Below are positions 1-64,000 of a DNA stretch of 64,000 nucleotides, piece after piece. The stretch is from Bacteroidales bacterium. GTDB taxonomy: Bacteria > Bacteroidota > Bacteroidia > Bacteroidales > G3-4614. The notes under the pieces are model-generated. The model was not told the DNA's origin and searched no databases. It saw only the letters and a list, made by a program, of their open reading frames with translations. The number at the start of each line of letters is the position of its first letter. The stretch's first letter is position 1. Where the stretch lies: contig JAFXDI010000001.1 of NCBI GenBank assembly GCA_017521245.1, positions 99,178-163,177 on the forward strand, read 5' to 3'. Both the position numbers and the translations under genes were made by a program.

Positions 1-580
1 CAATCTCAGCAGTTGGGTGAGCACCTATTGGGTTGAAGTAACGAAGAATAATTGCTTTGTAAGGAACTCCTGAGTATATTGCATCTCGAATAATCTCCTC
101 GTTAATTTGTTTAGTGTTTCCGTAAGGCGAAAGAGCAGGTTTAATAGGAGCAGTCTCATCAACAGGAAGAATATCGGGTTGTCCGTAAACAGTACAAGAA
201 GATGAGAATACAATACCCTCAACACCATACTCAGGCATTAACTCCATAAGAGTCATCAAAGAGTCTAAGTTGTTGCGATAGTACATCAAAGGTTTTTGAA
301 CACTCTCACCAACAGCTTTACTAGCAGCAAAGTGAATAATACCTCTAATACCTTTGTTGTTCTCAAAAACATCTTTCATAGCAACCTTATCGTTGCAATC
401 AACTTGATAAAATGCTGGACGAGTACCGGTGATACGCTCAATGCCGTCAATCATATCGGCGTTTGAGTTAGATAGGTTATCAACTATAACAACCTCGTAA
501 CCTGCATTTTGTAATTCAACTGTGGTATGTGAGCCAATATATCCGGCACCACCAGTTACCAAAATTTTTCCTTTGCTCAT
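1..580 (-). CDS. galE: UDP-glucose 4-epimerase GalE (partial, amino-terminal part)
   Basis: The minus strand from 580 reads into a typical extended short-chain dehydrogenase: the NAD-binding motif VTGGAGYIGSH lies just after the start, followed by a SSSCTVYG stretch holding the catalytic serine and a SPYGNTK stretch with the Tyr-x-x-x-Lys pair, then LRYFNPIGAHP. These are the landmarks of GalE, which interconverts UDP-glucose and UDP-galactose in the cytoplasm. About 193 codons are present and the rest lies beyond the left edge. The ATG at 578-580 is preceded by a well-formed promoter at 627-657. It may feed UDP-galactose to the polysaccharide locus further right, but it is separated from that locus by the efflux operon, so this link is inference. 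Confidence 0.95.
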   Translation of the reverse strand, partial: MSKGKILVTGGAGYIGSHTTVELQNAGYEVVIVDNLSNSNADMIDGIERITGTRPAFYQVDCNDKVAMKDVFENNKGIRGIIHFAASKAVGESVQKPLMYYRNNLDSLMTLMELMPEYGVEGIVFSSSCTVYGQPDILPVDETAPIKPALSPYGNTKQINEEIIRDAIYSGVPYKAIILRYFNPIGAHPTAEI

Positions 581-626
581 ATAGCGTTTATATTTAATAA
601 ATTAATATTTCCATATCAAGGTTATG

Positions 627-657
627 CAAAGTTAAACAAACGTATTGATTTATCAAA
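627..657 (-). promoter_or_regulatory. Bacteroidota-type promoter of galE
   Basis: On the minus strand TTTG (654-657) is followed after 19 bases by TAACTTTG (627-634), an exact fit to the sigma-ABfr consensus TTTG-N19-21-TAnnTTTG. Transcription would begin near 620, about 40 bases before the galE ATG. Confidence 0.75.
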
Positions 658-703
658 CAAAAAATAAAGGTTGTTTAAAAAAATAAAAAACAACATTATA
701 AAT

Positions 704-1006
704 TTATTTTTTGAACTCCTTAATAATGTGAGTAATTGCATCAATAGGGTAGAAGAGTAACATTCTTGGTCCAGCATATCGCATCACCTCTCTAATCTTC
801 TCTCTCATATTTGATTTATAGCAATGAACTTTACACTTTTTACAACTACCTTTATCATTACCAAAAGGGCAGTTATCAAGTTTTGCAAATGCATACTCTT
901 TTAACTCTTTGCAATCACAACATAAAACTCTATTGCCCTCTTTGTATCGGCAATAGAGTTTTATCATTCTTTCCACAGTTCGTTTCTCTCTTTCAATCTC
1001 TGTCAT
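704..1006 (-). CDS. YgbA / nitrous oxide-stimulated promoter family protein
   Basis: A protein of about 100 residues. It begins TEIEREKRTVERMIKLYC and contains a cluster of cysteines (CCDCKEL, CPFGNDKGSCKKCKVHCY) and the signature RYAGPRMLLFYPIDAI. This cysteine pattern and the GPRMLL motif match the YgbA family (Pfam 'nitrous oxide-stimulated promoter'). In enterobacteria that family belongs to the NsrR regulon and is linked to nitrosative stress; its biochemical activity is not settled. I chose the ATG at 1004-1006 over the one at 1033, because the upstream start lies deep inside the preceding gene and the family begins close to the EREKRT motif. The gene overlaps the end of the outer-membrane factor gene by 14 bases, so it is probably translated from the efflux mRNA. 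Confidence 0.8.
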   Translation of the reverse strand: MTEIEREKRTVERMIKLYCRYKEGNRVLCCDCKELKEYAFAKLDNCPFGNDKGSCKKCKVHCYKSNMREKIREVMRYAGPRMLLFYPIDAITHIIKEFKK

Positions 1007-2387
1007 AAACTTCAATCTCTCTGCCGCCACCAAGAGCGTGGTAAAGCGAGGTTATAGCATTGAGTTTTTTTAGTTGGTCTTCAGTTTTTGTAAGTTGAGC
1101 CGACAGTAATGATTGTTGAGCATCCAACACCTCTAAATATGTTGAAGAGCCTAATGTCAATAACTCTTTAGTATATTCAACAGCATTAGATAGTTTTTCA
1201 ATTTGCAACTCTCTTTTGCTCTCTTTCTTTAGTTCTGCATCATAAACCGCCAAAGCATCGCTAACCTCTCTACCTGCATCTAACAACACTTGCTTAAAGT
1301 TGAGTTTTGCTTGTCCCTCTTGAGCCTTAGCAATTTTAAGTTTTGCAATATTTACACCCTTGTTAAAGATAGGTTGTGTAATAGAGGCAAGAGCGGAGAG
1401 TATTAAACCTCCAGGATTTGTTATTGCCGCCCCTGCAGCATTAGTCCAACCAAGACTTCCTCCAATTGATAGTTGGGGATAAAATGAACTACGAGCAATA
1501 TTAGTGTTGTAATACATTGCAGCTAACTGATACTCAGCATTCTTAACATCAGGTCTGTTTGAGAGTAGCTCAATAGGAATACCTACCTCAATAGGAACAT
1601 CGCACTTTTGTGAGTCAATTGAGTTTCTTGCGATTGACTTTGGAAAATCTCCAAGCAAGGTAGCAAGAGCATTCTCTTGTTTAGTAATCTCAGCCTTAAC
1701 GTCTGGTATTGCCGCCGCAATAGAAGCGTGATAAGCCTCATATTGAGCAACGGCAGCCTCATTTGTCATACCACCCTCTTTCATAGCCTTAATAGTCTCA
1801 ACGCTCTCAGCCCAGCTCTTTTCTGTAATAGTATATATAGCAAGTTGTTTATCCAAAGCAGTAAGAGTAAAGTAGTAATCTGCAATTGTTGCAATAAGTT
1901 GAGTGCGAACTGCTTGTTGATACTCCTTGTTTTGAAGTAGGGCAACTTGTGCTTTACGTTTAGAGTTTAACAGTTTTCCAAACAGGTCAATCTCCCAACT
2001 TGCGCTTGCACTTGCATTATAACTCCACGATGCAGCGCTACCATCAAAACTGCTTACGCCACCTTCGGGAGTAAGAGAAATTGATGGCAAGAACGACAAT
2101 CTTGCCGAAGTAAGAGCTGCTTTAGCCTCATTAACCTTCTCTATTGCAATAAGCAAGTTGGTATTATTTAGCAGACCATAATTAATCAACTCCTGAAGTT
2201 TTTCATCAGGATAAATATCTGTCCACTCCAAATTACCAATATTGTTTGTAGAGGGTGTGTTGTTCATACCCTCAGGCATACGATATGCACTTGCAACATT
2301 AATATCTTCGGGGCGTTCATACTTCTTGTAAATATGACAGCCACTCAATAAAACAGCACTAATGGTTATATATATAAATTTTCTCAT
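993..2387 (-). CDS. RND efflux outer-membrane factor, NodT/OprM-type lipoprotein
   Basis: A 464-residue TolC-like protein. The amino end is a lipoprotein signal (MRKFIYITISAVLLSGC, acylated Cys in LSGC). The body carries the two repeated OEP domains with long helical stretches rich in Ala, Leu and Glu, and the family motif LLSNRPDVKNAEYQLAA is present mid-protein (around residues 270-290). It should form the trimeric outer-membrane channel that completes the efflux pump encoded directly upstream. It starts 15 bases after the pump gene stops, so the two are co-transcribed. Length and lipid anchor fit the OprM/NodT branch rather than E. coli TolC. Confidence 0.92.
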   Translation of the reverse strand: MRKFIYITISAVLLSGCHIYKKYERPEDINVASAYRMPEGMNNTPSTNNIGNLEWTDIYPDEKLQELINYGLLNNTNLLIAIEKVNEAKAALTSARLSFLPSISLTPEGGVSSFDGSAASWSYNASASASWEIDLFGKLLNSKRKAQVALLQNKEYQQAVRTQLIATIADYYFTLTALDKQLAIYTITEKSWAESVETIKAMKEGGMTNEAAVAQYEAYHASIAAAIPDVKAEITKQENALATLLGDFPKSIARNSIDSQKCDVPIEVGIPIELLSNRPDVKNAEYQLAAMYYNTNIARSSFYPQLSIGGSLGWTNAAGAAITNPGGLILSALASITQPIFNKGVNIAKLKIAKAQEGQAKLNFKQVLLDAGREVSDALAVYDAELKKESKRELQIEKLSNAVEYTKELLTLGSSTYLEVLDAQQSLLSAQLTKTEDQLKKLNAITSLYHALGGGREIEVYDRD

Positions 2388-2402
2388 CCTTCTTAAAACT
2401 AA

Positions 2403-5400
2403 TTATTTAACCTCTGCAACACTATTTTTAACCTCAATAGGTTTAAACCTCTCTTGTAACTTTTCAAACACAATGAATAGGGCGGGAACAACCAACACTT
2501 GGCACACCATACCAATAAGCATACCACCTATTGCACCCGAACCTAATGCACTATTACCATTTGCCCCAACACCTGAGGCAAACATCATAGGAAGCAAACC
2601 AATAATCATTGCCAACGAAGTCATTAAAATAGGACGCAAACGAGCAACAGCAGCATCAATTGCCGACTCCACAATGCCCATTCCATTTTGTCGGCGTTCA
2701 AGAGCAAATTCAGTGATAAGAATTGAGTTCTTAGCTAACAAACCAATAAGCATAATAAGAGCAATTTGTAGATATATATTGTTATCAATACCCATCATCC
2801 ATGCAAAAATAAATGTACCTGCAAGACCAAAAGGAATAGAAAGAATTACCACCAAAGGCAAGATATAACTTTCATATTGGGCACTTAGTAGCAGATAAAC
2901 AAATATTATACAAATAGCCAGAATAGCACCAAGACCACCGCTTTGGCTCTGCTCTTCGCGAGTCATACCCGAATATTCGTAGGCATAACCTTGAGGTAGA
3001 AACTCTTTGGCAGTCTCTTCAATAGCCTTAATTGCCTCTCCCGAACTATAACCAGGAGCGGGGCTACCATTAACAAGAATTGAGGTAAACAGGTTAAAGC
3101 GTTTTATATTATCTGGTCCGTAAACCCTCTTCAAATCCATAAATTGAGTAATAGGAGTCATCTCATTACCATTCTTAATCTTAATACCATTAAGGGCATC
3201 TTTGTCAATCCTCAACTCGGGGCGAGCCTGAACCATAACTCTGTAAAGTTTACCAAACCTATTAAAATTTGAAGCGTATAAACCTCCCATATAACCTTGA
3301 AGGGCACTCAAAACATCAGATGGAGCCAACCCAGCCTGTTTGCATTTAGCCGCATCCACCTCTACAATATATTGAGGATATGTAGGATTGAAACTTGTTT
3401 GAGCAGCAGCAATCTCGGGGCGTTCATTAAGTTTTGCCAAAAACTCTTGCGAAACCTCATAGAACGACTCTATCGTTCCACCTGTCTTATCTTGAAGGTT
3501 AAATTCAAAACCATTAGAGATACTATAACCAGTAATCATAGGCATTGAGAATGTCATCACCCTACCATCCTTAACAAGCTCCCTTGCTTGAGCAGCAATT
3601 GAGGCATTAATAGCATCGGCACTCTGTGTCTCATCACGTTCCTCCCAGTCGTGAAGTTTGCAGATGAACGAGCCATACGAACTACCAGTTGCCGAACTCA
3701 ATAAACTGAATCCTGAAATAGCAGTGTATGTTCTGATAGCAGGATTTGACTCAACAAGTTTTTGAATTTTATCCATACTCTCTTTAGTCTTGTCGAGCGA
3801 AGTACCGGGCGGCATATCAAGAGTAACAAATATAGTACCGGTGTCCTCATTCGGAACTAATCCCGTAGGAGTAGTAGCCATTAAGAACACAAGCAAGGCA
3901 CAACCTGCCGCAACTGAACCGAATGCTAATATCTTATGCTTTATAAAGAACGATACACCTTTAGTATATTTCTTTAATGTAGCATCGTATGCAGCGTTAA
4001 ATGCAATATGGAAACGTTGAATAAATGATCTCTTCTTCTCTCCCTCTTCGTGGGTATGAGGTTTTAAGAACATAGCACATAGGGCAGGAGACAGGGTAAG
4101 AGCATTAATTGCCGAAAAAGCAATAGCAATAGCCATCGTCAAACCAAATTGCTGATAGAATGTACCGGTAATACCCGACATGAAACTAACGGGAATAAAC
4201 ACAGCCATCATAACCAACGTAATAGAAATCAAAGCACCCGAAATCTCATTCATTGCCTCTATTGCTGCTGCTTTAGCACTCTTAGCACCCTCTTCCAACT
4301 TGGCATGTACAGCCTCAACCACCACTATGGCATCATCCACCACAATGGCAATGGCCAGAACTAAAGCACAAAGAGTAAGAAGGTTAATGCTAAATCCAAT
4401 CAATTTTAAAACGAAGAAAGTTCCAATCAATGCAACAGGTATTGCAATTGCGGGGATAAGAGTAGAGCGGAAATCTTGTAAGAAGATATACACAACTAAG
4501 AATACAAGGATAAAAGCTTCAATCAAAGTTTTTAACACCTCGTGGATAGAAGCAAACAAGAAGTCATTAGTGTTAAGCAACACATCATATACCATACCTG
4601 GAGGAAAATCTTCAGACTCTCTGTTAAGTAACTCAGTAATCTCGTTAATGATTTGAGTAGCATTAGAACCGGCACTCTGGTAAATCATAGTAGTAATACC
4701 CTCGTGACCATTCGATTTAGTGTCAAGAGCATAACTCAATGAGCCTAACTCAATATCGGCAATAGTCTTAAGGTATAACACCTCACCATTTTTATTTGCC
4801 CTAATAACAATATTCTCAAACTCTTCGGGAGTTTGCAAACGTCCCTTATACTTTAACATATATTGGAACGAAACATTCTTGGCATTCTCGCCCAACTGAC
4901 CCGGAGCAGCCTCAATGTTCTGTTCATTAAGAGCGCTTACAACATCTTGAGGCATCAAGCCATATTGAGCCATAATGTCGGGTTTTAACCAAATTCTCAT
5001 AGAGTATTCCGAGCCCAATATAAAGGCATCACCCACACCCTCAACACGTTTAATTTGGGGGATTACATTAATCTTAAGGTAGTTGTATATAAAGTTTTGG
5101 TCATACGAGTCATCTTCGCTAAAAACGGTAAACGCCATAAGCATACTCGACTGCTTTTTACTTGTAGTAACACCGGCCTTTGTAACCTCCGAAGGCAAAA
5201 AACCTTGCGCCTTGGAAACTCTGTTCTGCACGTTAACCGCAGCCATATTTGGGTCGCAACCCGGCTTAAAGTATATGGTAATAGTAGCATCACCGGTATT
5301 GGTGGCAGTAGAGGTCATATAGGTCATCTCCTCCACACCGTTAATCTCCTCTTCCAAAGGAGCAATAACACTATTTACCACAGTTTGAGCATTAGCACCT

Positions 5401-5552
5401 TGATACGAAGCCTTAACCTCAACAGTAGGAGGGGCTATATCTGGGTATTGCAAAATGGGTAACGACATAAGACCGATAACACCGAGAATAACTATAAGAA
5501 TAGATATTACGGTCGAAAGTACCGGGCGTTCAATAAACTTATCTAACTTCAT
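2403..5552 (-). CDS. RND multidrug efflux pump, inner-membrane permease (AcrB/MexB, HAE1 type)
   Basis: A 1049-residue protein of the usual AcrB length. It opens MKLDKFIERPVLSTVISIL, the standard first transmembrane helix of the hydrophobe/amphiphile efflux-1 family. Two large periplasmic porter/docking loops alternate with two groups of transmembrane helices. The proton-relay Asp-Asp pair is visible in helix 4 (LAIAIVVDDAIVVVEAVHA, about residue 405), as is the RPILMTSLAMIIGLLPMMF motif in the second half. It exports drugs, bile salts or similar amphiphiles using the proton gradient. Adaptor gene upstream, outer-membrane gene downstream. The substrate cannot be told from sequence. Confidence 0.97.
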   Translation of the reverse strand: MKLDKFIERPVLSTVISILIVILGVIGLMSLPILQYPDIAPPTVEVKASYQGANAQTVVNSVIAPLEEEINGVEEMTYMTSTATNTGDATITIYFKPGCDPNMAAVNVQNRVSKAQGFLPSEVTKAGVTTSKKQSSMLMAFTVFSEDDSYDQNFIYNYLKINVIPQIKRVEGVGDAFILGSEYSMRIWLKPDIMAQYGLMPQDVVSALNEQNIEAAPGQLGENAKNVSFQYMLKYKGRLQTPEEFENIVIRANKNGEVLYLKTIADIELGSLSYALDTKSNGHEGITTMIYQSAGSNATQIINEITELLNRESEDFPPGMVYDVLLNTNDFLFASIHEVLKTLIEAFILVFLVVYIFLQDFRSTLIPAIAIPVALIGTFFVLKLIGFSINLLTLCALVLAIAIVVDDAIVVVEAVHAKLEEGAKSAKAAAIEAMNEISGALISITLVMMAVFIPVSFMSGITGTFYQQFGLTMAIAIAFSAINALTLSPALCAMFLKPHTHEEGEKKRSFIQRFHIAFNAAYDATLKKYTKGVSFFIKHKILAFGSVAAGCALLVFLMATTPTGLVPNEDTGTIFVTLDMPPGTSLDKTKESMDKIQKLVESNPAIRTYTAISGFSLLSSATGSSYGSFICKLHDWEERDETQSADAINASIAAQARELVKDGRVMTFSMPMITGYSISNGFEFNLQDKTGGTIESFYEVSQEFLAKLNERPEIAAAQTSFNPTYPQYIVEVDAAKCKQAGLAPSDVLSALQGYMGGLYASNFNRFGKLYRVMVQARPELRIDKDALNGIKIKNGNEMTPITQFMDLKRVYGPDNIKRFNLFTSILVNGSPAPGYSSGEAIKAIEETAKEFLPQGYAYEYSGMTREEQSQSGGLGAILAICIIFVYLLLSAQYESYILPLVVILSIPFGLAGTFIFAWMMGIDNNIYLQIALIMLIGLLAKNSILITEFALERRQNGMGIVESAIDAAVARLRPILMTSLAMIIGLLPMMFASGVGANGNSALGSGAIGGMLIGMVCQVLVVPALFIVFEKLQERFKPIEVKNSVAEVK

Positions 5553-5693
5553 AATGAATAAATTCTAAAATAATTTCTTTCTAGTTTGAGCCTTGAGAAA
5601 CTAAAATATATCAATTTCTATATCTGTATTTAAGTCCTAAAAGTCTGACAACTAACAACAGCCCTAAGGGCTACGTTAGCCGGCAACTAATAG
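5553..5693. other. Intergenic stretch inside the efflux operon with a small hairpin
   Basis: The 141 bases between the adaptor and pump genes are much longer than the other gaps in this operon. They contain the perfect short inverted repeat AGCCCTAAGGGCT (5660-5672) in a locally GC-richer patch, with no T-run after it on the minus strand. It could be an mRNA processing or stability element that sets adaptor:pump ratios. No open frame is seen. Confidence 0.4.
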
Positions 5694-6845
5694 CTACTTC
5701 ATTGTTGCTGCTTTAAGTTTAGCCTCCGATTGCTCTTTAGTAATAGGAGTAATTTTCATGTTATTTTTAACAGATGAGCCAACACCCTCAATAACAACTC
5801 TATCGCCAGCCTCCAAGCCTTTAGTAACAATATAGTTTTGGTTGATAGTTAAAGGCTCAACCTCAATCTGTTTATTAACAGTAACGTTGCTATCGTTAAG
5901 TACATAAACAAACTTCTTGTCTTGTAACTCGTAAGTAGCAGTTTGGGGAATTAACAACGCATTCTTAATAATTTTGGGAATAAGAACATTACCAGTGTTT
6001 CCGCTACGCAAAAGTTGTTTGGGATTCTTAAACATAGCACTCATCTTAGCCGAGCCTGTTTTAGTATCCATAACACCGCTAATAGTCTCAATAACACCCT
6101 TCTCTTCATAAACCTCTCCAGTAGCAAGCTTAAGCTCAACGTTAGGCATAAATTTTAGAATATCATTAACACCTCCCTTTTCTGTATAGAATAACATAAA
6201 CTTCTCATCAATAGAAAAGTTAGCATACACCTTGCTAATATCCGAAACAATAGTTAAAGGCTCAGCAGTAGAGGGCGAAACCAAATTACCAATGCTAACA
6301 GGAATATTGCCAACAACACCATCCGAAGGACTCTTTATATAAGTGTAATCTAAATTAGTTCTTGCATTATCTAACATAGCACGAGCCTGCTCCAATTCCG
6401 CAACCGATTGAGCCAAAGCGTTCTCAGCAAGTTTCTTTTCGTATTCACTTATAATCCCCTTCTTGGCAAGATTAGCTTTGTTCTGGGCGGTAAGTTTCGA
6501 GGTCTCAACCTTAGCCTCAGCAACATGAAGTTGAGCCAAAGCAGTATTATACTCTGCTTGATAAATATCGTGATCTACCTCAAAAAGAACATCACCCTTT
6601 TTAACCATATCACCCTCGCTGATATTTATCTTTACTATAAACCCCGAAACCTTACTCCTGATTTCGGCATCAGAATTACCTCCAATAGTAGCAGGAAACG
6701 AGTTTTTAACCGTAACGCTATCCTCTTTAACAGTGATAGTTGCATATTCAGGAGGAGTTTGTACTTTACTCTCCTCTTTACACGCAGTAGCACTTAAAAC
6801 AATACCCATTGCAAGTGCTGCATTTGCAAAAAATCTAAAATTCAT
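5694..6845 (-). CDS. RND efflux periplasmic adaptor (AcrA/MexA family) lipoprotein
   Basis: A 383-residue membrane-fusion protein. The amino end is a lipoprotein signal (GIVLSATACKEES, lipid on Cys). A split lipoyl/barrel-sandwich domain (IRSKVSGFIVKINISEGDMV, then YTYIKSPSDGVVG) flanks a helical hairpin with heptad-like KANLAKKGIISEYEKKLAE, followed by the beta-barrel and membrane-proximal domains (VKNALLIPQTATYELQDKKF). It links the inner-membrane pump to the outer-membrane channel. It is the first gene of the efflux operon, with a candidate -7 element at 6922-6929. No TetR or AraC regulator lies beside it. Confidence 0.95.
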   Translation of the reverse strand: MNFRFFANAALAMGIVLSATACKEESKVQTPPEYATITVKEDSVTVKNSFPATIGGNSDAEIRSKVSGFIVKINISEGDMVKKGDVLFEVDHDIYQAEYNTALAQLHVAEAKVETSKLTAQNKANLAKKGIISEYEKKLAENALAQSVAELEQARAMLDNARTNLDYTYIKSPSDGVVGNIPVSIGNLVSPSTAEPLTIVSDISKVYANFSIDEKFMLFYTEKGGVNDILKFMPNVELKLATGEVYEEKGVIETISGVMDTKTGSAKMSAMFKNPKQLLRSGNTGNVLIPKIIKNALLIPQTATYELQDKKFVYVLNDSNVTVNKQIEVEPLTINQNYIVTKGLEAGDRVVIEGVGSSVKNNMKITPITKEQSEAKLKAATMK

Positions 6846-6921
6846 TATTGTATATTTTTTAATTTATTATCAATAAATATCACGAATAAAACAATATAAA
6901 ACTATACCATTTCAACAGATG

Positions 6922-6929
6922 CAAATTTA
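6922..6929 (-). promoter_or_regulatory. Candidate -7 element for the efflux operon
   Basis: TAAATTTG on the minus strand fits TAnnTTTG and lies 77 bases before the adaptor ATG. No clear TTTG is seen at the expected -33 distance, so the assignment is moderate. Confidence 0.45.
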
Positions 6930-6998
6930 AAATATTAATTTACAATATTAACATAAAAATAATAAAATATTATAATATATATATTGTGAATAAGTTAA

Positions 6999-7033
6999 AA
7001 AATAAAAAAAGAGACCACAGTAAAGGTCTCTTT
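6999..7033 (-). terminator. Intrinsic terminator after the acetyltransferase gene
   Basis: On the minus strand AAAGAGACC pairs with GGTCTCTTT across an 8-base loop (arms 7025-7033 and 7008-7016). It is followed by a T-rich run. It lies 31 bases after the stop of the gene at 7064. Confidence 0.8.
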
Positions 7034-7063
7034 AGTAGAAAGTATAGTATAATTATGTTACAT

Positions 7064-7756
7064 CTATTTCTTAATGTATTCAAACTTATTCTTTTTCATA
7101 AAATCATAGAATCCAACCTCGTTTAAGTCTGACGTAATACCAATAGTTCGTAATCCTTTATAATGTTTTTCAAACAACTCTTCCAAATACTCTTTTGAGA
7201 GGCGTTTCTCTTCTGGGTATAAAAGCTTTTCGTGTTCCAATATCTGTTCAATAGTAAATTTGGCAGAGATGATTTTTGCAGGAGAACCAACTGCAACAGC
7301 GTATGGAGGGATCTCTTTATTAACTAATGAGTTTGCTCCAATTACAGCACCACGTCCAATGTGAGTTCCTGCCAACAAAGTAACCCTTGCACCAACCCAA
7401 ACATCTTCCTCTAAAATTACGTCTGTCTCTTTATCATTAATATGCGAAATAGCCAAAGAATATTGAGGAATCCCAACGGTAGGAATATGGTTCCCGGTAA
7501 CAACAAGTAAATCAATTGAAGCACCAGAATACTCTTTCATTATAAATTTACCTGTGTAGTTGTATATAATATGTCCTTTTTGAAGTCGGCTATAATCGTG
7601 GAGATAAACTAATTTAGGGTTACTGATAACAGAAGGAAAGTCAAACATAACTTTCTTACCAAATAATCCAAACCCCATTCTTTTAATTTTAATTTTACGA
7701 GCAAGGTTGTTGTATCTCCATATCAAATGATTGTATGCTCTTTTAAGAAAATTCAT
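7064..7756 (-). CDS. Left-handed beta-helix O-acetyltransferase (CatB/maltose acetyltransferase type)
   Basis: A 230-residue hexapeptide-repeat acyltransferase. The repeats are clear in the second half (VILEEDVWVGARVTLLAG, IGRGAVIGANSLVNKEIPPYAVAVGSPAK). The likely catalytic histidine sits in VVTGNHIPTVG (around residue 90), as in xenobiotic/sugar acetyltransferases that use acetyl-CoA. The basic, aromatic amino end (WRYNNLARKIKIKR) may sit against the membrane. The gene is transcribed away from wzz from its own promoter and ends in its own terminator, so it is a single-gene unit at the edge of the polysaccharide locus. It probably acetylates a sugar of that polymer; the exact substrate is unknown. 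Confidence 0.85.
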   Translation of the reverse strand: MNFLKRAYNHLIWRYNNLARKIKIKRMGFGLFGKKVMFDFPSVISNPKLVYLHDYSRLQKGHIIYNYTGKFIMKEYSGASIDLLVVTGNHIPTVGIPQYSLAISHINDKETDVILEEDVWVGARVTLLAGTHIGRGAVIGANSLVNKEIPPYAVAVGSPAKIISAKFTIEQILEHEKLLYPEEKRLSKEYLEELFEKHYKGLRTIGITSDLNEVGFYDFMKKNKFEYIKK

Positions 7757-7790
7757 AGTATTGTTGTTGAAATATTATTTTCTTTGGAGG

Positions 7791-7822
7791 CAAAGATAAT
7801 AATATATGAATTATAATTCAAA
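7791..7822 (-). promoter_or_regulatory. Promoter of the acetyltransferase gene
   Basis: TTTG (7819-7822, minus) and TATCTTTG (7791-7798) are separated by 20 bases, an exact consensus fit. The -33 element lies inside the 18-base palindrome at 7817-7834. Confidence 0.8.
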
Positions 7823-7834
7823 TTTAAATTTGAA
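7817..7834. promoter_or_regulatory. Perfect 18-base palindrome between divergent promoters
   Basis: TTCAAATTTAAATTTGAA is perfectly self-complementary. It covers the -33 element of the leftward promoter and ends five bases before the -33 element of the rightward (wzz) promoter. The place and symmetry suit an operator for a dimeric regulator of both directions. AT-rich DNA gives such palindromes by chance more easily, so function is inference. Confidence 0.45.
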
Positions 7835-7839
7835 TAAAA

Positions 7840-7869
7840 TTTGTATTACAGATAAATTTACTATATTTG
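7840..7869 (+). promoter_or_regulatory. Promoter of wzz and the polysaccharide locus
   Basis: TTTG (7840-7843) and TATATTTG (7862-7869) are 18 bases apart, one short of the usual 19-21. The -7 box is exact and lies 28 bases before the wzz ATG. Confidence 0.75.
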
Positions 7870-7897
7870 CACTTAATATAGATAAAGAGTCTGAGTT

Positions 7898-9022
7898 ATG
7901 AGCGAAAATATTGAAAACACAAAAGAAAATAAGAAAGATGATTCATTGGATTTAATGAAATACATAAAACAACTTCTTCCATATAAAAAACAGATAATAA
8001 GGTTAAGTTGTGTAGTATTTGTTTTATCCGTTGTGATTGCTCTATTTATCCCAAAACAATATACAGTAACTATGACATTGGCACCTGAAGCAGGACAAAA
8101 TGGAGAAGGAATGTTGTCGGGAGTAGCGTCAATGTTTGGTATTGGAGGTATGGGTATGGGAGAGAATGCAGATGCTTTAACAGCTCAACTATATCCCGAT
8201 ATAGTTGCATCAACTCCATTCTTAGTAGATATGCTTGATACTCGAGTAAAAACAGCAAACGGAAAGATAGATACAACATTAGATGTGTATATCTTAAAGC
8301 ACTATATAACGCTATTCCATAAAATAAAGGGTTTTCCTAAACGTGTAAAAGGGATGATAACAAAACTATGGAAAGAACCCGTTGTTATAGGAGAAGGAAG
8401 TAGTTCAAATTACCTATCAGAGATAGATAACGCAAAAGTTTTGATACTTAGGCAGTTATTTGAGGTTGTAGTTGATAAAAAAACAAGCGTTACAACTATA
8501 ATGGTTACTCTTAATGATCCTATGGTAACAGCTATGGTAGCAGATGCTTTAGTAGAAAAACTACAAGCTAAAATTACTGAGTATCGTGTGGCTAAATCCG
8601 TTGATGATTGTGAGTATTGGGAACAAATATATACAGAAAGTAAAGAAGACTACTTTTCAAAACAAGATGAATATGCTCGTTATGTAGATGCAAATAAAAA
8701 TCTTGTAAAGCAGAGCGTTATAGCGGAACAAGAGCGTTTGTCTAACGAAGCAATATTGGCATATCAAATATATAGCAATGTTGCAACTCAATTACAAGTT
8801 GCTCGAGCAAAAGTGCAAGAAGCAAAACCAGCATTTGCAGTAGTTCAGCCTTCAACATTGCCATACGAACAATCAGGAACAGGAAAAACAACAATTGTCT
8901 TAGTACTCACATTTTTAGGTGTTGCAGCAATAATAGCATGGTATCTATTTGGAAAAGATTTTTTGATAAAAGCAAAAAATAAATATAAAGAATTTATAAA
9001 CAAGACAAAGGAATTCAATTAA
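7898..9022 (+). CDS. wzz: Chain-length determinant protein (Wzz family)
   Basis: A 374-residue inner-membrane protein with the layout of Wzz/PCP co-polymerases. It has a short cytoplasmic start and a first transmembrane helix at about residues 38-53 (LSCVVFVLSVVIALFIP). A large periplasmic part follows, with coiled-coil stretches (DYFSKQDEYARYVDANKNLV, then VATQLQVARAKVQEAKPAFAV), the PSTLPYEQSGTGK motif, and a second helix at about 330-350. It sets the length of the polymer made by Wzy. There is no carboxy-terminal tyrosine kinase, so it is the PCP-1-like form. It is first in the locus and is followed by two terminator-like hairpins before wzy. Confidence 0.9.
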   Translation: MSENIENTKENKKDDSLDLMKYIKQLLPYKKQIIRLSCVVFVLSVVIALFIPKQYTVTMTLAPEAGQNGEGMLSGVASMFGIGGMGMGENADALTAQLYPDIVASTPFLVDMLDTRVKTANGKIDTTLDVYILKHYITLFHKIKGFPKRVKGMITKLWKEPVVIGEGSSSNYLSEIDNAKVLILRQLFEVVVDKKTSVTTIMVTLNDPMVTAMVADALVEKLQAKITEYRVAKSVDDCEYWEQIYTESKEDYFSKQDEYARYVDANKNLVKQSVIAEQERLSNEAILAYQIYSNVATQLQVARAKVQEAKPAFAVVQPSTLPYEQSGTGKTTIVLVLTFLGVAAIIAWYLFGKDFLIKAKNKYKEFINKTKEFN

Positions 9023-9035
9023 ATCAACTATTAAG

Positions 9036-9080
9036 AAATAAGAATAGAGAGAGGCTCTCTCTATTCTTATTTAAATTTTT
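9036..9080 (+). terminator. Strong hairpin with T-run after wzz
   Basis: An 18-base-pair perfect stem (9036-9053 with 9055-9072) around a single central base (the tip must open in RNA), then a run of T at 9074-9081. It starts 13 bases after the wzz stop and looks like a strong intrinsic terminator, although the locus continues in the same direction. Confidence 0.8.
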
Positions 9081-9125
9081 TTAGAAATAATTCTTTATAA
9101 ATATAATAAATATGATATTCGTTAC

Positions 9126-9154
9126 GTTAACCTTTTAAAAGGTTAACATTTTTT
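9126..9154 (+). terminator. Second hairpin with T-run just before wzy (possible attenuator)
   Basis: A 22-base perfect palindrome (9126-9147, GTTAACCTT arm and AAGGTTAAC arm) is followed at once by ATTTTTTT. It lies about 20 bases before the wzy ATG. No TAnnTTTG box is seen between the two hairpins and wzy, so wzy seems to depend on read-through. Confidence 0.7.
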
Positions 9155-9167
9155 TGAAAAGAGGATT

Positions 9168-10514
9168 ATGTTTATATTTCTGTTGTTAGCACTCTGGTGG
9201 TTTAAGAAAGGAAAAAAAGAGTTATCTATTATTACCTTTTTTGGATTCCTAACAGGAGGCTTTCAACTAATACCAGATGCCGTATTTGCATTCCCTGTCT
9301 CAATAAAACCAACTGATTATGCAATACTCTATCTTTTAGGAGTAATAGCAATGGAGTATTTTTCAGGTAAACGAAAAGAACTCATTGATGTACTCCCTAA
9401 ATTTACTCTCATATTTCTCTCATTCATTGTATTAGCAGCAGGAGTAAGTATTTTTATATATCATATTCCTATTGTAGAGGTTATAAAGAATACAAGGCAA
9501 TATTTTCTTCTATTATCTCCAATACTCTTTTATACACTCTCAAAAGAAGAACTACAAAACGTAGTAAAATTTCTTTTTAAAATAACTCTCTTTTTGAGCA
9601 TTCTTTACTCTTTGCAACCTATGTTGGATATGCCTATATTACAAGGCCATTATACTGAGGGAAAAACACCCCTCTTTGGAATGTTTGAAATAGCACGCTT
9701 TTATAATACACCAATATATCATAACTTTTTCTTCTTATTCGCTTTATATAATTCAGAGTTTACAAAAAAACAGAAATTAGTATATCTCTCAATATTGGTA
9801 TTGCCAATATTTTTGTGTATGCACAGAAGTTTATTATTGGCATTTATATTGGTTGTCCTTTATAATCATTTTAGAGAAAAAATAAAAAAGATATATCCTA
9901 TTCTTATTGTGATATTTGTTGCATTAATACCTTTCTTAGGAGTAATACAAGGTAATCTCCTTGAGACAAAAATTGCACAAGATATTATTGGCTCTGTTGA
10001 GATAGAACCCGAAGATTTTGTAGCAGGAACATTAGATGATGCTACATTTACTTTTAGAGTATTACACTTTTTGGAACGGCTCTATTATGCATCAGAAGAT
10101 TGGATAACATTACTATTTGGGTTGGGATTTATGTCGGAGGGTTCTGACTATACAATTAATAATTTTGACTTTATAGTAGGGCTTGAGAATGAGGAGACGG
10201 GTTTTGTTGATCAGGTGAATACTGCTGATATAGCATGGTCTCTATTTGTAATACGTCTTGGTTTAATAGGAACTATTGTATATTTAATTTACTATTTCTT
10301 ATTGATGAGGTTTTTTAATAAGAGATATAATAAACCCATCGCAAAATCAATATTTTTAGCAATGTGTCTAATATTTATATTAACATTTACAGGAGTAAGA
10401 ATATTAGATATGGAAACAATAACTTTTATTTTATTAGTCTATGTCTTGTTGCAAAAGAATGAAATAAATGTAAATAATGAAGAAGATAACCTATTGTCAA
10501 AAGAGAATAATTAA
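9168..10514 (+). CDS. wzy: O-antigen/exopolysaccharide polymerase (Wzy-like)
   Basis: A 448-residue, very hydrophobic protein with about ten to twelve predicted membrane spans and one longer outside loop (about residues 270-345, rich in Asp/Glu and aromatic residues). This is the usual form of Wzy, which joins lipid-linked repeat units on the periplasmic side. Wzy proteins share little sequence, so the call rests on topology and on the place between Wzz and Wzx. The carboxy third (from about residue 288) has a close partner in the chimeric frame just downstream. The ATG at 9168 follows a reasonable AGAGG stretch. Confidence 0.82.
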   Translation: MFIFLLLALWWFKKGKKELSIITFFGFLTGGFQLIPDAVFAFPVSIKPTDYAILYLLGVIAMEYFSGKRKELIDVLPKFTLIFLSFIVLAAGVSIFIYHIPIVEVIKNTRQYFLLLSPILFYTLSKEELQNVVKFLFKITLFLSILYSLQPMLDMPILQGHYTEGKTPLFGMFEIARFYNTPIYHNFFFLFALYNSEFTKKQKLVYLSILVLPIFLCMHRSLLLAFILVVLYNHFREKIKKIYPILIVIFVALIPFLGVIQGNLLETKIAQDIIGSVEIEPEDFVAGTLDDATFTFRVLHFLERLYYASEDWITLLFGLGFMSEGSDYTINNFDFIVGLENEETGFVDQVNTADIAWSLFVIRLGLIGTIVYLIYYFLLMRFFNKRYNKPIAKSIFLAMCLIFILTFTGVRILDMETITFILLVYVLLQKNEINVNNEEDNLLSKENN

Positions 10515-10540
10515 ACAAAGTATAATACTAAAAGAATTCA

Positions 10541-11092
10541 ATGTATTATAATTACAATTTGAATATGACGCTCTATCCTTATAGTGTTGAGGAGATATTA
10601 AAACTATATAAACAACACCCTGATGGAGCAACCTTTACATTTAGGATTTTACACTTTTTAGAGCGTCTATATTACGCATCTGACGAGTGGATAACTTTAC
10701 TATTCGGTTTAGGATTTATGTCTGAAGGCTCTGATTATACAATGAATAACTTCGATTTTATTGTGGGTATTGAAAATGAGGAAACAGGTTTTGTAAATCA
10801 GGTTGATACATCAGATATTGCATGGTCTCTATTTGTAATACGATTTGGGATAGTAGGAACAATACTATACCTGATCTATTATTTTACCATAGTAAACTTC
10901 TTTAATAAAAAATATAAATCTGATACACTTGCAAAGGTTGTATTCTCTGTATTGGGCGTAATATTTATAACCTCATTTACAAGCGTACAAATATTAAGCA
11001 TGGAGTTTATATCGCTGATATTACTTGTCTATATTTTACTAAAGAAGCAGGAGATAGAAAATACTGCAAATAAGGAATATTTAAATAGTTAA
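10541..11092 (+). pseudogene. Chimeric remnant: glycosyltransferase fragment joined to a Wzy carboxy end
   Basis: A 183-codon frame built from two pieces. Codons about 11-30 (LYPYSVEEILKLYKQHPDGA) repeat an inner piece of the glycosyltransferase at 12634. Over 61 bases (10571-10631 against 12919-12979) I count two differences. From codon about 31 it switches to a copy of the Wzy carboxy end (TFTFRILHFLERLYYAS onward), similar to codons from about 290 of the gene at 9168 but clearly diverged. Neither piece has a catalytic core. The junction falls where both parents share a GATGxxGCxAC-like stretch, suggesting short-homology recombination. It may still be translated as a membrane peptide, but I regard it as a relic of locus reshuffling. 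Confidence 0.85.
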
Positions 11093-11097
11093 TATAT

Positions 11098-12627
11098 ATG
11101 ACACAAAAAAGTCTATTGATAAAAAATTCAACAATTGGTATACTTAAGATTGTGGCAGTAGCCATATTAACCTTTTTGTGTGTACCAATATATATTGATC
11201 ACTTAGGAGTTGAGTCTTATGGGGTTTTTGCTCTTGTCTCAATACTTGGAAATTTGAACGTCTTCTCTTCATTTGGTTTAAATAGTGCGTTGTTGGTATT
11301 TCTCTCAAAACAAGGAAAAACAGAGGAATCACAACGCGATATTGTTGTAGTTCTATTCTCAACAATAGTGATAGCAATATTACTTTGCTCTTTACTATAT
11401 ATCTTTAAAACACCCATAATAGAGAATATATTTGGTGTGCCTCAAGAGTTTGTATATTCATCAAGTTGTTTATATGATTATCTGTTGTTGGCTAATCTTT
11501 TATTGATTGTGGGGCAGGTTGCTGTATCAATAATAGATGCATTGCAAAAAATATATATATCAAATATAATACAATTTATATATAATTTAATATATTGGAT
11601 AGGTCTTATAGTAGTGGTTATTAGTGGAGGTACTTTAGCTGAAGTTGGAATACCTCTATTCTTATCTGCCTTAGTATGGTTTATCCTAATATTTTGGAAA
11701 GCACGCTCATTGTGGGGAAGTTTTAAATTGACACAACCCATACGTCCTCACTTAAAAAGAGCCTTTCTAAAACAATTCTCATACGGGGCAAAAATATTTA
11801 CAGCAGGTTTTTGCAGTTTCTTTTTAGAACCACTATCAAAAATATTGGTGTCAAAATTTGTTGGAATAGATTTAGTTGCGTTCTACGATATAGCACTCCG
11901 TATAAAACATCAAGTAGCAGGATTGTTCCAAAAAGCTACATATCCGCTCTTTCCCTATATATCAGAACAACACAAATCTCCTCAATTAAACGAGAAGATT
12001 GCAGATATGAGTAAAAAAATACAGCTGTTGGTTACCTCTCTCGCTATGGTTATCCTATTTACATTTCCTGTTTTAGTAAAACTTTGGTTGGGAGAAGATT
12101 ATACAACAACAACTCTGATATATATATTGGCAATAACTATATCATATATTCTTTTTTCACCAACTATTATACCTATATACTACTATTTACAATCAAAAAA
12201 TATGGCAGATAGGAATATATATATGCACTTAGGAGGGGTAGTTTTAAATATATTGGTATTCTTTATGTTATATAAAATTACAGGAGAATATGCTATTATT
12301 ATTTCAAATACGGCATCTGTCTTATTTGGATATTTGTTAGGTCTTTATTATATGAAAAAGTATAATGATTTAAAAGTTGTATCACTATTAAAATATTATA
12401 TAACAATACTTTTATGGGTTGTAATTTCCGGAGGTATCTGTTATGTGTTAAAATGCTATATTGTGCCGGAAACTATTTTTGATGTACTGCTCTATCCTTT
12501 GGTAATAATATTAATTTTAGTTATCTTTACCAAAACAGGATATTTGATAAATAAATCAGATATAGAGAGATATTTGGGAACAATGCCCAAAGTAAGAAAT
12601 ATTGCAACAAAACTTTTAATAAAATAA
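11098..12627 (+). CDS. wzx: Polysaccharide repeat-unit flippase (Wzx, MOP superfamily)
   Basis: A 509-residue protein with about 14 membrane spans and the family's opening pattern: a short basic amino end, then GILKIVAVAILTFLCVPIYIDHLGVESYGVFALV, shared with RfbX/PST transporters. Central KRAFLKQFSYGAKIFTAGF resembles the start of the second half-repeat. It flips undecaprenyl-linked repeat units across the inner membrane for Wzy. It starts 5 bases after the chimeric frame stops and ends 6 bases before the next glycosyltransferase, so it belongs to the same transcript. Confidence 0.92.
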   Translation: MTQKSLLIKNSTIGILKIVAVAILTFLCVPIYIDHLGVESYGVFALVSILGNLNVFSSFGLNSALLVFLSKQGKTEESQRDIVVVLFSTIVIAILLCSLLYIFKTPIIENIFGVPQEFVYSSSCLYDYLLLANLLLIVGQVAVSIIDALQKIYISNIIQFIYNLIYWIGLIVVVISGGTLAEVGIPLFLSALVWFILIFWKARSLWGSFKLTQPIRPHLKRAFLKQFSYGAKIFTAGFCSFFLEPLSKILVSKFVGIDLVAFYDIALRIKHQVAGLFQKATYPLFPYISEQHKSPQLNEKIADMSKKIQLLVTSLAMVILFTFPVLVKLWLGEDYTTTTLIYILAITISYILFSPTIIPIYYYLQSKNMADRNIYMHLGGVVLNILVFFMLYKITGEYAIIISNTASVLFGYLLGLYYMKKYNDLKVVSLLKYYITILLWVVISGGICYVLKCYIVPETIFDVLLYPLVIILILVIFTKTGYLINKSDIERYLGTMPKVRNIATKLLIK

Positions 12628-12633
12628 AGAGAT

Positions 12634-13419
12634 ATGGAAAAAGAGGACGTATTGGTAACCATTGTAACTCCCTCATATAATCAAGGACAATTTATAGAGG
12701 ATACAATTAAGAGTGTACTTAACCAAACCTATAAAAACATACAATATATAGTTGTTGATGGAGCATCAACCGATAATACAATGGAGGTTGTTGAGCGTTA
12801 CCGCGATAAGATTGATATTATAATAAGTGAAAAAGATAAAGGACAAACCGATGCTATAAATAAAGGATTTAAGTTAGCAAAAGGGGAATTGGTGGGTTGG
12901 ATAAATTCTGATGATATGCTCTATCCTTATTGTGTTGAGGAGATAGTAAAACTATATAAACAACACCCTGATGGAGCAATATTTTATGGTTCAAGAATAG
13001 AAATGATTGATTCTAAAAATAATCATATAAGATTTTGGGATAACCATATAAAAAACAGGAAAAGACTCCTAACAGAAAATTATGATGTTTCACAGCAGGG
13101 ATCATTCTATAAGAGAGATATAGTTCATAAAGTGAATTATTTGGATGAGAGCATCTATTATTGTATGGATTTAGATTTGTTTCTTAAATTATTAAAATTT
13201 GGAGATATATACTCTATTGATGATAAACCTTTGGCTCAATTCAGGCTATGGGAAGAGGCTAAGACTGCAACAGGTAAAATAAAATTTATTAAAAATATTC
13301 GTGAGAGATTATATCTTTATGACGCAAAAATTTATAATAAATCAATACTTACCACATACTATTGGCAGATACGATTCATATTAACAGATATTATAAAAGC
13401 AATTCTTAGAATAAAATAG
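12634..13419 (+). CDS. Glycosyltransferase family 2
   Basis: A 261-residue GT-A fold enzyme. The nucleotide-sugar site is shown by VTIVTPSYNQGQFIEDTIKS at the start, then VVDGASTDNTMEVVERY, and the metal-binding Asp-Asp in GWINSDDMLYP (around residue 93). It adds one sugar to the growing lipid-linked repeat in the cytoplasm; the donor is not predictable. Near the carboxy end a Trp/Lys-rich tail may touch the membrane. An inner piece of this gene (12919-12979) is nearly identical to part of the chimeric frame at 10541. Confidence 0.93.
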   Translation: MEKEDVLVTIVTPSYNQGQFIEDTIKSVLNQTYKNIQYIVVDGASTDNTMEVVERYRDKIDIIISEKDKGQTDAINKGFKLAKGELVGWINSDDMLYPYCVEEIVKLYKQHPDGAIFYGSRIEMIDSKNNHIRFWDNHIKNRKRLLTENYDVSQQGSFYKRDIVHKVNYLDESIYYCMDLDLFLKLLKFGDIYSIDDKPLAQFRLWEEAKTATGKIKFIKNIRERLYLYDAKIYNKSILTTYYWQIRFILTDIIKAILRIK

Positions 13420-13421
13420 AT

Positions 13422-14492
13422 ATGAAAATTGTTCACGTTGTATATGCTTTCGACCTTGGAGGTATTGAAACTATGCTTGTAAATATTGTAAATGAGCAGG
13501 TGTCATTAGGACATGATATTTCCATAATATGTTTAAATGATTTAGTGAATAAAGAATTGCGAGAAGCAATAGATGAACGAGTAAATTTTTGTTGTATAGG
13601 ACGTCCATTAGGTTCAAAAAACCCATACTATATTTTTAAATTTAACTATAAAATATATAAATCAAACGCAGATATAATACACGTTCATTCTCCTTCGTTA
13701 ATAAAATATTTTATATTACATAGTTTAAAAAATAGAACTTGTGTAACCCGTCATGATGTTTCAAATATTGTAGAGCAGAGATATTTGACAAAATACGTAA
13801 AAGCATTTTCAATATCCGAAGCAGTAAAAAATGATATATATACTTCCGTCGGTGTTGATTCAACAATAGTGTTAAATGGTATTAATATATCAAAAATAAG
13901 AAGTACTATATCACTAAAAAGAGGACCTGTATTTAAAATACTTCATATAAGCAGATTAATTCATCAAAAGAAAGGTCAACATATACTTATTGAAGCAATA
14001 AAAAGAGTAAAAGATAGAGGTTATAAAGTTTCTGTAGATTTTATTGGAGAAGGACCGTCATTTGATTATTTAACAGAGTTGATAAAAAAATTAGAGTTAG
14101 AGAATGAAGTTAAACTTATAGGTGCAAAATCACAACAATATATATTTGAGCATCTTTGTGAGTATGACCTATTTGTTCAGCCTTCAATATTTGAAGGTTT
14201 CGGACTTACAGTAGCAGAAGCAATGGCAGCAAAAGTACCCGTGTTAGTATCTGAGAATCAAGGACCTTTAGAGATAATAGATAATGGCAAATATGGATAT
14301 TCTTTTAAGAATGGCGATGCTGAAGATTGTGCAAATAAAATTATTGAAATAATAGAACAAGGAGTTGATAGCAATATGATTGAAGCAGCATATAAACGAG
14401 TTGAAGAAAACTACTCGGTAAAGCAAACTGCAATTAATTATATTAACGAGTATAAAGCTATATTAGAATCTAATAAGCATAAAAACGTATGA
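13422..14492 (+). CDS. Glycosyltransferase family 4
   Basis: A 356-residue GT-B fold enzyme. The amino domain opens MKIVHVVYAFDLGGIETML, the usual glycine loop of GT4, and continues to the IIHVHSP acceptor-side motif. The carboxy domain starts near residue 170 (ILHISRLIHQKKGQHILIEA) and carries the E-x7-E motif in FEGFGLTVAEAMA (about residues 259-271). It transfers a sugar with retention of configuration. It is 2 bases downstream of the preceding GT2 gene and overlaps the next GT4 gene by 4 bases (ATGA). Confidence 0.93.
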   Translation: MKIVHVVYAFDLGGIETMLVNIVNEQVSLGHDISIICLNDLVNKELREAIDERVNFCCIGRPLGSKNPYYIFKFNYKIYKSNADIIHVHSPSLIKYFILHSLKNRTCVTRHDVSNIVEQRYLTKYVKAFSISEAVKNDIYTSVGVDSTIVLNGINISKIRSTISLKRGPVFKILHISRLIHQKKGQHILIEAIKRVKDRGYKVSVDFIGEGPSFDYLTELIKKLELENEVKLIGAKSQQYIFEHLCEYDLFVQPSIFEGFGLTVAEAMAAKVPVLVSENQGPLEIIDNGKYGYSFKNGDAEDCANKIIEIIEQGVDSNMIEAAYKRVEENYSVKQTAINYINEYKAILESNKHKNV

Positions 14493-15679
14493 AACAAAAA
14501 ATTTTGTTAGTAAATAAATTCTACTATAATAGAGGAGGAGATTGTATTCAAACCATAAATCTCCGTAAAATATTAGAAGAAAATGGACACGAAGTTGCAG
14601 TTTTTTCAATGCAATTTTCTCAAAACATTCCTTCGGGATATGATAACTATTATCCATCAGAAGTTAGTTTTTCTGGTGGTATAAAGAATAAACTGAAAGC
14701 CGCAGCACGTATATTTGGTATAGGTGATGTTAAGAAACAATTTCTTAAATTGCTAAAAGATTTCAATCCTGATGTGGTTCATCTTCATAATATACACTCA
14801 TATCTCTCTCCAGTGGTTGCCAAATTAGCAAAGAGGCAAGGATGTAAGGTAATATGGACAATGCACGATTATAAATTGGCATGTCCGTCATATTCATGTT
14901 TATACAATGGAAAACCTTGTGAATTGTGTCTTACGGATAAAATGGGAGTGCTTAAAACTCGCTGTATGAAAGGTAGTTTGGTTGCAAGTATATTGGCATA
15001 TTTAGAGGCAAGATATTGGAACTTGAAGAAATTAATTAAATATACCGATACTTTTATCTGTCCAAGTGAATTTATGGGACAGATGATGATAAAAGCAGGA
15101 ATTCCTAAATCTAAGATAGTAGTAAAGAGTAACCCTATCTTAGAACAAAAAGATACATCTGTTGTAAAAGAGAATATATCAGACTATTATTGTTATGTAG
15201 GTCGTCTATCTCAGGAGAAGGGTGTTGAAACTCTATTAAAAGCTGCAAGCGAGTTACCATATAAACTCAAAATAGCAGGTTCGGGACCATTAGAAGAGGA
15301 GTTTAGAAATAGATATAGTTCAGACAAAATTGAATTTTTAGGACAAATATCTCGTGAAGAAGTAGTAACTTTGTTATCAGAGGCAATGTTCTCAGTTGTA
15401 CCTTCGGAGTGGTACGAAAATAATCCAGGTAGTGTAATAGAATCATTATGCATGGGAACTCCTGTAATTGGAGCAAAGATAGGAGGTATTCCAGAACTAA
15501 TATCAGAAGATAACGGATTATTATATGAGGCATTTAACAAAGAGTCATTAAGTAATGCTATATCAGTAATGGCAATAAAATATCTGGAATACAATAGAGA
15601 AGCAATGACAAAAAAAGCAAATATGAGATTTGTTGCTCAGAATTATTACAATGAAATAAAACTTATATATAGTGCATAA
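14489..15679 (+). CDS. Glycosyltransferase family 4
   Basis: A 396-residue GT-B enzyme. The amino half has NRGGDCIQTINLRKILEENG, VVHLHNIHSYLSP and a cysteine-rich stretch (CPSYSCLYNGKPCELC) typical of one GT4 branch in capsule loci. The carboxy half has YVGRLSQEKGVETLLKAA and a donor site ENNPGSVIESLCMGTPVIG with the paired glutamates. It starts within the stop of the previous gene (ATGA) and its end overlaps the next gene by 8 bases, so translation is coupled. Sugar and linkage are unknown. Confidence 0.92.
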   Translation: MKQKILLVNKFYYNRGGDCIQTINLRKILEENGHEVAVFSMQFSQNIPSGYDNYYPSEVSFSGGIKNKLKAAARIFGIGDVKKQFLKLLKDFNPDVVHLHNIHSYLSPVVAKLAKRQGCKVIWTMHDYKLACPSYSCLYNGKPCELCLTDKMGVLKTRCMKGSLVASILAYLEARYWNLKKLIKYTDTFICPSEFMGQMMIKAGIPKSKIVVKSNPILEQKDTSVVKENISDYYCYVGRLSQEKGVETLLKAASELPYKLKIAGSGPLEEEFRNRYSSDKIEFLGQISREEVVTLLSEAMFSVVPSEWYENNPGSVIESLCMGTPVIGAKIGGIPELISEDNGLLYEAFNKESLSNAISVMAIKYLEYNREAMTKKANMRFVAQNYYNEIKLIYSA

Positions 15680-16073
15680 ATATTATTTTATACTATTATT
15701 TGTATTGTTCCTCTCTTGCTCAAAAGATAATGAAGCAAAGTTGGAAGGAAGGTGGCAAACAACTACAATAGAGTCTGCTCAAAATTTTCTTGAAACAGAT
15801 TCTCTCTTTTGGTGTTTCGATAGTGGAGTGTGTGAGATACAAACTTTGCAATCAACAACACCACATTATGCTGAGCGTATATATGCAAATTATCTTATTA
15901 ATGATAATATAATTAAGATATCAGTTCCTAAAACATATTTTAGTAAGGCAAAGAACAATAAATATTTAGACTGGAATACTCCAGAACGCAAATTTGAAAT
16001 AAGAGAGTTATCTGCAAAATCATTGAAGTTATCAGTTAACGATACAATATATTCATTCCGTAAATATTATTGA
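15672..16073 (+). CDS. Small lipoprotein, lipocalin-like
   Basis: A 133-residue protein with a lipoprotein signal (LLFVLFLSCSKDNEAK, lipid on the Cys of LSC). The mature part starts KLEGRWQTTTIES and ends SLKLSVNDTIYSFRKYY. The GxW near the start and a short beta-strand-rich body resemble lipocalin-like domains of Bacteroidota. I do not recognise a specific family. It lies between a glycosyltransferase and wzi and overlaps the former by 8 bases, so it is probably part of the surface machinery of the same polysaccharide. Confidence 0.7.
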   Translation: MHKYYFILLFVLFLSCSKDNEAKLEGRWQTTTIESAQNFLETDSLFWCFDSGVCEIQTLQSTTPHYAERIYANYLINDNIIKISVPKTYFSKAKNNKYLDWNTPERKFEIRELSAKSLKLSVNDTIYSFRKYY

Positions 16074-16075
16074 GT

Positions 16076-17536
16076 ATGAAGCGTATAATTTTATTTGTAA
16101 CATTGACGCTTTCTCTAATGTTTTCGGCGTCAGCAAAAGATTTTAACCTCTCATACAATGCTGAGGCAAACATTATATGTGGAGGAGGAGATTACACTCC
16201 GTTCTGGATGATGAACAATACTCATGGAGTTGTATCGGATAAAAACAATAGTGGGTATTTACGATTAGGGTTATATAAAGAGGTTGCGGAGGATAAGAAA
16301 TTTTCATATTCATTTGGATTGGAGGTTGTGGGGGCATACAGAAATGAAGCACCTATATATCTGCAACAGGCATATTTTGATGCCAAACTAAAAAATTGGA
16401 GCATATTTGCAGGTGCAAGAGAGGAGAAAACAATTCTATGGGATGAGGAATTGAGTAGCGGAGGAATGGTAAATAGCGGGAATGCTCGTCCTATCCCTCA
16501 AATATATGTAGGACTTCCTCAATTCACACAAGTACCAGGAACAAAAGGTTGGTTTCATGTGCGAGGAGGATTATCGTATGGATGGTTTGTTGATTACCCC
16601 TATCAAAAAGATTTTAAGACAGATGGAATGCAATACACTAAAAATCTATTGTATCATCGTAAGAATATAGTCTTTAAAATAGGTCATAACGCAAAACCTT
16701 TATATGGTTTAATAGGTATTGATATGGCAACTCAATTTGGTGGTACGGTATATGATTATAGAGGTAATCAGACTGTTGTATTTCCATCAGGGATAAAAGA
16801 GTATTTAAAAGTTTTTATTCCTCTTTCTGGAGGAGAAGATTCTCCCGATATTGATCAAGTAAACGTATCGGGTAATCATTTGGGTATATATATACTTGCT
16901 TTAGGTTATAAGAAAAAAGATTGGGAAGTAAAAGCATATTACGAACACTTTTTTGATGACCACTCAGGAATGACCTTCCGCAATAAGTTTGATGGATTAT
17001 GGGGTTTGTCTTATCGTTCAACCAAACAATTCTATATCGAGGGTGTAACATTTGAGATAATGAATGCAACAAATCAGAGTGGACCATTTCTTTGGGATGA
17101 AACCTCTGAAATTCCAGTACAAGTGAGTGCAGGTGACAACTACTATGCACACGTTGTATATAATGGTTGGGTTCATCGCGGACACACAATGGGTACTCCG
17201 TTTATAACATCTCCTTTATATAATAAAGATGGATATTTAGGATTTACAAATAATATAACTCGAGCATTTTATGGAGGGGTTGATGGAACAATAATAGAAG
17301 GATTACGATATAAACTACTTGTTTCGCATCAACGAGGTTGGGGAACACCCTATGCTCCATATACAAATATAAAACATCAGTTTGCATCAAAGTTGCAATT
17401 GAGTTATACTAACAAAAAAGTGAAAGGATGGAACTTCTCTCTTGCAGGAGCATTTGATAAAGGAACGCTATTTGGCGATAATTGGGGAGTACAAATCGGA
17501 GTACGAAAACAAGGCTTTTTAATTGATAAAAAATAA
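16076..17536 (+). CDS. wzi: Capsule assembly protein Wzi family (outer-membrane beta-barrel)
   Basis: A 486-residue outer-membrane protein with a cleavable signal (LTLSLMFSASAKD). The mature start, DYTPFWMMNNTHGVV, is the recognisable Wzi-family opening, followed by many alternating strands with aromatic girdles and a terminal beta-strand. Wzi is the surface lectin that holds capsule or exopolysaccharide on the cell in E. coli; Bacteroidota homologues are common in polysaccharide loci. I chose the ATG at 16076 over a TTG six bases earlier because ATG directly precedes the normal signal peptide (MKRIILF). Confidence 0.88.
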   Translation: MKRIILFVTLTLSLMFSASAKDFNLSYNAEANIICGGGDYTPFWMMNNTHGVVSDKNNSGYLRLGLYKEVAEDKKFSYSFGLEVVGAYRNEAPIYLQQAYFDAKLKNWSIFAGAREEKTILWDEELSSGGMVNSGNARPIPQIYVGLPQFTQVPGTKGWFHVRGGLSYGWFVDYPYQKDFKTDGMQYTKNLLYHRKNIVFKIGHNAKPLYGLIGIDMATQFGGTVYDYRGNQTVVFPSGIKEYLKVFIPLSGGEDSPDIDQVNVSGNHLGIYILALGYKKKDWEVKAYYEHFFDDHSGMTFRNKFDGLWGLSYRSTKQFYIEGVTFEIMNATNQSGPFLWDETSEIPVQVSAGDNYYAHVVYNGWVHRGHTMGTPFITSPLYNKDGYLGFTNNITRAFYGGVDGTIIEGLRYKLLVSHQRGWGTPYAPYTNIKHQFASKLQLSYTNKKVKGWNFSLAGAFDKGTLFGDNWGVQIGVRKQGFLIDKK

Positions 17537-17554
17537 TTTTAAAATAATATAGAT

Positions 17555-18118
17555 ATGGGAATTATAAATCGATCAAAGGTAAAACAGTTTTTAATATCAG
17601 GTTGTTATGATACACCTGAAAATTATCTTCGTAAACATGGAGTAAAAATAGGTATAGGTTGTAGTATCTCTCCATGTCATTTATCTACATCAGAAGGCTA
17701 TTTAATAGAAATAGGAGATTATTGCCGTATTGCAAAAGATACAGAATTTTTCACACATGGAGGGATTTATTGTTTGCAAATACGGTATAATGATCCAGAT
17801 TTAGATTGGTTTGGAAAAATTAAAATAGGAAATTATGTTTCAATAGGTGAGGGGTGTAAAATAATGGCAGGAGTAGAAATTGGAGATAATGTAATAATTG
17901 GTGCAGGTTCGGTAGTTACAAAAAGTATCCCCTCTGGATATATGGTTGCAGGCAATCCAATTAAACATATAGGTTATACCGATGAGTGGTATAAAAAACT
18001 GAAAGAGGTTGATTTGAAAACTGGCAGAATGAATATGACTGATAAAGAGAAATATTTATTATCTTTGCCAGATGATAAATTTGTGAAGAAACCTTATATT
18101 AAGTGTAAAGAAAAATAA
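17555..18118 (+). CDS. Left-handed beta-helix acyltransferase
   Basis: A 187-residue hexapeptide-repeat protein. Repeats appear at IGDYCRIAKDTEFFTHGG (the His is the likely catalytic base) and IGNYVSIGEGCKIMAGVEIGDNVIIGAGSVVTKSIPSGYMVAGNP, the usual end of the coil region. It is related to WbbJ/CatB O-acetyltransferases. It is flanked by wzi and a radical SAM gene in the polysaccharide locus, so it likely acetylates a sugar on the cytoplasmic side before export. Second such enzyme of the locus (the other is at 7064). Confidence 0.87.
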   Translation: MGIINRSKVKQFLISGCYDTPENYLRKHGVKIGIGCSISPCHLSTSEGYLIEIGDYCRIAKDTEFFTHGGIYCLQIRYNDPDLDWFGKIKIGNYVSIGEGCKIMAGVEIGDNVIIGAGSVVTKSIPSGYMVAGNPIKHIGYTDEWYKKLKEVDLKTGRMNMTDKEKYLLSLPDDKFVKKPYIKCKEK

Positions 18119-18147
18119 TAGAAAACGACCAATAAAAAATAAAAATT

Positions 18148-19167
18148 ATGGGAGCAGTGCAACAACCAACAGATATGTGTATTATCGTTACATATCGTTG
18201 TCCAATGAAGTGCCAGATGTGTAATATCTGGAAGAATCCAACAGAGAAAAGTGAGGAGATAACAATTGAACAAATAAAGAAACTTCCTAATGTAAAGTTC
18301 ATAAATATAACAGGAGGAGAGCCTTTTGTAAGAGAGGATTTAGAAGACATTATTGAAGTCTGTTTTCAAAAGTCACCTCGTGTAGTAATCTCAACATCGG
18401 GTTGGTTTGAGGATAGAGTAATTAAGATGGCTCAACGTTTCCCAAATATAGGAATAAGAATAAGTATAGAGGGGTTATCTCAAAAAAATGATGAGTTGCG
18501 AGGACGTCAAGGAGGATTTGATAAAGGCTTAAGAACTCTATTGACATTAAAGAATATGGGCATAAAGGATATAGGATTTGGAATAACTGTATCAAACCAT
18601 AATTCTGCCGATATGCTTTCGTTGTATAAACTATCAAAATCATTGGGAATGGAGTTTGCAACAGCAGCATTCCATAACTCATACTATTTCCATAAAGATG
18701 ATAATCAAATAACAAATAAAGATGAAGTATGTGGAAACTTTAAAACACTAATGGAGTGGCAATTAAAGGAGAATAGTCCTAAATCTTGGTTTAGAGCATA
18801 CTTCAATATGGGACTTATTAATTATATACATGGTAATCGCCGTTTATTACCATGCGAAGCAGGCCTTGTAAACTTCTTTGTTGATCCTTTTGGAGAGGTA
18901 TATCCTTGTAATGGAATGGAGGAGAAACATTGGAAAGAGAGTATGGGTAATATAAAAGATGTTGAGTCGTTTGATGAGATTTGGCAAAGCGAACAAGCAA
19001 ATAGGATAAGAGAGAAGGTCCGTAATTGCCCAAAAAATTGTTGGATGGTAGGAACAGCATCTCCCGTGATGAAGAAATATATTACAACACCCATGAAGTG
19101 GGTAATGAAAAATAAATGGAATACAATAACAGGAAAACCCATTTCAATAGAGCTTAACGATAAATGA
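18148..19167 (+). CDS. Radical SAM protein with carboxy-terminal cysteine cluster (SPASM-like)
   Basis: A 339-residue radical SAM enzyme. The iron-sulfur site CxxxCxxC is at residues 18-25 (CPMKCQMC) after a beta-strand, followed by the SAM-binding ITGGEPF motif near residue 53. The carboxy part has three more cysteine sites (CEAGL, VYPCNG, then NCPKNC), the layout of a SPASM-type auxiliary cluster. The enzyme makes a 5'-deoxyadenosyl radical from S-adenosylmethionine. Its substrate is unknown; position between an acetyltransferase and a glycosyltransferase (overlap of 4 bases with the latter) suggests a sugar or lipid-linked sugar change in polysaccharide synthesis. Confidence 0.88.
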   Translation: MGAVQQPTDMCIIVTYRCPMKCQMCNIWKNPTEKSEEITIEQIKKLPNVKFINITGGEPFVREDLEDIIEVCFQKSPRVVISTSGWFEDRVIKMAQRFPNIGIRISIEGLSQKNDELRGRQGGFDKGLRTLLTLKNMGIKDIGFGITVSNHNSADMLSLYKLSKSLGMEFATAAFHNSYYFHKDDNQITNKDEVCGNFKTLMEWQLKENSPKSWFRAYFNMGLINYIHGNRRLLPCEAGLVNFFVDPFGEVYPCNGMEEKHWKESMGNIKDVESFDEIWQSEQANRIREKVRNCPKNCWMVGTASPVMKKYITTPMKWVMKNKWNTITGKPISIELNDK

Positions 19168-20252
19168 AAATTGTAGTTACAGGTACTCGTGGAATACCAG
19201 GGATACAAGGTGGCGTAGAGTCGCATTGCGAGGAGTTATATCCTTTGTTGGTAGATGATAATCATCAAGTTGTTGTGGTTCGCAGAAAGGAGTATATATC
19301 TAAAGGATACGAAACTACAGAATATCGTGGTGTTAAAATCAAAGATATTTCATGTTTAAAGACAAAACATTTTGAAGCGGTAATCCATACCCTATTGGCA
19401 GTATTATATGCAAGATTCACAAATGCAGATGTAGTACATATTCATGCGATAGGTCCTTCAATAGTTGTCCCATTTGCTCGCTTATTGGGGTTGAAAGTGG
19501 TAACAACTCATCATGGTCCAGATTATGACCGCCAAAAGTGGGGTAAATTCTCAAAGTGGATATTACGATTAGGTGAAAAATGGGGTGCAAAATACTCTAA
19601 TAGGGTGATAGTGATATCAAAGCATATAAAGAATATAATAAACACCAAATACCCATCGCAAAAGCAAGTTCACTTAATACATAACGGAGTAAATTTAAGT
19701 TGCACATCCAATTCGGCAGATTATCTTAAAGAGTTAGGCTTAGAAAAGAGTTCATATATCTTAGCTGTTGGACGATTTGTAGAAGAGAAAGGTTTTGACC
19801 TTTTAGTTGAAGCATATAAGAATATTGGATGTAAAGAGAAATTGGTAATAGCAGGAGGAGCTGATCATGAATCAAAATACTCTCTAAAACTCAAAGAGAT
19901 GGCTAAAGAGAATGGTGTGATTTTAACAGGCTTTATCCAAAAAGATAAACTTTCGCAACTCTACTCAAATACAAAACTATTTGTTCTCCCATCATATCAC
20001 GAAGGCTTGCCAATTGCTCTTTTAGAGGCAATGAACTCTAAAGCAGATGTATTGGTAAGTGATATACCTGCAAATACAGAGGTGGGATTAGATAAAGATT
20101 GTTATTTTGAATGTGGTAATATAAAATCGTTAGAGAAACAATTAACTTCAAAATTATCAAACGAGAGTAATAAGGTTGAGTATGATATGTCAAAATATAA
20201 TTGGAATTATATTGCTCAACAAGTAAAAGATGTATATGATTCGTTGATGTAG
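19164..20252 (+). CDS. Glycosyltransferase family 4 with DUF1972-type amino domain
   Basis: A 362-residue GT-B enzyme. It begins MKIVVTGTRGIPGIQGGVE, the hallmark of DUF1972/rhamnosyltransferase-like GT4 proteins in which GIPGxxGGxE binds the acceptor side. The donor domain follows (AVGRFVEEKGFDLLVEAY) with HEGLPIALLEAM as the E-x7-E segment (around residues 277-287). It is coupled by an ATGA overlap with the radical SAM gene. Likely adds a hexose or deoxyhexose to the repeat unit; donor not known. Confidence 0.92.
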   Translation: MKIVVTGTRGIPGIQGGVESHCEELYPLLVDDNHQVVVVRRKEYISKGYETTEYRGVKIKDISCLKTKHFEAVIHTLLAVLYARFTNADVVHIHAIGPSIVVPFARLLGLKVVTTHHGPDYDRQKWGKFSKWILRLGEKWGAKYSNRVIVISKHIKNIINTKYPSQKQVHLIHNGVNLSCTSNSADYLKELGLEKSSYILAVGRFVEEKGFDLLVEAYKNIGCKEKLVIAGGADHESKYSLKLKEMAKENGVILTGFIQKDKLSQLYSNTKLFVLPSYHEGLPIALLEAMNSKADVLVSDIPANTEVGLDKDCYFECGNIKSLEKQLTSKLSNESNKVEYDMSKYNWNYIAQQVKDVYDSLM

Positions 20253-20297
20253 ATTCATAATATAGGAAAATAAAATATATAAAAGTTTCATTACTTT

Positions 20298-21710
20298 ATG
20301 CTATTTAATTCATTAAGTTTTTTACTATTCTTTCCAATAGTATCCATATTATATTGGGTGTTACCTCATAAATTCAGAAATAGTATGCTTTTAATAGCAA
20401 GCTATTATTTTTATATGAATTGGGAGCCCATTTATGCTATTCTTATAGCAATTACTACAATAACAACATGGTTTTGTGGTAATATGTTGGAGAAGAGTAG
20501 TGAGCATAAAAAGATATATCTATCAACAGTTATTATCTTAAATCTATTAATATTATTTATATATAAATATTTGAACTTTGTAACCGAATCGGTTTTTTGG
20601 GGTCTTGAATATTTAGGAATAAGAATGGATGTTCCCCACTTTGACTTATTACTTCCAGTGGGTATATCATTTTATACATTTCAAGCAATTGGTTATATAA
20701 TTGATGTTTATAGAGGAACTATCAATGCCGAAAAAAATTTAGCAACATATGCTCTATTTGTAAGTTTTTTCCCTCAATTAGTAGCTGGACCTATAGAACG
20801 AGCAAAGAATCTATTGCCACAATTTCATACTAAACATACTTTTAATGGAGATATTTTTATTGAAGGTATAAAATTAATGGTATGGGGATATTTTATGAAA
20901 TTGGGTATCGCCGAAAATGTAGCACCATATGTTGATGCAGTTTATAATAATATGGTGCAACACAATGGAACATCAATATTATTTGCAACCTTCCTTTTTA
21001 CATTTCAGATTTTTTGTGATTTTGGAGGATACTCTCTTATTGCTATTGGTGCTGCTAAATGTATGGGCTTTGATTTGATGCAGAATTTTAACAGACCATA
21101 TTTGGCAAGATCTATGAGAGATTTTTGGAGACGATGGCATATCTCATTATCATCATGGTTTGCCGATTATGTATATATTCCTATGGGCGGAAGTAGATGT
21201 TCTGCAATAAAGCATCAAAGAAACCTATTTCTTACAATGTTTATAAGTGGTATATGGCACGGTGCCAATTGGACTTTTATATTATGGGGTGTATATCATG
21301 GTATTTTGCAGGTACTAAATGCTATAAAACGTAAAATCTCTTGGCTCGATTATGGAGAAGGTAACATATTTGTAAAAATAGGAGAAGTTATATTTACTTT
21401 CTTGTTGGCAATGTTTGGTTGGATATTCTTTAGAGCAAACAATGTAAATGATGCGTTTATGGCATTTGAAAAAATATTTACTCAGCCAGGATTGTTATAT
21501 AACGGAGATGGAAAACCAACAACCATAATGTTTTTGGGATTGATAGCACTCTTAATGTTTAAAGAACTTAAAGACGAATTAAAACTAAATATACACCTAT
21601 TACATAATAAAAATTATATAATATCTTCAGTAGTCACAGCATTAATGATAATCTTACTTCTAATGTGCGCGAAGTTTGAAGGTGGACAATTTATATATTT
21701 TCAATTCTAA
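20298..21710 (+). CDS. MBOAT-family membrane O-acyltransferase (AlgI/DltB-like)
   Basis: A 470-residue multi-pass inner-membrane protein with the family's start (LFNSLSFLLFFPIVSILYWVLP). The conserved QLVAGPIERAKNLLPQF and FWRRWHISLSSWF motifs are present, and the catalytic histidine lies in FISGIWHGANWTFILWG (around residue 320). It passes acyl groups, usually acetyl, from the cytoplasm to the periplasmic side for use on polysaccharides. AlgI works with SGNH-type AlgJ/AlgX; here two SGNH genes follow directly, the first after 5 bases, so the three form a natural acylation module. Confidence 0.92.
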   Translation: MLFNSLSFLLFFPIVSILYWVLPHKFRNSMLLIASYYFYMNWEPIYAILIAITTITTWFCGNMLEKSSEHKKIYLSTVIILNLLILFIYKYLNFVTESVFWGLEYLGIRMDVPHFDLLLPVGISFYTFQAIGYIIDVYRGTINAEKNLATYALFVSFFPQLVAGPIERAKNLLPQFHTKHTFNGDIFIEGIKLMVWGYFMKLGIAENVAPYVDAVYNNMVQHNGTSILFATFLFTFQIFCDFGGYSLIAIGAAKCMGFDLMQNFNRPYLARSMRDFWRRWHISLSSWFADYVYIPMGGSRCSAIKHQRNLFLTMFISGIWHGANWTFILWGVYHGILQVLNAIKRKISWLDYGEGNIFVKIGEVIFTFLLAMFGWIFFRANNVNDAFMAFEKIFTQPGLLYNGDGKPTTIMFLGLIALLMFKELKDELKLNIHLLHNKNYIISSVVTALMIILLLMCAKFEGGQFIYFQF

Positions 21711-21715
21711 ATAAT

Positions 21716-22630
21716 ATGAAACGATTAGTTATATTTCTTGTTATAATTATAACTACTATATTCTTAGTAGATATTCTCTTTGGAATATTTAGTAGGCATT
21801 ATGTTCAGAATTATAAAATACCAGGAGATTATAGAACTATTGATTATTTAATTAAGGATACAAAAGATGACGTTATTATTATAGGGAGTAGTGTCGCATT
21901 AAATAGTGCAATTCCACAAATAATAGAAGATTCTTTAAATATGACAGTATGGAATGGAGCATGTAATGGACAAGGATTACCCTATTTTGAGACAATGTTG
22001 GAAGCAATATTTTCTCATCATAAGCCTGATATTATTTTATGGGGAATGAGAGAAGATGAACTAAATAATTATAATAAAGGAAGTCGATATAATATGCTTG
22101 CTCCTTATTATGGGCTTGGATACAAAACATTAGATAATTATATTGAAGAAGGAACGTGGTTTGATAAATTAATGGCTAAATCAAACCTTTACCGATATAA
22201 TACAATTTGGATTAGGATATTACTATATAACTTTATTGAACCTGGCGAAAAAGGAGAAAGAGGCTTTATTGCAAAAGGAATACCTTCGTTGCCACCATAT
22301 ATGATAGAGGAGACAGGTGATACAGAAATAGAAAAAATAGGTATTGATAAGTTTAAAACAATTGTTGATTTGTGTAATAAGAATAATGTTGAGTTAATAT
22401 GTTTTGTGCCTCCTGTATATAAGAAATATATTAAACAATCTCAGGCTCTTGAAGTAACAAAGCAATTATGTAGAGAAAAAAATATACTTATATATGACGC
22501 ATTGCAAGATAGTACATTTATAAATGACTCATCACTCTTCTTTGATAATGACCATTTAAACATTGAGGGTGCAAAAATTTTCTCGTATAAACTATCAAGT
22601 TATTTGCGAAATATAAGTATAAACAATTAA
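21716..22630 (+). CDS. SGNH-like partner of the MBOAT acyltransferase
   Basis: A 304-residue protein with an uncleaved amino-terminal membrane anchor (residues 3-24) and a periplasmic SGNH/DltD-AlgX-like domain. The nucleophile elbow is IIGSSVALN (GSS at 57-59), and the Asp-His pair is in FDNDHLNIEGA (residues about 276-286). It most likely transfers the acetyl group delivered by the MBOAT protein to the polymer, as AlgJ/AlgX do. No longer helical or carbohydrate-binding part is seen. The family call is from motifs and context. Confidence 0.8.
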   Translation: MKRLVIFLVIIITTIFLVDILFGIFSRHYVQNYKIPGDYRTIDYLIKDTKDDVIIIGSSVALNSAIPQIIEDSLNMTVWNGACNGQGLPYFETMLEAIFSHHKPDIILWGMREDELNNYNKGSRYNMLAPYYGLGYKTLDNYIEEGTWFDKLMAKSNLYRYNTIWIRILLYNFIEPGEKGERGFIAKGIPSLPPYMIEETGDTEIEKIGIDKFKTIVDLCNKNNVELICFVPPVYKKYIKQSQALEVTKQLCREKNILIYDALQDSTFINDSSLFFDNDHLNIEGAKIFSYKLSSYLRNISINN

Positions 22631-22640
22631 TAATCAATAT

Positions 22641-23213
22641 ATGAAGTCAAAGATAATAATATTCACACTATTTTTTTTAATAATATGTGGGTGTAAGAAT
22701 GAGGATGAGAGATGGCTCTCATTTATTGGGGACTCAGAAGTGGCGAGATGGGATTTGCAGTTTTATTTCCCGAATCTTTTGACAGAGAACAAAGGTAAGT
22801 CTGCTTCAGGAATTGATTATATAAAGAGTATGGCATACTCAATGACAGGAAAAGATGTAGTAGTATTATTCGGAACAAATGATATATATAAATTAACAAA
22901 TGAGGCTAAGTTAAATGAATATGTTGCAGAATATATTAATGCAATAACATCTTTAAATGCTGACAATACCTATCTGATTTCAATATTACCCCGAAATTTT
23001 AATAATGAAGGTAAAGGTATAAATAAAAAGATAGAAGAACTTAATGATCGGATAAAGCAAGAGGCGATAAAACAGAATATAACCTTTGTTGATGTATATA
23101 GTAAATTATTGAAAGATGAATCAATAAATATGCAATATTCATATGATGGTTTACATTTGAACAATTATGGCTACGAGTTACTAACTTATGAACTTAATAA
23201 ATATTTAAAATGA
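22641..23213 (+). CDS. SGNH/GDSL esterase-like lipoprotein
   Basis: A 190-residue protein with a lipoprotein signal (FFLIICGCKNED). All four SGNH blocks can be seen: GDS at 30-32 (nucleophile Ser), a Gly in block II (SASGIDY), GTND at 78-81, and DGLHLN near 169-174 with Asp and His of the triad. Such enzymes remove or transfer acyl groups on polysaccharides. Being lipid-anchored and directly behind the membrane-bound SGNH gene, it may be a second transferase or an editing esterase in the same acylation group. Its stop overlaps the next gene by 4 bases. Confidence 0.85.
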   Translation: MKSKIIIFTLFFLIICGCKNEDERWLSFIGDSEVARWDLQFYFPNLLTENKGKSASGIDYIKSMAYSMTGKDVVVLFGTNDIYKLTNEAKLNEYVAEYINAITSLNADNTYLISILPRNFNNEGKGINKKIEELNDRIKQEAIKQNITFVDVYSKLLKDESINMQYSYDGLHLNNYGYELLTYELNKYLK

Positions 23214-23827
23214 AAAGTAGTACTAAAAAAATATTCCTATCTATTTGTTTGCTATTTTGCATTAATAATATATATTCTCAATTAAACGTAGGATTGAGAG
23301 ATATTAGATATGCTTATGTGTCATATGAATTTAAAAATGACTGGGAGGCAAAGTTAGAACATTCAATATACTCCGAGAAATTTGGATTTCAGAAAATCAG
23401 AGCATATATGGCATATCGCCATACATGGGGTAATTTCACATTAAAAGCAAATGCATATGCAAGTACATTGTGGAATGCCGATTATCAAGATTTTGGAGCT
23501 AATGTTTCTGCTGGATACAAAATTTTAAAACCATGGAATATTGAGGCAACCGTAAATCCTCATTATGATACAGAAAATAAATACAAAACCTTTTTCAATG
23601 TCTCTACCGATGTGCAAATAATTAAATATTTAGGAGTAATTGCGCAATACACCACCATACCTGAGTATCGTTTGTCTGAGAATAGGGTAAGAGCAGGATT
23701 TATATTCTCTTATGGCGGATTATCAGTAACACCAATGCTTTCAATACCAGTAGATGGAAAGGTGAAATCATTGAGAGTTTTATGTAGTTTTGAGTATAAA
23801 TTTAAATTTAGAAAAAATAAAGCATGA
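23210..23827 (+). CDS. Small exported beta-strand protein, probable outer-membrane barrel
   Basis: A 205-residue protein with a cleavable signal (FLSICLLFCINNIYSQ) and alternating strands (WEAKLEHSIYSEKFGFQKIRA, VRAGFIFSYGGLSVTPML), ending in an aromatic strand (FEYKFKF). I do not recognise the family. It is about the right size for an eight-stranded barrel. It is coupled to both neighbours by 4-base overlaps (SGNH lipoprotein before, deacetylase after), so it probably acts with them at the outer membrane. Confidence 0.6.
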   Translation: MKSSTKKIFLSICLLFCINNIYSQLNVGLRDIRYAYVSYEFKNDWEAKLEHSIYSEKFGFQKIRAYMAYRHTWGNFTLKANAYASTLWNADYQDFGANVSAGYKILKPWNIEATVNPHYDTENKYKTFFNVSTDVQIIKYLGVIAQYTTIPEYRLSENRVRAGFIFSYGGLSVTPMLSIPVDGKVKSLRVLCSFEYKFKFRKNKA

Positions 23828-24684
23828 GAAGATTTATTTCAATAATATTTTTTTTTATTGTATTTATAACTTTCGAATCTAAATCACAATCATTCTATAC
23901 AATAATAGATGATGATGCATCATCTGTAGAGAGTATAGATAATATTAAAAATATATGTGATAAAGAAGGAGTAAAGATTTCATTTGCAGTTATAGCTCAG
24001 AACTTAATAAAAAATGAAACCATAAAAGACTCTTTATTATCATTTCAACAACAAGGATTTCATATTTGTAATCACTCTTTAACCCACAAAGCATGTGTAT
24101 GGGAAGATGTAGATATTGTTGCAATAGAAGAAGAGATACAAACTTCAAACTATATATTGGATAGTTTAGGTTTTGTGAATCATAACTATTTTGTTTATCC
24201 TTACGGAAAATTTTCAGAAGAAGATTATTTCAATATACTCCCATATATAAAAGATAAATATAGGTTAGCATTTAATAGTAGGGGATATGATTGCGATTTA
24301 AAAGATTTTAATAGGTATTATATCAATCGATTTCCGGTGAGTAAACATGAGAATATATCAATAGTGAAAAACAAGATTGATAGAGCAGTAGAAAAAGGAA
24401 ATTGGATAGTTTTTCTAACGCATAGTGCTAATCAACGAGATTATTCCTCAGAATACTTATCAGAAATAATAGAATATTGTAATAAAAAAGGATTACAATG
24501 TTTAACAGTAGATGAGGGATATGAAAGAGTTTCACAATTAGAGTCTAATAGTAAAATATACGAATGGAAAAATAGAGATGAGTTATATTCGGCGATAATG
24601 ATGCATATTTGGCATATTCTGTTATTTATAACACTTGCCTCTCTGGTAATAGTATTACTATATATATTTAAATATAAAAGATAG
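23824..24684 (+). CDS. NodB-type polysaccharide deacetylase with membrane anchor
   Basis: A 286-residue protein. After a signal sequence it has the NodB motifs: TIIDDDASS (catalytic Asp pair, residues 29-31), NHSLTH (metal-binding H-x3-H, 83-88), VYPYGKF and a late LTHSA. It removes N- or O-acetyl groups. The last 30 residues form one membrane helix (HILLFITLASLVIVLLYIF) with a short basic tail, so it is probably tethered in the inner membrane facing the periplasm. It follows the acylation genes, giving one locus that both adds and removes acetyl groups. Confidence 0.85.
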   Translation: MRRFISIIFFFIVFITFESKSQSFYTIIDDDASSVESIDNIKNICDKEGVKISFAVIAQNLIKNETIKDSLLSFQQQGFHICNHSLTHKACVWEDVDIVAIEEEIQTSNYILDSLGFVNHNYFVYPYGKFSEEDYFNILPYIKDKYRLAFNSRGYDCDLKDFNRYYINRFPVSKHENISIVKNKIDRAVEKGNWIVFLTHSANQRDYSSEYLSEIIEYCNKKGLQCLTVDEGYERVSQLESNSKIYEWKNRDELYSAIMMHIWHILLFITLASLVIVLLYIFKYKR

Positions 24685-24768
24685 AAGATTATAATTGTAA
24701 CGTTATTCTTAATAAGAAGTATTTTATTTAACTTAAATCAATTATATGATTTATCTATAATAATTAAT

Positions 24769-24776
24769 TATCTTTG
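24769..24776 (+). promoter_or_regulatory. -7 element of the ugd promoter
   Basis: TATCTTTG matches TAnnTTTG exactly, 23 bases before the ugd ATG. The -33 TTTG is not clear. The 115-base gap before ugd and this box suggest ugd is transcribed on its own as well. Confidence 0.6.
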
Positions 24777-24799
24777 CCGTAACTATATAAACAATATTA

Positions 24800-26113
24800 A
24801 TGAACATAGCAGTAGTAGGAACGGGATATGTAGGTTTAGTAAGTGGCACTTGCTTTTCGGAGATGGGTGTTAATGTAACCTGCGTAGATGTTGATAAAAA
24901 TAAGATAGAGGCACTTAAAAATGGTAAAGTGCCTATCTATGAACCGGGCCTTTCAGAGATGGTAATACGTAACCAACGCGAAGGTCGTTTATCGTTTACT
25001 ACTTCGCTGGCAGAGTGCATTGATGATGTTGAGGTAGTTTTTAGTGCCGTAGGAACACCTCCTGATGAAGACGGAAGCGCCGACTTACAATATGTTCTTG
25101 CTGTTGCAAAAACATTTGGAGAGAGCATAAAAAAATACACAGTTCTTGTAACAAAATCAACGGTACCTGTTGGAACAGCGCAAAAGGTAAAAGCCGTAAT
25201 TGAACAAGAATTGGCAAAGCGAGGAGAGCAGATACCCTTTGATGTTGCAAGTAATCCTGAGTTCTTAAAAGAGGGAGCAGCCATAAAAGATTTTATGAGT
25301 CCCGATAGGGTAGTGGTAGGAGTAGAGAGTGACAGAGCAAAAGAGTTGATGACAAAACTCTATCGTCCATTCTTGTTAAATAACTTCCGTGTTATATTTA
25401 CCGATATACCAAGTGCTGAAATGATTAAGTATGCGGCAAACTCAATGTTAGCAACACGAATAAGTTTTATGAATGATATTGCCAACCTATGCGAGTTAGT
25501 AGGAGCGGATGTAAATATGGTGCGTAAAGGAATAGGAAGCGACTCTCGCATTGGAACAAAATTCTTATACCCGGGTTGTGGATATGGAGGTAGTTGTTTT
25601 CCAAAAGATGTAAAGGCTCTTATAAAGACAGCCGAGAGCAAAGGTTACTCAATGGAGGTATTAAAGGCTGTTGAGAGTGTAAACGAGAAGCAAAAACATA
25701 TATTATTTAACAAACTCAATACCTATTTTGGTGGTGAGTTAAAAGGAAAGCATATTGCACTTTGGGGTTTATCGTTTAAACCGGAAACAGATGATATGCG
25801 AGAGGCAACATCTCTTGTAACCATATCACTCTTAAAACAAGCTGGAGCGGTAGTAAAGGTGTATGACCCAGTTGCTATGGATGAGTGTCGTCGCCGTTTA
25901 GGAGAAGATGTTGAATACGCAACAGATATGTACGATACCCTTTTAGATGCTGATGCTCTGCTAATACTAACCGAGTGGAAACAATTTCGCCTACCAAACT
26001 GGCAAGTTGTTAAGCGAGTAATGAGTAATCCTCTAATAATAGATGGCAGGAATATTTATGATTCAGAGGAGTTGATGTCACTTGGTTTTGATTATTATTG
26101 TATAGGAAAATAG
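24800..26113 (+). CDS. ugd: UDP-glucose 6-dehydrogenase
   Basis: A 437-residue enzyme that oxidises UDP-glucose to UDP-glucuronate with two NAD. The Rossmann motif GTGYVGLVSGTCFSEMGV opens the protein, and the central helix and catalytic cysteine are in PGCGYGGSCFPKDVKAL (around residue 260). The carboxy UDP-binding domain has LWGLSFKPETDDMREA. Length and motifs are standard. It supplies uronic acid for the polysaccharide of this locus and is its last gene, followed by a strong hairpin. Its codons are slightly less AT-rich than the glycosyltransferase genes before it, as expected for a core gene. Confidence 0.96.
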   Translation: MNIAVVGTGYVGLVSGTCFSEMGVNVTCVDVDKNKIEALKNGKVPIYEPGLSEMVIRNQREGRLSFTTSLAECIDDVEVVFSAVGTPPDEDGSADLQYVLAVAKTFGESIKKYTVLVTKSTVPVGTAQKVKAVIEQELAKRGEQIPFDVASNPEFLKEGAAIKDFMSPDRVVVGVESDRAKELMTKLYRPFLLNNFRVIFTDIPSAEMIKYAANSMLATRISFMNDIANLCELVGADVNMVRKGIGSDSRIGTKFLYPGCGYGGSCFPKDVKALIKTAESKGYSMEVLKAVESVNEKQKHILFNKLNTYFGGELKGKHIALWGLSFKPETDDMREATSLVTISLLKQAGAVVKVYDPVAMDECRRRLGEDVEYATDMYDTLLDADALLILTEWKQFRLPNWQVVKRVMSNPLIIDGRNIYDSEELMSLGFDYYCIGK

Positions 26114-26142
26114 ATATACTTGATAAGAAAAATTAAAACAAG

Positions 26143-26186
26143 CAATATAAATAAAGGACAGAGTATTCTGTCCTTTATTTATATTG
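26143..26186. terminator. Terminator hairpin after ugd
   Basis: A 20-base-pair perfect stem with a 4-base loop (arms 26143-26162 and 26167-26186, core AAAGGACAGA / TCTGTCCTTT), 29 bases after the ugd stop. It is symmetrical enough to act in both directions. Confidence 0.8.
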
Positions 26187-26249
26187 TATATTGAATAACA
26201 TATCAAAAATAAGTTATTTATATCTCTTTTATAGTATTAAAATATAGAT

Positions 26250-26319
26250 ATAAAAAAAAGAAGCTTGAAATTGTCATAACTGCTCTTTTATGGCGTTACA
26301 CTTGACAATTCAACTTCTT
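26250..26319 (-). terminator. Terminator of the tRNA transcript
   Basis: On the minus strand a 17-19-base stem with two single-base bulges (26303-26319 with 26258-26276) closes a 26-base loop and is followed by a run of eight T. It lies about 110 bases after tRNA-Gly. The trailer between them also folds into an 8-base-pair hairpin (26404-26411 with 26375-26382). Confidence 0.7.
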
Positions 26320-26427
26320 GGGCGAATATATATTGTCATCCTAAATTTGGCGGTCTGTATTACTCTACAAACCTGTGAGAGTGTTTTTCATATTTACCGC
26401 TGTACCCTCACTCGTTTTGGATGTTAG

Positions 26428-26500
26428 AGCGGGAAACGGGGCTCAAACCCGCGACCCTCAGCTTGGAAGGCTGATGCTCTATCAACTGAGCTATTCCCGC
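26428..26500 (-). tRNA. tRNA-Gly (anticodon TCC)
   Basis: A 73-base cloverleaf on the minus strand. Acceptor stem GCGGGAA/TTCCCGC, D-arm with AGCTC...GAGC, anticodon stem TCAGC/GCTGA around loop CTTCCAA (anticodon TCC), and T-arm with GGTTTGAGCC. Discriminator base is T, and CCA is not encoded. Confidence 0.95.
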
Positions 26501-26577
26501 ATTTTTAGTGGAGAAGTTTCCCTTTAACCACTATTAAGGTTTCCCTTAAAAAAAACTGTACTTAAGTACAATCTTTG

Positions 26578-26651
26578 TGATTCCAGCAGGATTCAAACCT
26601 GCAACCTTCTGATCCGTAGTCAGATGCTCTATTCAATTAAGCTATGGAACC
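26578..26651 (-). tRNA. tRNA-Arg (anticodon ACG)
   Basis: A 74-base cloverleaf on the minus strand. Acceptor stem GGTTCCA/TGGAATC (one G-T pair), anticodon stem TCTGA/TCAGA around loop CTACGGA (anticodon ACG, expected to be read as ICG after A34 editing), and T-arm with GGTTTGAATCC. CCA is not encoded. Lies 77 bases upstream of tRNA-Gly on the same strand. Confidence 0.95.
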
Positions 26652-26663
26652 GTTTTCCGAATG

Positions 26664-26694
26664 CAAAAGTACTACAATTTTTTTAATTGGCAAT
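26664..26694 (-). promoter_or_regulatory. Promoter of the tRNA-Arg/tRNA-Gly unit
   Basis: TACTTTTG (26664-26671, minus) with ATTG 19 bases upstream (26691-26694). The -7 box is exact and the -33 box has three of four bases. Start of transcription would be about 6 bases before the mature tRNA-Arg. Confidence 0.65.
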
Positions 26695-26804
26695 ACTTTT
26701 ATTCAACTTTTTTTTAAAATATTTTTTATGTTCTTTCTATATTATTGATTGATAGCGAACTATGATACTACTATGTTTTTCAAAAAGGTTGATAATATAT
26801 TCAT

Positions 26805-28262
26805 TTAATAGCCTCTTTCGGTACGAGAGGCATCAATCCGTAGCAGAATAAATAGTAAAATAGTAAACGACCACAACGAAGAGCCTCCGTATGAGAAGAA
26901 GGGTAGGGGTATTCCAATTACAGGAGATATTCCCAGAACCATTCCAAGATTAATTACTATGTGAAATATAAATATAGATGCAACACAATAACCATAAACT
27001 CTTGCAAAGGCATCGCGTTGTCGTTCTGCCAAAGTAATAATCCTTAATACTAATGAAACGTACAATAAAATTAAGAATGTTGAACCAACAAAACCAAACT
27101 CCTCGCCTACGGTACAGAATATAAAGTCGGTATCCTGCTCAGGTACATATTTAAGTTTTGTTTGTGTTCCCGATAAGTATCCTTTGCCAAAGAAACCTCC
27201 GGAGCCAATTGCTATTTTAGATTGGTTTACATTATAACCCACTCCTCGTGGATCATCTTCCATACCAAACGAAACCTTTATTCTTGATTGTTGGTGAGGT
27301 TCCAATACATTATTAAACATGTAATTTACTGATAGCATAAAAAGTATTGATGCCACAGCAATACCTATTGGTAAAAGTAGTTTTGTTGTGTTTGTCTTAA
27401 CAGATAGAATAAAGGTGTATATTGATGTAGCCAAAATCATTGCATACAAAGCATATTCCCAATTTACAGGAGTAAATATGTTTATAATTCCAGTGATCAA
27501 TGCAATAGAGGAGCATATTATAAGCATATTTCTAAACGTTCCACGCTTCTTATATCTCAATGTTGTCATCATTACCAATACTCCTAATATTAAGATTAGT
27601 ACCAATAAATCACCAACGCAAGTTATCCCCCAGAATGTTTCGGCATATTTAAGAGCCAATATAAAATATGTAATAGAGCCAACTCCTGTCAAAAGAATTA
27701 GTCCCGACATTCCCTCTCTGAAAAGAACTAACGTAAATGCTAAATATACGAGAGCCGATCCTGTCTCTCTCTGAAGTATTATTATCAAAGCAGGAACTAC
27801 AATAAGCAATATTGCCTTAACAAGATTTGATAAATTTTTGAGTGTAAAGTTATATGCACTTATAAACCGAGCAAGGCATAATGCTACTGTAAATTTCGAA
27901 AACTCAGCAGGTTGTACCCTTACAGGTCCAAGAACAATCCACGAGTGTGAGCCTTTTACATTTGGAGCAATAAATATGGTTAATATCAGTATAAATATAG
28001 TTAAGGCATATAGGGGATAGGCGTATGCTTCAAATTTGCGATGATCTATTGATAATATACCAAAAGCCAAAATTGTAGTAAGTCCCATCCATAAAAGTTG
28101 CTTACCGGCACGGCTATCCATGCTAAAAATTGATGTGTCATCAAAGTTATAACTTGCGGCATAGATGGTAACCCAGCCCCATAAGACCAGTATTATATAG
28201 AGAACCAACGTAGGTTTGTCAATTTGTGACAATATGTTTATGTTAGTGTTTCTTGACGCCAC
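26805..28262 (-). CDS. rodA: Rod shape-determining glycosyltransferase RodA
   Basis: A 485-residue SEDS-family peptidoglycan polymerase with about ten membrane spans. Family motifs are VQPAEFSKFTVAL, the long periplasmic loop with the essential DPRGVGYNVNQSKIAIGSGGFFGKG, DTDFIFCTVGEEFGFVG, and the closing GIPLPFFSYGGSS. It makes glycan strands during cell elongation together with PBP2. Longer than E. coli RodA (370 residues) because of an extra membrane region in the middle, seen in many Bacteroidota. It overlaps the end of the PBP2 gene by 20 bases and is last in the operon. Confidence 0.95.
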   Translation of the reverse strand: MASRNTNINILSQIDKPTLVLYIILVLWGWVTIYAASYNFDDTSIFSMDSRAGKQLLWMGLTTILAFGILSIDHRKFEAYAYPLYALTIFILILTIFIAPNVKGSHSWIVLGPVRVQPAEFSKFTVALCLARFISAYNFTLKNLSNLVKAILLIVVPALIIILQRETGSALVYLAFTLVLFREGMSGLILLTGVGSITYFILALKYAETFWGITCVGDLLVLILILGVLVMMTTLRYKKRGTFRNMLIICSSIALITGIINIFTPVNWEYALYAMILATSIYTFILSVKTNTTKLLLPIGIAVASILFMLSVNYMFNNVLEPHQQSRIKVSFGMEDDPRGVGYNVNQSKIAIGSGGFFGKGYLSGTQTKLKYVPEQDTDFIFCTVGEEFGFVGSTFLILLYVSLVLRIITLAERQRDAFARVYGYCVASIFIFHIVINLGMVLGISPVIGIPLPFFSYGGSSLWSFTILLFILLRIDASRTERGY

Positions 28263-30105
28263 TGTAAATAATTGTGTTTGAGTTAGCCATTCTCTCTTCT
28301 AATGGTTTGCGGTCTGTTGCAATAGTGTCGTTTAGGAACTTCTCCATCATTAAACTGCCTATTGGAACTGCGTATGTTGCACCAAAACCTGCGTTCTCAA
28401 CATATACCGCTATAGCAATTTTAGGATTGTTTTTAGGAGCAAATCCCATAAATGCTGAGTGGTCTCTACCATGAGGGTTTTGTGCAGTACCGGTCTTACC
28501 ACAAACATCTACTCCTTCAATCTCTCCTATGCGGCATGTTCCGTCAGTTACAGCCATACGCATACCCTCAACAATATCTTCATAGTATTTACTTTCAACC
28601 ATTGTGGTGTGGCGTTTAGTGTATATAGAGTCAATTTCAGAGTCTTGTATCTGCTTTACAACGTGAGGGGTATAATAGTAACCACGGTTGGCGATAGTCG
28701 CAGATAGGTTGGCAATCTGTAAAGGAGTTGCTAACACCTCGCCCTGACCAATAGATACTGAAATTATAGTTAGTGCCTTCCAGCGTCCTTTTCTGTAATA
28801 CTTGTCGTAATATTCGCTATTGGGTATAAAACCACGTTTCTCTCCGGGTAGGTCAACACCTAATTTATAACCATATCCCATTGAAACCATATAGTCTTTC
28901 CATAGAGTAAATGCCTCATCTGTACGTTCATATTTTGTTCTGTTGTCGAGCATTGCCTTAAATCCGTAGCAGAAATATGCGTTGCACGATGTTGCTAATG
29001 CAGGTTTCATAGCAATAGGGGCACTGTGAGGGTGACATCCCACTTTAAGCCTTCCTGAGATAAATCCTCCATGACAAGGGTATGATGTAGATGGTTTTAT
29101 GATGCCCTCTTGTAAGAATATTAACGATTGAGTTGGTTTAAAAGTAGAGCCGGGAGGATATGTTCCCATGATAGTCCTGTCGTACAAAGGTTTATATTTG
29201 TCTTTTACAAGTTTTGCATAGTTTTTACCTCTTTCTCTACCAACCAGTGATGAGGGTTTGTATGTAGGAGCAGATACCATAGCCAATATCTCTCCGGTAG
29301 ATGGCTCAATGGCAACTATTGCACCAATTTTATTTTGCATCAAATACTCTCCGTATGCCTGAAGTTCGGCATCAATAGAGAGTGTTAAGTTTTTGCCCGA
29401 TACAGGTGCTTCGTTATATTTACCATTCTCATACTCTCCCTTAATTCTACCCTTTGAGTCGCGAAGAAGAATTTCAATACCCTTCTCTCCACGAAGATAT
29501 TTCTCATACGATTTCTCAATACCCAAGTCGCCAGTATAGTCTCCTGATTTGTAGTATGAGTCATTCTCAATATCCGATGAGGAAACCTCTCTGATATTGC
29601 CTAAAAGAGAACCGGCAATGTCATATTTATATTCTCTGATAACCCTGTTCTGAACATATATACCGGTGAACTTATACAAAACCTCTTGAAGTCTTCCGTA
29701 CTCCTCAGCCGACATTTGAGATATTAAAAGTTGCGGAGTATATGATGAATAACTTGGATTGTAGCGTCTATCCTTCATTCTCTTTACCTTTTGTTCAAAC
29801 TCCTCTTTTGTAATATCTATTGCATTACAAAAAGCCAAAGTATCAAACTCCTTAACTTCGCGTGGAATCATCATCACATCGTAAGCCGATTGATTATAAA
29901 CCATCAAACGTCCCTCTCTGTCATAAATCATACCTCTTGACGGATATTGAACCTTTTTCAGAAAAGCATTGCCCTCGGCAAAACGCCTATAATCGGTATC
30001 AACTATTTGTAGCATAAATAGTCGAACAATATATATAATGGCAATAACAACAATAAATCCGCCAATAATATATTTCCTCTTTTCAAGATTGTAGTCCTTT
30101 CTCAT
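28243..30105 (-). CDS. mrdA: Penicillin-binding protein 2 (elongation transpeptidase)
   Basis: A 620-residue class B PBP. One amino-terminal membrane helix (IIGGFIVVIAIIYIVRLFML) is followed by the dimerisation domain with PSRGMIYDREGRLMVYN. The transpeptidase domain has the active-site Ser in PPGSTFKP (about residue 319), the SxN motif as TSCN, and KTG in VCGKTGTAQNPHG. It cross-links peptidoglycan made by RodA. A 4-base overlap joins it to mreD. Confidence 0.96.
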   Translation of the reverse strand: MRKDYNLEKRKYIIGGFIVVIAIIYIVRLFMLQIVDTDYRRFAEGNAFLKKVQYPSRGMIYDREGRLMVYNQSAYDVMMIPREVKEFDTLAFCNAIDITKEEFEQKVKRMKDRRYNPSYSSYTPQLLISQMSAEEYGRLQEVLYKFTGIYVQNRVIREYKYDIAGSLLGNIREVSSSDIENDSYYKSGDYTGDLGIEKSYEKYLRGEKGIEILLRDSKGRIKGEYENGKYNEAPVSGKNLTLSIDAELQAYGEYLMQNKIGAIVAIEPSTGEILAMVSAPTYKPSSLVGRERGKNYAKLVKDKYKPLYDRTIMGTYPPGSTFKPTQSLIFLQEGIIKPSTSYPCHGGFISGRLKVGCHPHSAPIAMKPALATSCNAYFCYGFKAMLDNRTKYERTDEAFTLWKDYMVSMGYGYKLGVDLPGEKRGFIPNSEYYDKYYRKGRWKALTIISVSIGQGEVLATPLQIANLSATIANRGYYYTPHVVKQIQDSEIDSIYTKRHTTMVESKYYEDIVEGMRMAVTDGTCRIGEIEGVDVCGKTGTAQNPHGRDHSAFMGFAPKNNPKIAIAVYVENAGFGATYAVPIGSLMMEKFLNDTIATDRKPLEERMANSNTIIYSGVKKH

Positions 30106-30614
30106 CTTTTCTCTTTAAGAATATACTCTGCACACATAATCATTATGTAAGTAAACAGAGTGCTGGTTACTATCTTAAGTATAAGATGGAGAGGGGAGTA
30201 TAGTGAAAACGATTGAACTATAAATACTAAGGCAGAGAATGTAAATGCTGTAATAAGGGCATACACTGTAAATGGAGCAGTACCCAATGTCCTTATTGAA
30301 GGGTACATTGTTCCATAGTCATCCTCATGTTGTAAAACCAAAGTAATGAAAGGTCTTCGCATAAAAGCTGTGACAACTGACGATAATGTATATACCCCGG
30401 GTGTTGAGAAAAACATATCTATTGTAAGTCCCATAGCAAAAGCAACGGTCATAACAATATTGGGAGAGGTAGAAACAGGAAGTTTCATTATTAGATATAA
30501 AAATAAAAATGGTGTAGCAACACCCCATAATGCAATGTTGCTAAGTAAGGTTACTTGCAAAATAATCAATACAACTGCAAGTATAAAATAATATCCTACT
30601 GTAACCCTTTTCAT
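30102..30614 (-). CDS. mreD: Rod shape-determining protein MreD
   Basis: A 170-residue protein with five to six membrane spans, in the fixed place between mreC and mrdA. Sequence conservation in MreD is low; the call uses size, hydrophobicity and the 4-base overlaps with both neighbours. It belongs to the elongasome in the inner membrane. The pattern GLTIDMFFSTPGVYTLSSV agrees with the family's central G-x-x-x-D region. Confidence 0.88.
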   Translation of the reverse strand: MKRVTVGYYFILAVVLIILQVTLLSNIALWGVATPFLFLYLIMKLPVSTSPNIVMTVAFAMGLTIDMFFSTPGVYTLSSVVTAFMRRPFITLVLQHEDDYGTMYPSIRTLGTAPFTVYALITAFTFSALVFIVQSFSLYSPLHLILKIVTSTLFTYIMIMCAEYILKEKR

Positions 30615-31444
30615 TTTGCTTTTAATAACTCTTGTTCTTCTCTCTCTATGTTGTCAATAATGCAAACATCTCCTAGTTTAAAGTAGTCAGTAGATAGTTT
30701 AACTTTTATAGCATTAAAGTTGTCGTTCTTCTGACGTGATGACTCCTCAACTGTTCCAATCATCAAACCTTCGGGAAACACAGAAGAGTATCCACTTGTT
30801 ATAATAGTGTCGCCTCTCTCAAACTCAACGTGTCGAGGTAACTCTTCAAGGATAGCATATTCTGCCGATTTGCCATCCCATATTAAAGAGCCAAAATAGC
30901 CGCTATTTTTAAGTTTGCAACTCAATCTTAATTTGGGATTGAGAATTGAAATTACCAAAGAGTAATTATCAGATACTGTGCTTATGATACCAACAACACC
31001 CGAGCGGTTTATCACACCCATTCCCTCTTTAATGCCGTCAACTAAACCTCTGTTTATAGTTATGTAGTTGTGTGCATTAGTAGTTGTAACATTCACAGGA
31101 CGGGCAATCCCAATAAGTTTGTTCTTTTGAATAAGCCCTTTTGAGTATTCCTCAATATTGCTCTCTTCGTTTATTTGTTCAATCTCCTCTTTTAGTAGCG
31201 ATAGTTGTAATTGTAGTTCACTATTGCTTTGTTGTAGTTCGGTATTGATTTCTCTTAACCCAATATATCCGGTAATATTATCTATTATTGAGTAGTATCT
31301 ACCGGCAACAGCATTTGCCGAATTAAAATAGACACTCTCTTGGTATGGGTTAAAACGCAACAACAGTATAATCGATATTGTAACATAAATTACAAATACG
31401 AATATACTGCTATGTGCTATTATAAAATCAATCAACCTGCGCAT
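30611..31444 (-). CDS. mreC: Rod shape-determining protein MreC
   Basis: A 277-residue protein with one amino-terminal membrane helix, a coiled coil (about residues 65-100, LQQSNSELQLQLSLLKEEIEQ) and a periplasmic double beta-barrel with INRGLVDGIKEGMGVINRSGVVG, the MreC signature. It couples MreB to PBP2/RodA. It starts 19 bases after the end of mreB and overlaps mreD by 4 bases. Confidence 0.95.
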   Translation of the reverse strand: MRRLIDFIIAHSSIFVFVIYVTISIILLLRFNPYQESVYFNSANAVAGRYYSIIDNITGYIGLREINTELQQSNSELQLQLSLLKEEIEQINEESNIEEYSKGLIQKNKLIGIARPVNVTTTNAHNYITINRGLVDGIKEGMGVINRSGVVGIISTVSDNYSLVISILNPKLRLSCKLKNSGYFGSLIWDGKSAEYAILEELPRHVEFERGDTIITSGYSSVFPEGLMIGTVEESSRQKNDNFNAIKVKLSTDYFKLGDVCIIDNIEREEQELLKAK

Positions 31445-31463
31445 ATCGCAATATTAGAGCCGA

Positions 31464-32483
31464 TTATCGCATTAAGAAGTTGAAACGGTCAATGTTCTTC
31501 AAGGCAATACCAGTACCTTTTGCAACCGAGTGTAATGGATCCTCTGCAATGTGGAATGGAATACCAATCTTGTCGGTTAGACGTTTGTCCAAACCTCTTA
31601 GTAATGCACCACCACCTGCAAGATAAACTCCGTTTCTTACAATGTCGGCATACAACTCAGGAGGAGTTTGTTCCAATGCGCTCAAAACAGCGGCCTCAAT
31701 TTTTGAAATTGATTTTTCAAGGCAGTGAGCAATCTCTTGATAGTTTACAGGAACCTCCATAGGAAGAGCGGTCATTCTGTTTGGACCATGAACAATGAAG
31801 TCTTCTGGTGGGTTATCCAACTCAGTTAAAACCGAGCCAACGTTTATTTTAATCTCTTCGGCAGTTCTCTCACCAACACGAACATTGTGTTGACGGCTCA
31901 TATAGTCTTGAATATCAGAAGTTAGGTCATCGCCTGCAATACGTATTGATTTGTTTGACACAATACCTCCTAATGAAATAACAGCAATCTCGGTAGTACC
32001 ACCACCTATATCAACAATCATATTTCCTTGTGGAGCCTCAACATCCAAACCAATACCAATAGCCGCAGCCATAGGTTCGTATATCATATATACATCTCTA
32101 CCTCCGGCGTGTTCGGCAGAGTCACGTACTGCACGAATCTCAACCTCAGTACTTCCCGAAGGGATACATACTACCATTCTTAATGAAGGAGCAAACCAGT
32201 GTTTGTGTGTATCAACCTTCTTAATCATTCCGCGAATCATTTGCTCAGCTGCATAGAAGTCGGCAATCACACCATCGCGTAATGGACGTATAGTGGTAAT
32301 GTTGGGGTGGGTCTTTCCGTGCATTTTGCGCGCAACCTCACCAACGGCAATAAGTTTGTCTGTTCTTTTATCCAAAGCAACCACCGAAGGCTCATCAACA
32401 ATCACTTTGCCGTTTTTTATAATAATTGTGTTGGCTGTACCCAAGTCAATAGCCAACTCTTGTGTAAATGAAAATAGTCCCAT
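31464..32483 (-). CDS. mreB: Actin-like rod shape protein MreB
   Basis: A 339-residue actin-family ATPase. Phosphate loop 1 is IDLGTANTIIIKNG, phosphate loop 2 is MIVDIGGGTTEIAVIS, and the adenosine motif is GVYLAGGGALLRGLD. It forms filaments under the inner membrane that guide cell-wall elongation. Very high family conservation. Placed 3 bases after purH, which is the usual arrangement in Bacteroidales. Confidence 0.98.
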   Translation of the reverse strand: MGLFSFTQELAIDLGTANTIIIKNGKVIVDEPSVVALDKRTDKLIAVGEVARKMHGKTHPNITTIRPLRDGVIADFYAAEQMIRGMIKKVDTHKHWFAPSLRMVVCIPSGSTEVEIRAVRDSAEHAGGRDVYMIYEPMAAAIGIGLDVEAPQGNMIVDIGGGTTEIAVISLGGIVSNKSIRIAGDDLTSDIQDYMSRQHNVRVGERTAEEIKINVGSVLTELDNPPEDFIVHGPNRMTALPMEVPVNYQEIAHCLEKSISKIEAAVLSALEQTPPELYADIVRNGVYLAGGGALLRGLDKRLTDKIGIPFHIAEDPLHSVAKGTGIALKNIDRFNFLMR

Positions 32484-32486
32484 TTT

Positions 32487-34010
32487 TTAGTGTTTAAAGT
32501 GGCGAACGCCAGTAAATACCATTGCAATGTCGTTATTGTTGCAATATTCAATAGTTTCGTTGTCTCTAACTGAACCACCGGGTTGAATTACGGTATCAAT
32601 ACCCTCGTTGTGAGCAATCTCTACACAGTCAGCAAAGGGAAAGAAAGCATCCGAAGCCATAACAGAACCGTTAAGGTTAAATCCAAATGATTTTGCTTTC
32701 TCAATAGCGTGACGTAATGAATCAACGCGAGAAGTTTGTCCAACACCGCTTGCATAAAGTTGTTTTCCTTTTGCCAAAACAATAGCGTTAGATTTGCTAT
32801 GTTTTACAATTTTATTAGCAAATAGTAAGTCTTCAACCTCTTCAGGAGAAACGGCTTTGTTTGTAACTTGTTTCAACTCTTCAGGTAACTCAACTTTTAA
32901 GTCACGCTCTTGCATAAGCACACCATTCAATAGTGAACGATATTGAACTTTTGCATCAATACCTCTCTTTTGAATAAGGATGATACGGTTTTTCTTTTGT
33001 TTTAAAATATCTAAAGCCTCTGCGGTGTACGAAGGAGCAATAATAATTTCAAAGAAAAGTTTATTAACCTCTTCAGCAGTAGCAGCATCAACCTCAGCAT
33101 TTGCTATTAATACACCACCGAATGCCGAAACAGGATCTCCTGCAAGAGCACACTTCCAAGCCTCAAGAAGAGTGGGGCGAGAAGCCAATCCGCAAGCGTT
33201 GTTGTGTTTAAGAATTGCGAAGGTGGTCTCATCAAATTCTGAAATCAAACTTACGGCAGCATCAATATCCAACAAGTTATTGTAAGAAATCTCTTTACCA
33301 TGAATTTGTTCAAACATTTCGTTGAAGTTACCAAAGAACGCTCCTTTTTGGTGAGGGTTTTCGCCATAACGCAACGATTTAGCATTGTCAGCAGCAGCTC
33401 TGAAAGCCGATTGCTCACCACCATCAAAGTAGTTGAAGATAGCAGAATCGTACGAAGAAGAAACCGCAAATGCCTCTTTGGCAAACCAGCGACGCTCCTC
33501 TAATGTTGAGGCTGCACCGTTTTTGTTAAGCATCTCCATTAAGGGAGCATATTGTCCTTTTGATGCAACAATTACAACATCGTTATAGTTTTTTGCTGCA
33601 CCTCTGATTAGAGAAATTCCACCAATATCAATTTTCTCAATAATATCAGCATCGCTTGCTCCCGATGCCACAGTCTCTTCAAAAGGATACAAATCCACAA
33701 TAACAAGATCAATCTCTTCAATACCATATTGTTGAGCTTGTTGCATATCTTGTTCAAGGTTGCGGCGGCAAAGAATACCACCAAAAATAGCAGGGTGCAA
33801 GGTTTTAACGCGACCACCAAAAATAGATGGATATGTAGTTAATTGCTCTACTGGAGTACATTCAATACCTAATGACTCAATAAATTTTTGAGTACCACCA
33901 GTTGAGATAAATTTAACACCTTCAGCGTCTAGCTTTTTAATAATCTCGTCTAATCCGTCTTTGTAAAATACGGATACTAATGCTGTTTTAATTTTTTTAG
34001 TCTCTATCAT
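32487..34010 (-). CDS. purH: Bifunctional AICAR transformylase / IMP cyclohydrolase
   Basis: A 507-residue enzyme for the last two steps of IMP synthesis. The amino MGS-like cyclohydrolase domain has ALVSVFYKDGLDEI, FISTGGTQKFIES and GGRVKTLHPAIFGGIL. The transformylase domain carries SLRYGENPHQKGAFFG, KHNNACGLA and a closing DAFFPFADCVEIA. The ATG at 34008-34010 (MIETKKIK) is chosen over one 18 bases upstream because it matches the family start and because a -7 box at 34033-34040 would start the mRNA near the upstream codon. It heads the mre operon. Confidence 0.95.
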   Translation of the reverse strand: MIETKKIKTALVSVFYKDGLDEIIKKLDAEGVKFISTGGTQKFIESLGIECTPVEQLTTYPSIFGGRVKTLHPAIFGGILCRRNLEQDMQQAQQYGIEEIDLVIVDLYPFEETVASGASDADIIEKIDIGGISLIRGAAKNYNDVVIVASKGQYAPLMEMLNKNGAASTLEERRWFAKEAFAVSSSYDSAIFNYFDGGEQSAFRAAADNAKSLRYGENPHQKGAFFGNFNEMFEQIHGKEISYNNLLDIDAAVSLISEFDETTFAILKHNNACGLASRPTLLEAWKCALAGDPVSAFGGVLIANAEVDAATAEEVNKLFFEIIIAPSYTAEALDILKQKKNRIILIQKRGIDAKVQYRSLLNGVLMQERDLKVELPEELKQVTNKAVSPEEVEDLLFANKIVKHSKSNAIVLAKGKQLYASGVGQTSRVDSLRHAIEKAKSFGFNLNGSVMASDAFFPFADCVEIAHNEGIDTVIQPGGSVRDNETIEYCNNNDIAMVFTGVRHFKH

Positions 34011-34032
34011 AGTAAAAAGAATTTTCAAACTA

Positions 34033-34040
34033 CAAATTTA
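34033..34040 (-). promoter_or_regulatory. Candidate -7 element of the purH-mre operon
   Basis: TAAATTTG on the minus strand, 22 bases before the chosen purH ATG. No good -33 element is seen. It implies a short leader and supports the downstream start codon. Confidence 0.5.
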
Positions 34041-34118
34041 GAAAATAATCTCTACTTTCCCTCATATTTTGAAAGAAAGTTTTAAACAATATAATCTATC
34101 AATTTTTTGAGAGAAAAG

Positions 34119-35933
34119 TTATATTTTTTTTATAACCATTTTACACTCCTTGCAGTTGAAGTGGAGTTGTAATTTTGTTTTACCCGAAACAAGGAATAGA
34201 GGATCTTTCCACTCTTTTCCGTTGCAGGTTTTTAAACATTTGCCACAAGTGCGGCGAATGCAGTGTAGAGTAGTCATCAATGGAGCATCCTCAACAGGAT
34301 TTAATTCGTATGCACGAGATATTTTTTTTACTCCACGTTCAAGGTAAAACTCTTCTGCTTTACTATTTGCAATGTTTAGCTCAAAACTTAATTCCTCCTG
34401 ATGATAACAAGGGAGTGAATCTCTTTTTCGTTCAGGTCGTGTATAGTTTTTCATACGACTTCCAATAAGACGTTCAACGGCATCACGCCTCATCTTTGCC
34501 AAGATTGAAGAAGGAATAAATAAATCTTTAGTCTTCTCTATCGCAATCTCTATTGCCACAAAAGGAGTATTCCCCAGTTTAGAGAGTTGTGTTTGTTGGT
34601 TTACCTCTTGAGCAGTTTTAGCAACTTCTAAAACTTTAATCTCCTCTTTAATTGTAACAGAATTATTATCCTCATCACAAATTTGCAACATTAAAAAAGG
34701 TTGAGAGTAACTCAAACTCATTTTTATAGCAATTCTACGCTCGGCAGTAGGCGAGGCGAGGAGTTTTGAGAACTTAATATCACTATTGCGGAATATTATA
34801 TCACCACACTTAATCTCTGGCATTGAAGAAGGATACAATCTATTTCCTTCCACCCTGTTAACGCCAAAACCTGAGAATTTTCCATCTTTAGAGGTAAAGC
34901 AAAGTCCGTCACCATTGTGTAGCTCTACATTTGAAGAAACTTCGATAAAATTAGAGTTAACCAATTTAACCATACCAATCTCCTCTCCAATAGATTTAGG
35001 AGTGTTGATAGAGGCAATATTACAGAAACTCTTATCTCCAACGTAGTAGGGTGTAAATCCCCTATTAAAACTCTTATATGGGTTTGGTGTAAAATTAACT
35101 TTTACACTTCCCGAAGAGGCGGCAACATACTCCTTGCGTCTAGAGAAAATCTCATCCAAAATTCCTCGATAGTAAGAAGTTATATTTTTTACATACTCAA
35201 CATCCTTAAGCCTTCCTTCAATCTTTAATGAGGTAACACCTGCATCCAGCAGAGCCTCAATAGAGTTGCTTCTGTTCATATCTTTTAGCGACAAAAGATG
35301 CTTATCCTTAGCAAGTATATTACCATCAGCATCTTCAAGATTATATGCTAATCTACAAAACTGAGCACACTCACCTCTGTTGGCACTTCTGTTTGCTAAA
35401 GCCTGACTCAAGTAGCATCTTCCACTATAACTAACGCATAACGCCCCATGAATAAAAACCTCTATTGGAACATTTGAGTTGTTGCAAATCTCTCCAATTT
35501 GAGAGATGTTGAGTTCTCTTGCTAATACAATTTGCGAGAATCCCGATTCCTCTAAAAACTTAACTTGCTCAATGGATGTATTGTGGCATTGTGTACTTGC
35601 ATGAAGTTGAATAGGAGGTATGTTCATCTTCGTGATACCCATATCCTGTACAATAAGAGCATCAACACCTATTTCGTATAGAGAGGTGATTATCTCTTCA
35701 ACCTCTTTAATCTCCTCGTCCTTTATGATTGTATTAAGAGCAACATAAACTTTAGCCCCATATAAGTGAGCAAACTCAACCAGCGAGGCAATTTCATTTA
35801 TGCTGTTTCCTGCCGCAACTCTGGCACTGAACTTTGGAGCACCTATATACACAGCATCAGCACCATGGAGAATTGCTTCTCGTGCAATATTAGTATCTCG
35901 TGCAGGGGATAGTAACTCAATACGACGAGGCAT
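34119..35933 (-). CDS. U32 family protein, RlhA-like
   Basis: A 604-residue protein. The U32 signature is intact in VFIHGALCVSYSGRCYLSQA (about residues 155-175), and the start MPRRIELLSPARDTNIAREA is typical. The carboxy end holds a separate cysteine cluster (CIRRTCGKCLKTC, then CKECK), and the middle has the extra domain (DUF3656 type) of the E. coli YdcP/RlhA branch, which hydroxylates a cytidine of 23S rRNA. The old name 'collagenase-like peptidase' is probably misleading. It starts 7 bases after metA. Function as an RNA-modifying enzyme is inferred from the family. Confidence 0.85.
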   Translation of the reverse strand: MPRRIELLSPARDTNIAREAILHGADAVYIGAPKFSARVAAGNSINEIASLVEFAHLYGAKVYVALNTIIKDEEIKEVEEIITSLYEIGVDALIVQDMGITKMNIPPIQLHASTQCHNTSIEQVKFLEESGFSQIVLARELNISQIGEICNNSNVPIEVFIHGALCVSYSGRCYLSQALANRSANRGECAQFCRLAYNLEDADGNILAKDKHLLSLKDMNRSNSIEALLDAGVTSLKIEGRLKDVEYVKNITSYYRGILDEIFSRRKEYVAASSGSVKVNFTPNPYKSFNRGFTPYYVGDKSFCNIASINTPKSIGEEIGMVKLVNSNFIEVSSNVELHNGDGLCFTSKDGKFSGFGVNRVEGNRLYPSSMPEIKCGDIIFRNSDIKFSKLLASPTAERRIAIKMSLSYSQPFLMLQICDEDNNSVTIKEEIKVLEVAKTAQEVNQQTQLSKLGNTPFVAIEIAIEKTKDLFIPSSILAKMRRDAVERLIGSRMKNYTRPERKRDSLPCYHQEELSFELNIANSKAEEFYLERGVKKISRAYELNPVEDAPLMTTLHCIRRTCGKCLKTCNGKEWKDPLFLVSGKTKLQLHFNCKECKMVIKKI

Positions 35934-35940
35934 AATACTC

Positions 35941-36858
35941 TTATTTAATTGATTTTATATCGTATGGAGTCTCTTGATATACAAAGTAGTTTAACCAATT
36001 TGAAAATAGTAAATTGGCATGTGCTCGCCACTTAACCTGAGGATCTTTTGAGGTGTCGTTATTAGGGAAATAGTTTTGAGGAATTTGAATTTCCAATCCT
36101 TTATTTTTGTCTCGGAAATACTCATCTTTAAGAGTATTGGGAGAGTATTCAGAGTGACCGGTAATAAAAATCTCACGACCATTTCTTGCCATAAGCATAT
36201 ATATACCGGCTTCATCACTCTCTGAAAGAATCTCTATCTCTTTAATCTTATCAATGTCTTCTCTTCTAATTTCAGAGTGTCTACTGTGAGGAGCATAAAA
36301 CTCATCATCAAACCCTCTGAATATAGGATTCTTACGATTATATACCGAATGGCAGAAAACGCCAAACATCTTTTCCGAAAGAGGATATTTAGGAACTTTA
36401 TAGTAGTAGTTCAAAGCAGCTTGTGCTGCCCAACATATAAACAAAGTAGATGTAACATGAGTTCTTGCCCAATCAAAAATTTCTGTAAGTTCGTTCCAGT
36501 ACGAAACATCAGTAAATTCAAGTTGTTCAACAGGAGCTCCTGTAACAATCATACCATCGTAGTTGTCCTTTTTTATAAGAGAAAACTCTTTGTAGAAAGC
36601 CTCCATATGTTCTATGGGGGTATTCTTTGAAACATGTCCCGAAATCTTCATAAAATCAATCTCAATCTGTAAAGGGGAGTTTGAGAGTAATCTTATCAAA
36701 TCAGTCTCAGTTGTAATTTTGAGAGGCATTAGATTTAAAATCACAAGTTTAAGCGGACGAATATCCTGTGATGACGCCCTTTGAGAGTCCATCACAAATA
36801 TATTCTCTTGCTTTAATAAATCTACTGCAGGAAGATTTACGGGAATAGTTAAAGGCAT
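35941..36858 (-). CDS. metA: Homoserine O-acyltransferase MetA (predicted acetyl-CoA type)
   Basis: A 305-residue MetA/HTS-family enzyme (family length 300-309) for the first step of methionine synthesis from homoserine. The catalytic cysteine is C142 (FICWAAQA), and the His-Glu pair is H235 and E237 (TGHSEY). At position 111 (TGAPVEQLEF) it has glutamate, the residue known from Bacillus MetA studies to favour acetyl-CoA, where E. coli has glycine and uses succinyl-CoA. The product is therefore more likely O-acetylhomoserine. It lies between a beta-barrel gene (23 bases) and the U32 gene (7 bases), all on one strand. Confidence 0.93.
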   Translation of the reverse strand: MPLTIPVNLPAVDLLKQENIFVMDSQRASSQDIRPLKLVILNLMPLKITTETDLIRLLSNSPLQIEIDFMKISGHVSKNTPIEHMEAFYKEFSLIKKDNYDGMIVTGAPVEQLEFTDVSYWNELTEIFDWARTHVTSTLFICWAAQAALNYYYKVPKYPLSEKMFGVFCHSVYNRKNPIFRGFDDEFYAPHSRHSEIRREDIDKIKEIEILSESDEAGIYMLMARNGREIFITGHSEYSPNTLKDEYFRDKNKGLEIQIPQNYFPNNDTSKDPQVKWRAHANLLFSNWLNYFVYQETPYDIKSIK

Positions 36859-36881
36859 ACTCTTCTTTTAATATTAGTTAA

Positions 36882-37658
36882 TTAAAATACATAACCAAAG
36901 CCTATGTTGAAATAGACATTGAACATATTAAAACTCATTGCGGTAAAGTCGCTTTTGAAAAGAGGAATACAACCCCAAGTCAAATCTCCTGATATTAAAA
37001 GGTGTTTATAAGGGATAAAGTCCACTCCAACTTGCACACCGGCATCAACCTTACGCATATCATCCGTAAAGTCATAAACTGCATCAACGCCATCAACACG
37101 AGGTCCTATTGGAGAACCATCACGCATATATCCGTTAGTTGCAGTACCCGAGAACTCTCCATTAACCATAAATGAAGCATATCCACCAAATTTAAGGTCC
37201 CAACGTGGAGATATATCGTAAACTGCCAATAGAGGGATAGTTATGTAGTTATTACGAACTTTTGTTGTAACATCACCAGTGAAAACACCTTCAATAGTAG
37301 AACCATCCATTGATACTACCAGTTGATAATTCTTCACCGAGGTATCAGTTTGCATACCTTTTATATCAAATTTAATACCCGATTGCAAACCCCATTTGTT
37401 GTTGAAATTATATTGGGCAGTACCTGATATTGTAAAAGAGAATGTAGGCTTAAATGAATTAATTGTTCTAATCTCAGCGGGGAGTCCCATAGGAGCAGTA
37501 CCTCCAAGATTAAAACCAGCCTTTGCTGCAAAAACAAATCTGTCGGCAGGAGCAGCCTTTTCAATACGTTTTTCTCTAACTCTTACTTTAGCGGCGTTTA
37601 TATCCTCAATAGTCAAGCAAGCCAATATAAGAACCAATATTATATATATCTTTTTCAT
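36882..37658 (-). CDS. Outer-membrane beta-barrel protein (PorT/OmpW-like size)
   Basis: A 258-residue protein with a signal sequence (IILVLILACLTIEDINA) and a short basic linker (KVRVREKRIEKAAP). A barrel follows that starts FVFAAKAGFNLGG, the usual first strand of the Bacteroidota 'outer membrane beta-barrel' domain, and it ends FNVYFNIGFGYVF with a terminal aromatic strand. Function unknown. It is 22 bases downstream of the PCMD lipoprotein gene and may work with it. Confidence 0.82.
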   Translation of the reverse strand: MKKIYIILVLILACLTIEDINAAKVRVREKRIEKAAPADRFVFAAKAGFNLGGTAPMGLPAEIRTINSFKPTFSFTISGTAQYNFNNKWGLQSGIKFDIKGMQTDTSVKNYQLVVSMDGSTIEGVFTGDVTTKVRNNYITIPLLAVYDISPRWDLKFGGYASFMVNGEFSGTATNGYMRDGSPIGPRVDGVDAVYDFTDDMRKVDAGVQVGVDFIPYKHLLISGDLTWGCIPLFKSDFTAMSFNMFNVYFNIGFGYVF

Positions 37659-37680
37659 TCTTTATCTATTTAAAATATGA

Positions 37681-38904
37681 TTATTCGCAAATTAACTCAA
37701 CATCATCAACCCAAAGTTTACTACCGGGGGCACCTTGGAACTCTGCTCCATAGTAACTTGATGAGAATACGATAGTAATACTATACTCGTATTTAGCCAA
37801 ACGAGCAGGATCTATCTCTTTTGAGAAGGTAAATGGTAACTCTTTAAATACATATTCGTTAGGATAACCCTCTTCGTTAGTAGGAGTTCCATATTTATCA
37901 TTGTCAGAAAGAATTGCTCTACCAACCTCAGCCTCACTCGAAAGAATAGTCTTACCATCTAAGTAATTTTTACCTTTATATAGTTCTTTCGCTTTAACGT
38001 TGTCAAACATTACGGCATATATAGCAGCATAGTCTTTGTTGTCAATGTTTTGATTATTTCCGCTATTGTCGTTGTCTTTTGTACGTATGCCAGTAATATC
38101 TCCATTGGCATCATAAATATTAATTTCACCACCGCTTTTGTACTTAAACCAAACTTTTAGAGATTTAGGTTTTTTATTGAAAGGCATACCAAAGCGAGTC
38201 GCTTTCATCTGCTCTTTCATAATGTTGATACCTTTACCTGAGAACTCTCCAATAAAAAGGTTTCCAGCTGCAAGAGGAGAGCCTTGACCAATTGCACCAA
38301 CATAACGAGTCTCCAATATTGTAGCGTATGCCCCATTGTGAGCATCATCTTGAGATAGCGTTTTGTAGGTAGGATAGTCAGAAGGTTTTTTACCATTACC
38401 AGTAATTCTGTATCCCATATTGCCCGAAGCCCAGATGTAAAGATCCGAAACATTACCGTCTTCATCCATTAACTTCTCAAAACAGTCATCATATACACCA
38501 GTAGTTGAGCGGTTCTCCGACCAATTCTCAAAATAGTATTCAGTAGGGAATGTCATATCGAGGATTCTCACTTCGTGAGTCTTTTTCCAATTACCATCCT
38601 CTGATATAACCTCAATTTCATGAGAAGTAGAGTAGTCAAAATTGTCATTACCTCTAATAATTTTTGCACCCTCAGATAGAACAAACGAAATGTCAGTTAT
38701 ATTTTTTCTATCACCATATGCACCAGGAGAGATAAATATGGTTATACGTTCATTCTCAACTTTTTTACTTATTATAACATCTTTTCCCAATAATACATCA
38801 ACAATATCGGCCTCTGCATTAGGTAACTCATCTTTAATACAACTGGTAAAAACCATTAAAGGCAATACCGAAGTAAAGATAATTTGCTTAATCGATTTTT
38901 TCAT
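37681..38904 (-). CDS. PCMD-domain lipoprotein
   Basis: A 407-residue exported lipoprotein (signal SVLPLMVFTSCIKDE). After a short beta domain with FVLSEGAKI it has the putative carbohydrate metabolism domain: FENWSENRSTTGVYDDCF, then a jelly-roll part ending EFQGAPGSKLWVDDVELIC, the recognisable PCMD close. Such proteins occur on the surface of gut Bacteroidales; their role is inferred to be glycan binding or breakdown. I chose the ATG at 38904 (MKKSIKQ) rather than the one at 38946, because it starts the signal peptide directly and because the upstream codon lies within a good -7 promoter box. Confidence 0.8.
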   Translation of the reverse strand: MKKSIKQIIFTSVLPLMVFTSCIKDELPNAEADIVDVLLGKDVIISKKVENERITIFISPGAYGDRKNITDISFVLSEGAKIIRGNDNFDYSTSHEIEVISEDGNWKKTHEVRILDMTFPTEYYFENWSENRSTTGVYDDCFEKLMDEDGNVSDLYIWASGNMGYRITGNGKKPSDYPTYKTLSQDDAHNGAYATILETRYVGAIGQGSPLAAGNLFIGEFSGKGINIMKEQMKATRFGMPFNKKPKSLKVWFKYKSGGEINIYDANGDITGIRTKDNDNSGNNQNIDNKDYAAIYAVMFDNVKAKELYKGKNYLDGKTILSSEAEVGRAILSDNDKYGTPTNEEGYPNEYVFKELPFTFSKEIDPARLAKYEYSITIVFSSSYYGAEFQGAPGSKLWVDDVELICE

Positions 38905-38943
38905 TCTTAAAGTGTTTAATATTTCTCTGTTATTTTTCGGGTG

Positions 38944-38951
38944 CAAAGATA
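38944..38951 (-). promoter_or_regulatory. -7 element for the PCMD-barrel-metA-U32 unit
   Basis: TATCTTTG on the minus strand, an exact TAnnTTTG match, 39 bases before the chosen ATG. A clear -33 element is not seen. Confidence 0.6.
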
Positions 38952-39012
38952 ATCATTTTTAGCGGAATAACCTCTAATTCTGCCCTAAAAACCAAATGAA
39001 CTCTATCATAAT

Positions 39013-39049
39013 AAAAAAAAGACTATCTCAACAAATTGTTGGATAGTCT
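39013..39049 (-). terminator. Intrinsic terminator after prs
   Basis: On the minus strand AGACTATC-CAAC pairs with GTTG-(A)-GATAGTCT (12 pairs, one bulge, short AT loop), followed by eight T. It lies 30 bases after the prs stop. Confidence 0.85.
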
Positions 39050-39078
39050 CTTTCGGTAAATAATAATGTAGTATAATA

Positions 39079-40017
39079 TTACATTATGTATTGTGAACTA
39101 ATAGACTCATTATTGTGAGCACGACGAATTGTCTCTGCAAACATTTCGGCAATACTAATGATATGAGCTTTAGGACAATCTTTAGTAAAAGGTATGCTGT
39201 CTGAGAATATTAACTCTGTCATTTTTGAGTTTGTTACTCGTTCACTTGCAGGGTCAGACATTACGGCGTGACTTGCTATTGCACGAACCGATTTAGCACC
39301 TTTCTCAATCATTAGGTCGGCAGCTTTTGTAATTGTTCCCGCTGTATCAACCATATCATCAACAAGAATAACGTTTTTACCTTCAACATCACCAATAACC
39401 ATCATACTCTCCACAACATTTGCTTTTGCTCTTTGTTTGTGGCAAAGAACAAGAGGTACACCAAAATATTTAGCGTAAGTACTTGCACGTTTTGAACCAC
39501 CAACATCAGGCGAAGCAATAACCATATCCTCAAGTTTTAGAGATGCTATGTAATCAACAAAAACCGAAGAAGCATATAGGTGGTCAACAGGTACATTAAA
39601 GAAACCTTGTATTTGGTCAGCGTGAAGATCCATAGTAATCAATCTGTCAATACCGGCAACACTAAGTAAGTCTGCAATAAGTTTTGAAGCAATTGATACA
39701 CGGGGACGATCTTTACGATCTTGACGTGCCCATCCAAAATATGGAACAACAGCAATAACTGATGCTGCTGATGCACGTTTAGCCGCATCAATCATAAGCA
39801 AAAGTTCCATCAAGTTGTCCGAGTTGGGGAATGTTGATTGTACTAAATATACCTCACAACCACGAATTGATTCTTCAAACGAAACAGCAAACTCTCCGTC
39901 TGCAAAGTGTTGAATAATCATGTTGCCGAGAGGACATCCTAAATTCTCACAAATTTTCTCTGCCAAATAGCGTGTGTTTGTTCCTGCAAATACCTTTACC
40001 GGTCTTTCGTTGCTCAT
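39079..40017 (-). CDS. prs: Ribose-phosphate pyrophosphokinase
   Basis: A 312-residue class I PRPP synthase. Motifs are VFAGTNTRYLAEKICENLG, the ATP-binding VVPYFGWARQDRKDRPR, the ribose-5-phosphate/metal region DLHADQIQGFF, and the PRPP-binding loop VILVDDMVDTAGTITKA. It supplies PRPP for purine, pyrimidine, His and Trp synthesis. Single-gene unit with its own promoter box (40070-40077) and terminator. Confidence 0.97.
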   Translation of the reverse strand: MSNERPVKVFAGTNTRYLAEKICENLGCPLGNMIIQHFADGEFAVSFEESIRGCEVYLVQSTFPNSDNLMELLLMIDAAKRASAASVIAVVPYFGWARQDRKDRPRVSIASKLIADLLSVAGIDRLITMDLHADQIQGFFNVPVDHLYASSVFVDYIASLKLEDMVIASPDVGGSKRASTYAKYFGVPLVLCHKQRAKANVVESMMVIGDVEGKNVILVDDMVDTAGTITKAADLMIEKGAKSVRAIASHAVMSDPASERVTNSKMTELIFSDSIPFTKDCPKAHIISIAEMFAETIRRAHNNESISSQYIM

Positions 40018-40069
40018 TGTAGTCAGTTTTATATTTATTTTTAAATTATAGTCTCTCTTAAAAGTTTTA

Positions 40070-40077
40070 CAAAAATA
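40070..40077 (-). promoter_or_regulatory. Candidate -7 element of prs
   Basis: TATTTTTG on the minus strand, 52 bases before the prs ATG. AT-rich surroundings make this a weaker call than the galE box. Confidence 0.4.
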
Positions 40078-40109
40078 GTAATTTATTCTATGAAAATATT
40101 ATAAAAGAA

Positions 40110-41783
40110 CTATTTTTTTTGGGAGCATTTCCATATTGCTGTTTCGTATGCCAATAATTTAGTAGCAAAAGGAGTTTCTTGAGATATATTTCTAATCTCT
40201 TTCTCTCCCGAAATCAACTCTTTACAATTATATTCTCCTTCAGTGATTTTGAAATAATCAAAAAGATGCGAAGGAATATTAATGTTCAATTCAGCCTCTT
40301 GAGAGCGGAAGTTAACAGCCACAATATACAAATCTTTTTTATAGAAACGAGCAAACAGATAACTTCTACCTGTTGAGATAGCATCATTATTACCATTAAC
40401 ATACATCAAGTCAAAGAACAGACCATTGCTTATGGCTTTCTCTTTTGCTGCAATGTTAAGTAGTTTTTTATATTTATTTCTAATATCTTTCTGTTCTGCG
40501 GTTAAACCACGTAACCCTTTTTTAATCCAGCCCCTTACAGAGGGAACACTCCAATAATCAAAAATAGTAGTTCTTCCATCAGCACCGCTAAAGCCTTCAG
40601 CCTCTGTAGCCTTTTCACCAAGTTCTTGACCAAAATATAGCATAACAGGGTTGTTGTCAATTAATGCCGACAATGCAAACAGTGGGAATGCTCTATGAGG
40701 ATCACCTGCAAAAAATTGCGAAGCAGAGCGTTGCTCATCATGGTTTTCTGTAAAGTGTAGCATATTCTCTTTAACATCGCCAATAGATTGCCACCATTTA
40801 GTAATAGCACCAGTGTGACGGCCTCTAACAATATCCTTAAGAGTGTCATAAAGTCCTACCTTATCATACAGATAAGTAAAACCGCCACGCTTAACATAGT
40901 TATAGTATTGGTTAGGATTATACACTTCAGCAATGAAAATAATATTAGAGTATCTCTCTTGAACTTGAGCAATACACCATTCCCAAAACTCAACAGGAAC
41001 CATCTCTGCCATATCGCAACGAAAGGCATCAATGCCCTTTGAAGCCCAAAATAGGAGAATATCCCTCATTTTATACCAAGTGTCGGGTATAGGATTAAAA
41101 TGACACCATCCAGTAGCGTAATCAACACCATAGTTCAATTTAATAGTCTCGTACCAGTCGTTTATTGAAGGAGAAGCAGTAAAACAATCGTTACCTGTAA
41201 CCTTTGCAGGAAACTCGTTATAATGATTTTCACCCTCTCCAATGGCAAAAATCGGACTAAAGTTTTGCCCTGGTAAATAGTAGAAATTGTTTTGAGTTGA
41301 AAAAGCCCAATTATTGTTGTCATTGCCGCCCAAATCAACAGTGCCTTCTGGTGCAGCATCTGAAGCATATTGACGAGCAACGTGGTTAGGAACAAAGTCC
41401 ATAATAACTTTCATTCCTGCCTCATGAGTTCTATTAATCAAAGCCTCAAACTCTTTCATTCTCAAAGGAACATCATCAGCCAAATCAGGATCAATATCAT
41501 AATAATCCTTTATAGCGTAGGGTGAACCAGCCAATCCTTTAACAATAAATTTGTTATCTAGTTTAATACCATATTCCGAATAGTCGGTAGCGGTAGCGTG
41601 TTCAATAACACCTGTGTACCATATATGAGTAGTACCTAAACTTTTAATCTCTTTCAATCGTTCGGGAGTGAAATCCGAAAATTTACCAACTCCATTCTCC
41701 TTCAGTGTTCCGTTGGGAACACAATTTTCTGTGGTATTACCAAACAAACGAGGTAGTACCTGATATATAATAATTTTTTCCAT
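40110..41783 (-). CDS. Alpha-amylase family (GH13) enzyme, cytoplasmic
   Basis: A 557-residue GH13 protein without a signal sequence. The four conserved regions are visible: MDFVPNHVARQ (I), IDAFRCDMAEM with the nucleophile Asp (about 256, II), FIAEVYNP with the acid Glu (about 283, III) and FTENHDEQRSA with the transition-state Asp (about 347, IV). It would cut or rearrange alpha-glucans such as glycogen or imported maltodextrins. It starts 14 bases after the Dabb gene. Exact specificity (amylase, maltogenic, glucanotransferase) is open. Confidence 0.92.
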   Translation of the reverse strand: MEKIIIYQVLPRLFGNTTENCVPNGTLKENGVGKFSDFTPERLKEIKSLGTTHIWYTGVIEHATATDYSEYGIKLDNKFIVKGLAGSPYAIKDYYDIDPDLADDVPLRMKEFEALINRTHEAGMKVIMDFVPNHVARQYASDAAPEGTVDLGGNDNNNWAFSTQNNFYYLPGQNFSPIFAIGEGENHYNEFPAKVTGNDCFTASPSINDWYETIKLNYGVDYATGWCHFNPIPDTWYKMRDILLFWASKGIDAFRCDMAEMVPVEFWEWCIAQVQERYSNIIFIAEVYNPNQYYNYVKRGGFTYLYDKVGLYDTLKDIVRGRHTGAITKWWQSIGDVKENMLHFTENHDEQRSASQFFAGDPHRAFPLFALSALIDNNPVMLYFGQELGEKATEAEGFSGADGRTTIFDYWSVPSVRGWIKKGLRGLTAEQKDIRNKYKKLLNIAAKEKAISNGLFFDLMYVNGNNDAISTGRSYLFARFYKKDLYIVAVNFRSQEAELNINIPSHLFDYFKITEGEYNCKELISGEKEIRNISQETPFATKLLAYETAIWKCSQKK

Positions 41784-41797
41784 TCAGTCTTTAAATA

Positions 41798-42097
41798 TTA
41801 AAAAGTATAGTCAACACATGCTCTACCTGCTGCAACAGCCTTAAATATTGAAGCTGCGGCAACGTGGTCGGGATGAGTAGCGTAAGTAGCCAAATCCTCG
41901 TAGTTATTAAAAACGGTAGTAAGTGCCAAATCAAAACTTTCAGCAGGATTTTCGTTTATTTGAGCCTCAATAGAAACAAGACAAGAGATTTTTTCTGGCA
42001 AAGCCATAAGGGCATCTCTAAATTGTTCTAAAACTTTACGCTTATCTTCGGGGTTTTCAAAATCTTTAACCTTAAACAGAACTATATGTTTTACCAT
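41798..42097 (-). CDS. Stress-responsive alpha/beta-barrel (Dabb) domain protein
   Basis: A 99-residue protein starting MVKHIVLFKVKD, the standard Dabb opening, with VNP/ESFDLALTTVFNNYEDLATYATHPDHVAAA as the second conserved part. It forms a dimeric ferredoxin-like barrel; activity varies and is mostly unknown. It is the first gene of a two-gene unit with the GH13 enzyme and has a very good promoter at 42190-42220. Confidence 0.9.
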   Translation of the reverse strand: MVKHIVLFKVKDFENPEDKRKVLEQFRDALMALPEKISCLVSIEAQINENPAESFDLALTTVFNNYEDLATYATHPDHVAAASIFKAVAAGRACVDYTF

Positions 42098-42115
42098 TTC
42101 TAATAATTATTTTTG

Positions 42116-42123
42116 TATCTTTG
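42116..42123 (+). promoter_or_regulatory. Candidate -7 element of the mltF-like gene
   Basis: TATCTTTG, exact -7 match, 115 bases before the transglycosylase ATG. Lies downstream of the start point of the opposite promoter (42190-42220), so the two transcripts overlap head-on for some 60 bases. -33 element not clear. Confidence 0.45.
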
Positions 42124-42189
42124 TAATAGTATTATCAATTTTTCATCTAAAAAGTAAGGATATTGAAGTATTTCAATAGTTTTACTTTG

Positions 42190-42220
42190 CAAAGATACGA
42201 ATAAGTGAGCATATAACAAA
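42190..42220 (-). promoter_or_regulatory. Promoter of the Dabb-GH13 unit
   Basis: TTTG (42217-42220, minus) and TATCTTTG (42190-42197) separated by 19 bases: exact consensus. The leader before the Dabb ATG is about 86 bases. Confidence 0.75.
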
Positions 42221-42238
42221 CAACTTGTTTCTTGTAAT

Positions 42239-43651
42239 ATGATTTCAAATAGATATAGATCAATTTTTAAAATAGCATTAATATCGTTACTGCTTATATA
42301 TATCACCTCATGTGCTAATCGTGATAAAAAGGTTGTATATCGCGATTGGAATGAGATAAAAACTGAAGGGGTGCTACGAGCAATAACAATGCAAAACTCC
42401 ACCTCATACTTTATATATCGAGGAGAGGAGATGGGGTGTGAATATGAACTTATAAAACAGTTTGCCGACAAACATAATCTACAACTCCAAATCATTGTAG
42501 CACAATCCTACGAAGAGATAATCACATTATTAAAAGAAGGGAAAGGCGATATTGTAGTATATGATATGCCACAGAATCTAAAAAAACGAAGAGCCTTCAC
42601 CTATTGTGGCCCAGAGATGGTAACAACACAAGTATTGGTACAACGCTCCGACTCCACAGTAATAAAAAAAGTAAATGATTTGATATCTAAAACAGTGTAT
42701 GTAGAGAGAGGAACTCGATATGAAATTCGGGCAAAAAACCTTAATGAAGAGTTAGGAGGAGGAATAACCATTCTCTACAACACACAAGATACATCAACCA
42801 CCGAAGGATTTATAGATGCAGTTGCAAATGGAGAGATAGATTATACCATAACCGACAATGTAACAGCAGCACTGAACAAGAGTTACTATCAAAATCTAAA
42901 TATAGGATTAACAGTAGGCTTTTCTCAAAGGAGTTCATGGCTGGTAAATAAAACAAGTAGTCAATTAGCAGATAGCGTAAACCTTTGGGTGGAGCAAAAC
43001 AATAAAACTCAAAAATATATCACAACTCTTCAAAAATATTTCAAGATGAGTAAGTGGGGAAGTGAGCATATCTCTCCCAATGAGATGGCAATATCACTAA
43101 AAAATGGAGTAATCTCACCCTACGACCACTTATTTAAACAATATGCAGACTCTCTAGGCTGGGATTGGCGAATATTAGCATCAATGGCATATAACGAGTC
43201 TCAATTTGATTCATCACTTGTCTCGTGGGCAGGAGCAAAAGGAATGATGCAGTTGATGCCGGTAACAGCAAGATATTTTAGTGATGAGGGATGGAGTATG
43301 ACAAATAATAGAGAAAATATTGCGGCAGCAACACGATATATAGCATCATTGAACAAAAGTTTAAGAAAAAGAGTTGAAGACAAAGAAGAACGAATAAAAT
43401 TTATATTGGCATCATACAACTCAGGCTTAGGTCACATATTTGATGCAATAGCACTTGCCGAGAAGTATGGAAAGAATCCGCAAGAGTGGTTTGGAAATGT
43501 TGATGAAGCGTTGCTATTAAAGAATTTTCCCGAATATTATAACGATTCAGTATGTAGGTGCGGATATTTTAAGGGAAGAGAGACCATTGCCTACGTAATA
43601 AAAGTGATGGAACTCTATCAGTTTTATAAACAAAATATGCCTGAAGATTAA
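42239..43651 (+). CDS. mltF: Membrane-bound lytic murein transglycosylase, MltF type
   Basis: A 470-residue lipoprotein (signal SLLLIYITSCANRD). The amino half is a periplasmic solute-binding-like regulatory domain (EGVLRAITMQNSTSYFIYRG to about residue 265). The carboxy half is a lytic transglycosylase: catalytic Glu in MAYNESQFDSS (about 320), then GAKGMMQLMPVTARYF, AATRYIASLN and ILASYNSGLGH. It cuts peptidoglycan to anhydromuropeptides, with activity gated by the first domain in E. coli MltF. Standard length. Confidence 0.93.
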   Translation: MISNRYRSIFKIALISLLLIYITSCANRDKKVVYRDWNEIKTEGVLRAITMQNSTSYFIYRGEEMGCEYELIKQFADKHNLQLQIIVAQSYEEIITLLKEGKGDIVVYDMPQNLKKRRAFTYCGPEMVTTQVLVQRSDSTVIKKVNDLISKTVYVERGTRYEIRAKNLNEELGGGITILYNTQDTSTTEGFIDAVANGEIDYTITDNVTAALNKSYYQNLNIGLTVGFSQRSSWLVNKTSSQLADSVNLWVEQNNKTQKYITTLQKYFKMSKWGSEHISPNEMAISLKNGVISPYDHLFKQYADSLGWDWRILASMAYNESQFDSSLVSWAGAKGMMQLMPVTARYFSDEGWSMTNNRENIAAATRYIASLNKSLRKRVEDKEERIKFILASYNSGLGHIFDAIALAEKYGKNPQEWFGNVDEALLLKNFPEYYNDSVCRCGYFKGRETIAYVIKVMELYQFYKQNMPED

Positions 43652-43735
43652 TAGATTAAAAATCTAATCATCTTTTGAAACATTTTTTTATTTAAAAAAA
43701 GTAAAAAAAATATTGTTTATATAAATTTAATTATT

Positions 43736-43743
43736 TAGTTTTG
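43736..43743 (+). promoter_or_regulatory. Candidate -7 element of the DUF3332 gene
   Basis: TAGTTTTG, 78 bases before the ATG. The leader contains a short hairpin (GGAGC/GCTCC, 43780-43792). -33 element weak. Confidence 0.45.
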
Positions 43744-43821
43744 GAACAATATTAAACCAATAAACTTTATTATTAACAGGAGCATTGCTCCATAGTATTC
43801 ACTTATAAATTTTTATTTATT

Positions 43822-44367
43822 ATGAAAAGAAACAAACTAAACATTGCGTTGGCATTAGTATTATGCTGCAGTTTGACTTTCTCATCTTGTATCGGATCAT
43901 TTGGTCTAACTCACAAAACTCTTGATTGGAATAAGAGCATTGGTAGCAAATGGGTAAACGAAGTAGTATTCTTCTGCTTTATGATTATTCCTGTATATGA
44001 GATTACAGCATTAGCAGACGTATTGGTTATTAACTCAATTGAGTTCTGGAAAGGAACTAACCCTGTTTACGGAAGCAAATTTGTAGAGGGAGAGAATAGC
44101 AAATATGTAATCAACAACCACGAAAAAGGATATACTATCACAGATGAGAACACAAACGAAACTGTTGAGTTGGTATATGATAACACAGACGACAGCTGGA
44201 GTGCAGTAGTAAACGGAGAGAGCCACAAATTCTTAACATTTGTTGATGACAACAACGTAAACGTTTACGACCAATTTGGAAATGCAACAACAGTTGAGTT
44301 GAGCGAAAGCGGAGTATTGGCATACAAAGATGCAGTAAAAGCATTAATGCCTGTTGCTATGAAATAA
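43822..44367 (+). CDS. DUF3332 lipoprotein
   Basis: A 181-residue protein with a lipoprotein signal (LVLCCSLTFSSCIGSFG). GLTHKTLDWNKSIGSKWVNEVVF followed by a hydrophobic PVYEITALADVLVINSIEFWKGTNP is the DUF3332 signature. The carboxy half is beta-rich and acidic. Function unknown; common in Bacteroidales and some Proteobacteria. It has its own candidate promoter and a strong terminator, so it is a single-gene unit. Confidence 0.85.
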   Translation: MKRNKLNIALALVLCCSLTFSSCIGSFGLTHKTLDWNKSIGSKWVNEVVFFCFMIIPVYEITALADVLVINSIEFWKGTNPVYGSKFVEGENSKYVINNHEKGYTITDENTNETVELVYDNTDDSWSAVVNGESHKFLTFVDDNNVNVYDQFGNATTVELSESGVLAYKDAVKALMPVAMK

Positions 44368-44386
44368 TCTAAACGCAACATAAGTA

Positions 44387-44422
44387 AAATAGGAGTATCA
44401 AGTAGATGCTCCTATTTTTTTT
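44387..44422 (+). terminator. Terminator after the DUF3332 gene
   Basis: AAATAGGAG pairs with CTCCTATTT across a 13-base loop (44387-44395, 44409-44417), with eight T closing the 3' side. 20 bases after the stop. Confidence 0.85.
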
Positions 44423-44473
44423 GTTAAACACAATTTATTGCAAATGAATATATGATATATATAATTGAATAAT

Positions 44474-46789
44474 CTACTCAATAAATTTAGGGTTATACAT
44501 AAGAATACCAAAGTTGATGCCAAAGTTCCAGTTTTTACTTGGGTATGAGTAGTAGTTGCCAAACAAACTAATTGAAGCAAAAGGCAAATTGTAAGCAAGA
44601 GTAATCTCTCCTAAGAACTCAGGATTTCGCATAAATTTACCATAAACAGTTTTATCCGGGTTAGTTGCTGATTGTTCAATCTTAAAGAATGGCATAAAAC
44701 AATAAAAGTCACCTCTAAGTTGTAGATTCTTAACAATATGCCAAATAGGAATAACACCTGTGGCAATATATTGATTTGCTCTAAATGCCTCGTTAAATAC
44801 CGTTTTACTATGAGGCGTTGGAGTAAAGGCGGGGGCTTGAATAATTGTAGAAGTATACGTATTATTAAAGTTCTTTGTAGAGAATAAAAAATCCCCTAAA
44901 ACACCTATACCAAAATGTTTGTTAGGGTTAAAATATTTACTTGCATTAGCGTGCATAACCAACCATGAGTGTTGTTTATGGTATGTAGCACTACTCGCAT
45001 TACCCGGTATATATTTTTCTTTACCCGATATAAACTCACCAACAATAGTAACCCTATTGCCAACCCAAGGATACATTAAATTATTAAGAGTGTTATGTTC
45101 AAATTTAACAGAACCCATAAAGAGACTATAATTACTCTTGTCGTTTGGAGTATTAGCATAATCAACAACATTTGTAGGGTAGTATTTGTCAGTTAAGTAA
45201 CCATAACCCAACGAAATTTCTGCTTTACTACTAGTCAAGAATGGTAAACCAATTCTCACTTTAGCAAAGGCCTCTTGGTTTAAAATAAATGTAGGAGCCT
45301 CTTTCTGGACAAACAGACGTTCACTCTCGTAATACTTTTTTCTTGAGAATACTCCCATTAATTTTAAATATACAGGAACTTTGCTTGGTAATTCAAACTT
45401 AACCGAGGCCATTCCTGAGTTATATGCCCTACCAATATATCCGTTAAGGTCAACATCTAACGAGTAGAGACTTAGAGTTTTATATTTGGCATCTAAGTAC
45501 ATCATATTTGTGCTACCCGAAGAAACGTATCCACCCAATCCAAACTCAAAATTATCTTTGAGGTTTGCGTTAAGAACTAACGAGAATACCCCTGTTGAAT
45601 CGTTGTAAACGGCATGAGGAAGCATATCCGAAATCTTATTATCCGACATAAGTTTATAATAAGCATTCTCCATACCTTTTATGTTGAGAATACCGGCAGA
45701 ATCTTTTTCAACCTCAAACTGTTTACGTATAAATGATTGTTGAGTATTATTACCACCGTTAACAATAATCTTATCAAAAACAAGCTCAGGAGTTTTGCTC
45801 TTCCACTCAGCACGTTGCATGGTTTTAGCAGCAAGAGGAACACGCCTGTCAATCCTACTCTTAATAGAATCAGCCATATCCAGACCTTTTTGATAACCCA
45901 ATGCAAAAATCATATCTGCTTCAGGAAAGTCCAATAATCCAACTATCGTATCCAGTTTAAAAGAAATCAGCACTCCCTCATCTTCATCAACATTGTAGTC
46001 GGTTTTTTGCATAACCATGGCATCAATTTGAGCCATAAGGTTGCCATCTTTGGGATTTGTTGGATTACTTGCAACTTTGCTGCCAATAATAAAATCGGGA
46101 GCAAAATCCTCTCTCATAACATCAATAGGGAAGTTATTATATATCCCACCATCGTATAGTAAGATACTATCCTTCTCAATAGGCTTGAAAACAAAGGGGA
46201 AAGTCATTGACGCTCTAACAGCATCCCCTAAATCGCCACCTCTAAAAGTAACCGCTTTTTTGTTATATACATCTGAGGCAACGCATCTAAACGGAACAAA
46301 AAGATTATCAAAATTGCCATTCGATTGAGCAGTGTATATTGAAAAGAGTTGAAGAAATCCGTAGTTCATAGGAACAGGATTAATCAAACTCGAAGGCAAA
46401 AAAGTTGTAGTCACCTTTTTACTACCTTCGGCAAGTCCCATATTTAAAGAAACAAAGCGAGGAGAAGGATCGTTTTTTCTAAAGTAGTATTGTTGCTCTT
46501 TGTTAATAATCCCGGTACTCCAACTCTCAAACTGAGAAGATTTAACAACCTCCATCATCTCCTCAGGGGTATATCCCATAGCATAAAGAGCTCCAACGAT
46601 AGCTCCCATCGAAGTTCCTGCTACGTAATCGATAGGAATTTCATTCTCTTCAAGAGCCTTAATAACACCAATATGAGCAATACCTTTTGCACCGCCACCA
46701 CTCATAACCAAACCCACACTTTGAGCAAAAGTGTGGGTTGTAGTAATTATAAGTATAATAAAAAGCAAAAGTTTATGAATAAATCTCAT
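44474..46789 (-). CDS. Patatin-like phospholipase fused to an outer-membrane barrel (type Vd-like)
   Basis: A 771-residue exported protein (signal LLLFIILIITTTHTFAQS). The patatin domain has the oxyanion loop GGGAKG (31-36), nucleophile S60 in GTSMG and the catalytic D213 in YDGG. A POTRA-like linker follows (VFDKIIVNGGNNTQQSFIRKQF), then a barrel of about 400 residues ending FGINFGILMYNPKFIE. This layout matches PlpD-type proteins that export their own lipase domain. Bacteroidota homologues are widespread; substrate unknown. It lies 20 bases downstream of serB. Confidence 0.9.
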   Translation of the reverse strand: MRFIHKLLLFIILIITTTHTFAQSVGLVMSGGGAKGIAHIGVIKALEENEIPIDYVAGTSMGAIVGALYAMGYTPEEMMEVVKSSQFESWSTGIINKEQQYYFRKNDPSPRFVSLNMGLAEGSKKVTTTFLPSSLINPVPMNYGFLQLFSIYTAQSNGNFDNLFVPFRCVASDVYNKKAVTFRGGDLGDAVRASMTFPFVFKPIEKDSILLYDGGIYNNFPIDVMREDFAPDFIIGSKVASNPTNPKDGNLMAQIDAMVMQKTDYNVDEDEGVLISFKLDTIVGLLDFPEADMIFALGYQKGLDMADSIKSRIDRRVPLAAKTMQRAEWKSKTPELVFDKIIVNGGNNTQQSFIRKQFEVEKDSAGILNIKGMENAYYKLMSDNKISDMLPHAVYNDSTGVFSLVLNANLKDNFEFGLGGYVSSGSTNMMYLDAKYKTLSLYSLDVDLNGYIGRAYNSGMASVKFELPSKVPVYLKLMGVFSRKKYYESERLFVQKEAPTFILNQEAFAKVRIGLPFLTSSKAEISLGYGYLTDKYYPTNVVDYANTPNDKSNYSLFMGSVKFEHNTLNNLMYPWVGNRVTIVGEFISGKEKYIPGNASSATYHKQHSWLVMHANASKYFNPNKHFGIGVLGDFLFSTKNFNNTYTSTIIQAPAFTPTPHSKTVFNEAFRANQYIATGVIPIWHIVKNLQLRGDFYCFMPFFKIEQSATNPDKTVYGKFMRNPEFLGEITLAYNLPFASISLFGNYYSYPSKNWNFGINFGILMYNPKFIE

Positions 46790-46809
46790 ATTGCTCTAAA
46801 TTGAAAAGT

Positions 46810-48051
46810 TTAGTCATTAAGAGGAGAGTTATAGTAAGAATCTTTAAATCCTAAGAAATAAAGAATACCATCCAATCCAATAGTCGAAATAGATTGCTTA
46901 GTATTAGCCTTAACTTTTGGTTTTGCGTGGAATGCTATACCCAGACCAGCAGTGTTTAGCATAGGGATATCGTTAGCACCATCACCAACGGCAATAGTTT
47001 GAGCAATATTCACATTCTCTATTTGAGCAAGTAAACGCAAAAGTTCTGCTTTACGTTTGCCATCAACAATATCTCCAACATAACGGCCGGTAAGTTTGCC
47101 ATCAATCACTTCAAGTTCATTAGCATAAACATAGTCAATGCCAAATTTACGTTTAAGATACTCTCCAAAATAAGTAAAGCCTCCCGAGAGAATCGCAATT
47201 TTGAAACCAACAGTTTTAAGAGTTTTCATTAAACGCTCAATGCCTTCTGTCATTGGTAGGTTTTCAGCAATATCTTTCATAACGCTAACATCCAGACCTT
47301 TCAGAAGAGCAACTCTTCGAGTAAAACTTTCATGGAAATCAATCTCACCCCTCATTGCCGATTCGGTAATCTCTCTTACCTCTTTACCAACACCAGCACG
47401 GTCGGCAAGTTCATCAATAACCTCCGTCTCAATAAGAGTAGAGTCCATATCAAAGCAAATCAATCTACGAGTACGTCTAAAGATATTATCCTCTTGGAAC
47501 GAGATATCTATACTCAATTTTGAAGAGAGTTCAATAAACGATGCTTGCATCTTGTTTTTATCCCTAGGAGTACCTCTGACCGAAAGTTCAATACATGAAA
47601 CACCTACTTCAGTCTCAACCTCTTCCAAAGGCATACGACCGGTAAGTCTTCGTATAGCATCAATATTAAGTTCATTCTCGGCAACTATTTTTGTTACCTC
47701 GCCAATTTGTTGAGCAGTAACACGTCTGCCCAATATAGTAATAATATATCTGCTCTTACCTTGTCTGCCAACCCAGCTATTATACTCCTCTTCGCTAACG
47801 GGCGAGAATCTAATATTTATACCAATTTCAGTAGCTTTAAAAAGAAGTTCTTTGATAATAAACCCAGAATTAATACTATCAGTAACAAACAAAATACCCA
47901 AAGACAAAGAGTGATGAATATCAGCCTGACCAATATCCAAAACAATAGCATTGTACTTAGCCAAAATGTTTGTTAAAGCACTTGTAACACCTGGACGATC
48001 ATCACCTGTAATTTGAACAAGAATAATCTCTTTTTTATTAACCTCTTCCAT
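46810..48051 (-). CDS. serB: Phosphoserine phosphatase SerB with amino-terminal ACT domains
   Basis: A 413-residue enzyme. Two ACT-like regulatory regions come first (LVQITGDDRPGVTSALTNIL, then IITILGRRVTAQQIGEV). The HAD phosphatase follows: nucleophile D201 and D203 in FDMDSTLIETE, FKIAILSGGF, and the metal-binding GDGANDIPML (about 358-367). It makes L-serine from phosphoserine. A weak -7 box (48076-48083) lies 25 bases upstream. Confidence 0.96.
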   Translation of the reverse strand: MEEVNKKEIILVQITGDDRPGVTSALTNILAKYNAIVLDIGQADIHHSLSLGILFVTDSINSGFIIKELLFKATEIGINIRFSPVSEEEYNSWVGRQGKSRYIITILGRRVTAQQIGEVTKIVAENELNIDAIRRLTGRMPLEEVETEVGVSCIELSVRGTPRDKNKMQASFIELSSKLSIDISFQEDNIFRRTRRLICFDMDSTLIETEVIDELADRAGVGKEVREITESAMRGEIDFHESFTRRVALLKGLDVSVMKDIAENLPMTEGIERLMKTLKTVGFKIAILSGGFTYFGEYLKRKFGIDYVYANELEVIDGKLTGRYVGDIVDGKRKAELLRLLAQIENVNIAQTIAVGDGANDIPMLNTAGLGIAFHAKPKVKANTKQSISTIGLDGILYFLGFKDSYYNSPLND

Positions 48052-48075
48052 GATGAATGAAAATTAGCGACAAAA

Positions 48076-48083
48076 CAAAAATA
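48076..48083 (-). promoter_or_regulatory. Candidate -7 element of serB
   Basis: TATTTTTG on the minus strand, 25 bases before the serB ATG; -33 element unclear. Confidence 0.35.
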
Positions 48084-48161
48084 TTATATGGCGAAGTTAC
48101 AATTTTTTATTAATAAAACACAATATCAACGCAATAAATAAAAAAAATCATATCAATACCT

Positions 48162-48201
48162 AAAAAACAAAAAGCGGAAACACTTGTTCAGAGTCTCCGC
48201 T
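48162..48201 (-). terminator. Terminator after the M60-like gene
   Basis: On the minus strand AGCGGA pairs with TCCGCT (48196-48201 with 48173-48178) around a 17-base loop, followed by TTTTTGTTTTTT. 26 bases after the stop. Confidence 0.75.
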
Positions 48202-48226
48202 AATTTGAAATTAAAATATAAAATTA

Positions 48227-51200
48227 CTAATCTTGCCAAATAATTTTTGTGCCATTTACAATGTAAATACCATTTGAAAGGCCTTCAAGAGAGTCAGCAT
48301 TTATTCTAATCAATCTTCCGTTCAAATCATACACATCGGCAGGGAATATCGAGTAGTCATTAGTTGGAATCTCAATCCCGGTTGCCTCTCCATTGAACGA
48401 TATAATATATCTGTCAAAAACCTCACTGTCATTAATCTGTAACATAGTCTCAAAGGGTAACCACTCCTCTTGTAACTTCTCAAATCCACCAACAACGTAC
48501 TCATAAAGGTTTCCTATTGTAGCACTTTCCTTATAACTGCTTACTAATGAAGCATTGCTATCTCCAATAGATATTGCGTTTGGAGTCGCCTTGATAGTTG
48601 TGTTCTCTAATGGAGCAACAATATTATCACTGCTCTCTGAGTAAATCAAATAAGGAGTATTGGCACTTAATACCCCACTATATGAAGTAAAGTTTACCAT
48701 ATTACCCTCAACCTTGTCAAAAGCGTAAACATCACCATTAATACTATTACTATTCACATCAAACGGAACAACCAACAATCTCATTTCGTTAGCATCAATA
48801 CCTCTGTCAAAATTTACCTCAGCAGCAGTAAAGTTGTAGGGAGCATAGAAACCAACATTATCTTTTAAAACAACCTCAGAAGCCATATTATAGGCATTAA
48901 TAACATTTTGGCTATTTGTCAAAGTTGAAGGGACATCATATCTGTTGCTACCGGTAACAAAAGCAAGAGCATTATCGGGTAGGGTAATAGCCTCTCCATT
49001 TGAGTAGATAGTCTTCTTCTCATTCTTGCCATAATAAACATCTAAATTATATAGAGTTTCATTTGCATTAGCAATAGTGATATCCTCGCCATTACTTTCA
49101 GTTGCCATAATTTCAAAGTTACTACCTAATGAGTTTAAAATATCGGTTGGTATAGTAAACTCTTTAGTATTTGATATATAAACTAACTCTCCGTTTTGGT
49201 CATACACTTTAAAACCAACAGCCCCCTCACCCTCAATAGTAACATTACCATTGCTTGAAGTAAACTTGTAACCATTACATTTAAACTCTTCAGAGTAGTC
49301 GTTATATTGACCAACGTCACCAACCTCACCTATTGGGTGTTCATTATTAAAGTCGCCTCTTAAAGCACCAATAGGCATCCCATCGTAGTTTGCAGGAGAT
49401 GGTTTAATACGGTCATCAATAAAGATGATGCTGCTATTTTTAGGATAGTTTTTACTCTTAATATACTCAAGAGTAGCCTCAATATCTTCAGCCGTAGTAG
49501 TTGGGTTTGTGTCAATATAGAAATCACCATAATCGTCCTTGTGGAAACCTAAATCATTACCATTATTTTGTGGCGTTTCGAAGAAACCAAATACTTTGAA
49601 GAACTCAGTTAAGTCCTCTCCGGCAACATCGCATACGTGGCGGACAAATTTCAAACTCTCATCTTTAAGCCTTATGGTAACACCCTTTCTTCTGTCCAAC
49701 GGATCGTTACGCAACGATCTAAACAAGTTGGGATAGAACTCGGGATTATTACCCAAAACATGGTAATAGTAATAAAGTTTTGTGTACATTAAACATTGCT
49801 CCCAAATATCACGAGCAGTCCAATGCACATTGTTTGCAAAGTTATTAATGGTAGTAGAAAGTTCATCGGCACGCATTGTAAAACGACCTTGCTTATATAC
49901 CGCAACATTTGAAAACAAGTTATTGGAAACCTCTGTGCATCCCACCATATTAATAACGTTTTGGTGAATATGTCCATTCTCGTGAGCAGGACCCCAGATA
50001 GCACCGGTTGCGTTCATCTCCTCATAGTTCATTACACTTGGCAGAGTAGTTTCGTTATAATATGTACCATACGAACTTGCATACATATAACTATTCCCTA
50101 TTGATGCAGCAACAAGCAAGTTGTTAAAATAACCCTCATAATCCTCAAATCCCATAAGTTCGCGTTGCGACTTAATAATATTATCCCAAATATTTAAAAG
50201 TTCAACCATATATACAGGGCAACATTGTTTAACCAACTCACAATTCATATTAAACATCAAGTAGTCAGTCTTTAAGTTAATCACCTCACTATCTTTGAGC
50301 AGGTAAGATTGCAACTTGCTCCAGTCAATGTTGTTATCTCCTTTTGTGAGGTCAAAATATCCGTTAACGCTACCACCCTCAATATGAATCTTTATATCAG
50401 CAATATCCGAAAGTTTAGGATAAGAGTAGTTGCCATAACCATCGTTGGTAACATCGGCAGTGTAGTATATAAACAAGTTTGCATCTTCACTTAAAATAAT
50501 AGAGTTTAAACCTTTTGCGAGAGGAGAAGTAACTCCGGCGCTACTTGTACCATTAACTGCCTCTATTTGTAGCGACACACCGTTTGGAATATCACTATCA
50601 ACAAAAACCAAAATAACATCGCCACTCTTACCGCAAATACCGGTAGGGTTACTCAATCTGCTAAAACAATAGCCATTTTGAGTAATAGCAGTCCAAGCAT
50701 CCCAATCCCAATCGCTATAAACCTTATAGTCTGCAATACGGAATCTCTTTTCGGTCTTATCCCAAGCAATATCGTAAGTTTGCCAACTATTGTTTTTAAC
50801 TTTAAGAATCATCTCTTGCAATAGAGGATTGGAAATATCTTTATTCTCCAAGTTCATTAGTAAAATATCATCGGTCATCGATTGATATTCAGCTTTAAGA
50901 GTTGTGCAAGCATAATCTTCAAAGAAATACATTAAACGAGTTTGAATAGCAGCTTTGTTATCTTGTAAATCCTTAAAAGCATTATAACTTTCTTGGGCTT
51001 CTTCAATCTCGTTGTCAGTTAAATTAACTGATTGAACACGCCAAACCGAAGCATCTGTATTTGTATACCATCCCACAACATAGTTCTCTTGTGAAGAGGC
51101 ACAGTGTAAACCAACAGTACTATAATCAGTAATGGTAAACGAAGATATCCATTTATCTCCTCTGCTATTAATAGCAAAAGTATGTTGCGAAGTTCCGGTA

Positions 51201-52531
51201 GAGTAGGGAACAGAAAAAGTACCTCTTTGAGCCTGAATATATCGTTCAGTTAAAACATTTTGTAAAATATAGTTATCTCCGTTGGCAATCACTCTCCAAT
51301 ATTGAGCAAAGTTGTTCTCATCAAGAGGCATACATTTAACGGAGTTATTTGTGAATAGTTCAGTCATAACATTCCCGTATGAGTTGCTGATAAATCTGTA
51401 AATCTTGCCGGCAACAACTTCTGTATCCACACCAGCCATTTCTGTAAAATGGTCTTTTATATTATCTTCTGTAATATTAGTAACAACCTCCAAGGTCCAA
51501 TCCGAAGCTGTGGAGTTTCCACCACTTCCTGCATCCCAAACCACGAGGTTTTGTCCACCACCTGCACAAGCATAGTTTTGATGGTGCAAACTATTTCTCC
51601 CCGAAAAATCATCAGTAGCACTAATAGTAATATAGTTAGTACTTGTGCTTGAGTTATTATCTCCGTATTTAATATAATAAACTTTTGGTTCAGAACTTGA
51701 AGAGCTTGTAGAGCCTGTTGATAAATCATTAATATACCTGCCCGAATTAGCATTACGCAAAGTGTAACCATTACCATTAGGCTCAATAATCCAAATTTGA
51801 GAGAGGTCCGTATCAGAGCTCTTATCCTTAATGCTTAAATTATTATTATCGTTTTCCGATAGCATAGGGTTACTCCAACCGGTAGAATAAGCATTTCTGT
51901 TTTTAAGTCTGAAAAGGGAGTATTTATCTAATTGATATTCCAAAAGTTCTGCACCCGATAAATTGGTTGGATTACCTAAAGTAACAGGGTATAAAGCCCA
52001 GTCGTTATTGCCATTAGTGGAAGTTACATTACCATATCCCCAACCTGCAAGTGAGGCATCGCCGGGACCATTGGCATCCATAATCATATTGTTGCCATCG
52101 TTAAAATAGAAGTGCCCAACATTTCCGTTAATAGTATTACAACTATAAAGCACACTCTTATTGGCAGTAATACCATTATTGTTACCTTCAGTTAAAGTTC
52201 CAAAATAGTTACCATTGCCTGTTTGTATATAGTATTTATCGGTAGTGCCACTCTCCACCAAACGAATTAAAAAAGCACTTTTTGAGGAGGCATTATCTCC
52301 AACAACAGGAACTTCGCTATTTTTAACGTAAATCATACCATTAGAGCGTTCGTAGGCGTATGTGCCTCTACCTCTATTATACATCAAGTACCATTGATTA
52401 GTAGTAAAAGATGAAGTTTCACTGCCAATCGCATTAATAACTTTACCAGATAGTTCGCTCAACTGAGCCATTGCAGGAGTTGTAAAACAAAGTAACAATA
52501 CCCATAAAATAAGAGTACAAAACTTTCTCAT
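48227..52531 (-). CDS. Secreted M60-like (enhancin family) zinc metallopeptidase with lectin-like repeats and a sorting-like tail
   Basis: A 1434-residue exported protein (signal ILWVLLLCFTTPAMAQ). The amino third has several trefoil-like units with repeated W/Y-x-V/I patterns (QIWIIEPNGNGYTLRNANSG, QYWRVIANGDNYILQNVLTE), suggesting sugar binding. The peptidase core has HENGH at about 850-854, then a Glu within 15 residues (GCTEVSN), fitting the M60 motif HExxH-x8-28-E. These enzymes cut mucin-type glycoproteins. The final 50 residues (PADVYDLNGRLIRINADS to YIVNGTKIIWQD) resemble a type IX secretion/sorting tail. Promoter at 52577-52608 and terminator at 48162 make it a single-gene unit. Confidence 0.87.
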   Translation of the reverse strand: MRKFCTLILWVLLLCFTTPAMAQLSELSGKVINAIGSETSSFTTNQWYLMYNRGRGTYAYERSNGMIYVKNSEVPVVGDNASSKSAFLIRLVESGTTDKYYIQTGNGNYFGTLTEGNNNGITANKSVLYSCNTINGNVGHFYFNDGNNMIMDANGPGDASLAGWGYGNVTSTNGNNDWALYPVTLGNPTNLSGAELLEYQLDKYSLFRLKNRNAYSTGWSNPMLSENDNNNLSIKDKSSDTDLSQIWIIEPNGNGYTLRNANSGRYINDLSTGSTSSSSSEPKVYYIKYGDNNSSTSTNYITISATDDFSGRNSLHHQNYACAGGGQNLVVWDAGSGGNSTASDWTLEVVTNITEDNIKDHFTEMAGVDTEVVAGKIYRFISNSYGNVMTELFTNNSVKCMPLDENNFAQYWRVIANGDNYILQNVLTERYIQAQRGTFSVPYSTGTSQHTFAINSRGDKWISSFTITDYSTVGLHCASSQENYVVGWYTNTDASVWRVQSVNLTDNEIEEAQESYNAFKDLQDNKAAIQTRLMYFFEDYACTTLKAEYQSMTDDILLMNLENKDISNPLLQEMILKVKNNSWQTYDIAWDKTEKRFRIADYKVYSDWDWDAWTAITQNGYCFSRLSNPTGICGKSGDVILVFVDSDIPNGVSLQIEAVNGTSSAGVTSPLAKGLNSIILSEDANLFIYYTADVTNDGYGNYSYPKLSDIADIKIHIEGGSVNGYFDLTKGDNNIDWSKLQSYLLKDSEVINLKTDYLMFNMNCELVKQCCPVYMVELLNIWDNIIKSQRELMGFEDYEGYFNNLLVAASIGNSYMYASSYGTYYNETTLPSVMNYEEMNATGAIWGPAHENGHIHQNVINMVGCTEVSNNLFSNVAVYKQGRFTMRADELSTTINNFANNVHWTARDIWEQCLMYTKLYYYYHVLGNNPEFYPNLFRSLRNDPLDRRKGVTIRLKDESLKFVRHVCDVAGEDLTEFFKVFGFFETPQNNGNDLGFHKDDYGDFYIDTNPTTTAEDIEATLEYIKSKNYPKNSSIIFIDDRIKPSPANYDGMPIGALRGDFNNEHPIGEVGDVGQYNDYSEEFKCNGYKFTSSNGNVTIEGEGAVGFKVYDQNGELVYISNTKEFTIPTDILNSLGSNFEIMATESNGEDITIANANETLYNLDVYYGKNEKKTIYSNGEAITLPDNALAFVTGSNRYDVPSTLTNSQNVINAYNMASEVVLKDNVGFYAPYNFTAAEVNFDRGIDANEMRLLVVPFDVNSNSINGDVYAFDKVEGNMVNFTSYSGVLSANTPYLIYSESSDNIVAPLENTTIKATPNAISIGDSNASLVSSYKESATIGNLYEYVVGGFEKLQEEWLPFETMLQINDSEVFDRYIISFNGEATGIEIPTNDYSIFPADVYDLNGRLIRINADSLEGLSNGIYIVNGTKIIWQD

Positions 52532-52576
52532 ATTAAATTTATATAATATCTAATTTTGCAAAATTAACTCAAATTG

Positions 52577-52608
52577 CAAAAATAGTTACAAACATTATTA
52601 AAATCAAA
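52577..52608 (-). promoter_or_regulatory. Promoter of the M60-like gene
   Basis: TTTG (52605-52608, minus) and TATTTTTG (52577-52584) separated by 20 bases. Start point near 52570, leader of about 39 bases. A second -7-like box (TAATTTTG, 52559-52566) lies between. Confidence 0.6.
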
Positions 52609-52644
52609 TAATTAACCCCAATATATATTAAATAAAAAAGAAAA

Positions 52645-52677
52645 TAAAAAAACAGAGCCATAAATTTATGGAACTGT
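52645..52677 (-). terminator. Hairpin terminator after the 67-residue gene
   Basis: AACAGAgCCATAAATTTATG-type inverted repeat (52651-52677) with a T-run on the minus side (complement of 52645-52652) and TTTTT on the plus side, so it may act in both directions. Confidence 0.7.
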
Positions 52678-52732
52678 TTTTCTTCTTAATGAGAATCTAT
52701 AATTAGTTACTTAATAGTTATATGTTATTTTT

Positions 52733-52936
52733 TTACATTGCATCATAGATAAACGATTTTTTCAGTACTTCTTTTATTGGTACTCCTTCTATTTGAGCCT
52801 CTCTATCAAACTCCTCAAAAGTTTTCCATTCTCCAAGAATCGATACTTTCTCATAAAAAGCAAACGGGCATTTTCCTATTAGGAACTCCCTATCAAGGGT
52901 TTTTACAATAAAATCTCCTTTTAATTCTGTAATCAT
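52733..52936 (-). CDS. Hypothetical 67-residue protein
   Basis: A short frame starting MITELKGDFIVKTLDREFLI and ending KEVLKKSFIYDAM. It is acidic and amphipathic, with a possible beta hairpin and two helices; no family recognised. A GACCTTTG box (one mismatch from the -7 consensus) is at 52941-52948, which would leave almost no leader. A terminator follows at 52645. It is framed by plausible signals, so I keep it as a probable small gene. Confidence 0.5.
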   Translation of the reverse strand: MITELKGDFIVKTLDREFLIGKCPFAFYEKVSILGEWKTFEEFDREAQIEGVPIKEVLKKSFIYDAM

Positions 52937-53001
52937 ATAGCAAAGGTCGTATGTGTAGAAACAAATTGAAAGGACAATAAATGGATATTAAAATTTTTTA
53001 C

Positions 53002-53009
53002 TATCTTTG
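53002..53009 (+). promoter_or_regulatory. -7 element of the non-coding RNA
   Basis: TATCTTTG, exact -7 match, followed by GC-rich sequence starting about 7 bases later. No clear TTTG at -33. Confidence 0.6.
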
Positions 53010-53015
53010 CATCAA

Positions 53016-53150
53016 GTATTAGATGTTCATCGGGAAGTGGGCTACCCCTGGGCGGTGGCCATCCGCAAGGGTGGTATCTAAGTAGTAATACAGAGTGAGA
53101 CATCCCCATTCGTGATCTCATAAAGCAGTGGATAGCCACTGCTTTTTTTT
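53016..53150 (+). ncRNA. Small structured RNA of about 135 bases (class not assigned)
   Basis: Starts just after a TATCTTTG promoter box and ends in a strong terminator (AGCAGTGG 53124-53131 with CCACTGCT 53136-53143, then T-run). The body is far more GC-rich than the surrounding DNA. A first domain is closed by GTATT (53016-53020) with AATAC (53087-53091) and AGAT (53021-53024) with ATCT (53076-53079); inside, CCCT/AGGG and GCGG/CCGC (53046-53071) make a firm stem. A second hairpin pairs TGAGA (53096-53100) with TCTCA (53116-53120). No same-strand gene follows, so it is a stand-alone RNA and not a leader. It lacks the GGAAG...GCAGCC signature of SRP RNA and the GAGGAAAGTC signature of RNase P. 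A 6S-type or Bacteroidales-specific class is possible. Confidence 0.75.
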
Positions 53151-53400
53151 AATTATTATGATGATGCACATGAATTCGCTTCCCTGCAGATATTACTATT
53201 ATCTCTTTAAACCTTATGCGTTTGTGTTGCTCAAATAATTTTATACCTTCTTCTATATCTTTTTTAGAGAATCTTCCATACTTATCATATATAACAGTCT
53301 CCCGGATAGAGATTCTCTCAAATAATCAAGTTCATCAATATATACCAAGTTGTCAAATGTTGGAATATAATTAAGAGACTCTTTTCTCAAAATTTTTACT
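53150..53400 (-). pseudogene. Probable broken gene (frame-shifted remnant)
   Basis: Two adjoining open stretches on the minus strand read as one protein if a one-base shift is made near 53310. The first gives VKILRKESLNYIPTF and IDELDYLRESLS; the second gives ETVIYDKYGRFSKKDIEEGI and later EIIVISAGKRIHVHHHNN then stop at 53150-53152. There is no ATG for the first part, which begins inside the stop of the coiled-coil lipoprotein gene. It looks like a 5'-lost, frame-shifted fragment. I do not recognise the family. The stop codon touches the T-run of the non-coding RNA terminator. Confidence 0.45.
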
Positions 53401-54247
53401 CCACTTCAATAACCAAATATTTTGAAGTATTCCAGAAAAGTTGGGGATCCAAAATTTTAAGAGTTAAATATCCGTTACTATCCTTGTCAATAGAGTAACT
53501 ACCATTAGGATGAGTAGTTAAAATGTCTGCCTTTTTACTGCCAATCTCTAACGCCGTAACATCACGCATATCAACCTCTGTAAAGTACTCTTTGTTGAAA
53601 TCACCTTTTAGAAGATTACGACCACGCTTCTCTATAATCTTATTCTCTCTTAACTCTTTCGAAGTGCCAAAAGCATAATATACTCTGTTGAGTTCGCTAT
53701 CTTGAGAGAGTATCATATCACTTTGAGAAGCATTAATTTGGGTAAGAGTGGTAACCGCATCATCAAGTTCAGCAATTCTTATATCGCGTTTAGCAAGTTC
53801 GCTTTGAAGGTTGGTAATAATTTGAGTCTTCTCATCCATCATCTCATTTAGCGAGTTGATAGTCTCTTTAAGTTGGACAGACTCATTTTGGCTATTACTA
53901 AGTTGTTTTTGAAGTCTGTTAATCTTCTCTCTGTTCTCTTTGAGAATATTTGAAATAAGAGTCATATCCGAAGCAATCCTCTCTCTTGTACTCATGCTTA
54001 AATCATCACCAATGTTGTTGTTAACAACAATGTAGTTTTCGGCACTCTTGATCTCGTTAAAACCTGCCTGAATTTCGTTTATAAGCATTAAAACCTCTTC
54101 AAACTCTGCCTTTGTTTGAGCGTTTACCAACATTAAAGAATCGTTCTCTTGCTTTAATGCCGCACTCTCATCATTACTTATTTTCTGACACGAAACAACA
54201 CACAATATACAACCACTAAATAGTAGCGATAATAAACTCTTATTCAT
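53396..54247 (-). CDS. Coiled-coil lipoprotein of unknown function
   Basis: A 283-residue exported lipoprotein (signal SGCILCVVSCQKIS, lipid on the last Cys). Residues about 25-190 are a long coiled coil broken in the middle by an acidic stretch (LQKQLSNSQNESVQLKETIN and LQSELAKRDIRIAELDDAVT are clear heptads). A compact beta-rich domain ends the protein (FFTEVDMRDVTALEIGSKKADIL-like to YLVIEVE). Related proteins occur across Bacteroidales; the role is probably structural or adhesive at the envelope. It is alone on its strand and followed by a broken gene. Confidence 0.75.
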   Translation of the reverse strand: MNKSLLSLLFSGCILCVVSCQKISNDESAALKQENDSLMLVNAQTKAEFEEVLMLINEIQAGFNEIKSAENYIVVNNNIGDDLSMSTRERIASDMTLISNILKENREKINRLQKQLSNSQNESVQLKETINSLNEMMDEKTQIITNLQSELAKRDIRIAELDDAVTTLTQINASQSDMILSQDSELNRVYYAFGTSKELRENKIIEKRGRNLLKGDFNKEYFTEVDMRDVTALEIGSKKADILTTHPNGSYSIDKDSNGYLTLKILDPQLFWNTSKYLVIEVE

Positions 54248-54487
54248 AAATCTATAATTTTATATTTTTCACGAAAGTATATATTAGAAATGCAATTTCA
54301 AAAAATGTAAAAATTTTTTATATCAAATTAATATTTATTTAGAGGAGAGTTTTTTTAAATTAGGGTTTCTGTGATTGAGCAAGAGCCGAGCCAAATATGT
54401 TTGAACAATGCCGAGCGAGAGCAGATTCAACAAGCATAGGCTTGTTAACGGGGCTGAGTAATTAATATTAATACTTAATTATAAATG
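54248..54487. other. Gene-free stretch of 240 bases
   Basis: Between rsmI and the coiled-coil lipoprotein. AT-rich ends enclose a GC-richer core (54375-54465) with a short inverted repeat AACAAGC/GCTTGTT (54436-54453), repeated GAGC/GAGCCGAG words and a TATGTTTG box on the plus strand (54396-54403). No T-run or convincing frame. It could hold a small RNA or a dispersed repeat. Confidence 0.35.
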
Positions 54488-55156
54488 CTATTTTCCTGCA
54501 ACAACAACAACAAACTCGCCTTTAGGTTCGTGAGTTGAGAAATGAGCAATAGCATCAGCAATAGAGCCTCTTACAATCTCTTCGTGAAGTTTTGATATTT
54601 CTCGGCAAACGGCACACTCTCTTTCGCTTCCAAATATCTCAGAGATTTGAGTAAGAAGTTTAACAATGCGGTATGGCGACTCGTAAAATATAATAGTACG
54701 CTCTTCAGTCGATAGTTCGGTTAATCTTGAAACTCTGCCTTTCTTTTGTGGTAAAAAGCCCTCAAAACAGAATCTGTCACAAGGTAAGCCCGAAGCCACA
54801 ATGGCAGGAACAAAAGCGGTAGCACCGGGCAGACACTCAACCTCAACACCTTGTCTGGCACACTCTCTCGATAGTAAAAAACCGGGGTCTGAGATACCGG
54901 GAGTTCCGGCATCTGAAATAAGAGCAATATTTTCGCCACCTTTTATGCGTTGGGCAATACTCTCAATAGTCTTATGCTCGTTGAATTTATGGTGTGGTTG
55001 TAGTTTTGATTTTACATCAAAGTGTTTCAGTAGAATACCACTCGTTCTGGTATCCTCTGCCAAGATGCAATCAACCTCTTTCAATACTCTTAAAGCACGT
55101 AGAGTTATATCTTCGAGATTACCAACGGGAGTGGGAACAATATATAGTTTTGCCAT
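54488..55156 (-). CDS. rsmI: 16S rRNA (cytidine-1402 2'-O)-methyltransferase
   Basis: A 222-residue tetrapyrrole-methylase-fold enzyme. Motifs are PTPVGNLEDITLRAL at the start, DCILAEDTRTS, SDAGTPGISDPGFLL and GATAFVPAIVASGLP, with the usual FYESPYRIVKLL near the end. It methylates C1402 in the ribosomal P site, using S-adenosylmethionine. It is shorter than E. coli RsmI (286) and lacks its carboxy extension, as in other Bacteroidota. Starts 5 bases after the acidic gene. Confidence 0.95.
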   Translation of the reverse strand: MAKLYIVPTPVGNLEDITLRALRVLKEVDCILAEDTRTSGILLKHFDVKSKLQPHHKFNEHKTIESIAQRIKGGENIALISDAGTPGISDPGFLLSRECARQGVEVECLPGATAFVPAIVASGLPCDRFCFEGFLPQKKGRVSRLTELSTEERTIIFYESPYRIVKLLTQISEIFGSERECAVCREISKLHEEIVRGSIADAIAHFSTHEPKGEFVVVVAGK

Positions 55157-55161
55157 CTCTT

Positions 55162-56052
55162 TTATTCAAAACATTGTTTAACTCTCTCAATAAACTCAAT
55201 AACCAAATCTTCAGTCTCAACATCAGAGGCAAAATATTCGTTGATATACTCCATCGCATCATTAAACGACTCTGCTTCATCTATGCTATCAAACATATCG
55301 GTCATATCAACGTCGCTGTTACCAAACAACTCTCTTTTGTATAGGAATATGTCATTTATACTCAATACCGAGCGAATCTTTTTGTGATTACATTTTTTGA
55401 AACTCTCTTTTGTGGCAAAGAGGTCAATATCTTTATTGGTTGTAATAGAGTTTTCATCATCCTCAACACACTTCTCAACCTCTTCTTTATCATCAATGTA
55501 CTCAACATCAAATGGAGGCTCATCTTCATTTTCAAGGTCACTATAAACGTAAGTATCCTCTTTCTTTTCTATTGTTTCCTCCACTTCTGTATCTTGGGTA
55601 TCAATGTAATTATCTTCCTCTGTCAAAGAGGTATCCTCGTCAATTTCAAACTCTTGAACATCAGTCTTAACCTCTTGTGGGGTATAATCATATTCTCTAT
55701 TATCAACCTCAATATCTTCGCACTCTTCTTTAACTTCCTCTGTTGGCTCGTTCTCATTGTCAGAGTCTATAACATCATTTGAAGTGGTATAAATCTCATC
55801 TTCAAAATCTTCAACCTCTTCGCTCTTTTGACTCTCTTCAACATCATCCACTTCCTCTTCGTTTTGTGTTGTATCTATTTTATACTCAACAACATCTTCA
55901 TCCGGGCAAAGAGCTTTATAAATTTCAGAACACTTTTCAACAGCAAGTTCTTTAAGAATTTGCGGAGTGTTGTTGCCACTATCCTTAATAACAACTAAAA
56001 GGTCCGATAACTGTCTTAGTTTATCGATAATCTCTTTTGAAACAGTGTTCAT
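55162..56052 (-). CDS. Acidic protein of unknown function
   Basis: A 296-residue protein in three parts. Residues 1-60 form a helical start (IIDKLRQLSDLLVVIKDSGNN). Residues about 60-205 are low-complexity and very rich in Glu and Asp (EEVDDVEESQKSEEVEDFED and similar). Residues 210-296 form a conserved-looking globular end (RSVLSINDIFLYKRELFGNS, then MEYINEYFASDVETEDLVIEFI). The layout, with two folded ends and a flexible acidic linker, is known from uncharacterised Bacteroidales proteins in this place next to purM. Overlap spacing (26 bases after purM, 5 before rsmI) implies co-transcription. Function unknown. Confidence 0.75.
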   Translation of the reverse strand: MNTVSKEIIDKLRQLSDLLVVIKDSGNNTPQILKELAVEKCSEIYKALCPDEDVVEYKIDTTQNEEEVDDVEESQKSEEVEDFEDEIYTTSNDVIDSDNENEPTEEVKEECEDIEVDNREYDYTPQEVKTDVQEFEIDEDTSLTEEDNYIDTQDTEVEETIEKKEDTYVYSDLENEDEPPFDVEYIDDKEEVEKCVEDDENSITTNKDIDLFATKESFKKCNHKKIRSVLSINDIFLYKRELFGNSDVDMTDMFDSIDEAESFNDAMEYINEYFASDVETEDLVIEFIERVKQCFE

Positions 56053-56077
56053 AGGTCTTTTATTAGAAAGTTAAGAA

Positions 56078-57244
56078 TTAATATTCAAAAGTTCCGAATT
56101 CAGATTTTATGATAAGTTCTTTTTTCTCCGAAGCCTCAACACGTCCCACAATTTGAGCATCAATATTGAAACTCTTGCTTATAGCAATAACCTCTTCAGC
56201 GTACTCAGGACTTAGATATATCTCCATGCGGTGTCCCATATTGAACACTTTGTACATCTCTTTCCAATCAGTACCCGATTGCTCTTGAATGGTTTTGAAT
56301 AGAGGAGGAACAGGGAATAAGTTATCTTTAACCACTCTAACGTTATCAACAAAGTGAAGAACTTTTGTTTGAGCACCACCAGAACAATGTACCATACCAT
56401 GAATTTTAGAACGCATAGCATCTAAAATCTTCTTTATAACAGGAGCGTATGTGCGTGTTGGTGATAACACCATCTTGCCTGCATCAATATCCAATCCCTC
56501 AATTGCATCGGTAAGTTTCAATCCACCTGAATAAACCAAATCATCAGGAACAGCGGCGTCGTAACTCTCAGGATACTTCTCTGCGAGATATTTTGAGAAT
56601 ACATCATGACGAGCCGAGGTAAGACCATTGCTACCCATACCGCCATTATACTCTTTTTCGTATGTTGCTTGTCCGTATGATGATAAACCGACAATTACAT
56701 CGCCCGGTTGAATATTGTGATTTGATATAACATCACTTCTCTTCATTCTGCAAGTAACAGTACTGTCAACAATAATAGTTCTAACCAAGTCGCCAACATC
56801 GGCAGTTTCGCCACCAGTTGCGTATGCGTTAACACCAAGTTCACGCAACTCAGCAAGAAGTTCATCAGTACCGTTTATAATAGCCGATATAACCTCGCCG
56901 GGGATAAGAAGTTTATTTCTTCCAATAGTAGAAGATACCAAAATATTATCAGTAGCACCAACGCAAAGAAGGTCATCAATATTCATAATCAAAGCATCTT
57001 GAGCAATACCTTTCCAAACCGAAATATCTCCGGTCTCTTTCCAATATAGGTATGCTAATGAAGATTTTGTACCGGCACCGTCAGCGTGCATAATGTTACA
57101 ATACTCATCATCACCACCTAAAATATCGGGAATGATTTTACAGAATGCTTTTGGGAAAATACCCTTATCAATATTTTTAATTGCGTTATGTACATCCTCT
57201 TTCGATGCTGAAACTCCACGAAGGTTATATCTTTGGTCGCTCAT
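56078..57244 (-). CDS. purM: Phosphoribosylformylglycinamidine cyclo-ligase (AIR synthase)
   Basis: A 388-residue PurM-family enzyme, longer than E. coli PurM (345). ATP/metal sites are visible as HADGAGTKSSLAYLYWKETG and DDLLCVGATDNILVS; GGETADVGD is the family hallmark. VGLSSYGQATYEKEYNGGMGSNGLT sits before the second domain, and MVHCSGGAQTKVLHFVD near the end. It makes AIR from FGAM in purine synthesis. Follows riboflavin synthase after 32 bases. Confidence 0.9.
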   Translation of the reverse strand: MSDQRYNLRGVSASKEDVHNAIKNIDKGIFPKAFCKIIPDILGGDDEYCNIMHADGAGTKSSLAYLYWKETGDISVWKGIAQDALIMNIDDLLCVGATDNILVSSTIGRNKLLIPGEVISAIINGTDELLAELRELGVNAYATGGETADVGDLVRTIIVDSTVTCRMKRSDVISNHNIQPGDVIVGLSSYGQATYEKEYNGGMGSNGLTSARHDVFSKYLAEKYPESYDAAVPDDLVYSGGLKLTDAIEGLDIDAGKMVLSPTRTYAPVIKKILDAMRSKIHGMVHCSGGAQTKVLHFVDNVRVVKDNLFPVPPLFKTIQEQSGTDWKEMYKVFNMGHRMEIYLSPEYAEEVIAISKSFNIDAQIVGRVEASEKKELIIKSEFGTFEY

Positions 57245-57276
57245 AATATTTAGTGAACTTATTTTAGTTTTATAAA

Positions 57277-57888
57277 TTAATCTTGTGATGTATATTTTTG
57301 AAGACGGCTAATATATTTGCCAATAATATCAAATTCAAGGTTTACAACTGTGCCAACTTTGAAAGTATGAAAGTTAGTATTCTCAAAAGTGTAAGGTATG
57401 ATAGCAACACTGAATGAGTTGTCGCAACTATTACAAACAGTAAGGCTGACACCATTAACAGTAACAGAGCCTTTTTCAACAGTCATATAACCTTCAGCTG
57501 CCATCTTTTTATCAAACTCATACTCAAAGGTAAAGTATGTACTTCCGTTGCACTCACTAACTTCGGTGCAAACAGCAGTAGTGTCAACATGACCTTGAAC
57601 AATATGCCCGTCTAATCTGCCATTCATCATCATGCTACGTTCAACATTAACTTTATCGCCAACATTCAACAAGCCTAAATTACTTCTCTCTAAAGTCTCT
57701 TTAATAGCAGTAACGGTATATTCCTCACCATTAATCTTTACAACAGTCAAACACACACCATTGTGAGCAACACTTTGGTCTATCTTAAGTTCCGAAGTAA
57801 AACTGCACTTCATTGTAATGTTTAAGTTTGTACCCTCTTCTTCAAGGCGAGTAACAGTAGCAAACTCCTCTACAATACCTGAAAACAT
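57277..57888 (-). CDS. ribE: Riboflavin synthase, alpha subunit
   Basis: A 203-residue protein with two lumazine-binding repeats. The first starts MFSGIVEEFATV and has VAHNGVCLTVV; the second has HIVQGHVDTTAVC and VNGVSLTVCN. It turns two molecules of 6,7-dimethyl-8-ribityllumazine into riboflavin. Length and repeat pair are standard. Promoter candidate at 57956-57987. Confidence 0.96.
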   Translation of the reverse strand: MFSGIVEEFATVTRLEEEGTNLNITMKCSFTSELKIDQSVAHNGVCLTVVKINGEEYTVTAIKETLERSNLGLLNVGDKVNVERSMMMNGRLDGHIVQGHVDTTAVCTEVSECNGSTYFTFEYEFDKKMAAEGYMTVEKGSVTVNGVSLTVCNSCDNSFSVAIIPYTFENTNFHTFKVGTVVNLEFDIIGKYISRLQKYTSQD

Positions 57889-57955
57889 TATATCTCTATT
57901 AAAAAATAATTAATCAATAAAAAATTTCTCTTCTTCTCGTGAGTAGTAGAATAGT

Positions 57956-57987
57956 ACAAATATATACAAAAGTTAAACTATACCCAA
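57956..57987 (-). promoter_or_regulatory. Promoter candidate for the ribE-purM-rsmI unit
   Basis: TATATTTG (57956-57963, minus) with GTTG 20 bases upstream (57984-57987, three of four -33 bases). Leader of about 60 bases before the ribE ATG. Confidence 0.55.
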
Positions 57988-58001
57988 CTCAAAAAAGCAA
58001 T

Positions 58002-59675
58002 TTATGCACAGAATATTAAAATCAATAACTGAGCAGTTAAAACACGCATAAACATAGTAAGTGGATATACAGTAGAGTATGCAACAGCAGGAGCATCATT
58101 ATTTGCTAACTTATTAGCGTATGCAAGAGCTGGGGGATCTGTCATACTACCACTCATTAATCCCATCATGGTACAATAGTTTAGTTTGAATTTAAGACGT
58201 GCAATAGTACCAACAATCAAAAGAGGTAATGTAGTTATAATGAATCCCCAAAGAACCCACCAAAGACCATCACCACTTACGATAGTATCAACAAAACTTC
58301 CACCTGCCGAGAATCCCACACTGGCAAGGAATAAGCAGATACCAATCTCGCGTAACATTAAACTTGAACTTGTTGATGTGTATGTAATAAGTTTTAGTTT
58401 ATATCCAAAGCGGCCAATTAAAATAGCGGCAATTAGCGGACCACCAGCCAAACCAAGTTTCATGGCGGTACTCATTCCGGGGAATTGGAAAGGAATACTT
58501 CCTAAGATAATACCTAATAGAATACCTACAAAGATGGTAATCATATTTGGCTCATTCAAGCGTTTCATTGAGTTACCCATACGGTCAGCAAGACGGTTAA
58601 TATCCTCTAACTTACCAACAACAGTTATACGGTCACCCATTTGAAGTTTTAAGTTAGGAGCCGCAACAAGGTCCATACCAGCACGATTTACGCGGGTAGC
58701 GTTAAGTTGAAAACCTGCATGAAGTTTTAGAGAACTGATAGAACGACCATTGTATTCAGGTTTAGTAATTAATATTCTGCGAGAAACAACAGGAGCATCA
58801 ATAGCATCCCAATCCATCTCAACTCTTTGACCAATGAAAGCCTCAACAGCCTCCTCATCTGAAGGAGAGAGTACCAAAATCATATAGTCACCTTTGTTTA
58901 TAACGGTAGTTGATTGAGGGATTATAACCTCTCCACTCTCTTTCTTAATACGCGAGATAACAAAATCTCTTCCTAAGAAATCAAGAATTTGTTTAAGAGT
59001 TTTACCATCTAACATTTTGTTCTCAACCATAAGACTAACAATCATAGGTTTTTGAACAGATGCTTCGTTCTCCTCTTCAATAAGTTTGCTCTCTTTGGTG
59101 GCACTTATTTTAAAAATCTTCTTGATTACAATCATTGATATAATTATACCTACAACTCCAAGAGGATAAGCGGCAGCATAACCGGCAGCAGTGCTTGGAA
59201 TATCAGAAGATTTTCCTAACTGTTCAAGAGCCTGTTGGGCAGCACCCAATCCGGGAGTATTGGTAACAGCACCTGAAAGAACTCCAACCAAATCTTCCAT
59301 TCTTGCATCGGTTAAGAAGTATATCGAAATAACAGTGGCAATATTCAACAGGATAACACCTAATGCTAAGGCATTAAGAGTCATACCACCTTTTTTGAAA
59401 GATGAGAAGAATCCTGGTCCAACTTGTAAACCAATAGAATAAACAAACAAGATAAGTCCAAGTTCTTTAGCAAAATCCAATACATCTTTGTTAATTGAGA
59501 AGTAGTCGGTAAAGTGACCAACTAAAATACCAATAAACAAAACAAATGTAACACCAAGAGAAATACCAAAAATTTTTCTCTTACCCAACCAAACTCCCGC
59601 AGCAATAATAAATGAATATAATATTACAGTATTTGCTAAACCTGGAGTAAAAATAAGATTACTTAACCAATCCAT
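58002..59675 (-). CDS. AspT/YidE-type putative transporter with RCK domains
   Basis: A 557-residue membrane protein. It has two repeated membrane halves (residues about 1-190 and 380-557), each with an Asp-Ala exchanger-duplication motif (LVGVLSGAVTNTPGLGAAQQAL; MGLMSGSMTDPPALAYAN). Between them are two RCK-C (TrkA-C) domains (about 205-370; RVEMDWDAIDAPVVSRRILI, then GDRITVVGKLEDINRLADRMG). The family includes the aspartate/alanine antiporter AspT; most members have no known substrate. Own promoter box (59722-59729). Confidence 0.88.
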   Translation of the reverse strand: MDWLSNLIFTPGLANTVILYSFIIAAGVWLGKRKIFGISLGVTFVLFIGILVGHFTDYFSINKDVLDFAKELGLILFVYSIGLQVGPGFFSSFKKGGMTLNALALGVILLNIATVISIYFLTDARMEDLVGVLSGAVTNTPGLGAAQQALEQLGKSSDIPSTAAGYAAAYPLGVVGIIISMIVIKKIFKISATKESKLIEEENEASVQKPMIVSLMVENKMLDGKTLKQILDFLGRDFVISRIKKESGEVIIPQSTTVINKGDYMILVLSPSDEEAVEAFIGQRVEMDWDAIDAPVVSRRILITKPEYNGRSISSLKLHAGFQLNATRVNRAGMDLVAAPNLKLQMGDRITVVGKLEDINRLADRMGNSMKRLNEPNMITIFVGILLGIILGSIPFQFPGMSTAMKLGLAGGPLIAAILIGRFGYKLKLITYTSTSSSLMLREIGICLFLASVGFSAGGSFVDTIVSGDGLWWVLWGFIITTLPLLIVGTIARLKFKLNYCTMMGLMSGSMTDPPALAYANKLANNDAPAVAYSTVYPLTMFMRVLTAQLLILIFCA

Positions 59676-59721
59676 GATTTATATATAAATATAATTATAT
59701 GCGTAAAAAACTTATATCGTG

Positions 59722-59729
59722 CAAAATTA
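59722..59729 (-). promoter_or_regulatory. Candidate -7 element of the transporter
   Basis: TAATTTTG on the minus strand, 46 bases before the transporter ATG. -33 element unclear. Confidence 0.4.
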
Positions 59730-59775
59730 ATTATAAATAATGATATGATGGTAATTTTAAACAAAATAATTTGTG

Positions 59776-59783
59776 TAATTTTG
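59776..59783 (+). promoter_or_regulatory. Candidate -7 element of the metallophosphoesterase gene
   Basis: TAATTTTG, 23 bases before the ATG; divergent to the transporter box at 59722. -33 element unclear. Confidence 0.45.
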
Positions 59784-59806
59784 GAACATTATAAAATATT
59801 GAGAAA

Positions 59807-61000
59807 ATGAGAATTTCATTATTGTTGTCAATGATACTATTAGCAATTAATATATTGTCAGATATATACATCATTAAACAACTTCCAAATCGTTTCAGGA
59901 ATACCATTTTTAAGGTGGTAATATGGAGTATAAATACTTTAGTATATATACTTTTTTTAGTGTTTGTGTCACTAATATTTGTAAAAAATACAACTATAAT
60001 AAGCCAGAATATTGAACTTGTAGTATTTATATTCTTTCTTATCACTCTACCCAAAATAATATTCTTAATAATTTCGCCATTAGATTATCTTCAAAAGATA
60101 TGGAGTAAAAAACGAAAATACTATTTTACCATAGTAGCAACAATAATCTCTATTGCTCTATTTACAACATTACTATACGGTATGGCAGTAGGCAGAAAAA
60201 AGATAGTATGTAACAACGTTGAAATAACGTCTAAGCAACTGCCCGTAGCCTTCAATAACTTTAAAATAGTTCAAATATCAGACCTGCACTTAAAAAGTTT
60301 ATATGGCGATACCACTCTTATTACAAGTATGGTAGAGAAGATAAATTCTCTAAATCCTGACATCGTATGTATAACAGGCGATGTAGTAACACTCTCTGCC
60401 GATGAACTACTCATATATAAAACTCAACTCTCAAAACTGAAAGCAAAAGATGGCGTATATTCAGTATTAGGTAATCACGATTACGGCGATTATGTAAATT
60501 GGAAAAACCTCTCTGAAAAACAAAACAACTTGCAAAATCTTAAAACCTATCAAAAAGAGATGGGTTGGATAATGCTTAACAATGAGAGTAACACAATCGT
60601 TAGAGAAAGAGATTCAATAGTGGTTATTGGTGTTGAGAATTGGGGAAATCCACCATTTCCGCGTTATGGCGATTTGAATAAATCGTATCATACACTCAAT
60701 GATAATAAATATAAAATCTTGTTATCTCATAACCCTGAGCATTGGCAACAGGTGTTAGATGAAACAAATATAAATCTAACACTCTCTGGGCATACCCATG
60801 CAATGCAACTAAAATTCTCGTTTGGAGATACACAATACTCTTTAGCATCGTTGCGAGGAGATTGGTGGAGTGGATTATATCAAGAGGGAGAACAATCACT
60901 CTATGTAAACGATGGAATAGGATGCACGCTCTTCACCTTCCGTTTAGGAGCATATCCCGAGATAACATTAATAACCCTAAAATCGCATAATAATGAATAG
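59807..61000 (+). CDS. Membrane metallophosphoesterase (YaeI-like)
   Basis: A 397-residue protein. The first ~135 residues form about four membrane helices. The calcineurin-like domain follows with all five blocks: QISDLHLKSLYGD, VCITGDVVTLSADE, VLGNHDYGDY, LLSHNPEHW and LTLSGHTHAMQLKF. It resembles YaeI and related enzymes that act on phospholipid-linked phosphates or UDP-diacylglucosamine. Active site orientation (in or out) is not certain. It overlaps folK by 8 bases. Confidence 0.9.
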   Translation: MRISLLLSMILLAINILSDIYIIKQLPNRFRNTIFKVVIWSINTLVYILFLVFVSLIFVKNTTIISQNIELVVFIFFLITLPKIIFLIISPLDYLQKIWSKKRKYYFTIVATIISIALFTTLLYGMAVGRKKIVCNNVEITSKQLPVAFNNFKIVQISDLHLKSLYGDTTLITSMVEKINSLNPDIVCITGDVVTLSADELLIYKTQLSKLKAKDGVYSVLGNHDYGDYVNWKNLSEKQNNLQNLKTYQKEMGWIMLNNESNTIVRERDSIVVIGVENWGNPPFPRYGDLNKSYHTLNDNKYKILLSHNPEHWQQVLDETNINLTLSGHTHAMQLKFSFGDTQYSLASLRGDWWSGLYQEGEQSLYVNDGIGCTLFTFRLGAYPEITLITLKSHNNE

Positions 61001-61373
61001 AGCAATAATAGGTATTGGTTCAAACATACCCACAGCAAAGCAAAGAGTAGAGGAGTGCTGTGCAGATATATTAAAGATGGTTAGTGAGGTGCAATTCTCA
61101 TCAATATATGAAACCGTAGCCGTTGGCTCATTACCCCAACCCAACTACCACAATTGCGTAGGAGTTATTACCACATCGGCAACATTCGAAGAGTTAAAAC
61201 TCCGCCTGAAAGAGTATGAATGCCAAGCAGGACGTTTACCAGAGCATAAAGCAGAAGGAAAAGTAATAATTGATATAGATATAGTAGTTTGGAACAATGA
61301 TGTAATAAAACCAACCGACCTCGCTCGCTCCTATATGACAATAGGAATGAAAGAGTTGAATATAACAGCATAA
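60993..61373 (+). CDS. folK: HPPK, 2-amino-4-hydroxy-6-hydroxymethyldihydropteridine pyrophosphokinase (short)
   Basis: A 126-residue protein starting NRAIIGIGSNIPTAKQRVE, the HPPK opening, with QPNYHNCVGVITTSATFEELK and the metal-binding DIDIVVWNND. It transfers pyrophosphate in folate synthesis. It is about 30 residues shorter than E. coli FolK: the usual carboxy region after the DxD motif (pterin/ATP loop and last helix) is mostly missing. It may be a minor or changed form; another folK could exist elsewhere in the genome. Confidence 0.82.
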   Translation: MNRAIIGIGSNIPTAKQRVEECCADILKMVSEVQFSSIYETVAVGSLPQPNYHNCVGVITTSATFEELKLRLKEYECQAGRLPEHKAEGKVIIDIDIVVWNNDVIKPTDLARSYMTIGMKELNITA

Positions 61374-61437
61374 CAGTGTTAATATTTCATATCTCCCCAA
61401 AAGGTAGTAAATTTGTACTTCAATAGAACAAAACAAT

Positions 61438-62877
61438 ATGAACACTCTAATATCACTAATACACCCAGTTCCACGAATGTCTGAGTTTAGGTTTAAAACA
61501 CCCATAATGTGGAATATAAACAAAGGCGAGCAGTGGGCTATTGTAGGCGCAAATGGCTCAGGAAAATCGCTATTAGCAAATATGATACAGGGGCGAATAG
61601 CCTTGCGTGATTTAGACGGAGAGATAAAATATAACTTTAACGAGCCACTATTTGAAGCAATACGCACAATAGCATTTAAAGATATATATACAATGGTAGA
61701 TGGCACAACCGCCTACTATCAACAACGATGGCATTCGCAAGATGCCGAAGGAGTTGTAACTGTAAAAGAGATACTACAACCCATAGCACCACTCTCTGAA
61801 ATTGAACAACTCTTTGAGATGCTAAATCTAACAGATATACTTGATAAGAGCATAATATTTCTGTCAAGCGGAGAACTCCGAAAATTCCTATTAATAAAAG
61901 TAATACTAACGCATCCCAAACTATTGATAGTAGATAACCCATATATAGGATTAGACTCGGCATCTCGAAAAAGTCTCGATGCGATGTTCTCTTCAATGGC
62001 AAAGATAAACGGAATGCAACTATTACTACTATTATCAAATCCTGCCGATGTTCCCGAGATAGTAACACACGTAATGCCTGTTAAGGATATGGAGTGTATG
62101 GGAGCAAGAACACGACAAGAATTTATTGCAGATACAGCATTACATACCCAACTATTCAACTATTCTTCGGTTGAACCTTTGTTACCCGAGAAACTAAGAG
62201 AGGCATCAGAGCATCAAGTAACCTTTAGAATGGAAGATGTAAATATAGTATGCGGTAACAGGACAATACTGAAGAATATTGATTGGGAGGTAAAGAATGG
62301 CGAGAAGTGGGCATTAACAGGTCCAAATGGCTCGGGAAAAAGCACACTATTGAGTTTGGTCTATGCCGACAATCCAAAATCATATTCAAACACACTATAT
62401 CTATTTGATCGCAAACGCGGAACAGGAGAAAGTATTTGGGATATAAAATCCCGAATAGGATACGTATCTCCCGAGATGCACCTCTATTTTATGGAAGATA
62501 TACCTCTGTTGCGTATCGTGGCATCAGGATTTTTTGATTCAATAGGCGTATTTCGTAAATGCACTCCAGAGCAAGAGACTATTGCAATGGAGTGGATAAA
62601 ATGTTTTGGAATAGAAGATATAGCACACCGCTCGTTTCTGACGCTATCATCAGGAGAGCAAAGGTTGGCACTATTGGCACGAGCCTTTGTAAAAGATCCT
62701 GACCTTATAATATTAGATGAACCACTACACGGATTAGACGTAGCAAACAAAGAACGAGCATCAAAAATAATAGAGAGTTTTTGTGACCGCAAGGGAAAAA
62801 CACTTGTCTATGTAACACACTACACACACGAGATACCCCAAGCAGTAACAAAAGAATTTAAGTTAATAAAACATTAA
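61438..62877 (+). CDS. Double ABC ATPase, ModF-like
   Basis: A 479-residue cytoplasmic protein with two ABC ATPase domains in one chain and no membrane part. Domain 1: Walker A VGANGSGKSLLAN, signature LSSGELRKFLLI, Walker B LLIVDNP. Domain 2: Walker A GPNGSGKSTLLSL, signature LSSGEQRLALLA, Walker B LIILDEPLHGLD. This is the layout of ModF (photorepair protein PhrA-like) in enterobacteria, whose function is poorly known. In domain 1 the Walker B Glu is replaced by Asn (DNP), so it may bind but not cut ATP. The next gene, an ABC-F protein, begins 5 bases later. Confidence 0.88.
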   Translation: MNTLISLIHPVPRMSEFRFKTPIMWNINKGEQWAIVGANGSGKSLLANMIQGRIALRDLDGEIKYNFNEPLFEAIRTIAFKDIYTMVDGTTAYYQQRWHSQDAEGVVTVKEILQPIAPLSEIEQLFEMLNLTDILDKSIIFLSSGELRKFLLIKVILTHPKLLIVDNPYIGLDSASRKSLDAMFSSMAKINGMQLLLLLSNPADVPEIVTHVMPVKDMECMGARTRQEFIADTALHTQLFNYSSVEPLLPEKLREASEHQVTFRMEDVNIVCGNRTILKNIDWEVKNGEKWALTGPNGSGKSTLLSLVYADNPKSYSNTLYLFDRKRGTGESIWDIKSRIGYVSPEMHLYFMEDIPLLRIVASGFFDSIGVFRKCTPEQETIAMEWIKCFGIEDIAHRSFLTLSSGEQRLALLARAFVKDPDLIILDEPLHGLDVANKERASKIIESFCDRKGKTLVYVTHYTHEIPQAVTKEFKLIKH

Positions 62878-62882
62878 AGCAA

Positions 62883-64000
62883 GTGATAAGTTACCTACAA
62901 ATAGAAAACCTAACCAAGTCGTTTGGAGCAAAAGTGCTATTTGAAAATATCTCTTTCGGAGTAGCAGAGAATCAGCGTATAGCCATAGTAGCAAAAAATG
63001 GAACAGGAAAAACAACCCTCTTAAATATAATAGCAGGGGAGGAGGATTACGATTCGGGACGAATAACCTTCCGTAACGATTTACGAGTAGGCTATCTATC
63101 ACAAACACCTTCATTTCCGGCAGAACTCACAGTGTTAGATGCCTGTATGCGTTCCGATAATGAGGTAGCACAAACCGTAGCCCAATACGAAAGAGCAATG
63201 CTCAATCCCGATACCGAAAACCTTGAAGAGATATTGGTAAAGATGGATATGCTCAAAGCATGGGATTATGAATCGCGAGTAAAGCAGATATTAGGAAAAC
63301 TTAAAATTCACGACTTTAATCAAAAGATAGGAGAACTCTCGGGTGGACAACTAAAACGAGTAGCATTAGCCAATGTTTTGATAGGAGAACCAGACCTATT
63401 GATATTAGATGAGCCAACCAACCACCTCGACCTCGAAATGGTAGAGTGGTTAGAGGAGTTTTTACGTAGAATATCGGGAGCGTTGCTGATGGTGACGCAC
63501 GACCGTTACTTCCTTGATAGAGTATGTACAGATATTATAGAGATTGATGCACTTGGGCTGTATCACTATGAAGGCAACTATCAATACTACCTCACAAAAC
63601 GAGAGGAGCGTTTAGCTGTGTTCAATGCCGAAACAGCCCGAATGAACAACCTCTATCGCACCGAGTTAGACTGGATGCGCCGTCAACCACAAGCACGAGC
63701 AACAAAAGCCAAATCACGCATTGATAGATTTTACGAGATAGAGCAACGAGCAAAGATGCGTCGCGAAGAGCGAAACGTAAAACTTGCAGTAAAAGCCACC
63801 TATTTAGGTTCAAAAATATTTGAGGCAAAATATATCTCAAAATCTTATGGCGACCTCAAAATCCTCGATCAGTTCTACTACAACTTTGCCCGATACGAAA
63901 AGATGGGAATAGTAGGAAAGAACGGAACAGGAAAATCAACATTCCTAAAAATGCTGTTAGGAATGGTAAAACCCGATAGTGGCTCGTTTGATATAGGCGA
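62883..64000 (+). CDS. ABC-F family ATPase (Uup-like), partial
   Basis: Starts at GTG 62883 (VISYLQIENLTKSFGAK) and is open to the right edge (372 codons seen). Walker A VAKNGTGKTTLLN, signature LSGGQLKRVALANVL, Walker B LLILDEPTNHLDLEM and the H-loop MVTHDRYFLDR are complete in domain 1. The inter-domain linker (RRQPQARATKAKSRIDRF) is the ABC-F hallmark, and domain 2 starts with Walker A VGKNGTGKSTFLK. Such proteins act on ribosomes or branched DNA; Uup subtype from the RATKAKSR linker. No ATG is found upstream in frame near the start, so GTG is chosen. Confidence 0.9.
   Translation, partial: MISYLQIENLTKSFGAKVLFENISFGVAENQRIAIVAKNGTGKTTLLNIIAGEEDYDSGRITFRNDLRVGYLSQTPSFPAELTVLDACMRSDNEVAQTVAQYERAMLNPDTENLEEILVKMDMLKAWDYESRVKQILGKLKIHDFNQKIGELSGGQLKRVALANVLIGEPDLLILDEPTNHLDLEMVEWLEEFLRRISGALLMVTHDRYFLDRVCTDIIEIDALGLYHYEGNYQYYLTKREERLAVFNAETARMNNLYRTELDWMRRQPQARATKAKSRIDRFYEIEQRAKMRREERNVKLAVKATYLGSKIFEAKYISKSYGDLKILDQFYYNFARYEKMGIVGKNGTGKSTFLKMLLGMVKPDSGSFDIG

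Follow-up and report, generated by a model that had tools for sequence, protein, structure and literature searches.

Directly upstream of the wzx flippase gene in this gut Bacteroidales locus lies an open frame (10541-11092) that combines pieces of two different genes, and we asked how it came about and whether its product is likely to do anything. The original prediction had described it as a glycosyltransferase fragment fused to a Wzy tail, and that description held: the frame has 183 codons, is open throughout, and joins a GT2 piece and a wzy piece in frame. We think it likely that recombination in a capsule or exopolysaccharide locus of the Wzx/Wzy type left the frame behind as a scar, and we found no evidence that this remnant has a function. 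All coordinates refer to the window, by which we mean the whole 64-kb stretch of DNA that was analysed, and all features lie on its forward strand.

The order wzz-wzy-wzx-GT2 in the window begins with a gene for a Wzz-like chain-length regulator (7898-9022; Pfam Wzz PF02706, E 1e-4, narrowly missing the curated cut-off). It continues with an intact wzy (9168-10514), the fused frame, wzx (11098-12627; Pfam Polysacc_synt PF01943, E 5.5e-15) and the GT2 glycosyltransferase gene (12634-13419; Pfam Glycos_transf_2 PF00535, E 6.7e-32). For comparison we searched seven congeners, which are metagenome-assembled Bacteroidales, including Candidatus Caccoplasma merdipullorum, taken at one genome per species. 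Two of them, RGIG9119 and RGIG7307, carry the order wzz-wzy-wzx-GT2-GT4 with a single wzy that stops 5 bases before wzx; in the window it is the tail of the fused frame that holds this site. At the amino acid level the Wzz-like protein is 75% identical to that of RGIG9119 and 68% to that of RGIG7307, and the flippase is 87% identical to that of RGIG9119. In two more distant congeners (L014 and L015), wzy overlaps the start of wzx by 4 bases (ATGA).

The region upstream of the intact wzy has features of its own. Codons ~100-200 of wzz are 52-66% identical to those of both close congeners, compared with 86-90% between the congeners, which suggests that the middle of wzz is another recombined stretch in the locus. 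Directly 3' of wzz, a strong 17-pair terminator-like hairpin with a T run occupies 9036-9072, and wzy may therefore be the start of a separate transcript with its own leader. A palindrome, GTTAACCTT(N2-4)AAGGTTAAC, lies at 9126-9147 and is followed in the window by a T run. It occurs exactly once per genome in five of eight congeneric genomes (the window's own, and L040, L042, L043 and L044 at 1501), between wzz and wzy in three and shortly upstream of wzz in two, and the reversed control gave none. The palindrome may be part of a leader or an attenuator for the polysaccharide operon.

Assignment of the intact gene at 9168 came mainly from structure and context. Its product had no Pfam match, the NCBIfam model TIGR04370 (E 0.5) fell below cut-off, and a profile search of solved structures by sequence returned no credible relative; one of six homologues matched Wzy_C at 1.4e-4. 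The AlphaFold model (mean pLDDT 75.7) is that of a polytopic membrane protein with the Wzy/WaaL fold, and its best match is the O-antigen ligase WaaL (PDB 7tpg, chain B; Z 17.4, rmsd 5.9, 370 residues), followed by RodA/FtsW at 9-11. Sequence identity to WaaL is only 11%, and in the fused frame the fold is reduced to its C-terminal part. The gene adjoins wzx, wzz and glycosyltransferase genes, and its place after wzz and a conserved leader is the one seen in the relatives. Taken together, the modelled fold, the wzx, GT2 and GT4 genes and the weak Wzz match are most naturally read as a Wzy polymerase, which we infer to be the working one.

The fused frame itself fits neither parent family. Its first ten codons fall within a spacer (10515-10569) that runs from the wzy stop to the GT2-derived patch, its codons 11-30 are the patch, and the remainder is wzy. 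About 20 GT2 codons are present, with no Pfam GT2 domain, and the Wzy portion begins only at codon ~291 of ~445, so that the protein of 183 amino acids lacks the full complement of 10-14 or so membrane helices. No significant match was found in Pfam or NCBIfam. The structure model is of low confidence (pLDDT 66) and, of the long helices in the Wzy model, shows just the final three; those helices and the conserved loop ATFTFRxLHFxER..FGLGFMSEGS are what the frame keeps.

In the patch, bases 10570-10631 match GT2 bases 12918-12979 at 60 of 62 positions (59 of 61 if counted as 10571-10631 against 12919-12979). The two differences announced in the original prediction are thus present in the base-level alignment, which was also run against wzy, and the shared origin with GT2 stands. 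Among ungapped 61-base direct repeats at all offsets of at least 100 bases in the window, the patch ranks first; the runner-up is a 52/61 match within the wzy pair, followed by 43/61. Genome-wide, the GT2 gene itself was the sole other match. The source lies 2.3 kb downstream of the junction. Only one of the three frames of the patch is open, and this is the GT2 frame, the same one that is fused to wzy. Both differences (at 10583 and 10598) are nonsynonymous and unique to the patch, as the GT2 genes of RGIG9119 and RGIG7307 carry the resident GT2 state. With two changes in 61-62 bases, the divergence has a 95% interval of 0.4-11%, and exact identity extends over at most 33 bases.

Two other sources for the patch were considered and rejected. 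A diversity-generating retroelement does not fit, because the two changes relative to GT2 (T to A, G to T) do not lie at template adenines. A distant donor with the wzy-GT2 order of other families (L030, L031) does not fit either, because the patch is nearer to the resident GT2, from which it differs at 2 bases, as against 10 for the GT2 of RGIG9119 and 7 for that of RGIG7307.

The right part of the frame, from about 10632 to 11092, consists of the last ~154 codons of a wzy. As predicted, it resembles the gene at 9168 from codon ~290: the two are about 73% identical in nucleotides (query 82-492) and 68% in amino acids, and an ungapped block of 263 nt (10035-10297 in the intact gene, 10622-10884 in the second copy) reaches 79%. 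The tail is closer to the genes of the relatives, at 83% protein identity to the wzy tail of RGIG9119 and 75% to that of RGIG7307. At each of 39 informative positions it has the ingroup and never the outgroup state, and from codon ~351 on it groups with RGIG9119 (bootstrap 77). Because it ends 5 bases before wzx, as wzy does in the relatives, and because of its 83% identity to the RGIG9119 protein, we take the tail to be the remnant of a resident-type wzy in its normal place, the allele of the right-hand arm. It is a truncated homologue at the orthologous position, where the relatives have intact single-copy orthologues.

The two pieces of the frame differ in age, as had been proposed. Between the tail and the intact wzy, pS is 0.73-0.74 and pN 0.20, a combination that points to an old split between genes under constraint and not to a recent duplication; the two alleles parted long ago. 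Because the patch differs from its source at 2 bases, as against ~74% of synonymous sites between the two wzy alleles, the joining of the alleles came long after their split. Such a late joining excludes a duplication made at the scar.

The intact wzy may be mosaic as well. Up to codon ~290 it groups with RGIG9119 (bootstrap 69-74), codons 291-350 have no clear placement (bootstrap 60), and over the final ~100 codons it falls outside a group of RGIG9119, RGIG7307 and the tail (bootstrap 72). States common to the distant congeners make up 5 of 23-24 after the break and 3 of 65-66 before it (Fisher p about 0.03, with the break chosen post hoc). Codons 1 to ~345 are RGIG9119-like, whereas codons ~346-448 probably derive from a deeper lineage, and a second, older mosaic junction inside the gene is likely, though not firmly shown, since a 3' end that evolves faster would give a similar picture.

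How, then, might the scar have formed? The left and right arms each lie in their own normal context, and the join falls after the stop of one wzy and within codon ~291 of the other. We propose that a left arm, comprising wzz, the complete wzy at 9168 and ~55 further bases, was linked to a right arm at points that do not correspond. The right arm would start at codon ~291 of a different wzy allele, one that was old by then, and continue through wzx and GT2 onward. A broken or incoming end would first have copied GT2 and then jumped to wzy where a few bases matched. In an alignment of GT2, the tail and the wzy of both relatives, the right-hand junction zone is GGAGCAA (10625-10631), which is likely a microhomology between GT2 and the wzy tail. 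Template switching during end repair would be the most likely mechanism. The tail would no longer be functional, and the frame would be open either because little time has passed since the scar formed or because ribosomes that translate it are still delivered to wzx. The recombination envisaged in the original prediction therefore survives in outline, namely two diverged wzy alleles, an illegitimate junction at very short homology with its copy of GT2 sequence, and a truncated wzy left behind. The tail as a stray incoming piece does not, given that it occupies the relatives' wzy position before wzx and is closest to the wzy of RGIG9119. Either arm could be the newcomer, and the serotype switch first suggested may have accompanied the exchange.

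Several observations sit uneasily with a scar. The whole 183-codon frame is open across an in-frame join; the 62-base patch requires two junctions; and for the spacer at 10515-10569 we found no second copy in its own genome, the window or the relatives, where local matches were no better than those of random 58-mers. Additionally, decay of the tail is not visible, because its dN/dS against RGIG9119 is 0.10 and its branch has no excess of amino acid changes (11 nonsynonymous and 22 synonymous changes, vs 9 and 16). The open frame, the low dN/dS in the history of the tail and the retention of the loop and helices would also fit a functional small membrane protein that modulates or binds Wzy or Wzz, or completes a polymerase in trans. 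We nevertheless consider such a protein, which the original prediction had offered as its alternative, unlikely and without support beyond the open frame. Neither the seven congeners nor a sample of 393 genomes of the order contained the frame, no fused protein appeared in a first scan of a genome-contig collection, and viral contigs did not contain the exact fusion junction. Both changes in the patch alter amino acids, and the model is of low confidence. Openness is itself weak evidence of function, because under neutrality at 3% divergence the probability of no premature stop is still ~0.4. The more specific idea that a translated half-Wzy works in trans with the intact Wzy, changing for example chain length or linkage, seems to us very improbable; if true, the allele swap would have left the cell with a hybrid polymerase. 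That the frame stays open because translation of wzx depends on its being translated, whatever the peptide does, is improbable too, but less far-fetched. The close wzy-wzx spacing in both near relatives and in the window tail, together with the ATGA overlap in the distant congeners, means that translation of the tail may still help that of wzx. Such coupling is deduced from spacing of a kind common in operons, and it would add to the scar reading without replacing it.

The remaining alternatives concern the origin of the second wzy piece. Two copies side by side in the same orientation are what a tandem duplication within the genome followed by partial deletion would leave, yet some three quarters of the synonymous sites in the shared segment are different, as much as between species, and the tail and the 3' part of the intact gene are placed differently in the tree. 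We regard this history as very unlikely, and a recent tandem duplication was rejected on synonymous divergence (pS 0.73). A chimeric assembly of two metagenome strains might be suspected, as the congeners are metagenome assemblies and the genome of the window is in 54 contigs. However, the exact identity available for a false join (at most the 33 bases shared by patch and GT2, and about 7 at the right junction) is too short for a graph error at usual k-mers, and the site lies within a 383-kb contig, so that we consider an artefact highly improbable.

A scar of this type would have company. In the excerpted account of the Streptococcus pneumoniae serotype 33G (33X) cps locus, a truncated ancestral wzy lies beside an acquired, apparently working wzy homologue, and a small orf with partial similarity to two neighbouring cps genes is read as a recombination remnant (PMC10782959). 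The window likewise has a truncated wzy remnant beside a different wzy, and an orf fused from two genes. Serotype 33G differs in belonging to a Firmicute pathogen with a known capsule structure and many isolates, whereas the window comes from an uncultured Bacteroidales genus, and the short glycosyltransferase-derived patch at the wzy junction is a feature of the window that the excerpted 33G account does not describe (PMC10782959).

Within the order, the loci of Bacteroides nordii (L038) and Bacteroides sp. UBA7333 (L037) resemble the window in encoding an export/Wzz-like protein, wzx, wzy, GT2 and GT4. In the other Bacteroidales families compared (L030, L031, L037, L038) wzx precedes wzy, whereas in the genus of the window wzy precedes wzx. 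In those four loci a glycosyltransferase or acetyltransferase gene lies directly 3' of wzy. No second wzy piece was found in the Bacteroidales Wzx/Wzy loci examined, L037 and L038 included.

Remnants of a replaced wzy in mosaic capsule loci have thus already been described, 33G being one case (PMC10782959). New here is an example from an uncultured genus of Bacteroidales, whose one unusual detail is the short templated patch. The whole case is most likely ordinary capsule-locus mosaicism and not a new protein. A single scar by itself changes little; it adds one base-level record of wzy allele exchange in this genus, in which the join is not at matching allele positions and brings with it a short stretch copied from a gene 2.3 kb distant. 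Should patches of this sort turn up again, they could be used as footprints in a search of capsule loci for illegitimate allele exchange.
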